A DNA stretch of 37,517 nucleotides from Halothiobacillaceae bacterium (lineage in GTDB: Bacteria > Pseudomonadota > Gammaproteobacteria > Halothiobacillales > Halothiobacillaceae). Positions 1-37,517 of the stretch are shown one piece after another. The notes under the pieces were generated by a model, which had not been told where the DNA came from, did not search any database, and saw only the letters and a program-made list of their open reading frames with translations. Position numbers and translations under genes: made by a program. The stretch is from the NCBI GenBank assembly GCA_006212015.1, contig SDAY01000008.1, positions 1-37,517 on the forward strand. The letters are read 5' to 3'. Position 1 is the first letter of the stretch. Each line of letters opens with the position of its first letter.

Positions 1-88
1 GGTGCGCAGGCCGCCCGGTGCGAGCCGCAGCAAACTCCAGAGCTTCAACCTGATCTTCGCGGCTGAGCGAAAACCAGGACTCAACCAT
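1..88 (-). CDS. AbiEii-family toxin, nucleotidyltransferase (N-terminal fragment, cut by window edge)
   Basis: Only the first 29 codons are present; the gene runs off the left edge. The ATG at 88 overlaps the end of the antitoxin gene by 8 bp, the usual bicistronic layout of AbiE systems. The visible peptide starts MVESWFSLSRED and continues to TGRPAH, which resembles the N-terminus of AbiEii/AbiGii toxins, where a conserved segment around LEKDIWV would follow just outside the window. Family knowledge: AbiEii toxins are nucleotidyltransferases that block growth and give phage resistance. The catalytic residues are not in view, so the call rests on context and a short N-terminal resemblance. 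Confidence 0.6.
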   Translation of the reverse strand, partial: MVESWFSLSREDQVEALEFAAARTGRPAH

Positions 89-677
89 GCACCATTGCCT
101 CGCTGACCACTTTGGCCATCCAGCTCGGCAATGCGGCCCTCGCGCCACGCACGGCCTCCCACTCGGACTCGGGCAGTTTGGCGCGTAGTTGCTTCAGTGC
201 CGCCGGTGCGCCCTCCGGCCCCAGCCATGACAGCGCACGGATCACCTTGCCTGCAGGGCGATTGCCCAACAGCAATTGCCAGCGGTTGCCGTGCTTGAGC
301 TCTACGCACCGGCTGCCAAGATGCAAGGTGCGGGATGCGCCAGAGGTGAGAAAAACCTCGCGGGTCGGCATCTGCGTGGTCAGGCCCAATGCATTGGCTT
401 CGGCCGCGCCGTTGGCCACGACCGTTTCACCGCATCTGGCCTCAATGGCCTGCACCACGGACTCGGTGGACGGCGGGCGGGAACCAAACCGCCCCTGATG
501 GGGCGCGACATAGGCGCCACGACTCACGCGCAGCAACTTTCCCTCCTGAGCCAGTCGGGACAAGGTTTTGTCGATGGCAGCCCTCGACCCCAGATGCAGA
601 AACTCCTTGGGCGAAAGCAAGCCGCCCTCGGGCATCGCCCGGGCGGCAGACAAGATGTTCTCGGCAAGATGGCTCAT
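81..677 (-). CDS. AbiEi-type antitoxin (DUF6088 family), transcriptional autorepressor
   Basis: A 198-residue protein. Residues 1-60 read as a winged-helix DNA-binding region (ILSAARAMPEGGLLSPKEF, then a helix-turn-helix-like stretch and the LLRVSRGAYVAP wing). The remainder matches the DUF6088/AbiEi C-terminal domain, with the typical FGSRPPSTESVVQAI and VFLTSGASR segments. An in-frame ATG at 683 leaves only 2 bases after the AGGAG; the ATG at 677 leaves 8 and is preferred. An upstream-extended frame to 806 has no ribosome site. It overlaps the toxin gene by 8 bp. Family knowledge: AbiEi neutralises AbiEii as a type IV antitoxin and represses the operon by binding inverted repeats; a perfect inverted repeat lies 14 bases upstream of this start. 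Confidence 0.8.
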   Translation of the reverse strand: MSHLAENILSAARAMPEGGLLSPKEFLHLGSRAAIDKTLSRLAQEGKLLRVSRGAYVAPHQGRFGSRPPSTESVVQAIEARCGETVVANGAAEANALGLTTQMPTREVFLTSGASRTLHLGSRCVELKHGNRWQLLLGNRPAGKVIRALSWLGPEGAPAALKQLRAKLPESEWEAVRGARAALPSWMAKVVSEAMVHG

Positions 678-690
678 GGTCATGGCTCCT

Positions 691-720
691 TTGTCAGAAG
701 TGTATATCAAGTTCTGACAA
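691..720. promoter_or_regulatory. Inverted repeat, probable AbiEi operator
   Basis: TTGTCAGAA (691-699) and TTCTGACAA (712-720) form a perfect 9-bp inverted repeat with a 12-base AT-rich spacer that contains GTATATCAAG. It lies immediately upstream of the antitoxin Shine-Dalgarno. On the minus strand, TATACA or TACACT in the spacer could serve as a -10. Autorepression by AbiEi binding to inverted repeats is known for the family, so an operator role is a reasonable inference. Confidence 0.6.
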
Positions 721-804
721 ACTGCAATTTGCCATGGCCTGTCAAGAGCTGTGGGGGTTGCGCAGGCTTTCCGTAGTTTCCTCTGGAAGCCAATGCTGCA
801 ATCC

Positions 805-842
805 AACCTTTTGATTCGTCCGCGCGTAACCCTTTGATCCGT
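805..842. repeat. Pair of near-identical 15-bp direct repeats
   Basis: AACCTTTTGATTCGT (805-819) and AACCCTTTGATCCGT (828-842) differ at 2 of 15 positions and start 23 bp apart. They lie between the antitoxin promoter and the structured segment downstream of ssrA. Two copies could be protein-binding sites, but nothing in the sequence shows a function. Confidence 0.4.
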
Positions 843-863
843 ATGGGGCTGCGTTGCGGCCTT

Positions 864-987
864 TGCGGACTTCGGGTCAGTTCCAGGGAGCGAGGCCGGA
901 GCGAGGAATGGCCGGGAGAGAGTGGAATGTGGCCCGGAACGGCCACTTTGGGTGATGGGCGAAGTCCGCAGGCTTCCGCGGGAAGCC
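864..987. other. Nested inverted repeats downstream of ssrA; possible structured RNA or small palindromic element
   Basis: This is the main content of the 382-bp gap between the antitoxin start and tmRNA. An 11-bp perfect inverted repeat (864-874 with 960-970, core GCGGACTTCG/CGAAGTCCGC) encloses a hairpin GTGGCC-CGGAAC-GGCCAC (929-946). It is followed directly by a second hairpin GGCTTCC-GCG-GGAAGCC (971-987), and the next strong hairpin is the ssrA terminator, which also has a T-run on the plus strand. No convincing ORF or promoter was found here. It could be a plus-strand small RNA, a miniature palindromic element, or island debris. Confidence 0.3.
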
Positions 988-1021
988 CCAACGGCACGCG
1001 GGAACCGGCGCGATCGGGCAG

Positions 1022-1053
1022 AAAAAAACCCAACCGATAAGGGTTGGGTTTTT
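1022..1053 (-). terminator. Rho-independent terminator of ssrA
   Basis: AACCCAACC-GATAA-GGTTGGGTT forms a 9-bp stem. On the minus strand it is followed by seven T residues and lies 7 bases beyond the tmRNA CCA end. The plus strand also has a five-T run after the stem, so it may terminate in both directions. Confidence 0.85.
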
Positions 1054-1059
1054 GGTAAA

Positions 1060-1425
1060 TGGTGGAGGTGGGGGGAGTTGAACCCCCGTCCGCAAGCCCT
1101 CCGCTGTTGGCGCTACATGCTTAGTATCGTCATTTGGTTTTAACCGCGCAGCCTCCGACGGACAGGATGCAACTCGGCGAGCCCTAAGGTTTTAGCCTCG
1201 GACTTTCGGGCAAAGTCCTCGGCGATTCTGTAATGGATGACCCCTGTATGGCCTTGCGGCCTCCGGACTTACAGACAAGAACCGGTCAGGAGCCCAGCCG
1301 GGTTAAGCGGCCAGGGAGTATACGTCGTCGTTGGCGTATATTTTTTTGCGGCGGTTTAACGAGGTCTTCCGCACCTCGGCATGCTCCTCGAGCTTTGCAA
1401 CCCACGTCGAAGCCAGGTCACCCCC
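1060..1425 (-). ncRNA. ssrA: Transfer-messenger RNA (tmRNA)
   Basis: This 366-nt one-piece tmRNA rescues stalled ribosomes. The 5' end reads GGGGGTGACCTGGCTTCGAC and the 3' end carries a T-arm (GTTCAACTCC type) and an encoded CCA at 1062-1060. The acceptor stem GGGGGTG pairs with CACCTCC and keeps the third-pair G-U that alanyl-tRNA synthetase reads. The internal tag ORF at 1335-1303 ends with two alanine codons and TAA. A promoter lies just upstream at 1439-1467 and a strong terminator just downstream. The 3' end is a frequent attachment site for islands, and an AbiE pair lies on that side. Confidence 0.96.
1303..1335 (-). other. tmRNA proteolysis-tag reading frame
   Basis: Eleven codons from the resume codon GCC to TAA encode ANDDVYSLAA. 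With the alanine delivered by charged tmRNA the tag is AANDDVYSLAA. The terminal LAA is the known ClpXP degradation signal; DDV and S replace the ENY and A of the E. coli tag. Confidence 0.93.
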
Positions 1426-1438
1426 GATGGATGACTTG

Positions 1439-1467
1439 TATGATGAGGCTTGGCGCAAAAAGTTCAA
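1439..1467 (-). promoter_or_regulatory. Probable sigma-70 promoter of ssrA
   Basis: On the minus strand, TTGAAC (1467-1462) and ATCATA (1444-1439) are separated by 17 bases. The -10 lies 13 bases before the tmRNA 5' end, slightly far but workable. The promoter occupies the 50-bp gap after the prmB stop codon. Confidence 0.5.
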
Positions 1468-1475
1468 GGCCTGAT

Positions 1476-2420
1476 TTATTCCTGGCTGCCAGAAAACTCG
1501 CTGGCATGCTCCACGAGCTGCTCGCGCGTCAGCATGAACACGCCATCCTCACCATGCTCGAAGTGCAGCCATGTAAAAGGCACATCGGGCCAAGCGTGTT
1601 CAACATGGTCCATGCTGTTGCCAACTTCAACCATCAGCACCCCGTCATCTGACAGGTAATCCGGGGCCTCCTTCAGTATCCGGCGGACGATATCAAGCCC
1701 ATCCTCGCCGGCCGCAAGCGCCATGCGAGGTTCGTGGAGGTACTCGGGAGGCAATTCCGACATGTCACGCGCGTCAACATAGGGTGGATTGCTGACGACA
1801 AGGTCATAACGGCGGCCAGCGAGCGGGCCGAACAGATCGCCTTCAAGCAATTCGACATGGTCCTCGAGCCCCAGCTCTGCCCGATTGAGTCGCGCCAATT
1901 CGAGTGCGTCCGCTGACAGGTCCACCGCATCGACCGTAGCATCGGGGAAGTAATGCGCGCAGGCCAGGGCGATGCAACCGCCGCCGGTACACAAATCGAG
2001 GATGCGGCTCACGCGGCTGGCATCGATCCATGGGCTGAAGCCTGACTGGATCAGTTCACCAAGCGGTGAACGCGGGATGAGGGCGCGCGAATCCGCGCGC
2101 ATGGGCAGGCCGGCAAACCACGCCCTGTTGACCAGGTAGGCCGTGGGGACGCGTTCAACACAACGCCGTCGAAGCAACTCCGACAGATGCTGCCTTTCAC
2201 TGCTGCTCAAGCTGGCATTCAACCACGCCTCACCCAGATCGGGCGGCAGATCCATGCCCTGCAGGACAAGATAGGCCGCCTCATCGAGCGCATTGTCGGT
2301 GCCATGCCCAAAATGGACCTGATGCCTTGTGAAGGCGCTCATCGCCCAGCGCATGAAATCACGCAGAGTGAACAAATCACGCGCCGCCTCATCAAATCCC
2401 ATGTCCTTCAAATGCCTCAC
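1476..2420 (-). CDS. prmB: Ribosomal protein L3 glutamine N5-methyltransferase
   Basis: SAM-dependent enzyme that methylates a glutamine of ribosomal protein L3. The N-terminal helical substrate-binding region is followed by a Rossmann methyltransferase domain with LDLCTGGGCIAL (SAM-binding) and SNPPYVDARDM, the NPPY motif that holds the target glutamine amide. At about 314 residues it matches the E. coli protein (310). The LVNRAWFAGLPM segment favours PrmB over PrmC, and no prfA lies next to it. The GTG at 2420 is preferred because AAGGGG lies 5 bases upstream; a GTG at 2426 is in frame but has no room for a ribosome site. It diverges from psd. Confidence 0.9.
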   Translation of the reverse strand: MRHLKDMGFDEAARDLFTLRDFMRWAMSAFTRHQVHFGHGTDNALDEAAYLVLQGMDLPPDLGEAWLNASLSSSERQHLSELLRRRCVERVPTAYLVNRAWFAGLPMRADSRALIPRSPLGELIQSGFSPWIDASRVSRILDLCTGGGCIALACAHYFPDATVDAVDLSADALELARLNRAELGLEDHVELLEGDLFGPLAGRRYDLVVSNPPYVDARDMSELPPEYLHEPRMALAAGEDGLDIVRRILKEAPDYLSDDGVLMVEVGNSMDHVEHAWPDVPFTWLHFEHGEDGVFMLTREQLVEHASEFSGSQE

Positions 2421-2431
2421 AAGCACCCCTT

Positions 2432-2449
2432 CACCCGCATGCGCGGGTG
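2432..2449. promoter_or_regulatory. Hairpin between divergent prmB and psd
   Basis: CACCCGC-ATGC-GCGGGTG is a 7-bp perfect stem with a 4-base loop. On the prmB side it lies just ahead of the AAGGGG ribosome site, and on the psd side a TATGAT (-10-like, 2451-2456) follows. It could be an operator or a leader hairpin; a terminator is unlikely because no gene ends here. Confidence 0.35.
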
Positions 2450-2485
2450 TTATGATTATTTTTTCTATACACGAGACCTACCATC

Positions 2486-3445
2486 ATGCCATCTTCCTTG
2501 CGTGACGCCCTGTTCGTCGCTACACAATATATCCTCCCTCACCATCTCATCTCACGCGCCGTGTATGCCATGACGCGCTGGCGCACGCCGCTGGTCGAAC
2601 CGGCCATCCGCGCCTTCAGCAAGCATTTCGGCGTGAACCTCGATGAGGCCCTGGACAGTGATCCGGCGGGCTATCGTACCTTCAATGCCTTTTTCACCCG
2701 CGCCCTGAAGCCGGGGGCCCGCCCGCTGATCGCGGGAGATGCATTGGCGGCCTGCCCCGTGGATGGCGCCATCAGCCAGCTCGGCCGCATCGAAGATGGC
2801 CGAATCTTCCAGGCCAAGGGCCATGAGTATTCGCTGATCGAGTTGCTGGGGGGCGACCTGACCCGGGCCGAACCCTTCCGCAACGGAAGTTTCGCAACCA
2901 TCTACCTGTCACCCCGGGACTACCACCGCATCCACATGCCGCTCGCCGGCACGCTCAGGGAAATGGTGCATGTCCCCGGTCGTCTCTTTTCCGTCAATCC
3001 GGTCACGGTTGAGCGCGTGCCTCGCCTGTTTGCCCGCAATGAGCGGGTCTCGGCCCTGTTCGATACCCAGGAAGGCCCGATGGGCATGGTGCTCGTGGGC
3101 GCCATGAATGTCGCCGCGATCGAAACCGTATGGTCTGGCCTGGTCACACCGCCGCGTGGTCGTGAGATCGGGGTGTGGAAGTACGGCCATCAGGTCCAGG
3201 TAAGACTTGAACGAGGCGATGAAATGGGCCGCTTCAACATGGGTTCCACCGTGATCATGCTCTTTCCCGAGGGGTTCGGTTTCCGCCCGGATCTCAAGCC
3301 CGGCATGCCAGTCAACATGGGGGAAGCGCTGGCTCAGCGTAATCACTGGGAAGAGACCGCGCATCAAACCTCGGCCGGCGAAGTCGTGCAAGGGGAGCCT
3401 GAATCACTCCAGAGAGCAGCACCACAACCTGGCTCGACGGATTGA
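2486..3445 (+). CDS. psd: Phosphatidylserine decarboxylase proenzyme
   Basis: Converts phosphatidylserine to phosphatidylethanolamine at the inner membrane. The proenzyme cuts itself between Gly253 and Ser254 and the new Ser becomes the pyruvoyl cofactor; here the motif is MGST rather than the LGST of E. coli, with cleavage at the same residue numbers. His147 (SPRDYHRIHMP) and Asp93 (PVDG) fit the known self-processing triad. The length of 319 residues fits the bacterial type I family. The ATG at 2486 has only a weak upstream GAGA. The 205-bp gap after psd shows no gene and no clear terminator. Confidence 0.95.
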   Translation: MPSSLRDALFVATQYILPHHLISRAVYAMTRWRTPLVEPAIRAFSKHFGVNLDEALDSDPAGYRTFNAFFTRALKPGARPLIAGDALAACPVDGAISQLGRIEDGRIFQAKGHEYSLIELLGGDLTRAEPFRNGSFATIYLSPRDYHRIHMPLAGTLREMVHVPGRLFSVNPVTVERVPRLFARNERVSALFDTQEGPMGMVLVGAMNVAAIETVWSGLVTPPRGREIGVWKYGHQVQVRLERGDEMGRFNMGSTVIMLFPEGFGFRPDLKPGMPVNMGEALAQRNHWEETAHQTSAGEVVQGEPESLQRAAPQPGSTD

Positions 3446-3650
3446 TCCTCACCCAAAACCGCATGTGCAAGGCCCCCTTGATCATCCCGCCCAGCCATGA
3501 CCACCATGCAGGCAGTCATGTCCGGACCGCCCGGGGTGCGCATGATGCCTCCGACGCCTGGAGGCCTCTCCATGCATCGTCCATGTTGATCAGGGTCTGT
3601 CGTGCCGATACTGCAGCCCCCCACCACAAAAACACCATCGTGATCCCTGC

Positions 3651-5738
3651 ATGAAAAAAACCACGCCGCTGCGATTAATTGCCTTCCACGACTCGATCAA
3701 CGACGCACTGACCCTTTCCAGTCAGCTGCGCAATGCGGGCATTCAAGCGCAGGCCCGCCATGCAGAAGACCTTCCGCAATTGCATGAATTGCTGCGTGCG
3801 GAAGGCGCGGATCTTGTCCTTCACCTCCTTGAACTTACAGAGCCAAGCCTGTTCGAGATCAAGCAGGCGCTGGTCACCCATGCACCCGCCATTCCGGTGA
3901 TCGCCATGACGCACGCCTATGACAAGGCGGCGCTTGATGTCTCGATCGCGAATGGAGCGATTGACCTCATCGACCTCGGCTCCCCCCTGCATCTGATCCA
4001 CGTGATCAAGCGGGAAGCCGCCAGCGTGCAATGCCAGCGCAGGCTTGAAATGCTCGACAAGATGCATCAGGAGTCCGAGCGTCGATGCCATTCACTCATG
4101 GACAGTTCGCGTGACGCCATCGCCTATGTTCATGGTGGCATGCACATCTATGCCAATGCCGTCTATCTCGAGACCTTCGGCTTTGAACGTTTGGAAGACA
4201 TGGAAGGCACCCCCCTCCTCGATCACGTCAAGAATACCGACCAAAACCGTCTTCGGGAGCTGATGAAGGGCCATCAAGCCGACGAGGGCAGTCCAGCGAC
4301 ACTCGAAGAGATTGAATTCACCCGCCATGACGAGACCGATTTCAAGGCAAGCATTTCGCTGTCGCCGGCCACGATCGAAGGCGAGCCCTGCACCCAGGTC
4401 CTGATTCGAACACAGAACGACACGCGAGCCCTGGAAGAGCAGATCAACTACCTCAGTCAGCGCGACCTCATGACCGGGCTGTACAACCGTCAATATTTTC
4501 TGCAGCAACTGGAGGCCAGCCACGCGGCATCGCGCGAGCAGGATCGCGAGGCCGCGCTCATCCATGTGCAGATCGGAAATACCCAGGAAATCAAGTCCAA
4601 GCTTGGGGTTGCCGGTCTGGATATGTTGATCACCGATGCAGGAAAACTGATCGAAAAGATCATCGGACCGGAAACCCTGCTCTCTCGCTACAGCGCTCAC
4701 GCCTTCGCCATATTGATGAGTGATCACGACGCCGCTGCAGCGAAGCTGTCCACGCTTCGCATCCTCAAGGGACTGAATCAGCATATCTTCGAGGTCGGCG
4801 GCCAGTCCGTCACCGTCAAGACGGCTGCCGGGATCGCGTTGCTGGATCAGGCCACCCCCAGCGTCAATGAACTGCTTAACCGCGCCGAACGGGCCACCCT
4901 GGATGCCGAGGCCCAGGCCAGCGAGCATGTGGCCGTCTATGAGCCCAAGGCAGGTGAAGTGACTCAAGGGGAGGAGGACGAACGCTGGAGCCTCATGCTG
5001 AAGAATGCCCTCAAGGCCAACCGTTTCAGGCTCCTCTACCAGCCCATGCTAAGTCTCATGGGCGACAGCAGCAGGCAGCGTTATGAATGCTTTCTGCGCC
5101 TGCTCGACGAGAACGGCGCCGCCATTTCACCCAGTGAATTCATTGCCGCCGCAGATCGTACCGAGCTGAGCCACATCCTTGATCACTGGGTCATTCTCAA
5201 TGCCTTGCAGGCGATTGGCGAGGCGCGCCATCGCGGCCTCAACGTCCAGCTCTTTGTCCGCCTGTCGTCGCGCTCGGTCGCGGATTCGGAATTCCCAAGC
5301 TGGCTTTCCGAGCGCCTTGTCGCCATGCAGGTCCATGACGGCTCCCTTGCGCTCGAAATCAGCGAGGAAGTCGTGGCCAATCACCTCAAGCAGGTCAAGG
5401 ATCTTCAGCGCCAGCTCTCAAACGTGAAGTGCCCCATTCTCATGGATGGATTTGGCCTGGGCGACGATCCCTTCAGGGTTCTCAACTATGTCGACATCCA
5501 GTGGCTCAAGATCGATCGCGGACTCATGGAGTCCTTCACCACCCAGAAAGCCCACCAGGTCAAGGTTCGTGAATTGATCGCGGCCAGCAAGGATCGCGGT
5601 GGAAACCAGCTGATCGTGGCCAATGTCGAAGACGCCAGCACCCTGCAGCTTGTACTCGGTGACGGCGCCGACTTCGTTCAAGGCAACTTCATCCAGCCGC
5701 CGGTGGAACGGCTGGACTTTGACTTCAACGCGTTCTGA
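3651..5738 (+). CDS. fimX: FimX-like degenerate GGDEF/EAL c-di-GMP receptor (REC-PAS-GGDEF-EAL)
   Basis: A 695-residue protein with the domain order of Pseudomonas aeruginosa FimX (691 residues): receiver-like region (about 7-120), PAS (about 145-255), GGDEF (about 270-425) and EAL (about 440-690). Both enzymatic signatures are lost. The GGDEF site reads SAHAF (348-352). The EAL motif reads ECF (479-481). The catalytic DDFGTG loop reads MDGFGLG, with Asp599 kept and the second Asp replaced by Gly. KIDRGLM and QGNFIQPP are retained and fit a binding-competent EAL fold. Family knowledge: FimX binds c-di-GMP and controls polar assembly of type IV pili. It converges on cysS with 21 bp between stops. 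The receiver lacks an obvious phospho-acceptor context, so domain 1 may be inactive. Confidence 0.85.
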   Translation: MKKTTPLRLIAFHDSINDALTLSSQLRNAGIQAQARHAEDLPQLHELLRAEGADLVLHLLELTEPSLFEIKQALVTHAPAIPVIAMTHAYDKAALDVSIANGAIDLIDLGSPLHLIHVIKREAASVQCQRRLEMLDKMHQESERRCHSLMDSSRDAIAYVHGGMHIYANAVYLETFGFERLEDMEGTPLLDHVKNTDQNRLRELMKGHQADEGSPATLEEIEFTRHDETDFKASISLSPATIEGEPCTQVLIRTQNDTRALEEQINYLSQRDLMTGLYNRQYFLQQLEASHAASREQDREAALIHVQIGNTQEIKSKLGVAGLDMLITDAGKLIEKIIGPETLLSRYSAHAFAILMSDHDAAAAKLSTLRILKGLNQHIFEVGGQSVTVKTAAGIALLDQATPSVNELLNRAERATLDAEAQASEHVAVYEPKAGEVTQGEEDERWSLMLKNALKANRFRLLYQPMLSLMGDSSRQRYECFLRLLDENGAAISPSEFIAAADRTELSHILDHWVILNALQAIGEARHRGLNVQLFVRLSSRSVADSEFPSWLSERLVAMQVHDGSLALEISEEVVANHLKQVKDLQRQLSNVKCPILMDGFGLGDDPFRVLNYVDIQWLKIDRGLMESFTTQKAHQVKVRELIAASKDRGGNQLIVANVEDASTLQLVLGDGADFVQGNFIQPPVERLDFDFNAF

Positions 5739-5759
5739 TCCTTCTCAAGCGAGAGCCTG

Positions 5760-7139
5760 TCAAGCCTCTCGCCGCCAGCGCGTTCCTCCGGGGCCATCTT
5801 CAAGCACAATCCCCTGCCCCGCCAATTCGTCGCGGATCGCATCGGAGAGGGAAAAATCGCGTGCCGAGCGCGCTTCCAGGCGAAGCCTGATCTTCGCCTC
5901 GATCTCCCCATCGGACAAGCCACCTTCGGATTCCTCCCCCCGCAACCAGGCCTCGGGCGCCGCTTGAAGCAGCCCGATGATCCCTCCAAGTGACTTGAGG
6001 GTTCGCGCGGCCAGCGCACGCCCTTCACCCGAGCGCTTGTGAACCTCACCTGCAAGATCGAACAGGACGGCCATCGCCTCGGGCGTGTTGAAGTCATCGT
6101 TCATCGCCGCATCGAAGCGGGCAACGTAGTCGGGCATGACATCCCCCGCATCCACCTCACCCGCATCACGCAAGGCGGTGTACAACCGCATCAAGGCAGC
6201 GCGGGCAGACTGTAGCTGGACGTCCCCGTAATTCAGGGGGCTGCGATAATGGCTGTTGAGGATGAAGAAGCGAATCTCTTCCGGGCGGAAGTCCTTCATG
6301 ACCTCGCGCACGGTGAAGAAATTGTTGAGCGACTTCGACATCTTCTCCTCGTTGATGCGCACGAAACCGTTGTGCATCCAGTAGTTCACATAGTGACAGC
6401 CCGTCGCTGCCTCGCTCTGAGCGATCTCGTTTTCGTGATGAGGAAACTGCAGATCCATGCCGCCACCATGAATATCGAAACTGTGACCAAGACAGGTGGT
6501 GGACATGGCCGAGCACTCGATGTGCCAGCCCGGCCGGCCCGGGCCCCAGGGCGATGCCCACGACGGCTCGCCCGGCTTGGCGGACTTCCACAGCACGAAG
6601 TCGAGCGGATCCATCTTGGCCTCGCCGATCTCGACGCGGGATCCCGCGCGAAGATCCTCCGGGTTCTTGCCCGAAAGTCGACCATAGCCCTCGAACTTGC
6701 TCACGTCATAGTAGACGTCCCCATTGCTCGCGACGTAGGCGAACCCCTTCTCGATCAGCGTGGCGATCATGGCCAGCATCTCCGGAATCGCCCCGGTCGC
6801 GCGCGGCTCATGATCCGGGCGCAGGCAGCCCAAGGCATCCGCATCCTCGTGCATGGCATCGATGAAGCGCTGGGTCAGCGCCTGGATGGTTTCGCCGTTC
6901 TCGGCCGCGCGCTTGATGATCTTGTCGTCGATGTCGGTGATGTTGCGAACATAGGTCACATCGAACCCAAGATGCTTCAGATAGCGGTACACCACATCGA
7001 ACACCACCATGACGCGCGCGTGCCCGAGGTGACAGTAGTCATAGACGGTCATGCCGCAGACGTACATGCGGACCTTGCCGGGCTCGATGGGGGTGAAGGG
7101 CTTTTTTTCGCGAGTTTCGGTGTTGTAGATGTACAGCAT
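5760..7139 (-). CDS. cysS: Cysteine--tRNA ligase
   Basis: Class I aminoacyl-tRNA synthetase that charges tRNA-Cys; cytosolic. HLGH at residues 37-40 is the HIGH motif, and KMSKSLNN is the KMSKS loop. Cys28 (VCGMTVYD) and later Cys/His residues (IECSAM, HHENE) form the zinc site that selects cysteine. With the ATG at 7139 the protein has 459 residues (461 in E. coli) and begins [15 protein letters not shown], typical for the family; a longer frame to 7241 would read through a terminator. A terminator hairpin on the same strand ends about 24 bases before the start codon. Confidence 0.97.
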
Positions 7140-7162
7140 GGCTTTGGACAAATGAAGCAAAG

Positions 7163-7191
7163 AAAAAGGCCACACCGCAGGGCGTGGCCTT
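7163..7191 (-). terminator. Rho-independent terminator or attenuator just upstream of cysS
   Basis: On the minus strand AAGGCCAC and GTGGCCTT pair around a 10-base loop and are followed by TTTTTC. It follows the RRM-protein gene by about 120 bp and would end that transcript, but it lies only 24 bases before the cysS start. Either cysS transcription starts inside this short gap or reads through the hairpin. Confidence 0.75.
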
Positions 7192-7313
7192 CTCATTTTA
7201 ACAGCACGTTCAGAACAGGACGGCTGTTTACAAGGCGTCACGGAAAACCGTTACGCCACCCGAAATGGATGCTGCCCCAGGCGGGAGAGTCCCGCGGTCA
7301 GACAGCCGCCAGA

Positions 7314-7628
7314 TCAGAAGCGGCGCGGACGCGGGGCGAAACCGTCGCGGCCACCGCCACCGCCACCGGTGCGAGGACGCTCTTCGCGCGGACGAGCTTC
7401 GTTGACGCGCAGGGCACGGCCATCGAGTTCCTGACCATCGAGGGCCTTGATGGCAGCCAGGGCTTCTTCGCGGTTCGGCATCTCGACGAAACCAAAACCC
7501 TTGGAACGACCGGTGTCACGGTCCATCACAACCTTGGCGGAAGCGATTTCACCGTGGCCATCGAAAGCCTGACGAAGTGCTTCGTCATCGGTACGGAAGG
7601 AGAGGTTGCCCACGTAAATGTTGATCAT
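7314..7628 (-). CDS. RNA-binding protein, single RRM domain with glycine/arginine-rich tail
   Basis: A 104-residue protein made of one RNA-recognition motif (residues 1-80). RNP2 is INIYVGNLSF at the N-terminus and RNP1 is KGFGFVEM, both complete with their aromatic RNA-stacking residues. A short basic tail rich in Gly and Arg (RTGGGGGGRDGF) follows. The family is widespread in Proteobacteria and cyanobacteria and is often cold-responsive, but no target is known here. The ATG at 7628 is chosen because the protein family starts at MxIYVGN; an upstream TTG adds three residues without support. The gene has its own terminator downstream. Confidence 0.9.
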   Translation of the reverse strand: MINIYVGNLSFRTDDEALRQAFDGHGEIASAKVVMDRDTGRSKGFGFVEMPNREEALAAIKALDGQELDGRALRVNEARPREERPRTGGGGGGRDGFAPRPRRF

Positions 7629-7726
7629 ACAATCCAATCTTGAACGTGCGTCATGGAAAACAGCATCAGAATCAACCCACGACGCGACGTGACTCTGACG
7701 TGACCCGAGGGCCTTAAAACACGCGC

Positions 7727-7744
7727 AATCAAGAATACTTGATT
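7727..7744. promoter_or_regulatory. Perfect inverted repeat between RRM gene and ppiB
   Basis: AATCAAG-AATA-CTTGATT is a 7-bp perfect inverted repeat with a 4-base spacer, in an AT-rich stretch of the 231-bp divergent gap. A TATGAT at 7822-7827 downstream is a plausible -10 for ppiB, without a good -35. It may be an operator; no regulator can be named. Confidence 0.3.
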
Positions 7745-7859
7745 AGACGCTTGGCCATCTTAGAGGCTGACTTCAGTAAATCAAAGGACTTTTTCCATTT
7801 ATTTATGCCGACACGGCAGGGTATGATGTTTTTTTCCAACAGATTTCGAGAACAAAGCC

Positions 7860-8378
7860 GTGTCAAACAACCCGCGCATCCAGATTTCCACGCGTCTTGG
7901 CGATATCGTGGTCGAACTGAACGCCGAGGCAGCGCCCAAGACCGTGGCCAATGTGCTCGCCTATGTGGATGACGGTTTCTATGCCGGCACCCTCTTCCAC
8001 CGCGTCATTCCGGGCTTCATGATCCAGGGCGGTGGCCTGACCCCGGACATGGCCAACAAGCCGAACCGCGCACCGGTCGAGAACGAGGCCACCAACGGTT
8101 TGCCGAACGTGCGCGGCAGCCTCGCCATGGCGCGCACACCGAACCCGCACTCGGCCACCAGCCAGTTTTTCATCAACCTCAAGGATAACGCCTTCCTGAA
8201 CTACACCAGCTCCACCCCGAACGGCTGGGGCTACTGCGTGTTCGGCAAGGTGGTCGAGGGCATGCATGTGGTCGACGCGATTGCCGCCGAGCCCACGGGC
8301 ATGCGTGCCGGGCACAGCGACGTGCCGCGCGATGACGTGCTGATCGACAAGGTCACCCGCGTCGAAGCAGGCGAATAA
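7860..8378 (+). CDS. ppiB: Peptidyl-prolyl cis-trans isomerase, cyclophilin type
   Basis: Cyclophilin that catalyses proline isomerisation in protein folding. All core signatures are present: [13 protein letters not shown] (catalytic Arg of the FHR motif, then Phe and Gln), [27 protein letters not shown] and [15 protein letters not shown]. No signal peptide is seen, so it is the cytosolic PpiB form. The GTG start at 7860 gives [10 protein letters not shown], with GAGAACAAAG upstream. The lpxH start follows 6 bases after the stop, so the two are probably cotranscribed; cysS-ppiB-lpxH neighbourhoods are common in Proteobacteria. Confidence 0.95.
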
Positions 8379-8384
8379 GGCCTC

Positions 8385-9140
8385 TTGGGCAAGGAAACGC
8401 TTGTCATCGCGGACCTCCACCTGCGTGAACAGGCCCCGGAGGTCACGCGCAGGCTGCTCGCCCTGGAGCAACGCCTGCTCGAGGCCGATGCCATCTACAT
8501 CCTGGGCGACCTGGTCGAGGCCTGGATCGGCGATGACGCCCCGATCCCCAGCGATCTCATGCCCGCATTCCGGCTGCTGGCAAAAATCTCTGCCGCTGGA
8601 GTCCCTGTCTATTTCCAGCACGGCAATCGTGACTTCCTCATCGGCAAGCGGTTTGCCAGCCCTATCGGCATGCGGCTTCTGGCGGAAGAAGCGACCCTCG
8701 ATCTTTACGGGCACCGTGTGGCCTTGGTGCATGGCGACCAGCTCTGCACGGATGATCTGGCCTATCAGCGCCTGCGGCGAAAGCTGAGGCACCCGCTCAT
8801 ACGGTTCATCCTGCGTCATCTCCCTCTGCATACCCGCCAGCGCCTTGCAACGAATCTGCGTGATCGCAGCAAACAGGAAACCGGACAGAAAGCCGCCGGA
8901 ATCATGGATGTGAACGACCATGCAGTCGCCCAATGGATGGATCGGCTGGACACGGCCGTGCTGATCCACGGCCATACCCACCGCCCCGCGTTTCACCATG
9001 AAACCCGTGGGCTGCGTGCGGTACTGGGGGACTGGGAAGATGGCGCCACGGTGCTGAGCATCCGCCCTGACGGGCTGCGGCTGGAGAAAACCGACGATCA
9101 AGGCGTGACCACGACCCTGGCCGAATCTGGCTGGCCCTGA
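8385..9140 (+). CDS. lpxH: UDP-2,3-diacylglucosamine diphosphatase
   Basis: Fourth step of lipid A synthesis: hydrolyses UDP-2,3-diacylglucosamine to lipid X and UMP at the inner membrane face. The calcineurin-like metallophosphoesterase motifs appear in order: [23 protein letters not shown] and HGHTHRP, which provide the two-Mn site. Length is 251 residues (240 in E. coli). It starts at TTG (8385), with AAGG about 5 bases upstream and only 6 bases from the ppiB stop. The last 43 bp overlap the convergent rnhB gene. Confidence 0.94.
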
Positions 9141-9760
9141 TTCCAGACTGCGCAAACCCTGCGCACGGGGGCAAAGCTTCTGCGATGCTCGGGGCAGGGG
9201 CCATGCTCGGCGAGGGCGGCCAGATGATCGGCGGTGGGGTATCCCTTGTGCCGGTCGAATCCATACTGGGGATAGGCCGCATGCAATGCGATCAGGGTAC
9301 GGTCCCGGGCGACCTTGGCGAGAATGGACGCGGCGCTGATGCTGGGCTCGAGGGCGTCGCCACCGATGATGGCGCGCGCCGGGCATGGAAACGCGGGGGC
9401 ATGGTTGCCATCCACCCGCACCTCGGTCGGCGCCTGACCGAGCCCGGCCACGGCGCGCTGCATGGCGAGCAGACTGGCCTGAAGAATGTTGATCCGATCG
9501 ATCTCCCCGGCGCTGGCCTCGGCGATGCAAAAGGCCAGCGCGCGCTCCCGAATCAGATCGAACAGGGCCTCGCGCCGACGGGCCGACAGTTTCTTGGAGT
9601 CGTTCAAACCCTCGATGGGTCTGCGCGGATCGAGGATGACCGCTGCCGCAAACACGGAACCCGCAAGGGGACCACGCCCCGCCTCGTCAACACCGGCCAC
9701 CCACGCCCCGGATGGGGGCGAGGTCAAATCAAACAGGGGCAAGGATTCAGAAGACTTCAC
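9098..9760 (-). CDS. rnhB: Ribonuclease HII
   Basis: Cleaves RNA in RNA-DNA hybrids and single ribonucleotides in [17 protein letters not shown] carries the DEAGRG catalytic Asp-Glu pair, NDSKKL and KVARDR are conserved, and [26 protein letters not shown] is the C-terminal signature (shown in parts: GYPTADH and HRRSF). Length is 220 residues. It starts at GTG 9760, with AGGT 7 bases upstream. In many relatives rnhB follows lpxB; here lpxB lies on the other strand and rnhB diverges from gnnA. Its 3' end overlaps lpxH by 43 bp, tail to tail. Confidence 0.95.
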
Positions 9761-9775
9761 AATGTGACCTATAAT
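9746..9775 (+). promoter_or_regulatory. Probable promoter of gnnA
   Basis: TTCAGA (9746-9751) and a consensus TATAAT (9770-9775) are spaced by 18 bases. They lie across the 5' end of the divergent rnhB gene and give a gnnA leader of about 45 bases with AGGA before the start. Confidence 0.5.
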
Positions 9776-9825
9776 TCACGGCTCAATTTGGCTGGACCTG
9801 CTCCAGGCGGCACACAGGATATCGA

Positions 9826-10764
9826 ATGAAGAAGCTCAAATGCGCGGTGATCGGCACCGGCTATCTCGGAAAGTTCCACGCGGACAAGTATGCCGCCCTG
9901 CCGGAATGCGAGCTGACGGCCATTGTCGATGTCAGCCCGGAGGCCGCCGCCACCATTTCGGCCAAGCATGGCTGCCGGGGCCTGACCGACTATCGTGAGC
10001 TCCTCGGAAAGGTCGATGCCGTCAGCATCGCTGTTCCGACCCGTCTGCATTTCGAGGTGGCGCGTGACTTTCTCAAGGCCGGCGCCCATGTGCTGGTCGA
10101 AAAGCCCATCACCACCACGCTTGACGAGGCCGACGCGCTGATCCGTCTGGCGCGCGAGAACGACCGCGTGCTGATGGTCGGCCATCTGGAGCGTTTCAAT
10201 CCCGCCATCCTCGCCCTCGAGGGCGCTCTGGACCAGCCCCGCTTCATCGAGTCCACCCGCCTCGCCCCGTTCAAGCCGCGCGCGACGGACGTGAGCGTGG
10301 TGCTGGACCTGATGATCCACGACATCGACATCATCCTCGACATCGTCGGCAGCGAGATCACCCACATCGAGGCCAGCGGGGCCTCCGTGCTCACCGGCGA
10401 CACCGACATCGCCAACGCCCGCCTGACCTTCGCCAACGGCTGCGTCGCCAACGTCACCGCCAGCCGCATCAGCCTCAAGAGCGAGCGCAAGATGCGCCTG
10501 TTCCAGCGGGACGCCTACCTCTCCGTCGACTTCCAGAACCGCGTGCTGGCCTCGCACCGCCGCGGCGAGGGCGAGATGTTCCCCGGCGTGCCGGAAATCA
10601 TCTCCGAGGAACAGGCGTTCGAGAGCGGCGATGCCCTGCTCGAGGAGATCCGCCACTTCGTCGACTGCGCCCTGCATGGCCGCATCCCGCGCGTGAGCGG
10701 CGAGGCCGGACGACGCGCCCTGGCCACCGCCGAAGAGATTTCCGCGCTTCTACAGACATGCTGA
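9826..10764 (+). CDS. gnnA: Gfo/Idh/MocA oxidoreductase, probable UDP-GlcNAc 3-dehydrogenase GnnA
   Basis: NAD-dependent sugar-nucleotide oxidoreductase of 312 residues. The Rossmann nucleotide site is VIGTGYLGKFHA, and the family EKP motif carries Lys93. GHLERFNP and DLMIHDIDIILD follow, the latter with the usual substrate-site Asp/His. The aminotransferase gnnB and lpxB follow, as in Acidithiobacillus ferrooxidans, where GnnA oxidises the 3-hydroxyl of UDP-GlcNAc and GnnB aminates it to UDP-GlcNAc3N for lipid A. The family alone does not fix the substrate; the lpxB context is the main argument. The start has AGGA 7 bases upstream, and a hairpin covers the stop codon. Confidence 0.82.
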   Translation: MKKLKCAVIGTGYLGKFHADKYAALPECELTAIVDVSPEAAATISAKHGCRGLTDYRELLGKVDAVSIAVPTRLHFEVARDFLKAGAHVLVEKPITTTLDEADALIRLARENDRVLMVGHLERFNPAILALEGALDQPRFIESTRLAPFKPRATDVSVVLDLMIHDIDIILDIVGSEITHIEASGASVLTGDTDIANARLTFANGCVANVTASRISLKSERKMRLFQRDAYLSVDFQNRVLASHRRGEGEMFPGVPEIISEEQAFESGDALLEEIRHFVDCALHGRIPRVSGEAGRRALATAEEISALLQTC

Positions 10765-10874
10765 AAGGTCCATCCATGGACTGTTTCAGCTCGCGCCCTC
10801 GCGGTTCATGCCCGCGAGGGGCTCCACCCGTCTTGAGCATGCTCAAGACAAGTGTTGGTGCATCCATGCACCAA
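10761..10874. repeat. Cluster of four consecutive hairpins between gnnA and gnnB
   Basis: Hairpin 1 (10761-10789) pairs CTGAAA...TTTCAG and GTCCA...TGGAC around TCCA and covers the gnnA stop. Hairpin 2 (10796-10820) is CCCTCGCGG with CCGCGAGGG. Hairpin 3 (10830-10849) is a perfect 20-base palindrome, GTCTTGAGCATGCTCAAGAC. Hairpin 4 (10855-10874) is TTGGTGCA-TCCA-TGCACCAA. Hairpins 1 and 4 share the same TCCA loop and a CATCCATG core, which suggests copies of a REP-like repeat. Together they fill most of the 145-bp gap. They may stabilise the gnnA mRNA 3' end or partly terminate transcription; no long T-run follows any of them. Confidence 0.75.
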
Positions 10875-10909
10875 GACCACCGATTGTTTAAACCTTATCG
10901 AGAATTGCC

Positions 10910-12007
10910 ATGACGATCCCGATGGTCGACCTTTCCGCCCAGTACCAGGCCCTCAAGACGGAGATTGACGCCGGCCTGCTGGCCGCCCTGGACGCGACCC
11001 AGTTCATCCTCGGCCCGAACGTCCGTGCCTTCGAGGACGAGGCCGCCGCCCATCTGGGCGTCAGGCACGCCATCGGCGTCGCCAATGGCACGGACGCCCT
11101 GCACCTGGCCCTGCTGGCCGCCGGGATCAAGGAAGGCGACGAGGTCATCACCTCGCCCTTCACCTTCATCGCCACCGCCGAGGCCATCCGCTACGTGGGC
11201 GCCCGTCCCGTGTTCGTGGACATCGACCCGCGCACCTTCAACATCGACGTCTCGCTGATCGAGGCGGCCATCACGCCGAAGACCCGCGCCATCCTGCCGG
11301 TCCACCTGTTCGGCCAGCCCGCCGACATGGCAGCCATCCGCGCCCTCGCCATCAAGCACAAGCTGAACCTGATCGAGGACTGCGCCCAGTCCTTCGGCGC
11401 GGACATCGAGGGCCGCATGACCGGCAGCATGAGCGACGCCGGGTCGTTCAGCTTCTTCCCGAGCAAGAACCTGGGCTGTTTCGGCGATGGCGGCATGGTG
11501 ACCACCCACTCGGACGAGATCGCCGAGCAGGTCCGCATGCTGCGCAACCACGGCAGCAAGGTGCGCTACTACCACGACATCATCGGCTACAACAGCCGCC
11601 TGGACGAGATGCAGGCCGTGATCCTGCGCATCAAGCTTGGGCATATTGACAGCTACAACGCCGAACGCCGCCGCGTGGCGCATCGCTATAACGCGGGCCT
11701 TGCCGGCCTGCCGCTGACCACGCCGCACGAGGATGGCATCGGCACGCATGTCTTCCACCAGTACACCCTGCTGACCGAGCACCGCGACAGCATCCAGCAG
11801 GCGCTGCAGGTCGAGGGCATCGCCTCGGCGATCTACTACCCCATCCCCCTGCATCAGCAGAACGTGTTCAAGGCCGACGACCCCGGCCTCAGCCTGCCGG
11901 TCACGGAAGATGTCGCACGACGCTGCCTGAGCCTGCCGATCTATCCGGAACTGCCGGACGCCTCCATCGACCGCATCTGCGATGTCATCAAGCGCGCCAT
12001 CGCCTGA
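10910..12007 (+). CDS. gnnB: DegT/DnrJ/EryC1/StrS aminotransferase, probable UDP-3-keto-GlcNAc transaminase GnnB
   Basis: PLP-dependent sugar aminotransferase of 365 residues. The family start MVDLSAQYQ and ATQFILGPNVRAFE are present; Lys186 in FFPSKNLG is the Schiff-base lysine, LIEDCAQSFGA holds the PLP-binding Asp, and GYNSRLDEMQA is the signature near the C-terminal domain. Paired with gnnA and overlapping lpxB, it most likely aminates the 3-keto intermediate made by GnnA, using glutamate, to give UDP-GlcNAc3N. Relatives also act in O-antigen sugar synthesis, so the substrate is inferred from context. Its end overlaps the lpxB start by 26 bp. Confidence 0.83.
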   Translation: MTIPMVDLSAQYQALKTEIDAGLLAALDATQFILGPNVRAFEDEAAAHLGVRHAIGVANGTDALHLALLAAGIKEGDEVITSPFTFIATAEAIRYVGARPVFVDIDPRTFNIDVSLIEAAITPKTRAILPVHLFGQPADMAAIRALAIKHKLNLIEDCAQSFGADIEGRMTGSMSDAGSFSFFPSKNLGCFGDGGMVTTHSDEIAEQVRMLRNHGSKVRYYHDIIGYNSRLDEMQAVILRIKLGHIDSYNAERRRVAHRYNAGLAGLPLTTPHEDGIGTHVFHQYTLLTEHRDSIQQALQVEGIASAIYYPIPLHQQNVFKADDPGLSLPVTEDVARRCLSLPIYPELPDASIDRICDVIKRAIA

Positions 12008-13157
12008 TCCCCGGGCCACTGGGCCCGTCGTCATGTTTTCCGCCGGGGAGGCCTCCGGCGACAAGCATGCGGCGGCCGTCTTCCGCGCCATGCGTGAACG
12101 GCTGCCCGGCCTGTGTGGCATCGGCATGGGTGGACAGGCCATGCGCGAAGCGGGCATCGAGCTGCGCGTGGACGCCTCCGAGATGGGCGTCATCGGCCTT
12201 GGGGATGTCCTGCGCCAGTACGGCACGCTCAAACGCACCCTCGGAACCATGCAGCAGGCCGTTTGCACGGAGCGGCCCGACCTGCTGGTCTGCGTGGACT
12301 ACAAGGAGTTCAACCTCAAGCTGGCCCGGCACGCCAAGGCCTGCGGCATCAGGGTGCTGTTCTACGTCAGTCCGCAGGTCTGGGCCTGGCGGCCGGGACG
12401 GGTGAAGACGTACGGCGAGGCCATCGACATGATGGCGGTGATCTTCCCGTTCGAGACCGCCTTCTACGAGGCGCACGCCATCCCCGTGCGCTATGTCGGC
12501 CATCCCCTCGCGGGCCGGGTCCAGGCCTCCGCCCCGCGCGACGCCCTGATGCGGGAGTTCGGGCTTTCAACCGAGCGCCCGGTCATCGGCCTGCTGCCCG
12601 GAAGCCGCAAGGCCGAGGTCCAGCGCCTGCTGCCGGTCATGCTGGAGAGCGCAGCCCTGCTGGTGCGTGAACGGCCGGGGCTGCAGTTCATCCTGCCGCA
12701 GGCCGCCACCATCGGCGACGACCTGCTGCATCCCCTGCTCGAAGCATCACCCGTGGCCGTCAGGGTCGTCAGTGAGCGCAGTCACGATGTCCTGGCCTGC
12801 TGCGATGCCGCCATGGTCGCCTCCGGCACCGCCACCCTCGAGGTCGCCCTGATGGGCGTGCCGATGGCGATCCTGTACAAGGTTTCGCCCCTGACCTACG
12901 CCCTGCTCAGGCCGCTGATCCGCATCCCGAACATCGGCCTCGCGAACATCGTCGCCGGCCGCCGGATCGTGGAGGAATTCGTCCAGGGCGCGGCGACGCC
13001 CAAGGCCGTGAGCCGGGAGATCGGCCGGATTCTCGACGAACCGGCCCATGCAACCCGCATCCGCCGTGATCTCGCCGAGGTCAGGGAGAAACTCGGCCCC
13101 GGTGGCGGTGTGGAGCGGATGGCGGAACTGGCCTGCGGGATGCTGGACGGCGCCTGA
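11982..13157 (+). CDS. lpxB: Lipid-A-disaccharide synthase
   Basis: Glycosyltransferase (GT19) that joins UDP-2,3-diacylglucosamine to lipid X, the first disaccharide of lipid A; membrane-associated. Seen: SAGEASGDKHAA (N-terminal signature), CVDYKEFNLKLARHAK, FYVSPQVWAWRPGR, RYVGHPLAGRVQ, LLPGSRKAEVQRLLP and ASGTATLEVALMGVPM. Length is 391 residues (382 in E. coli). The ATG at 11982 lies inside gnnB; the next in-frame ATG at 12033 would cut into the first beta-strand. In most relatives lpxB lies directly behind lpxA; here it is on the opposite strand with fumC between. Confidence 0.95.
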   Translation: MSSSAPSPDPRATGPVVMFSAGEASGDKHAAAVFRAMRERLPGLCGIGMGGQAMREAGIELRVDASEMGVIGLGDVLRQYGTLKRTLGTMQQAVCTERPDLLVCVDYKEFNLKLARHAKACGIRVLFYVSPQVWAWRPGRVKTYGEAIDMMAVIFPFETAFYEAHAIPVRYVGHPLAGRVQASAPRDALMREFGLSTERPVIGLLPGSRKAEVQRLLPVMLESAALLVRERPGLQFILPQAATIGDDLLHPLLEASPVAVRVVSERSHDVLACCDAAMVASGTATLEVALMGVPMAILYKVSPLTYALLRPLIRIPNIGLANIVAGRRIVEEFVQGAATPKAVSREIGRILDEPAHATRIRRDLAEVREKLGPGGGVERMAELACGMLDGA

Positions 13158-13172
13158 CGCCGGAAACCATGA

Positions 13173-13191
13173 AGCCGCGACTCGCGCGGCT
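13173..13191. terminator. Hairpin between convergent lpxB and fumC
   Basis: AGCCGCG-ACTCG-CGCGGCT is a 7-bp GC-rich stem in the 66-bp gap between two convergent stops. It has no T-run on either side, so termination activity is uncertain. Confidence 0.4.
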
Positions 13192-13223
13192 CCGTCATCC
13201 TCAACGGGGGGTGTTGGGCAGGA

Positions 13224-14624
13224 TCAGCCGCCCGCGCCCGTCATGCCGGCCTGAATGCCGCCCCGGGCAAGGGCCGCCGGATCGAGCAGGCGGCGCAGGG
13301 TGGGCTCGTCGAGGTCGGTCTCCTCCAGCGCGACCTCGAGCAGGGTACGGCCTTCCGCATAGGCGCGCTTGGCGATCGCCGCGCCCTTCTCGTAGCCGAT
13401 GATCGGGTTCAGCGCGGTCACGAGGATCGGATTGCGCGCCAGGGAGGCCTCCATCTGTTCGAGATTGAGCTCCATGCCCAGGATGGCCTTGTCCGCCAGC
13501 GCACGGCAGGCGTTCGCCAGCAGGTGGATGGAATCCAGCAGGCTGTCGGCGATCATCGGCAGCATCACGTTGAGCTGGAAGTTGCCGGCCTGCCCGCCGA
13601 TGGCAATGGATGCGTCATGACCCATGACCCTGGCGCAGGCCATCATCACCGCCTCGGGAATGACCGGATTGACCTTGCCGGGCATGATCGAACTGCCGGG
13701 CTGGAGCGCGGGCAGGCGGATCTCGGCAAGGCCCGCGAGGGGTCCGGAATTCATCCAGCGCAGGTCGTTGGCGATCTTCATGAGCGCGACGGCCAGGGCG
13801 CGCAGCTGACCGCTGGCCTCGACCGCGGCATCCTGACTCGCCAGGCCCATGAACAGGTTGTTCATCGGCTCGAATGCAACGCCTGTCAGGTAGGTCAGCT
13901 CGGCGGCGACACGCGCGCCGAAATCATCCGGCGCATTGATGCCGGTACCCACCGCCGTGCCGCCCTGCGGCAGCTTGCGCAGCCGCACGAGGGTGTCGCG
14001 CAGGCGTGCGTCGGCGGCGCCAAGCTGCGCCGACCAGCCTGAGAGCTCCTGCCCCAGCGTGATCGGCATCGCGTCCATGAGATGGGTCCGGCCGGTCTTG
14101 ACCACGCCCTGCCACTCGCCGGCGCGCGCATCGATGGTCTCGCGCAGGTGCCTGATCGCGGGCAGCAGCTTCTCGCTGATCTCGAGGGTGGCGCTGACGT
14201 GGATCGCCGTGGGAATCACGTCGTTGGAACTCTGCCCCATGTTGACGTGATCATTGGCATGAATGACATGCCCTGCACTGCTGGCCAGGCGCGCGATCAC
14301 CTCGTTGGCGTTCATGTTGCTCGAGGTGCCCGAGCCCGTCTGGAAGACATCGACCGGGAAATGCCTGTCGAACTCGCCAGCGGCGACCTTGAGCGCGCCC
14401 TGCCTGATCGCCTCGGCCCGGGAGACATCCAGCATGCCAAGGTCAGCATTGACCTTGGCGCAGGCGGCCTTGATCAAGCCAAGGGCACGCAGGAAAGGGC
14501 GCGGCAGGCCATGTCCGCTCATATTGAAATTGTCGACGGCACGTTGGGTCTGGGCGCCCCAGAGTGCATCCGCGGGCACGCGAAGCTCGCCCATGCTGTC
14601 CTTCTCGATACGGAAATCAGTCAT
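13224..14624 (-). CDS. fumC: Class II fumarate hydratase
   Basis: Iron-independent TCA-cycle enzyme interconverting fumarate and malate, cytosolic tetramer. The superfamily signature GSSIMPGKVNP carries the catalytic Ser loop. Also seen: TGSGTSSNMNANEVIA, HVNMGQSSNDVIPTA and GRTHLMDAMPITLGQE with the catalytic-site His. Length is 466 residues, as in E. coli (467). The ATG at 14624 has GAGG 7 bases upstream and lies 9 bases after the lpxA stop, so it is probably cotranscribed with the lipid A genes. That position is unusual. purB at 27249, also of the fumarase/aspartase superfamily, is clearly different (adenylosuccinate lyase). Confidence 0.95.
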   Translation of the reverse strand: MTDFRIEKDSMGELRVPADALWGAQTQRAVDNFNMSGHGLPRPFLRALGLIKAACAKVNADLGMLDVSRAEAIRQGALKVAAGEFDRHFPVDVFQTGSGTSSNMNANEVIARLASSAGHVIHANDHVNMGQSSNDVIPTAIHVSATLEISEKLLPAIRHLRETIDARAGEWQGVVKTGRTHLMDAMPITLGQELSGWSAQLGAADARLRDTLVRLRKLPQGGTAVGTGINAPDDFGARVAAELTYLTGVAFEPMNNLFMGLASQDAAVEASGQLRALAVALMKIANDLRWMNSGPLAGLAEIRLPALQPGSSIMPGKVNPVIPEAVMMACARVMGHDASIAIGGQAGNFQLNVMLPMIADSLLDSIHLLANACRALADKAILGMELNLEQMEASLARNPILVTALNPIIGYEKGAAIAKRAYAEGRTLLEVALEETDLDEPTLRRLLDPAALARGGIQAGMTGAGG

Positions 14625-14633
14625 GAATAAACC

Positions 14634-15401
14634 TCAACGCACGATGCCGCGCTGGCTGGCTCGAATGAAATCGAGGAACTGACGCACGGATGAACAGGTG
14701 GCGGCGATCTCCTCGGCCTCGTCCATGTTCTCCTTGGTCGGCCGGTTGCGAATCAGCAGCTTGAACACGCGATGCAGGTCGCGAATGGTCTCCTCGCTGA
14801 AGTTGCGGCGCTTGAGGCCATTCTTGTTGATGCCGATCGCACGCGCGCGCGCGCCGTCCACCATGACAAACGGCGGGATGTCCTGGGTGATCTTGGTCGC
14901 GCCGCCGGCGAAGCTGTGCGCGCCGATGCGGCAGAACTGGTGCACCACGGAGAAGCCGCTGAGGATCGCCCAGTCCTCGACCACGACATGACCGGCAAGC
15001 GATGCGGCGTTCGCCATGATGACATGGCTGCCGATATGGCAATCATGTGCGACATGGGTCGATGCCATGAACAGGTTATCGCTTCCGACGATGGTGATGC
15101 CCTCGCCCTGCGCGGTGCCCCGGTGCATGGTGCAGTATTCACGGATCGTATTACGGTCGCCGACCTCGAGACGCGTCGGCTCGCCCGCGTATTTCAGATC
15201 CTGCGGCGCTTCACCGATCGAGGCAAACTGAAAAATCCTGTTTTCACGACCGATGCGCGTGGGGCCATTGATGACGACATGCGGACCGATCCAGCAACCA
15301 TCGCCAAGCTCCACATCGGCGCCAATCACGGTGAAAGGTCCGATACTGACACCCTCGCCGATGCGCGCTTCGGGGTGAATGACGGCGCGCGGATCGATCA
15401 T
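14634..15401 (-). CDS. lpxA: UDP-N-acetylglucosamine acyltransferase
   Basis: First enzyme of lipid A synthesis, transferring 3-hydroxyacyl from ACP to position 3 of UDP-GlcNAc, or to the 3-amine of UDP-GlcNAc3N if GnnAB act here. The left-handed beta-helix shows repeated hexapeptides (IGPFTV, IGPHVV, VIMANA). His119 in VAHDC matches catalytic His125 of E. coli. Gly167 (FAGGAT) aligns with Gly173, the hydrocarbon-ruler residue, which favours a long hydroxyacyl chain; this alignment was made by eye. The start MIDPRAVIHPEA at 15401 overlaps the fabZ stop as ATGA. Length is 255 residues (262 in E. coli). Confidence 0.96.
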   Translation of the reverse strand: MIDPRAVIHPEARIGEGVSIGPFTVIGADVELGDGCWIGPHVVINGPTRIGRENRIFQFASIGEAPQDLKYAGEPTRLEVGDRNTIREYCTMHRGTAQGEGITIVGSDNLFMASTHVAHDCHIGSHVIMANAASLAGHVVVEDWAILSGFSVVHQFCRIGAHSFAGGATKITQDIPPFVMVDGARARAIGINKNGLKRRNFSEETIRDLHRVFKLLIRNRPTKENMDEAEEIAATCSSVRQFLDFIRASQRGIVR

Positions 15402-15850
15402 GCGGTGACATCCTTGGCGATGCACTTGATGGTGGCCGAGGCGGCGATTTCATCGCCGACGCGCGCCTCGCACTCGAAGATGCCGAGGTTGCGGATCAGT
15501 CGCTTCTGGCGCACATGCAGGGTGAGCTGGTCGCCCGGCTCCACCATGCGGCGGAAGGTCACGTCATCGAGGCCGACCAGCATGTAGAGACTGTCGTCGT
15601 TCGGCTTGTCGCCCTGGCTCGCGAAGGCGAGGATGCCGGTGGCCTGGGCCATGGCCTCGGTGATCAGCACGCCCGGCATGATCGGGCGCACGGGGAAATG
15701 CCCCTGGAAGAACGGTTCGTTGAAGGTCACGTTCTTGATCGCCGTCAGGTAATCGTTCGGCTCCCAGTCGATGACGCGATCGATGAGCAGGAACGGATAA
15801 CGGTGCGGGAGGTGCTGCATGACCTCCATGATGTTCATTACGCGACTCAC
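15398..15850 (-). CDS. fabZ: 3-hydroxyacyl-ACP dehydratase
   Basis: Dehydrates 3-hydroxyacyl-ACP in fatty acid elongation and so competes with LpxA/LpxD for the same pool. The catalytic His lies in LPHRYPFLLIDRV, and GHFPVRPIMPGVLITEAMAQ holds the active-site Glu of the hot-dog fold. Length is 150 residues. The GTG at 15850 has AGGAG 6 bases upstream; the ATG at 15838 is less well placed. It lies 3 bases after lpxD and overlaps lpxA by 4 bases, implying translational coupling. Confidence 0.96.
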   Translation of the reverse strand: MSRVMNIMEVMQHLPHRYPFLLIDRVIDWEPNDYLTAIKNVTFNEPFFQGHFPVRPIMPGVLITEAMAQATGILAFASQGDKPNDDSLYMLVGLDDVTFRRMVEPGDQLTLHVRQKRLIRNLGIFECEARVGDEIAASATIKCIAKDVTA

Positions 15851-15853
15851 GCG

Positions 15854-16879
15854 TCACTCCTCTGGAAATTCCCTGGCATTCAGAAGGCGCTCGAGCGCCT
15901 CGATGCGTCGCGCCATGGCGTCAAGTTGTTTGAAACGTGCGGCATTACGCCGCCAGTTGCGGTTGTTATCGAGCGGCGTGCCTGCCGAATAGATGCCGGC
16001 CTGCCGGATGGAGCGCGTCACCATCGACATGCCGGTCACCTGCACGCCGTCGGCAATTTCGAGATGACCGGCCAGGCCGACGCCACCCGCGAGCATGCAG
16101 TGGCTGCCGACCTTCGAGCTGCCGGCAAGCCCGGCGCAGCCGGCAATGGCCGTGTGGGGACCGATCTCGACATTGTGTGCAATCTGCACAAGATTGTCGA
16201 TCTTCACGCCATGGCCGATGACGGTGTCTTCGAGCGCGCCACGATCCACCGTGGTATTGGCGCCGATATCGACATCATCGCCCACAAGCACGCCGCCCAA
16301 TTGAGGGACGCGTTCCCAATGCGTGCGGGCGTGGGCCAGGCCAAAACCATCGGCGCCGATCACGGCGCCCGGATGAATCATGCAACGCGCGCCGATCCTG
16401 ACTCCCGCCATGATGGTCACGCGAGCCACGAGCTCGGTCCCCGCGCCAATCTCGCTGTTTTCACCCACGAAGCAGAGCGGCCCCACCTGGACCTCGTCCA
16501 TGATCTTCGCACCCGCCGAAATCACGGCCCCAGGACCGATCCAGGCCAACGGCGAGACCGAAGCCCCTAGGTCGACCTGGGCACTGGGATGGATGCCCCG
16601 ATGCACGACGCGGGGATGGAGAAGACGCGCGGCACGCGCAAAGGATAGCTGCGGGGTTTCACTGATCAGACGAGGACCGCTGTAGGCCTCATGCCAGGAT
16701 TCAGGAAGAATCACCGCCGCGCCATGGGCTGGATCGAGGCGAGCGAGATAGGCCTCGTCCTGAATGAAGACGATCGAATGGGCGTCTGCCTTCTCAAGGC
16801 TGCTGGCCCTGACCATCTCGAGATCGGGATCCCCGATCAGCCGGACACCCAGGTGTTCCGCCAGCGTGCCAAGCTTCAC
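15854..16879 (-). CDS. lpxD: UDP-3-O-(3-hydroxyacyl)glucosamine N-acyltransferase
   Basis: Third step of lipid A synthesis, adding the 2-N-hydroxyacyl chain. Residues 1-100 form the uridine-binding domain (LGTLAEHLGVRLIGD, FIQDEAYL). A hexapeptide beta-helix follows, with the catalytic His in NLVQIAHNVEIG and GADGFGLA nearby. A C-terminal helix (RRIEALERLL) ends the protein. The GTG at 16879 is preferred because AGGGGA lies 7 bases upstream; the GTG at 16885 has only 1 base of spacing. Length is about 341 residues. The skp stop lies 15 bases upstream. Confidence 0.95.
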   Translation of the reverse strand: MKLGTLAEHLGVRLIGDPDLEMVRASSLEKADAHSIVFIQDEAYLARLDPAHGAAVILPESWHEAYSGPRLISETPQLSFARAARLLHPRVVHRGIHPSAQVDLGASVSPLAWIGPGAVISAGAKIMDEVQVGPLCFVGENSEIGAGTELVARVTIMAGVRIGARCMIHPGAVIGADGFGLAHARTHWERVPQLGGVLVGDDVDIGANTTVDRGALEDTVIGHGVKIDNLVQIAHNVEIGPHTAIAGCAGLAGSSKVGSHCMLAGGVGLAGHLEIADGVQVTGMSMVTRSIRQAGIYSAGTPLDNNRNWRRNAARFKQLDAMARRIEALERLLNAREFPEE

Positions 16880-16894
16880 GGCCACGTCCCCTGA

Positions 16895-17401
16895 TTACTT
16901 GGCCGTCTGCAGACGATCCAGAACCTTGCTGGTGATATCGACGTTCGGGCCGGCATAGACCACGCCATCGCTCAGGATCAGGTCGTACTCATCGGCCTTC
17001 GCCATCTCGTTGATCACCTGGAAGACGGTGCGCTGCAGCTTGGCCAGCTCCTCGTTCTTGCGCAGGTTCAGGTCGTCACGGAATTCCGCCTGCTGACGCT
17101 GCAGCTCGCGCATGCGGCGGTTCAGCTCGCGCTCCTGGCGCGAACGCTCGGCCTCGCTCATGGCCGCGCCCTCGCGGCTGAGTTTCTGCTCAAGGGCCTG
17201 TGCGGCCTTCTGGTTTTCCACCAGTTCGCGTTCGCGGGCGGAAAATTCCTTTTCCAGCTGCTTGCGGGCGGTTTCTGCCTGGGGGGCCTTGTCGAGCAGC
17301 ATGGCGGAGTTGACGAAGCCAACTTTGAGGTCCTTGGCCCAGGCACTGCCGGAAAGGGCCAAGGCGAAGGCGGCGGCAACGAGGGCGGTCTGCTTGAACA
17401 C
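16895..17401 (-). CDS. skp: Periplasmic OmpH/Skp chaperone
   Basis: Trimeric periplasmic holdase that carries unfolded outer-membrane proteins to BamA. It has a Sec signal peptide (MFKQTALVAAAFALALSGSAWA, cleavage after AWA, about residue 22). A beta-strand FVNSAMLL follows, then long charged coiled-coil helices from about 45 to 125 (RELNRRMRELQRQQAEF). The C-terminus returns to the body with DLILSDGVVYAG. Length is 168 residues (161 in E. coli). It starts at GTG 17401 with GGAG 8-9 bases upstream, and follows bamA by 31 bases as in E. coli. Confidence 0.93.
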   Translation of the reverse strand: MFKQTALVAAAFALALSGSAWAKDLKVGFVNSAMLLDKAPQAETARKQLEKEFSARERELVENQKAAQALEQKLSREGAAMSEAERSRQERELNRRMRELQRQQAEFRDDLNLRKNEELAKLQRTVFQVINEMAKADEYDLILSDGVVYAGPNVDITSKVLDRLQTAK

Positions 17402-17432
17402 GGTTGAAACTCCGAGGTTGAGGTTAGGTAAT

Positions 17433-19745
17433 TTAGAATCCGGTGCCGATGGCGAACTGGAACATCTGCGTCCGGTCGCCAGGCTTCTCGTTCAAGGGCT
17501 GGGCAAGGCTGAGGCTCAAGGGGCCGATCGGTGACAACCAGATCAGTGACACACCCGCCGACATGCGCAACTGCCCTGCATCGAATGTATCGTACGAAGA
17601 GTAAACGTTGCCCACGTCGTAGAACAGCCCCATGCGGACGTTCTTGGCGCTGTCCTCGCCCAGGAACGGCAGCGGGAAGATCAGCTCCGCGCCACCCACC
17701 AGCTTGAAGGCGCCGCCCAGGGGGTCGCCGTTGCTGTCCAGCGTATCGCTTCCCGAGCTCAGGCTATAGTCCTCGAAGCCGCGCACGGAGCGAATGCCGC
17801 CCGCGTAATAGTTGCGGAACGGCGGCAGATTGTATTCCGTGCCATTCGCCTCATAGGACGTGCCAAAGCTTTCGCCATATCCCATGACCGCACCGAGCTT
17901 GAACACGTAGTTGCTGGTCAGGCTGAAGTAGTGATCATGGCTCAGGTTGAGCTTGTAATACTCGAGCGTGCTGCCCGGCGCGGCGATTTCCATGCTGGTC
18001 AGACTGTACCCACCACGATTAGGAAAGACGACACGATCACGCGTATCGCGATACCAGCTTGGCGTCAGGGTGAAGAAGTTGAAGCTCTCTTCCTTGACCC
18101 AGTCAGGAGATTCAGTGGTCCTCTTGAGTTTGCTTTGTTCCGCACCCAGGGCCAATCGAACACCGGTGTATTCGGACAGCGGGATGCCGAAGCGCATATT
18201 GCCGCCCATGGAGTCGAGCAGGTAACGGCTCAGGCTCAGCTCGGTCGCTTCGGTCTTGCGGTAATAGACGTCAAACCCGCGGCTGATGCCGTCCACGGTC
18301 CAGTACGGATCCAGGTAGGACAGGCTGTACAGGCTGCGATAGCCACTGCGCTCGACGTTGAACGACACGTTGTTGCCGGTGCCGAGGAAGTTGGCCTGGG
18401 AGAGGCCGACATTGAACAGCGCGCCTTCGGACTGGGAGTAGCCCACGCCGACGCTGAAGCTGCCGGACAGGCGCTCGCTCACCCCCACATTCAGATCGAC
18501 CTGGTCCGCCGCCCCGGCCACCGGCCTGGTCTCGACCGAGGCCGATTCGACATAGCTCAGGCGCTGCAGGCGCTCTTTCGAACGCTCGACCTTCTCACCC
18601 GAGAACCAGGCGCCTTCCATCTGGCGCATCTCGCGACGGAAGACCTCCTCGTCGGTATTGTAGTTGCCGGCAATGTTGATGCGGCGCACATAGACGCGCT
18701 TGCCCGGATCGACGTACAAGGTCAGCTTGACCGTCTTGTCGGCCTCGTTCAGCTCGGGCACCGGATTGACGTTGGCAAAGGCATAGCCATCATTCCCCAG
18801 ACGCTTGACGATGGCCGTGGTGCTTTCGGTCAGGGCCTTGCGGGAGAATCGCTCGCCCGCCTTCACGGTCACCAGGGGACGCAACTCGGCTTCGGCGACG
18901 AGCAGGTTGCCGGCGAAGCCGACATCGCTGACGTTGTATTGCGCGCCCTCGGTGATCGCCAGGGTGATGTGAATGTCCTTCTTGTCCGGGGAAATGGACA
19001 CCTGGGTCGAGTCGACATTGAACTTGAGATAGCCGCGGTCCAGATAGAACGAGCGCAGCTTCTCGATATCCGCCGCGAGCTTCTGGCGAGAGTACTGGTC
19101 CTTATCCGAGAAGAACTCGTACCAGCGGGTCGGCCCGAGATCGAACCGAGCGAGCAGTTCCTTTTCCTTGAAGTCCTTGTTGCCGACGATGTTGATGGTG
19201 CGGATGCTGGCCGGGGTGCCTTCAAGGATATCCACCTCGATGGCGACGCGGTTGCCCTCGAGCTCGGTCTGCGTGGTATTCACCTCGATGCCATAAAGGC
19301 CCATGCTGAAGTACAGGCGCTGGAGCTCCTGCTCCATCTGCTCCAGGGCCTGGCGGTTCAGCACCCGTCCCTTGGTCAGGCCAGCGGATTTGAGCGCCTT
19401 TTCAAGATCGGCGGTTTCGACCTTGTCGTTGCCGGTGATCTTCAGCTCGCCGATGGTCGGCAGTTCCTCCACATGCAACACGAGCACGTCGCCGCGCCGG
19501 GCGACATCCACACGACGGAAGAAGCCGGTCTTGTACAGCTCCTGGATCACGCGGGTACTGTCGGCGTCAGTGAACGGGTCACCCACGCGGAAGGGCAGAT
19601 AGGTGAACACGGTACCGGAGGCGATGTTCTGCAGGCCCAAGACTTCGATATCCCGCAGGGTGGTCACGGTAGCCGTGTCGTTTGCCTGCGCGGAAAGGGC
19701 GGCGCCGAGGGCAACGGCCAGGAGGGAGCGGGTAAGGATCTTCAT
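17433..19745 (-). CDS. bamA: Outer membrane protein assembly factor
   Basis: Central pore of the BAM complex that inserts beta-barrel proteins into the outer membrane. It has a Sec signal peptide (MKILTRSLLAVALGAALSAQA), five POTRA repeats (about 25-420, starting IEVLGLQNIASGTVFTYLPF), and a 16-strand barrel with the conserved VRGF motif (GGIRSVRGFEDY). It ends in an aromatic residue (AIGTGF), the BAM targeting signal. Length is 770 residues (810 in E. coli). The ATG at 19745 gives the signal peptide; a TTG at 19754 would add three residues. Confidence 0.97.
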   Translation of the reverse strand: MKILTRSLLAVALGAALSAQANDTATVTTLRDIEVLGLQNIASGTVFTYLPFRVGDPFTDADSTRVIQELYKTGFFRRVDVARRGDVLVLHVEELPTIGELKITGNDKVETADLEKALKSAGLTKGRVLNRQALEQMEQELQRLYFSMGLYGIEVNTTQTELEGNRVAIEVDILEGTPASIRTINIVGNKDFKEKELLARFDLGPTRWYEFFSDKDQYSRQKLAADIEKLRSFYLDRGYLKFNVDSTQVSISPDKKDIHITLAITEGAQYNVSDVGFAGNLLVAEAELRPLVTVKAGERFSRKALTESTTAIVKRLGNDGYAFANVNPVPELNEADKTVKLTLYVDPGKRVYVRRINIAGNYNTDEEVFRREMRQMEGAWFSGEKVERSKERLQRLSYVESASVETRPVAGAADQVDLNVGVSERLSGSFSVGVGYSQSEGALFNVGLSQANFLGTGNNVSFNVERSGYRSLYSLSYLDPYWTVDGISRGFDVYYRKTEATELSLSRYLLDSMGGNMRFGIPLSEYTGVRLALGAEQSKLKRTTESPDWVKEESFNFFTLTPSWYRDTRDRVVFPNRGGYSLTSMEIAAPGSTLEYYKLNLSHDHYFSLTSNYVFKLGAVMGYGESFGTSYEANGTEYNLPPFRNYYAGGIRSVRGFEDYSLSSGSDTLDSNGDPLGGAFKLVGGAELIFPLPFLGEDSAKNVRMGLFYDVGNVYSSYDTFDAGQLRMSAGVSLIWLSPIGPLSLSLAQPLNEKPGDRTQMFQFAIGTGF

Positions 19746-19800
19746 GAAACTCAATGGGTCTGAAAAAGGCGCGGTGTCGTGGCAGGCAAGTCGTTCAAGT

Positions 19801-21159
19801 TCAGGAGATCAGGCGTGAAAGATCGTTGAACATCGCCAATGCCATCAAGGCAAAAAGCAGGCTCATGCCGATACGCTGACCGAGCATCTGCGCTTGTTCC
19901 GATAGGGGCTGCCCACGCAAAGCCTCGATAAGATAAAACAACAGGTGCCCGCCATCCAGTACCGGAACGGGTAAAAGGTTGAGAATGGCGAGACTGAGGC
20001 TTACAAGCGCCAGAAACGCGAGAAAACTGGACAGGCCAAGCGCCAGGCTTCGGCCCGCCACATCGGCAATGCCCAAGGGGCCGCTGATGGCTTCGAGACT
20101 GGCCTCGCCAACGATCATCTTGCCCATGACCCGCAGGCTCAGCACCGTCATGTCCCAGGTCTTGAGGACCCCATGCAGCAAGGCCCTGGCGGGATCATCC
20201 TGCTGAAGGACCTGCAAGCGCTCGCGCACCGCCGGATCGATATCAAGCCCAAACGCCACGCCGGCATAACCGATCACATCGCCATCTTCAGCGCGGCTCG
20301 CCGGGGTCAGCATGACCTGTTCGGCCTTGCCCCCCCGGATCAGGTCGAGGGCGATTCTCTGCCCAGGATGATTGCGGATGACTTCGACGAGCGCCTGCCC
20401 GCGTTCAACGGCTGCGCCATTGGCGCGCAGGATGACATCATCCGGACGCAGGCCCGCCGCCGCGCCCGCGCCCCCCGCAACAACCCGGCGCACCACCCGG
20501 GGCGCATCGGGAAGCCACGGGCGCAGGCCAAGCAGAACCAGCGGGTCCTTGACGCTGTCCAGAAGTCTGTAGGGCGAGCCAGGCAGCACCAGCACGCGCT
20601 CATCCCCATCCTGCCGCACCCGCAGGCTTATGTCCTCATCACTAGCCGCCGCTTCGATGATGGAGACGCGCAAGTCATCGAAAGTCCGAATGGGCTTCTC
20701 GTTCACCGCGAGCACCTGCGCCTCGCGCACAACGCCCGCCAAGGCTGCCGGTGTGTTCACGGCTGGCTGATCGACGATGGGTGCAAGACCGCTGACGCCC
20801 ACCATGTACATGAGCGCATAGGCGAGCACGGCAAAGATCAGGTTGGCCACGGGACCTGCCGCCACGATGGCCGAACGCCTGCCAAGCGACTGCCGATCGA
20901 AGGCGCGGTGAGCCTCGGCCGGATCAAGCGGACCTTCACGCCCATCCAGCATCTTCACGTAGCCGCCCAGGGGCAAGGCGGCAAGCACATATTCCGTTTC
21001 TCCGCGCCGCCAGACGCGCAGCGGCCGTCCGAAGCCCAGCGAGAAGCGCAGGACCTTGACGCCCAGCTTGCGCGCCACCCAGAAATGCCCCCACTCGTGG
21101 ACCGCGACCAGCAGGCCAACGGCGAGAAGGAATCCAAGAATGCTGGTCAGAACATGCAT
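19801..21159 (-). CDS. rseP: Site-2 intramembrane zinc metalloprotease RseP
   Basis: Cuts the anti-sigma factor RseA inside the membrane, releasing sigma-E during envelope stress. The first membrane segment carries HEWGH (residues 21-25), the HExxH zinc site, and the third zinc ligand lies in the C-terminal PVLDGGHLLFY segment. Two periplasmic PDZ domains lie between (VVREAQVLAVN; GLRPDDVILRANG). Four membrane segments are visible. Length is 452 residues (450 in E. coli). The start overlaps the dxr stop as TGATG, and bamA follows after 55 bases. Confidence 0.96.
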   Translation of the reverse strand: MHVLTSILGFLLAVGLLVAVHEWGHFWVARKLGVKVLRFSLGFGRPLRVWRRGETEYVLAALPLGGYVKMLDGREGPLDPAEAHRAFDRQSLGRRSAIVAAGPVANLIFAVLAYALMYMVGVSGLAPIVDQPAVNTPAALAGVVREAQVLAVNEKPIRTFDDLRVSIIEAAASDEDISLRVRQDGDERVLVLPGSPYRLLDSVKDPLVLLGLRPWLPDAPRVVRRVVAGGAGAAAGLRPDDVILRANGAAVERGQALVEVIRNHPGQRIALDLIRGGKAEQVMLTPASRAEDGDVIGYAGVAFGLDIDPAVRERLQVLQQDDPARALLHGVLKTWDMTVLSLRVMGKMIVGEASLEAISGPLGIADVAGRSLALGLSSFLAFLALVSLSLAILNLLPVPVLDGGHLLFYLIEALRGQPLSEQAQMLGQRIGMSLLFALMALAMFNDLSRLIS

Positions 21160-22346
21160 CAGAGAGGCTCTCCATGACGGGCGAGCCAGGCACGCGCCAT
21201 CTCGCGTGAACGATGATCGGCTGCAAACACCGTGTCCATGTCATGCGCGTCATGATCCTCGCTCCGATCGAGCACCGATTCGATCAGCTGCGGGATCTGG
21301 GTAAAGCGAAGACGACGCGCGAGGAAACCCTCGACCGCGATCTCATTGGCTGCATTCAGAATGGCCGGGCAGGCGCTCGCGCGCTCAAGCACGTCAAAGG
21401 CGAGGCGCAGGCAGGGGAAGCGCACAAGGTCGGGCTGTTCAAACTGAAGGGTGGCGACGGCCGCCAGATCCAGCGGAGCGACACCCGCATCAATCCGCTC
21501 CGGCCAAGTGAGGGCATGGGCGATCGGGGTGCGCATGTCGGGCTGCCCCATCTGGGCCAGCACGGACCCGTCCGAATAGGACACCATGGAATGGACGACG
21601 CTTTGCGGATGAACGAGCACCTTGATGCGATCCGGCTGCACATCAAACAGCCAGCGCGCCTCGATGACCTCCAGCCCCTTGTTCATCAGGGTCGCCGAAT
21701 CGACCGAGATCTTGCGCCCCATGGACCAGTTCGGGTGGGCGCAGGCCTCGTCGGGCGTGACCTCCCGCAAGGTCTCGACCGCGCGCGCGCGGAAGGGGCC
21801 GCCCGAAGCGGTAAGGATCAGTTGCCTGACCCCGAGCTCGGGATGGGCAACCGCATCAGGACGGGGCAGGCACTGGAACAGGGCGTTGTGCTCACTGTCC
21901 AGCGGCAGCAGGGTGGCGCCATGGCGGCGGACCTGCTCCATGAACAGCGCCCCGGACATGACCAGGGCCTCCTTGTTCGCCAGCAGAACACGCTTGCCGG
22001 ACTGCACGGCGGCCAGCGCCGAGCGCAGCCCGGCGGCACCCACGATGGCCGCCACCACCATCGGGCTTGCCGAATCCGCGGCGATGGTCTCCATGCCTTC
22101 AGGGCCATCGAGGACCTCGATGGGCAAATGCTCGGCCGCGAGCAGGGTCCTGAGGTCTGCCGCGGCTGAGGGATCAGCCATCGCCACCACGCGAGGCTGG
22201 AATTCGCGGCAAGCAGCCAGCATGCCATGAGCATCCTGGCAGGCGCCCATGGACTCGACCCGCCAGCGATCCGGGTGACGGCGCAACACATCGAGCGTGC
22301 TGCGCCCGATCGAACCCGTCGCCCCAAGTACACATACGCCCTGCAT
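21159..22346 (-). CDS. dxr: 1-deoxy-D-xylulose 5-phosphate reductoisomerase
   Basis: Second step of the MEP isoprenoid pathway, NADPH-dependent, making 2-C-methyl-D-erythritol 4-phosphate. The NADPH site is [26 protein letters not shown] and [14 protein letters not shown] hold the metal ligands. [30 protein letters not shown] and [11 protein letters not shown] are the substrate-closing segments. Length is 395 residues (398 in E. coli). It feeds the undecaprenyl synthase encoded two genes upstream. It starts at ATG 22346, 3 bases after cdsA, and its stop overlaps rseP. Confidence 0.97.
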
Positions 22347-22349
22347 GCC

Positions 22350-23162
22350 CTAAGCGCCCATCAAGCCCATCTGCCACAGGCCAAACGCCATGAAGGGCGC
22401 CGCTGCCAGCAGACTGTCGAGCCGGTCGAACATGCCGCCATGGCCAGGCAGGATCCAGCCACTATCCTTGACCCCGGCCTCGCGCTTCAACTGGCTTTCG
22501 TGCAGATCGCCCACCACCGAGATCAGGGTGATGGCAAACACCAGGAGCAACCAGGGCAACATGGGCAGCGAAGAAAACGGCTCGAAGGCATGCGCGGCCC
22601 AAGCCGCAAGGAGGGTCGCGACCACGGCGCCCGCCACGCCCTCCACCGTTTTGCCCGGGCTGATCGTGGGCGCAAGCTTGTGCCTGCCGAAGGCCCGGCC
22701 CGAGAAATAGGCTGCGGTATCCGCAACCCAGACCACCATGAATGTCGCAAGCACCCACAAGCCGCCATCCTGGAGGCTGTGGATGGATTCCAGCGCGAAC
22801 CAGGTCGCCCACAACACCAGGGGGGCGAGGACGAGCTTGGCACTCCGGCCATGAAGCCATGCAGGAACGCGCGCGCCCAGCACGAGCCGCAAGGCCAGGA
22901 GCAGCCAAAGCACCACGGCGGCCCCCAGCACCCAGCCCTGGAAAGGGTCGCCCAAGACCAGCGGCAGGCCGAGCGCGGTCAGGCCGATGGCATAGGCCCA
23001 GCGCGAGACGCCATGCAGGGGGGCAAGTCCGGCCCACTCGTAGGCGAGCAGAAAAACCAGCAGCCCGATGAGCGCCGTGAAACCGGCATGGGGCAGAAGA
23101 AACAGGGCCGGAATGAAGATGGCCGCCAGTACGAGTGCCGTCAGAATGCGTTGTTTGAGCAT
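22350..23162 (-). CDS. cdsA: Phosphatidate cytidylyltransferase
   Basis: Makes CDP-diacylglycerol, precursor of all phospholipids; polytopic inner-membrane protein. The C-terminal CDP-DAG synthase signature is complete: SVVGDLHESQLKREAGVKD followed by LPGHGGMFDRLDS with the paired Asp residues. About seven hydrophobic segments are visible. Length is 270 residues. It lies 3 bases after uppS and 3 bases before dxr. Its product line leads to phosphatidylserine, the substrate of Psd encoded at 2486. Confidence 0.96.
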   Translation of the reverse strand: MLKQRILTALVLAAIFIPALFLLPHAGFTALIGLLVFLLAYEWAGLAPLHGVSRWAYAIGLTALGLPLVLGDPFQGWVLGAAVVLWLLLALRLVLGARVPAWLHGRSAKLVLAPLVLWATWFALESIHSLQDGGLWVLATFMVVWVADTAAYFSGRAFGRHKLAPTISPGKTVEGVAGAVVATLLAAWAAHAFEPFSSLPMLPWLLLVFAITLISVVGDLHESQLKREAGVKDSGWILPGHGGMFDRLDSLLAAAPFMAFGLWQMGLMGA

Positions 23163-23165
23163 GGC

Positions 23166-23900
23166 TTACTCCTGCAACTGCGCGGAAATCTGGCCAAAGC
23201 GACGCTCACGACTGGAAAACCAGTCCATCGCCCGGTCAAGTTCGGCCGCCTTGAAATCCGGCCAAAGCACGGGCGTGAAATAAAGCTCGGTGTAGGCCAA
23301 CTGCCAGAGCATGAAGTTGCTGATCCGCTGTTCGCCGCCCGTACGGATCAGCAGATCCGGATCGGGAACGTCCGCCCACTGGATTTCAGCGGCAAACACA
23401 GCCTCATCGATGTCATCGACGGCCATCTGGCCGGATGCCACCTTGCGCGATATGGCCTTGGCGGCCTCGGCGATATCCCAGCGACCGCCGTAATTCACGG
23501 CAATCACAAGGGTCATGCGTTCATTCTTGGCCGTGATCGCCTCGGCCTCGCGCATGCGTGTTTGAAGAGGGGCATCGAATCGATGGCGATCGCCGATGAA
23601 ACAGATCCGCACGCCCGCCTCATCCAGGCGCCGCACCTCACGTCGGAGCGACTGAAGAAAGAGGTGCATGAGCGCACCGACCTCATACGCCGGCCGACGC
23701 CAGTTTTCGCTGGAGAAGGCAAAAACGGTGAGGACCCTGACACCACGTTCCACGCATGCCCGAACCACATTGCGAAGTGCCGTCGCGCCGCGACGATGAC
23801 CGAGCACGCGCGGATATCCGTGCTGTTCGGCCCAGCGCCCATTGCCATCCATGATGATGGCAATGTGCTTCGGAACAACCGCGGGATACGGGTGGATCAT
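23166..23900 (-). CDS. uppS: Undecaprenyl diphosphate synthase (cis-prenyltransferase)
   Basis: Adds eight isopentenyl units to farnesyl diphosphate to form the lipid carrier for peptidoglycan and O-antigen. Seen: HIAIIMDGNGRWAEQ with the catalytic Asp, GHRRGA, FAFSSENWRRP, and the C-terminal DPDLLIRTGGEQRISNF segment with YTELYFTPVLWPDF. Length is 244 residues. It starts at ATG 23900, 24 bases after frr, in the standard frr-uppS-cdsA-dxr order. Confidence 0.97.
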   Translation of the reverse strand: MIHPYPAVVPKHIAIIMDGNGRWAEQHGYPRVLGHRRGATALRNVVRACVERGVRVLTVFAFSSENWRRPAYEVGALMHLFLQSLRREVRRLDEAGVRICFIGDRHRFDAPLQTRMREAEAITAKNERMTLVIAVNYGGRWDIAEAAKAISRKVASGQMAVDDIDEAVFAAEIQWADVPDPDLLIRTGGEQRISNFMLWQLAYTELYFTPVLWPDFKAAELDRAMDWFSSRERRFGQISAQLQE

Positions 23901-23924
23901 GGCGTGGAATGAAAACGGAGGCCG

Positions 23925-24482
23925 TCAGACCTCCATCAATTCCTTTTCCTTGGCGGCAAGAAGGGCGTCGACATCGGCAACGCTCTTGTCGGTCAGCTTC
24001 TGGGTCAGATCCTGGGCACGACGCTCGTCATCCTCGCTGATCGCCTTGTCCTTGAGCAGGGTCTTGAGCGTGCCATTGGCATCGCGACGGATGTTGCGAA
24101 TCGCCACCTTGGCGTTCTCGCCTTCGTGACGCACGATCTTGACTAGATCACGACGGCGATCTTCGGTGAGGGCCGGCATGGGCACGCGGATGACCATGCC
24201 CGCGCTCATCGGATTGAGGCCGAGATCGGAGGTCATGATGGCCTTCTCGATCTTGCCGACCATATCCTTTTCCCAGGGCGTGACGGTCAGGTTGCGCGCG
24301 TCATCGGCCACGACCTTGGCGACCTGGGACAGGGGCACGTCCTGGCCGTAATACCCGACCTTGACGTGATCAAGAATGGACGGATGTGCGCGGCCTGTAC
24401 GCAGCTTGGCAAGCTCGGTCTTGAGCGCCTCGATGCTCTTGCCCATGCGCTGCTCGGCGTCTTTGCGGATATCTTCAATCAT
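23925..24482 (-). CDS. frr: Ribosome recycling factor
   Basis: Splits post-termination ribosomes together with EF-G. The 185-residue length matches E. coli exactly. It begins [20 protein letters not shown], and contains [12 protein letters not shown], the [16 protein letters not shown] segment and a C-terminal long helix pair (RREL-type [15 protein letters not shown]). The ATG at 24482 overlaps the pyrH stop as ATGA and has GGAG 9 bases upstream; a longer open frame to 24611 only shadows pyrH. Confidence 0.97.
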
Positions 24483-25231
24483 GCTTGATTCTCCAGTGCT
24501 TGATTCACCCGAGTCACCAGGGTGCCGACCCGCTCGCCCGCCACCAGGCGTGGGAGCAGGCCGTGGACATTGATGTCGGCCACGATCAGCGGCATGTTGT
24601 TGTCGCGGCACAGCACCAGCGCGGTGGCGTCCATCACGCCCAGCTGGCGCCCAATCGCCTCGTCATAGGTCAGATGATCGTAGCGCCTGGCGTCCGGATT
24701 CTTGCGCGGATCGCTGTCATACACGCCATCCACATTGGTGGCCTTGATCATCAGATCGGCCCCAACCTCGATGGCGCGCAAGCTGCCCGCGGTGTCGGTG
24801 GTGAAGAAGGGATTGCCCGTCCCCGCCGCGAAGATGACGATGCGGCCCTTTTCCAGATGGCGCACGGCCCGGCGGCGGATGTAGTCCTCGCAGACCTGGT
24901 GCATGGACAGGCCGGACATGACCCGGCACTGACCGTCCAGTTGCTCGATCGCATCCTGCATCGCCAGCGCGTTCATCACGGTCGCCAGCATCCCCATATG
25001 GTCGCCGGTGACGCGATCCATGCCCCCCTGGGCCAGGCCGGCGCCGCGGAAGATGTTCCCGCCGCCGATCACCAGCGCCACTTCGACGCCCAGCCCGCTC
25101 AGGTCAATGACTTCTTCAGCCAAGCGCTTGATGACCTGCGGATCGATGCCGTAATCGCACGACCCTATCAATGCCTCACCACTGAGCTTGATGAGTACCC
25201 GACGATATTGAAGCGTGTTCGATTGCATCAT
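24479..25231 (-). CDS. pyrH: Uridylate kinase
   Basis: Phosphorylates UMP to UDP; hexameric, GTP-activated and UTP-inhibited. Amino-acid-kinase fold signatures: [53 protein letters not shown] and [13 protein letters not shown]. Length is 250 residues (241 in E. coli), with a few extra residues at the start. ATG 25231 (AGG 5 bases upstream) and ATG 25228 are both possible. It lies 62 bases after tsf, with a hairpin between. Confidence 0.96.
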
Positions 25232-25262
25232 GCACACCTGTCTGAAGATTTATGAATTTTGA

Positions 25263-25283
25263 GGCCCCGCGCAGGGCGGGGCC
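25263..25283 (-). terminator. GC-rich hairpin between tsf and pyrH
   Basis: GGCCCCGC-CCTGC-GCGGGGCC (minus strand) is a perfect 8-bp stem. It starts 11 bases after the tsf stop and is followed by TCAAAATTC rather than a T-run. It may be a weak terminator or protect the 3' end of rpsB-tsf mRNA while letting some transcription through to pyrH-frr. Confidence 0.5.
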
Positions 25284-25293
25284 AGCGCAATGA

Positions 25294-26175
25294 TCAGGCG
25301 CCCTGCACCTGAGCCATCACCTCGGCGGCAAAGTCGGTCTGCTGCTTTTCGATGCCCTCGCCCACCTCGAAGCGAACGAAGCTCTTCACCTCGGCGCCTG
25401 CCTTCTTGAGCAGGGCGGCGACGGTCTGGTCCGGGTCCTTGACGAAGGGCTGGCCGGTCAGGGCGACCTCGGCAAGGTACTTCTTGACGCGGCCGTCAAC
25501 CATCCTGGCGACGATCTCGGCCGGTTTGCCGCTCTGCGACGCCTGCTCGGTAAAGATCTCGCGCTCCTTCTCGACCAGTTCGGCAGGCACGTCGGCCTCG
25601 GACACGCAGACCGGACGGCTTGCCGCCACATGCATGGCGATGTCCTTGGCCAGCTCGACGCCACCGCCGACCAGATCGACCAGCACGCCGATGCGCTCGC
25701 CGTGACGGTAGGCGCCGACCACGCCCGTGGTCTCGATGCGGGCGAAGCGGCGAACCTGCAGGTTCTCGCCGATCTTGGCCACCAGGTTGGAACGCGCGGT
25801 GTTGACGTCATCGCCGCTCGCCATCGCGCAGGCCAGCAGGGCATCGACATCGGCCGGGTTGGCCTTCAGCGCGACATCGGCCACCTCGTTGGCGAACTTG
25901 ACGAAGTCATCGCTCTTGGCGACAAAGTCGGTCTCGGAGTTGATCTCGACCATGACGGCGGTCTTGCCATCAGCGGAAACGCTCATCACCACCACGCCGT
26001 CTGCCGCGGTGCGACCGGCCTTCTTGTCGGCCTTGGCGGTACCCTGCTTGCGCATCAGCTCGATGGCTGCATCGATGTCGCCACCGACCTCGACCAGGGC
26101 CCTCTTGCACTCCATCATGCCGGCGGCGGTACGCTCGCGCAGCTCTTTGACCATTGCCGCAGTAATCGCAGTCAT
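25294..26175 (-). CDS. tsf: Elongation factor Ts
   Basis: Nucleotide exchange factor for EF-Tu. The N-terminal UBA-like domain reads [26 protein letters not shown] (two halves of the signature, with the conserved RERT and CK.AL). The core TDFVA motif is in [15 protein letters not shown], which displaces Mg from EF-Tu. Length is 293 residues (283 in E. coli). The ATG at 26175 has GGAG 7 bases upstream. It follows rpsB across a terminator-like hairpin. Confidence 0.97.
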
Positions 26176-26198
26176 GAATATCTCCTCGAATCAGTAAT

Positions 26199-26222
26199 AA
26201 AAACGGGCCACTAGGACCCGTT
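26199..26222 (-). terminator. Terminator/attenuator between rpsB and tsf
   Basis: On the minus strand AACGGGTCC-TAGT-GGCCCGTT forms a stem with one mismatch, followed by TTTATT after the two stem Ts. It lies in the 81-bp gap between the rpsB stop and the tsf start. A partial terminator at this place is known in E. coli, where it makes rpsB mRNA more abundant than tsf. Confidence 0.7.
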
Positions 26223-26256
26223 GAAGGATGAACAGTCACTGCTGACCGACACAGAC

Positions 26257-26988
26257 TCAGGCAGCGGACTCGCTGACCTCGACGAAATCATCGCCGCCGA
26301 CTGTGACAGTAGCCTTGGCTTCCTCGATGGAATCCGCCACGGCGGTCACGTAGAGCTGGATGGCGCGAATGGCGTCGTCGTTGCCCGGGATGATGTAATC
26401 CACGCCCTTCGGGGAGCTGTTGGTATCGACCACGGCGATCACGGGAATGCCGAGCTTGTTGGCCTCGGAGATGGCGATTTGCTCGTGCTCGACGTCGATG
26501 ATGAACAGGGCGTCCGGCAGACGCTCCATGTCCTGGATGCCGCCCAGGCTGCGATCGAGCTTTTCCATCTCGCGGGACAGGTCCAGGGCTTCGCGCTTGT
26601 TCACACGCTCGAAACTGCCGTCCTTGGACATGGTCTGCAGGGTCTTCAGACGACGCACGGACTGCTTGACGGTACGGAAGTTGGTCATCATGCCGCCGAG
26701 CCAGCGGTGGTTGACGTAAGGCATGCCGCAACGCTCAGCCTGCTCGCCCATGGTCTCGCGGGCGGCGCGCTTGGTGCCGACGAACAGGATGCTGCCGCCA
26801 TTGCCCGCGACCTTGCCGATGAAGTTCAACGCATCGTTGAACATCGGCACGGTCTTTTCCAGGTTGATGATGTGGATCTTGTTACGATCGCCGAAGATGT
26901 ACGGGGCCATCTGCGGGTTCCAGTAACGGGTCTGGTGACCGAAGTGGACACCCGCTTCCAGCATTTGACGCATGCTGACTTGAGCCAT
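26257..26988 (-). CDS. rpsB: 30S ribosomal protein S2
   Basis: Component of the small subunit, needed for S1 binding. Begins [20 protein letters not shown] and contains [48 protein letters not shown] and [14 protein letters not shown], all standard S2 signatures. Length is 243 residues (241 in E. coli). The ATG at 26988 has AGAGG 9 bases upstream; a longer open frame to 27186 is leader sequence. First gene of the rpsB-to-fumC minus-strand series. Confidence 0.97.
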
Positions 26989-27019
26989 TTGTATATACCT
27001 CTTGGGGTTGGGCCTCCGC

Positions 27020-27080
27020 GCACCCCGCCGGCGACCCGCCAGCCTGGAATGGAACATCAGGCTGGCAAGGCACCCCGCCG
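27020..27080 (-). promoter_or_regulatory. Structured leader of rpsB
   Basis: In the 260-bp gap between rpsB and divergent purB, a 9-bp hairpin (27038-27066, GCCAGCCTG with CAGGCTGGC) is flanked by two copies of GCACCCCGCCG (27020-27030 and 27070-27080). It lies 32-92 bases upstream of the rpsB start. S2 represses its own mRNA through a leader structure in E. coli and relatives; whether this is the same element cannot be decided by eye. Confidence 0.4.
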
Positions 27081-27188
27081 AGCGGATGATGGTGCGCGTG
27101 TGGATTAGGGTTTCACCGCAGCGGCCATCCGCGCGGCGCGTGCATTTAACCACAACTCGAACCGCGATGCCATGCAGCGGCGTCATGA

Positions 27189-28622
<1,434 letters not shown>

Positions 28623-28632
28623 GGACGCCCCC

Positions 28633-30021
28633 ATGAGCTGGGCCGAGCGACTCGCCGCCAAGCCGCTCCCGGCGCTTGGGGAAACGCATTCGCGTTTATC
28701 CCGTCTTCTCGGGCGTGAGGACACCAGCAACTGGCCACTGGAAGTGGTCATACGCCGTGACCCCGCCCTCACCCTCCTGATTCTTGGTGACGTCAATCGT
28801 CAGGCTCGACGCTTTGGCCGGGACGATGTCACGACCTACGACAGCGCGATTGGCCTGCTTGGCCGGGAACGGCTGAAGACCCTCGTGCGCGCAGCGCCGG
28901 CATCCTGCTTTTCGCTGCTTGACCCCTTGCCGAAGGAAGGCCTGAGGCTGACCCTCGCTCGCGCCCTGGAGGCCGCCCAGCAGGCCGAGAGCTGGGCGCT
29001 GGCCCGCCGCGAGCCCGTGGCCGAACAGCATTACCATGCCGCCATCCTCGCCTACACGCCGGAACTGGCGCTCTGGCATGAAGCGCCTGAACTGGCCGCG
29101 CGCGCGCATCAAGCCACGATCCAGCAAGGCATCGGCATGCATGAAGCCCTGGGCATGGTGCTCCAGGAAGACTGGAATCGGATTCGCCTCGGGCTGGTCA
29201 AGCACTGGGGACTTCCCTCCCTGCTCGGTGAGGCCTGGTCCGAAGCCGAGACCCCATCCACCCCTGCCCGGGGCATCCGTCTCGCCTGCGACCTGATGGA
29301 CGAGGGCGTTCGTGGCTGGCATACCGTCCGAATCAAGGCACTCCGTCCCGCCATTGCCGAGTATCTGGGCCTCGACGAAGCCGCCGCCTGGCTACGCTGC
29401 CAACGCACGGCGGTTCTTGGCGCCACCGGCCTGCATGCGCTGGGCCTGCGCCCCAGCGCCCACACGCTTGTGGCATCGGATGAAACCCCCTGGCCGCTCG
29501 ACGCGCCCCTTGCCCCGCCCGAGCCTGCGCGACCCGGGCCGGTGGACATACTGCGCGGCGCGCTCGCCGGCGTTCAAGGCAGCAATGCCCTGCTCCAGCA
29601 GCTGCTCAAGCATCTTCGGGGTGAACTGGGTCTGAACCGCATGGTGCTGCTGATGCTCGATGGCGAAAAGAGCCGGCTCGAGGCGCGCTTCGCCGTCGGC
29701 ATTCCGGCCGATGACCCGCTGCGAAGCCTGATCCTGAGCCTGAACTCAAGCGACCTCTTCAGCGCCCTGCTGAAGAAGCATCAGCCCCTGTGGATGAACG
29801 CCAGCAATCGCCCGGCATTCATCCCGCGCCTGCCCGCCGAGGCACGGGGGGTGTTGGCGACCACGGACATGTTCATCACGCCGCTGCAGATCAATCACGA
29901 GGCGGTCGGCCTGCTGCTCGCCCAGCGATCCATGGATGCCGAGCCCCTGAGCGCGGATGATTTCCGCCTGTTCAATGCATTGAAGTCCGTCGCGCACGAG
30001 GCGCTCAATCCCGCCCCCTGA
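28633..30021 (+). CDS. HDOD domain protein with C-terminal GAF-like domain
   Basis: A 462-residue protein, probably a signalling or regulatory factor. Residues 1-220 resemble HDOD: LPALGETHSRLSRLL, VVIRRDPALTLLILGDVN and SAIGLLGRERLKTLV keep the family spacing, without metal-binding His-Asp. Residues 315-460 look like GAF: LLQQLLKHLRGELGLNRMVLL, RLEARFAVGI, FITPLQINHEAVGLLL. No output domain is present. HDOD proteins are linked to c-di-GMP and motility control in several gammaproteobacteria, and a FimX-like protein is encoded at 3651, but no direct link is visible. The ATG at 28633 has AGGGA 7-8 bases upstream, 10 bases after purB; its end overlaps queG by 17 bp. Confidence 0.75.
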   Translation: MSWAERLAAKPLPALGETHSRLSRLLGREDTSNWPLEVVIRRDPALTLLILGDVNRQARRFGRDDVTTYDSAIGLLGRERLKTLVRAAPASCFSLLDPLPKEGLRLTLARALEAAQQAESWALARREPVAEQHYHAAILAYTPELALWHEAPELAARAHQATIQQGIGMHEALGMVLQEDWNRIRLGLVKHWGLPSLLGEAWSEAETPSTPARGIRLACDLMDEGVRGWHTVRIKALRPAIAEYLGLDEAAAWLRCQRTAVLGATGLHALGLRPSAHTLVASDETPWPLDAPLAPPEPARPGPVDILRGALAGVQGSNALLQQLLKHLRGELGLNRMVLLMLDGEKSRLEARFAVGIPADDPLRSLILSLNSSDLFSALLKKHQPLWMNASNRPAFIPRLPAEARGVLATTDMFITPLQINHEAVGLLLAQRSMDAEPLSADDFRLFNALKSVAHEALNPAP

Positions 30022-31078
30022 GCATGGCCCTCTGGCGCCCGATCGCCCATCGAACATGCTCCGCAACCACGCCATCCGATCCTTCGAGCGCGGTTTCAAG
30101 CGCCCTAAGGGTGGCCTTGTCTGCAGGCGCATTGCCCAGCGCCACGGCCAGGTTGCGACGCCAACGCTCGAAGCCGATGCGGCGAATGGGCGAGCCCTCG
30201 GTCCGGCTGAGGAATGCCCGCTCGTCCCAGGCCCACAACGCCAGCAGGTCCGCTGCCTCCAGGCCGTTTCGGGGCGCGAAATCCGTCTCGCCGGTCGGCC
30301 GGGCGAAGCGATTCCACGGACAGGCCAGCTGGCAGTCGTCGCAGCCGTAGATGCGGTTGCCCAGCATGGGCCGCAACTCGACCGGGATGGCCCCCGCATG
30401 CTCGATGGTCAGGTAGGAGATGCAGCGCCGCGCATCGACCACGCCATCGGCCACGATGGCCCCGGTCGGGCAGATGTCGATGCAGGCGGTGCAGCGTCCG
30501 CAATGGCCCTGGGCAGCCGGCTCGTCCGGCGGCAGCGCCAGATCGACGAACAGCTCGCCGAGGAAGAACCAGGAACCCGCGCCGCGATGCAGCACCAGCG
30601 AATGCTTGCCCTTCCAGCCAAGCCCGGCCTGCTCCGCCAGTCCGGTCTCGTAGACGGGCGCGCTGTCGACGAACACGCGGTGGCCGAACGGACCGATATG
30701 GGCCTGGATGCGCTCGGCAAGCCTCTGCAGGCGGCTGCGCAGCACCTTGTGATAATCGCGCCCCAGCGCATAGCGGCTGACATAGCCCTTGCGTCCGTCC
30801 ATCAGCACGCCGGGCGCATCGGCCAGCCCCTCGGGCATGTAATCCATGCGCACGCTGATGACGCTGCGCGTGCCCGGCTGCAACTCCGCCGGGCGCAGCC
30901 GCTTCAGCCCATGCCGCGCCATGTAGTCCATCTCGCCATGCATGCCGGCATCCAGCCAGCGGAGGAAGCCGGCCTCGTGGCGGGATAGATCGATGCCGGT
31001 GATGCCGACATGCTGGAACCCGAGTTCCGCGCCCATGGCCTTGATCATGGCAGCCAGCTCGACGGGATCCATGCTCAT
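30005..31078 (-). CDS. queG: Epoxyqueuosine reductase
   Basis: Last step of queuosine synthesis in tRNA (wobble position 34), cobalamin-dependent. The C-terminal half has two 4Fe-4S cluster motifs, CGRCTACIDICP and the second set YGCDDCQLACPWN with a Cys at RCISYLTIEH. RPMLGNRIYGCDDC is diagnostic for QueG. Length is 357 residues with the ATG at 31078 (379 in E. coli); an ATG at 31072 is also possible. Last gene of the ftsK-lolA-rarA-cytochrome-crcB-queG series, 11 bases after crcB. Confidence 0.95.
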   Translation of the reverse strand: MSMDPVELAAMIKAMGAELGFQHVGITGIDLSRHEAGFLRWLDAGMHGEMDYMARHGLKRLRPAELQPGTRSVISVRMDYMPEGLADAPGVLMDGRKGYVSRYALGRDYHKVLRSRLQRLAERIQAHIGPFGHRVFVDSAPVYETGLAEQAGLGWKGKHSLVLHRGAGSWFFLGELFVDLALPPDEPAAQGHCGRCTACIDICPTGAIVADGVVDARRCISYLTIEHAGAIPVELRPMLGNRIYGCDDCQLACPWNRFARPTGETDFAPRNGLEAADLLALWAWDERAFLSRTEGSPIRRIGFERWRRNLAVALGNAPADKATLRALETALEGSDGVVAEHVRWAIGRQRAMLRGRD

Positions 31079-31089
31079 GGGATGAACAC

Positions 31090-31464
31090 TCAGAGGCGCA
31101 TGGCGCCAAGCATGCCCATGCGTGCCGCGACCAGGCACAGCAGCACGCTGGCGGTGATGTAGAGGCCCGCCTTGAGCCAGTCGCCCCGCTCGATCAGGTA
31201 CAGGGCATCGACGCTGAAAGCGGAGAAGGTGGTGAAGGCCCCGAGAAAACCCGCCAGGATCACGGTGCGCCACTCCACTGGCCAGTGCAGCCGCTCCAGC
31301 AGCAGAACCGCGAGGAAGCCCATCAACGCGGAACCGAGCACGTTGACGAGCAGCGTGCCCCAGGGAAAACCGCGCCCGAGCTGCTGGGTAAACCAGACCG
31401 AAAGCCCGTAGCGCGCCATCGCGCCCAGCGCGCCCGCAAGCCCGAGCGCCAGCCAGAATCTCAT
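31090..31464 (-). CDS. crcB: Fluoride-specific ion channel CrcB/FluC
   Basis: Small dual-topology membrane protein that exports fluoride as a dimer. Four hydrophobic segments in 124 residues, with the family motifs GLAGALGAMARYGLS, TLLVNVLGSALMGFL (pore Asn) and GFLGAFTTFSAFSVD (the FTTFS phenylalanine box). Often preceded by a fluoride riboswitch, but here only 4 bases separate it from the upstream cytochrome gene, so it seems to depend on the operon. Confidence 0.95.
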   Translation of the reverse strand: MRFWLALGLAGALGAMARYGLSVWFTQQLGRGFPWGTLLVNVLGSALMGFLAVLLLERLHWPVEWRTVILAGFLGAFTTFSAFSVDALYLIERGDWLKAGLYITASVLLCLVAARMGMLGAMRL

Positions 31465-31468
31465 GCCG

Positions 31469-31912
31469 TCACTTGCCCATTCGATAGGCCGCGTGGCACT
31501 GGATGCACTGCTTCATGATGCCGGAGAGCTGTTCGAGCGTGGTGCGCGTATCGCCCATCGTTTGTGCATCGACGGCGAGTTGGTCAAAGGCGGCATGGGC
31601 GGCGCCGCCCATCTCGCGGAATCGCTCCGGCAAGGCCTTGCCCAGACCGCGCGGTGCTTCCGCGGGCGCGGAATGGCCGGACTGGCGCGCGTAGCGCGCG
31701 ACGGCCTCGAAGTCCTGCTTCGCCAGCGCCTCGTTGATCCCCTGCAGGGACACCAGGAAGCCGCGCATCTCGTAGCGCACATGGGCCTCGTATTCGGGCG
31801 CGAGCCTCATCACCTCCCGTTCGGGGGACTGGGCCGGGGCATGGGCGGACGCCATGCCGGCATCGGCAAGCACGGCCATGGGCAGGAGGATCGCGGCGAG
31901 GGCCTTCTTCAT
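31469..31912 (-). CDS. Cytochrome c'-like periplasmic heme protein
   Basis: A 147-residue exported protein. The N-terminus is a Sec signal peptide ([25 protein letters not shown], cleavage near residue 25). The rest is helical, and a single heme site CIQCH (Cys136, Cys139, His140) lies close to the C-terminus, the arrangement of class II cytochromes c (cytochrome c' and c556). Role unknown; such proteins bind NO or pass electrons. The start overlaps the rarA stop as ATGA and crcB follows after 4 bases, so it is translated with DNA-repair and ion-channel genes to which it has no evident link. Confidence 0.85.
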   Translation of the reverse strand: MKKALAAILLPMAVLADAGMASAHAPAQSPEREVMRLAPEYEAHVRYEMRGFLVSLQGINEALAKQDFEAVARYARQSGHSAPAEAPRGLGKALPERFREMGGAAHAAFDQLAVDAQTMGDTRTTLEQLSGIMKQCIQCHAAYRMGK

Positions 31913-33243
31913 GTCTTGTTTCCCAGCTTGGCGCGGGCCTGCTCATTCAGGCTCCGCAGGTGTACGAGCTTTTCGCGCAGCTTGATCTCCAGGCCGCGCT
32001 CGACAGGCTGATAATACTGCCTTCCCAGCAGCTCGTCAGGCAGGTAGGTCGAGCCCGCCGCGAAGGCGTCCGGCTCGTCGTGGGCATAGCGGTAGCCCTT
32101 GCCGTAATCGAGCTGCTTCATCAGCCGGGTCGGCGCATTGCGCAGGTGCATGGGCACCTCCAGGCTGCCCTGTTCGCGCGCCTCTTTCATCACCGCCTTG
32201 AAGGCCATGTAGGCGGCGTTGCTCTTGGGGGCCAGCGCAAGATAGAGGGTGACCTGGGCCAGCGCCAGCTCACCCTCGGGCGATCCCAGCCGCTGGTAGG
32301 CCTGCCAGGCCTCGAGGGTCAGGCTCAGGGCGCGTGGATCGGCATTGCCGATGTCCTCGGACGCCACGCGCACCAGGCGGCGGGCGATGTATTCGGGGTC
32401 CGCCCCGCCGTCGAGCATGCGCGCCAGCCAGTAGAGCGCGGCATCAGGATCGGAGCCGCGCAGGGACTTGTGCAGCACGGAGATCTGGTCATAGAACTGG
32501 TCGCCGCCCTGATCGAAACGGCGCGGGGCCTGCTCGGCCACCTGTTCGAGCACCTCGTCGTCGATCACGCCCTGCTCGGCCAGGTCGGCCGCCATCTCGA
32601 GCATGTTGAGGGCGCGCCGGGCATCGCCATCCGCGGCATGCGCGATGCGCAGCAGGGCCTCGTCGGCGGCCTGGATGCCGCGCTCGCCCAGACCCCGTTC
32701 GTGATCCTCGAGCGCCCGGCGCAGCAGGGATACCAGCGCCTCGCTCTCGAGCGGCTTGAGGACATAGGTGCGCAGGCGCGAAAGCAGTGCATTGTTCAAT
32801 GCAAAGGATGGGTTTTCGGTGGTGGCGCCCACCAGCATCAGCGTTCCCGCCTCCACATGGGGCAGGAAGGCATCCTGCTGGGCCTTGTTGAAGCGGTGCA
32901 CCTCGTCGACGAACAACAGGGTCGGACGCCCCTCCTCGGCGGCGAATCGCCTGGCCTGTTCGACCGCCTCGCGCACCTCCTTGACCCCGGCCAGCACGGC
33001 TGACAGGGTGAGGAAGCGCGCATTGACGCTATCCGCGATCAATCGTGCAAGGGTGGTCTTGCCGGTGCCCGGCGGCCCCCAGAACAGCATGGAATGCAGG
33101 TGACCCGCCTCCAGCGCGCGGCGCAGGGGCCGGCCGGCATCGAGCAGGTGACGCTGGCCCACGACCTCGGCCAGCGCACGCGGTCGCATGCGATCAGCCA
33201 AGGGCTGCCAGGGCCGGGTTTCATGCGCGAACAGATCGCTCAT
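31909..33243 (-). CDS. rarA: Replication-associated recombination protein A (AAA+ ATPase)
   Basis: Clamp-loader-like ATPase of the RarA/MgsA/WRNIP1 family that acts at stalled replication forks. Residues about 50-60 hold Walker [14 protein letters not shown], followed by Walker [21 protein letters not shown] and sensor [12 protein letters not shown]. The C-terminal tetramerisation domain includes [14 protein letters not shown] and YKGY-type [12 protein letters not shown]. Length is 444 residues (447 in E. coli). The ATG at 33243 lies 10 bases after the lolA stop; a longer open frame into lolA has no support. lolA-rarA is a conserved pair. Confidence 0.96.
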
Positions 33244-33253
33244 GGGCGAGCGT

Positions 33254-33883
33254 CTACCTGAGCGCCCGGACCACATCGACCCCGGCGGGCGGCGTGAACT
33301 GGAAGTGCTTGTCGGCAAGCGCGGGATTGAGCTTCATGTCGGAGAATTCGATCAGGGTGATCTGACCGAAGGCATCGGTCAGCTGCATGCGCGCGAGCAT
33401 GCGCCCCCTGAAGGCGAACTTCACCTCGCGGAAGTCTGAAACCTCATCCCTTGGCTTGAGTTCGACCCAGTCCATGCGCTGATCCGCCCCCAGATCGGTG
33501 AGGATGAACTGCTCGTCCAGCGGGCGGTTTTCCATCAGCAACATGATGGGCGCCTGGCCCAGGGCCTGGCGCAGCGGTTTCTGGGTGGCCTGGTCGAGAT
33601 CCTGGTCAAAGACCCACAGGAATTCGCCATCGGCGATCAGCTCCTGATGGTAGGGCTGGGCATAGATCCAGCGGAAACGCCCGGGCCGGGAGAGTTCCAG
33701 CGTGCCACTCGAGCGCTGGGTCTCGCGGCGGTCGGCGTTGAACTGGACCTGGACGAACTGCCCCTGGAGCGTCTTCATCTCCTTGAGGAAGCCGTCGAGG
33801 CTGTTCAAGCCCTGCCCGGCCATGGCCATCATCGGTAGCGAGCCCAGCAGCAGTACGATCCAACGAAGGGTGCCCCGAAGCAT
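33254..33883 (-). CDS. lolA: Outer-membrane lipoprotein carrier protein LolA
   Basis: Periplasmic carrier that takes lipoproteins from the LolCDE complex to LolB. A signal peptide (about 25 residues, LLLGSLPMMAMA) is followed by the LolA fold: FLKEMKTLQGQFVQVQFN, GTLELSRPGRFRWIYAQPY (conserved Arg of the lipid cavity), LIADGEFLWVFDQDLDQAT and a C-terminal LNPALADKHFQFTPPAGVDVV. Length is 209 residues. The ATG at 33883 has AAGGA 6 bases upstream. It would serve Pal, encoded just beyond ftsK. Confidence 0.94.
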   Translation of the reverse strand: MLRGTLRWIVLLLGSLPMMAMAGQGLNSLDGFLKEMKTLQGQFVQVQFNADRRETQRSSGTLELSRPGRFRWIYAQPYHQELIADGEFLWVFDQDLDQATQKPLRQALGQAPIMLLMENRPLDEQFILTDLGADQRMDWVELKPRDEVSDFREVKFAFRGRMLARMQLTDAFGQITLIEFSDMKLNPALADKHFQFTPPAGVDVVRALR

Positions 33884-33938
33884 GTTATGTCCTTGATGAG
33901 TGAGTCGATGTGTTTTGACGGAACGAGAGGCCAGCAGT

Positions 33939-36323
33939 TCAGTCACGCTGCGGACCCGGTGCGATCACCTCGCGCTGGCCATTGGGCTGCAGCGGACCGA
34001 CCACGCCCGCGCGTTCCATGTCCTCCATCAGCCGCGCGGAGCGGTTGTAGCCGATCTTCAGGCGACGCTGGACATAGGAAATCGAGGCCTTGCGCGATTC
34101 GAGCACGATGGCGACCGCCTGATCGTAGAGCGGATCACTCTCGCCGCCTTCGCCGTCCGCGCCCGGCGCGGGCTTCTCGCCCGGCAGGGTGATGGACTGC
34201 TCGTCCAGCAGGCCCTCGATGTAACGCGGCTCGCCTGCGGCCTTGAGCGCCTCGACCACCTTGTGCACCTCCTGGTCGGAGACAAAGGCGCCATGCACGC
34301 GCATGGGCAGGCCGGTGCCGGGCGGCAGATAGAGCATGTCGCCATGCCCCAGCAGGGCTTCCGCGCCCATCTGGTCGAGAATGGTGCGCGAGTCGATCTT
34401 GCTCGACACCTGGAAGGCGATCCGGGTCGGGATGTTGGCCTTGATCAAGCCGGTGATCACGTCGACCGAAGGCCGCTGGGTGGCGACGATCAGGTGGATG
34501 CCGGCCGCGCGTGCCTTCTGCGCGATGCGGGCGATCAGCTCTTCCACCTTCTTGCCGACCACCATGATCATGTCGGCGAACTCGTCCACCACGATCACGA
34601 TATGCGGCAGGGTCTCGAGCTCGGGCGCGGGCAGATCCGGGTCCAGCGCCTCGGCATGGCTGTAGAGCGGATCGCGGATCGGCTGGCCCGATTCGCGCGC
34701 CTCGCGCACCTTCTTGTTGAAGCCCGCGAGGTTGCGCACGCCCAGCGCGGCCATCAGCCGGTAGCGGCGCTCCATCTCGCCCACCGCCCAGCGCAGGGCG
34801 TTGGCGGCCTCCTTCATGTCGGTCACCACCGGCGCGAGCAGGTGCGGGATGCCCTCGTAGATCGACAGCTCCAGCATCTTCGGGTCGATCAGGATCAGGC
34901 GAACTTCATCGGCGGTCGACTTGTAGAGCATCGACAACAGCATGGCGTTGACGCCGACCGACTTGCCCGAGCCCGTCGTGCCCGCGACCAGAAGATGCGG
35001 CATGCGCGCAAGATCCGCCACGATCGGCTCGCCGGCAATGTCCTTGCCCAGCGCGATGGCGACCGGCGAGGTCGTGTCGCGGTAGGCCTTGGAATCGATG
35101 ATTTCAGAGAATGCAATCACCTCGCGCTGGGCATTGGGCACCTCGATCCCCACGGTCGACTTGCCGGGAATGACCTCGACCACGCGCACGCTGATCATCG
35201 CCAGGCTGCGGGCCAGATCCTTGGAGAGGTTGCTGATCTGGCTGACCTTCACTCCGGCGGCGGGTTCCAGCTCAAAGCGCGTGATCACGGGGCCCGGCTG
35301 GGCAGCGACCACGCGCGCCTGCACGCCAAACTCCTGCAACCGCTCCTCGATGAGGCGCGACATCGCATGCAAGGCCTCGGCGGTATAGCCACCCACACGC
35401 GGCCTTGGCGGATCAAGCAGGCAAATATCGGGCAGGGAAGAACCGGGTGCGGCGGCCTTGCCGCGGGATGAAGCGGGGCGGACTTTTGGCGGATACGCCG
35501 GTTTCGATGCGCTCCCGGCAAGTGCCGCCTCGGCCTCCGGCCAAGGCGCCGACGGGGCCGCCTTCGCCGGAGCGGCCGCGTCTTCGCTGTTCCACGGAAG
35601 GGTCGACGCAACGGGTGCGACATAGGCCGTGACCGGCACGACCGCGGGCTGAACGGCGGGCGCATCCCGCAGCCCCGAAAACTGGCCATCCGTCTGGCGC
35701 AACGCACCCAGCCGGGTCGCAAGATTCAGCAAGCCGCCACCGACCCTTTCGAACAGCGCCATCCATGAAAAACCGCTGTAGAGGGTGAACCCGGCAAGGA
35801 AGAACGCCAGCAGAATGACCGTCCCCCCGGCAAGACCAAGGACATTGGCCATCATGATGCCGATGGCCTGGCCGAGCACGCCCCCGCCCCCCATGGACAC
35901 ATCGGATTGCGGCCCCAGCAGATGCAGCCCGCACAAGGCCATCGCCGCGAGCCACGCCAGCAGAAACCCGACGGCCCGAACCACGAGCCAGTTACGCGAA
36001 AACAAGCCCTGCTCCCGCCGCCCCCGGAACACCAGCCAACCGGCCACCAGCAGGCTGATCGGCAAGACATAGGCGCCATAGCCGCCCAGGTAGATCAGCA
36101 GATCGGACAGCCAGGCGCCGAGCCAGCCGCCAAGATTGAGCGCCTCCCTTGCCGTCGATGCCTGCGACCAGCCCGGGTCACGGGTGTCGTAAGAAACCAG
36201 GGTCAGCAGCAGATAGGCCGCCGCGGCAACGAGGATGTAAAAAAGCCCTTCCCGAAGACTGCGCCCCAGATGGACGGTGAGTGTCGGGGCTGAGCGCCGG
36301 GCATTGGATTGAGATTGCTTCAA
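33939..36323 (-). CDS. ftsK: DNA translocase FtsK
   Basis: Divisome-linked DNA pump that clears and resolves chromosomes at the septum. The N-terminal 190 residues hold four to five membrane segments. A short Pro/Ala-rich linker (about 215-300) follows, then the RecA-like motor with Walker A GTTGSGKS (Lys454), Walker [12 protein letters not shown] and [21 protein letters not shown]. The C-terminal gamma domain ([39 protein letters not shown], in parts) reads KOPS sites. At 794 residues it has a much shorter linker than E. coli FtsK (1329). It starts at TTG 36323, a weak start with AGG 10 bases upstream. Confidence 0.96.
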
Positions 36324-36367
36324 ACGGATGCGAACCTGATACAGGCGAGAGAAATGACAGAATGGGG

Positions 36368-36373
36368 ATTATA
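36368..36373 (-). promoter_or_regulatory. Candidate -10 element for ftsK
   Basis: A consensus TATAAT on the minus strand, 44 bases before the ftsK start codon. No convincing -35 stands at the right distance. Confidence 0.35.
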
Positions 36374-36513
36374 TACATGCCGCCGAGCCGATGCCCCTGC
36401 ATGCCGCTCAGCCTGCAGCCCGATGACTCCGACGAGGCCGGCCACTCACCCCGCGCAGGGAAAAATGATTCCGCAACACACACCTTGCCCGTGGCGTTGC
36501 GATTGAATACCTA

Positions 36514-36519
36514 TATAAT
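36514..36519 (+). promoter_or_regulatory. Candidate -10 element for pal
   Basis: TATATAAT includes the consensus TATAAT. It would give a leader of about 67 bases before the pal start. No clear -35 is seen. The 269-bp ftsK-pal gap holds this and the divergent ftsK -10, and no gene. Confidence 0.45.
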
Positions 36520-36592
36520 CCGTGCGAAATTCGTGCCGGATGACCGGCGCTGTCAACGGCTTTCATTGTTCAATCCTATCGAGACCTCATCC

Positions 36593-37102
36593 ATGCGCAC
36601 CCTGAAACTGACTGCCACCCTCCTGGCTGCCCTGTCCATCGCCGCCTGCAGCTCCACCCCCGAAGAAGTTGCTGGCGCCGGTGGCGCCCCCGCCGGTGGC
36701 GCCCTGACTTCCGGCCTGGGCAATGGCGGCTACGATGAAAGCGCGCTGTACGCCGGCAAGCCGGCCCAGTCCAGTTCCGTGGTCTACTTCGATTACGACA
36801 GCTTCAGCGTCGGTGAAAAGTACCGTGTCATGCTGCGCGACCACGCCGCCTTCCTGGCCGGCAACCCGAAGCGCATGGTCACCATCGAAGCCCATTCCGA
36901 CGAGCGTGGCAGCAACGAATACAACGTCGCACTGAGCGAAAAGCGCGGCAATGCCATGCGTGACATGCTCGTCCTGCAAGGCGCTGGCGCCAACCAGGTC
37001 TCTGTCGTTGCCTACGGCGAAGAAAAGCCGGCTTGCGACGAACACAACGAAGCCTGCTATGCCAAGAACCGCTTCGCCGAACTGGTCTACGGCAGCCGTT
37101 GA
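36593..37102 (+). CDS. pal: Peptidoglycan-associated lipoprotein
   Basis: Outer-membrane lipoprotein of the Tol-Pal system that binds peptidoglycan and helps constrict the outer membrane at division. The signal peptide ends in the lipobox LSIAAC with Cys19 as acylated residue. A low-complexity Gly/Ala linker follows. The OmpA-like domain (about 60-169) has VVYFDYDSFSV, TIEAHSDERGSNEYN (peptidoglycan-binding Asp/Arg motif) and a C-terminal NRFAELVYG. Length is 169 residues (173 in E. coli). No tolB or cpoB is adjacent, and it has its own terminator, so it appears to be a lone gene here. Confidence 0.95.
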   Translation: MRTLKLTATLLAALSIAACSSTPEEVAGAGGAPAGGALTSGLGNGGYDESALYAGKPAQSSSVVYFDYDSFSVGEKYRVMLRDHAAFLAGNPKRMVTIEAHSDERGSNEYNVALSEKRGNAMRDMLVLQGAGANQVSVVAYGEEKPACDEHNEACYAKNRFAELVYGSR

Positions 37103-37112
37103 CCGGTATCGA

Positions 37113-37131
37113 GCGGGGCCTCGCGCCCCGC
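37113..37131 (+). other. GC-rich hairpin after pal
   Basis: GCGGGGC-CTCGC-GCCCCGC, a 7-bp stem 10 bases after the pal stop and ahead of the true terminator. It has no T-run; it may protect the mRNA 3' end. Confidence 0.45.
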
Positions 37132-37146
37132 GCCTGGAACGCAGAG

Positions 37147-37169
37147 GGCCCGCTTTACGCGGGCCTTTT
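37147..37169 (+). terminator. Rho-independent terminator of pal
   Basis: GGCCCGC-TTTAC-GCGGGCC followed by TTTTC, 44 bases after the pal stop. Confidence 0.85.
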
Positions 37170-37443
37170 CCTGCCTGTGATATGCCGATTCACTCGGACG
37201 ACCTGGCCCGCCTCGGAGCTTGCGAAGACATCGTAACGCCACCCCGAACACGATCCCGGGCGGCGCGTCACTCGGCCCGAGGGCGGGCCTCCTGCATGGA
37301 GGCGCGGCGGCCCCGCCGCGACAGGGCCGCCCGTGGTGACCTCCTCGCGGGAGCGTGGCGCCCATGCAGCCCCCCAAGCCCGACAGACTGCTAAACTCAA
37401 GCCTCGATGCATTATCTTGACCTCACCCACCAAGGAGATTGAA
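37170..37443 (+). other. Gap between pal terminator and acs-like gene; no gene seen
   Basis: Very GC-rich, with small palindromes (CCTCC-TGCAT-GGAGG near 37279; a GCGGCGGCCCCGCCGC stretch near 37306). The last 40 bases become less GC-rich and carry a possible leader with CATTATCTT (about 37410) and a strong AAGGAG ribosome site. Open frames crossing the gap look like frame shadows of GC-rich DNA. Confidence 0.4.
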
Positions 37444-37517
37444 ATGTCCGAGGCACTGGAATCCGTCCTGCATGAAACCCGCGTCTTCGCCCCGCCTGCC
37501 GAGTTCGTCGCTCGCGC
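37444..37517 (+). CDS. acs: Acetyl-CoA synthetase (N-terminal fragment, cut by window edge)
   Basis: The first 24 codons are present. The peptide begins MSEALESVLHETRVFAPPAE and continues FVARA; this matches the well-conserved start of acetate-CoA ligases, where ESVL.E.RVF.P...F. precedes the fold. The ATG at 37444 has AAGGAG with 6 bases of spacing. Acs converts acetate, ATP and CoA to acetyl-CoA. No catalytic motif is in view, so the call rests on this N-terminal signature. Confidence 0.75.
   Translation, partial: MSEALESVLHETRVFAPPAEFVAR

Follow-up and report, generated by a model that had tools for sequence, protein, structure and literature searches.

A probable mobile-element end of an already known kind lies behind ssrA in a Halothiobacillaceae bacterium

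The palindromic region behind ssrA in a 37,517-nt stretch of a Halothiobacillaceae genome (contig SDAY01000008.1; hereafter the window) is most probably a mobile-element end of an already known kind, widespread and with a recurrent cargo slot. We read it with high confidence as the attL-side end of an AcaML1-type ssrA-specific serine-recombinase element. The observations behind this assignment are the conservation of the region, its junctions and cargo, a linked recombinase in half of the places that could be tested, and homology to an AcaML1 end. Such an element would encode a large serine recombinase and a small partner protein, and would target the 3' end of ssrA or, sometimes, tRNA-Ala. 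Its joined ends would recombine with the CCACCA end of ssrA, the tmRNA staying intact, and integration would leave the first ~270 nt of the element (LE) behind ssrA, to which LE would supply a bidirectional terminator. The inverted repeat and purine-rich blocks of LE would most likely serve as binding sites for the recombinase complex or a directionality factor, and a variable cargo slot, predicted to hold an AbiE toxin-antitoxin pair here, would follow behind LE. The window copy was presumably inserted by such a recombinase. The relevant features of the window are as follows.

2 to 88, minus strand: AbiEii-like toxin gene, first 29 codons, truncated at the contig end; these 29 aa are 69-76% identical to the AbiEii homologs of L059 and L104
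81 to 683, minus strand: abiEi-like antitoxin gene (DUF6088/AbiEi; Pfam, PADLOC), cargo beside LE
790 to 1059, plus strand: LE, conserved ~270-nt mobile-element end abutting ssrA; homologous in at least 90 places including the window, 82 rows aligned
864 to 874, plus strand: left arm of the internal inverted repeat; mean identity 0.991 in 82 rows
883 to 934, plus strand: conserved purine-rich block between the arms, a possible protein-binding region; mean identity 0.91
960 to 970, plus strand: right arm of the internal inverted repeat; mean identity 0.955 in 82 rows
1024 to 1053, either strand: bidirectional terminator hairpin serving ssrA, within LE in other copies; 6 of 8 double-change pairs
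1056 to 1065, either strand: core TAAATGGTGG, overlapping the ssrA 3' end and equal to the 10 bases at both AcaML1 record ends
1060 to 1425, minus strand: ssrA (tmRNA), the integration target

The first-pass annotation of this DNA had singled out a perfect 11-bp inverted repeat with arms 85 nt apart, a hairpin enclosed by it, a second one directly after it, and an ssrA terminator with T-runs on both strands in a convergent layout, all of which are present. The repeat arms TGCGGACTTCG (864-874) and CGAAGTCCGCA (960-970) enclose an 85-nt loop; by eye, hairpin arms GTGGCC/GGCCAC (929-934/941-946) lie inside the repeat and GGCTTCC/GGAAGCC (971-977/981-987) directly 3' of its right arm. The terminator has a 12-bp stem (1024-1035/1042-1053) flanked on both sides by A/T runs and, like the palindromes, is convergent with ssrA. 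Allowing loops of 3-100 nt, the window has five perfect inverted 11-mers versus 1.97 (sd 1.45) in 30 Markov-1 sequences, and the 864/960 pair is near chance as a statistic because the terminator (two) and a single site at 35045 (two) supply four of these five. With the terminator included, the segment 855-1060 folds weakly better than shuffles on the plus strand (z -1.77; 10 of 200 as good) and clearly so on the minus strand (z -4.64; none of 200). The terminator resembles both that of AcaML1 and those of ssrA in two genomes of the same genus (G001 and G004), so it may be either element-borne or host-derived.

The block in which the repeat sits is conserved. A pattern derived from a first alignment matched at least 119 GTDB genome-contig stretches and 11 viral stretches. 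Among the 131 pattern places including the window, 90 pass blastn at E 1e-10 and 41 fail, and these counts are lower bounds. The first-pass annotation had counted the lack of a conserved copy in relatives against its proposal; such copies exist, homologs occurring in relatives and in at least 89 places besides the window, among them nine of the 11 viral-contig stretches. By hand count, and with titles listed for 80 of the at least 119 genome-contig stretches, 55 of the 58 titled homologs bear Proteobacteria names, mostly of Beta- and Gammaproteobacteria, and carriers include Nitrosomonas europaea, Methylococcus capsulatus, and Pseudomonas mendocina; three bins with non-Proteobacteria names (L095, L111, and L088) may be contaminated. 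In a set of 57 genomes (our own and 56 relatives), eight hold strong or partial copies (G000, G005, G008, G014 in part, G016, G045, G047, and G052), with LE identity of up to 85% across family borders, and the match of G004 is limited to the terminator. LE is single-copy in its own genome. Two copies occur on one contig (L071, L122) and also in G052.

Seven of the 90 places were excluded from the alignment by hand, leaving 83, and removal of L088, identical in sequence to L143, gave the final 82 rows. Homology begins at about window position 790 and stops at TGGTGG, the complement of the CCACCA of the target. Conservation is uneven in between: the stretch 935-957, into which the hairpin 929-946 extends, is variable (mean identity 0.70 in the 82 rows), and the consensus sequence of the second hairpin (971-987), GGCTTCCGCAGGAACCC, has, by eye, one pair broken. 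In the groups compared, median pairwise identity of LE is 0.84-0.88 at the nucleotide level and that of the linked proteins 0.67-0.96 at the amino acid level. LE and the linked proteins are thus conserved to a similar degree, which matches the expectation for a module spread by transfer; unusually strong selection on LE alone was rejected. At E 1e-5, blastn of the block found no match to the window copy among plasmids and phages and none to the L167 copy among E. coli genomes, and the AcaML1 end homology was reached solely through the recombinase. In the open-access literature searched, we recognized no publication describing the LE end.

In the window, LE joins ssrA exactly at its CCACCA end, with the core at 1056-1065. 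A scripted census of the right flanks of the at least 90 places recovered 44 intact tmRNA genes; by our hand split, 41 abut LE directly, beginning 186-199 nt from the motif, and three (L062, L157, and L166) lie further off, at 236-288 nt. At least seven more places adjoin an ssrA truncated at a contig end (eight in the script count, which includes L080, by eye a far-end flank and counted as such), at least four abut tRNA-Ala genes, two of these from identical sequence, and at least 18 abut recurrent flanks of four types (seven, five, three, and two places, plus L080) that look like the far ends of another element. Only type 1 was observed closing units, types 2-4 being recurrent flanks only, and type 3 matches, by eye, the other AcaML1 end. 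The script left 17 of the 90 right flanks unclassified, one of which (L132) appears to be a further ssrA cut at a contig end. The type-1 far ends (L072, L122, L183, L187, and others) share ~200 conserved nt with an internal piece resembling the ssrA T-arm (GGAATTGAACCCGCGTCCGCA). LE lies directly behind ssrA in four of the 34 relatives read (one masked), in addition to the window; the remaining relatives have a different sequence there, with a similar terminator in G001 and G004. No same-species empty site was found, as the displaced G045 flank used as query matched G045 itself and gave one weak hit.

LE is also linked to a recombination module. In L167, a variable cargo gene is followed by a 143-aa protein with no Pfam or NCBIfam match, a large serine recombinase, a DUF2924 protein, an unknown protein, and an IrrE-like protein; the domains of the recombinase are Resolvase, Recombinase, and zinc ribbon. 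Recombinase, small subunit, and DUF2924 protein are present in other LE-bearing loci. Among the matches listed, 30 places have at least 4.5 kb of flank, and the recombinase lies within 6 kb of LE in 15 of them, the small protein being present in 19 and AbiEii in nine. The 15 places with no recombinase within 6 kb argue against a simple autonomous-element reading. The recombinase was matched in six of the 57 genomes, three with LE (G008, G047, and G052) and three without it (G013, seven times; G033; and G004), and five LE-bearing genomes, including our own, have no recombinase match (G000, G005, G014, G016, and G045). In our own assembly, neither the recombinase (E 1e-30) nor the small protein (1e-3) was matched. 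Plasmids carry weaker recombinase relatives (11 records, best 62%). Two LE-free genomes deserve separate mention. Six of the seven recombinase-matching contigs of G013 do so at 55-58% and one, partially, at 40%, and by sequence these proteins may form an expanded sister group. At a contig end of G004, ~1.2 kb from ssrA, lies a distant, partial relative at 38% (L203; C207:3-632 and 1812-2171), perhaps marking another ssrA island.

The cargo side is consistent with a slot that is filled variably. Both abiEi and the abiEii-like gene of the window read away from LE; the abiEi start at 683 was picked by eye, the longest ORF spanning 81-806. Since the contig stops inside abiEii, 0.8 kb from LE, the far end is unseen, and a full AbiEii was not matched in our own assembly at E 1e-5; the element of the window may be a prophage, a cassette, or a remnant. 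The window fragment gave no alignment with the AbiEii of L108. Just upstream of abiEi, an inverted repeat visible by eye, TTGTCAGAA/TTCTGACAA (691-699/712-720), probably serves as an operator for abiEi autoregulation. Units can be followed in other genomes. In G045, ssrA, LE, and an AbiE pair are succeeded after 3.0 kb by a far end with CCACCAAT and a terminator-like hairpin, and no recombinase was matched in this genome. In G008, AbiEi and AbiEii share a 4.7-kb unit with a U49-like protein and a recombinase whose match begins only at residue 95. L170 and L143 contain units of ~2.5 and ~4.5 kb, respectively, with Fic-cluster genes; no recombinase was found in the former, and a 93-aa ORF of the latter clusters with recombinases in one comparison, the flank survey having found none. 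At the other extreme, ~73 kb, partly read in the middle, separate a far end (C4:51216) from LE and a tmRNA 3' fragment (C4:124541) in G052, a stretch that holds an 80% recombinase homolog free of stops and homologs of BrxC, PglX, and PglZ. Within it, these BREX genes lie in L198 (C4:56000-75000), where a UvrD-like helicase ORF sits between BrxC and PglX.

The closest known relative is Acidithiobacillus phage AcaML1 (JX507079), the best match of the recombinase in the phage collection. Its recombinase (57%), its DUF2924-family protein (42%), and its "recombinase small subunit", 33% identical to the LE-linked 143-aa protein, keep the order of the LE-linked module, and one end of its record aligns with the window LE over 73 nt at 79% identity (E 6.6e-12). 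The ten core bases of the window recur at both record ends, in CCACCATTTA, and a comparison by eye shows just one or two differences between the other end and a flank in L115 and L185. AcaML1 differs in that its homology to LE is weak beyond the last ~70 nt and in the cargo next to that end. The phage report describes AcaML1 as inducible and temperate and as integrated into the A. caldus tmRNA gene, the same target as for the window LE, with 10-bp repeats and a size of 72 kb in the text and 59,363 in a table (PMC3826726).

This AcaML1-type assignment was weighed against other explanations of the block. The first-pass annotation had proposed a small RNA, in which case LE would specify a structured plus-strand transcript that runs toward tmRNA and stops at the terminator common to both. 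The strong sequence conservation of LE, a terminator that can serve the plus strand, the low plus-strand folding energy (z -1.77), and two of the eight double-change pairs that fall outside the terminator (columns 75-198 in one sequence and 153-160 in five) speak in its favor, but the 11-bp arms lack compensatory change, all 11 pairs being kept in 54 of the 82 rows and broken in 28, the inner hairpins are not kept as stems, and LE is no more conserved than the linked proteins. Over the 82 copies, the RNAalifold covariation term is small (-0.76), with the other six double-change pairs in the terminator. Nor was a sigma-70-like site found in the interval 790-1060 or an Rfam match in LE, tmRNA and t44 being the only families reaching the gathering score in the window. 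A small RNA therefore appears unlikely. The t44 match itself (27007-27120, minus strand, 51.3 bits) overlaps the start of an ORF at 26257-27186 (minus strand), presumably encoding ribosomal protein S2, of which it is probably the leader. It had further been stated that no ORF explains the region: ORFs do cover it, and the statement holds insofar as no frame is open in all copies. A protein-coding LE was rejected on this ground (a single frame is open in no more than 51 sequences), and its identity by codon position (0.892/0.864/0.860) lacks clear periodicity.

The alternative first-pass suggestion, a miniature element, was right in pointing to mobile DNA and wrong in taking the arms for termini. 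A MITE bounded by the 11-bp repeats would account for a perfect inverted repeat 85 nt apart and for patchy presence across relatives, but conservation extends far past both arms, the boundary is TGGTGG, and the block is single-copy in its own genome, where the search proposed for the 11-bp termini returned one further 11-mer occurrence, on another contig; we give this explanation hardly any credence. Only slightly more plausible, and still very improbable, is a native host sequence kept by descent downstream of ssrA. It fits the direct contact with ssrA in 41 of the at least 90 places and the similar terminator in G001 and G004, yet copies adjoin tRNA-Ala and other flanks, presence is patchy, two copies share a contig (L071, L122) and two also occur in G052, and a homologous end exists in a phage.

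The Methylococcus capsulatus prophage Bath-R1 adjoins ssrA and has AcaML1 as its nearest reference phage, and the available excerpt of that report mentions no conserved end (PMC12924245). We found LE at ssrA in M. capsulatus Texas (L103).

SCC elements, whose target is rlmH rather than ssrA, likewise rely on a large serine recombinase, and the L167 recombinase has distant similarity to CcrB (133 bits). Its classification as CcrA, CcrB, or CcrC was rejected, as this score compares with a CcrB cut-off of 900 and those for CcrA and CcrC were lower. A study of Dehalococcoides ssrA islands describes SCC cassettes as lying in tandem at one gene, at its 3' end; these islands themselves stand in tandem behind ssrA with the serine recombinase DsiB and its smaller partner DsiA, some lacking integration genes (PMC3146451). 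As far as that text goes, these islands differ from the LE elements in phylum, in their 20-bp repeats, in that DsiA is itself a small serine recombinase, and in that dsiB overlaps attL (PMC3146451), whereas ~270 nt of noncoding LE and the cargo lie between in the elements reported here.

Beyond the assignment of the block, we tentatively put forward a cassette-chromosome system of Proteobacteria, a proposal that, taken as a whole, falls somewhat short of probable. Units of ~2.5-5 kb, defined by LE and far ends and without a complete recombinase of their own, might constitute toxin-antitoxin or Fic cassettes that depend on AcaML1-like elements or prophages for movement in trans and accumulate as tandem arrays behind ssrA, next to large autonomous units, e.g., the ~73-kb BREX-bearing stretch of G052.

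LE provides a searchable landmark: on the ssrA side, it marks a hotspot of integration that is widespread and where the neighboring genes often serve defence or are toxin-antitoxin genes (AbiE and Fic, with BREX in one large stretch). If the cassette proposal were true, LE would be the recognized end that enables units to share a recombinase. Should short units indeed move in trans, Gram-negative bacteria would possess an SCC analogue at ssrA, with serine recombinases that have a defined natural target.
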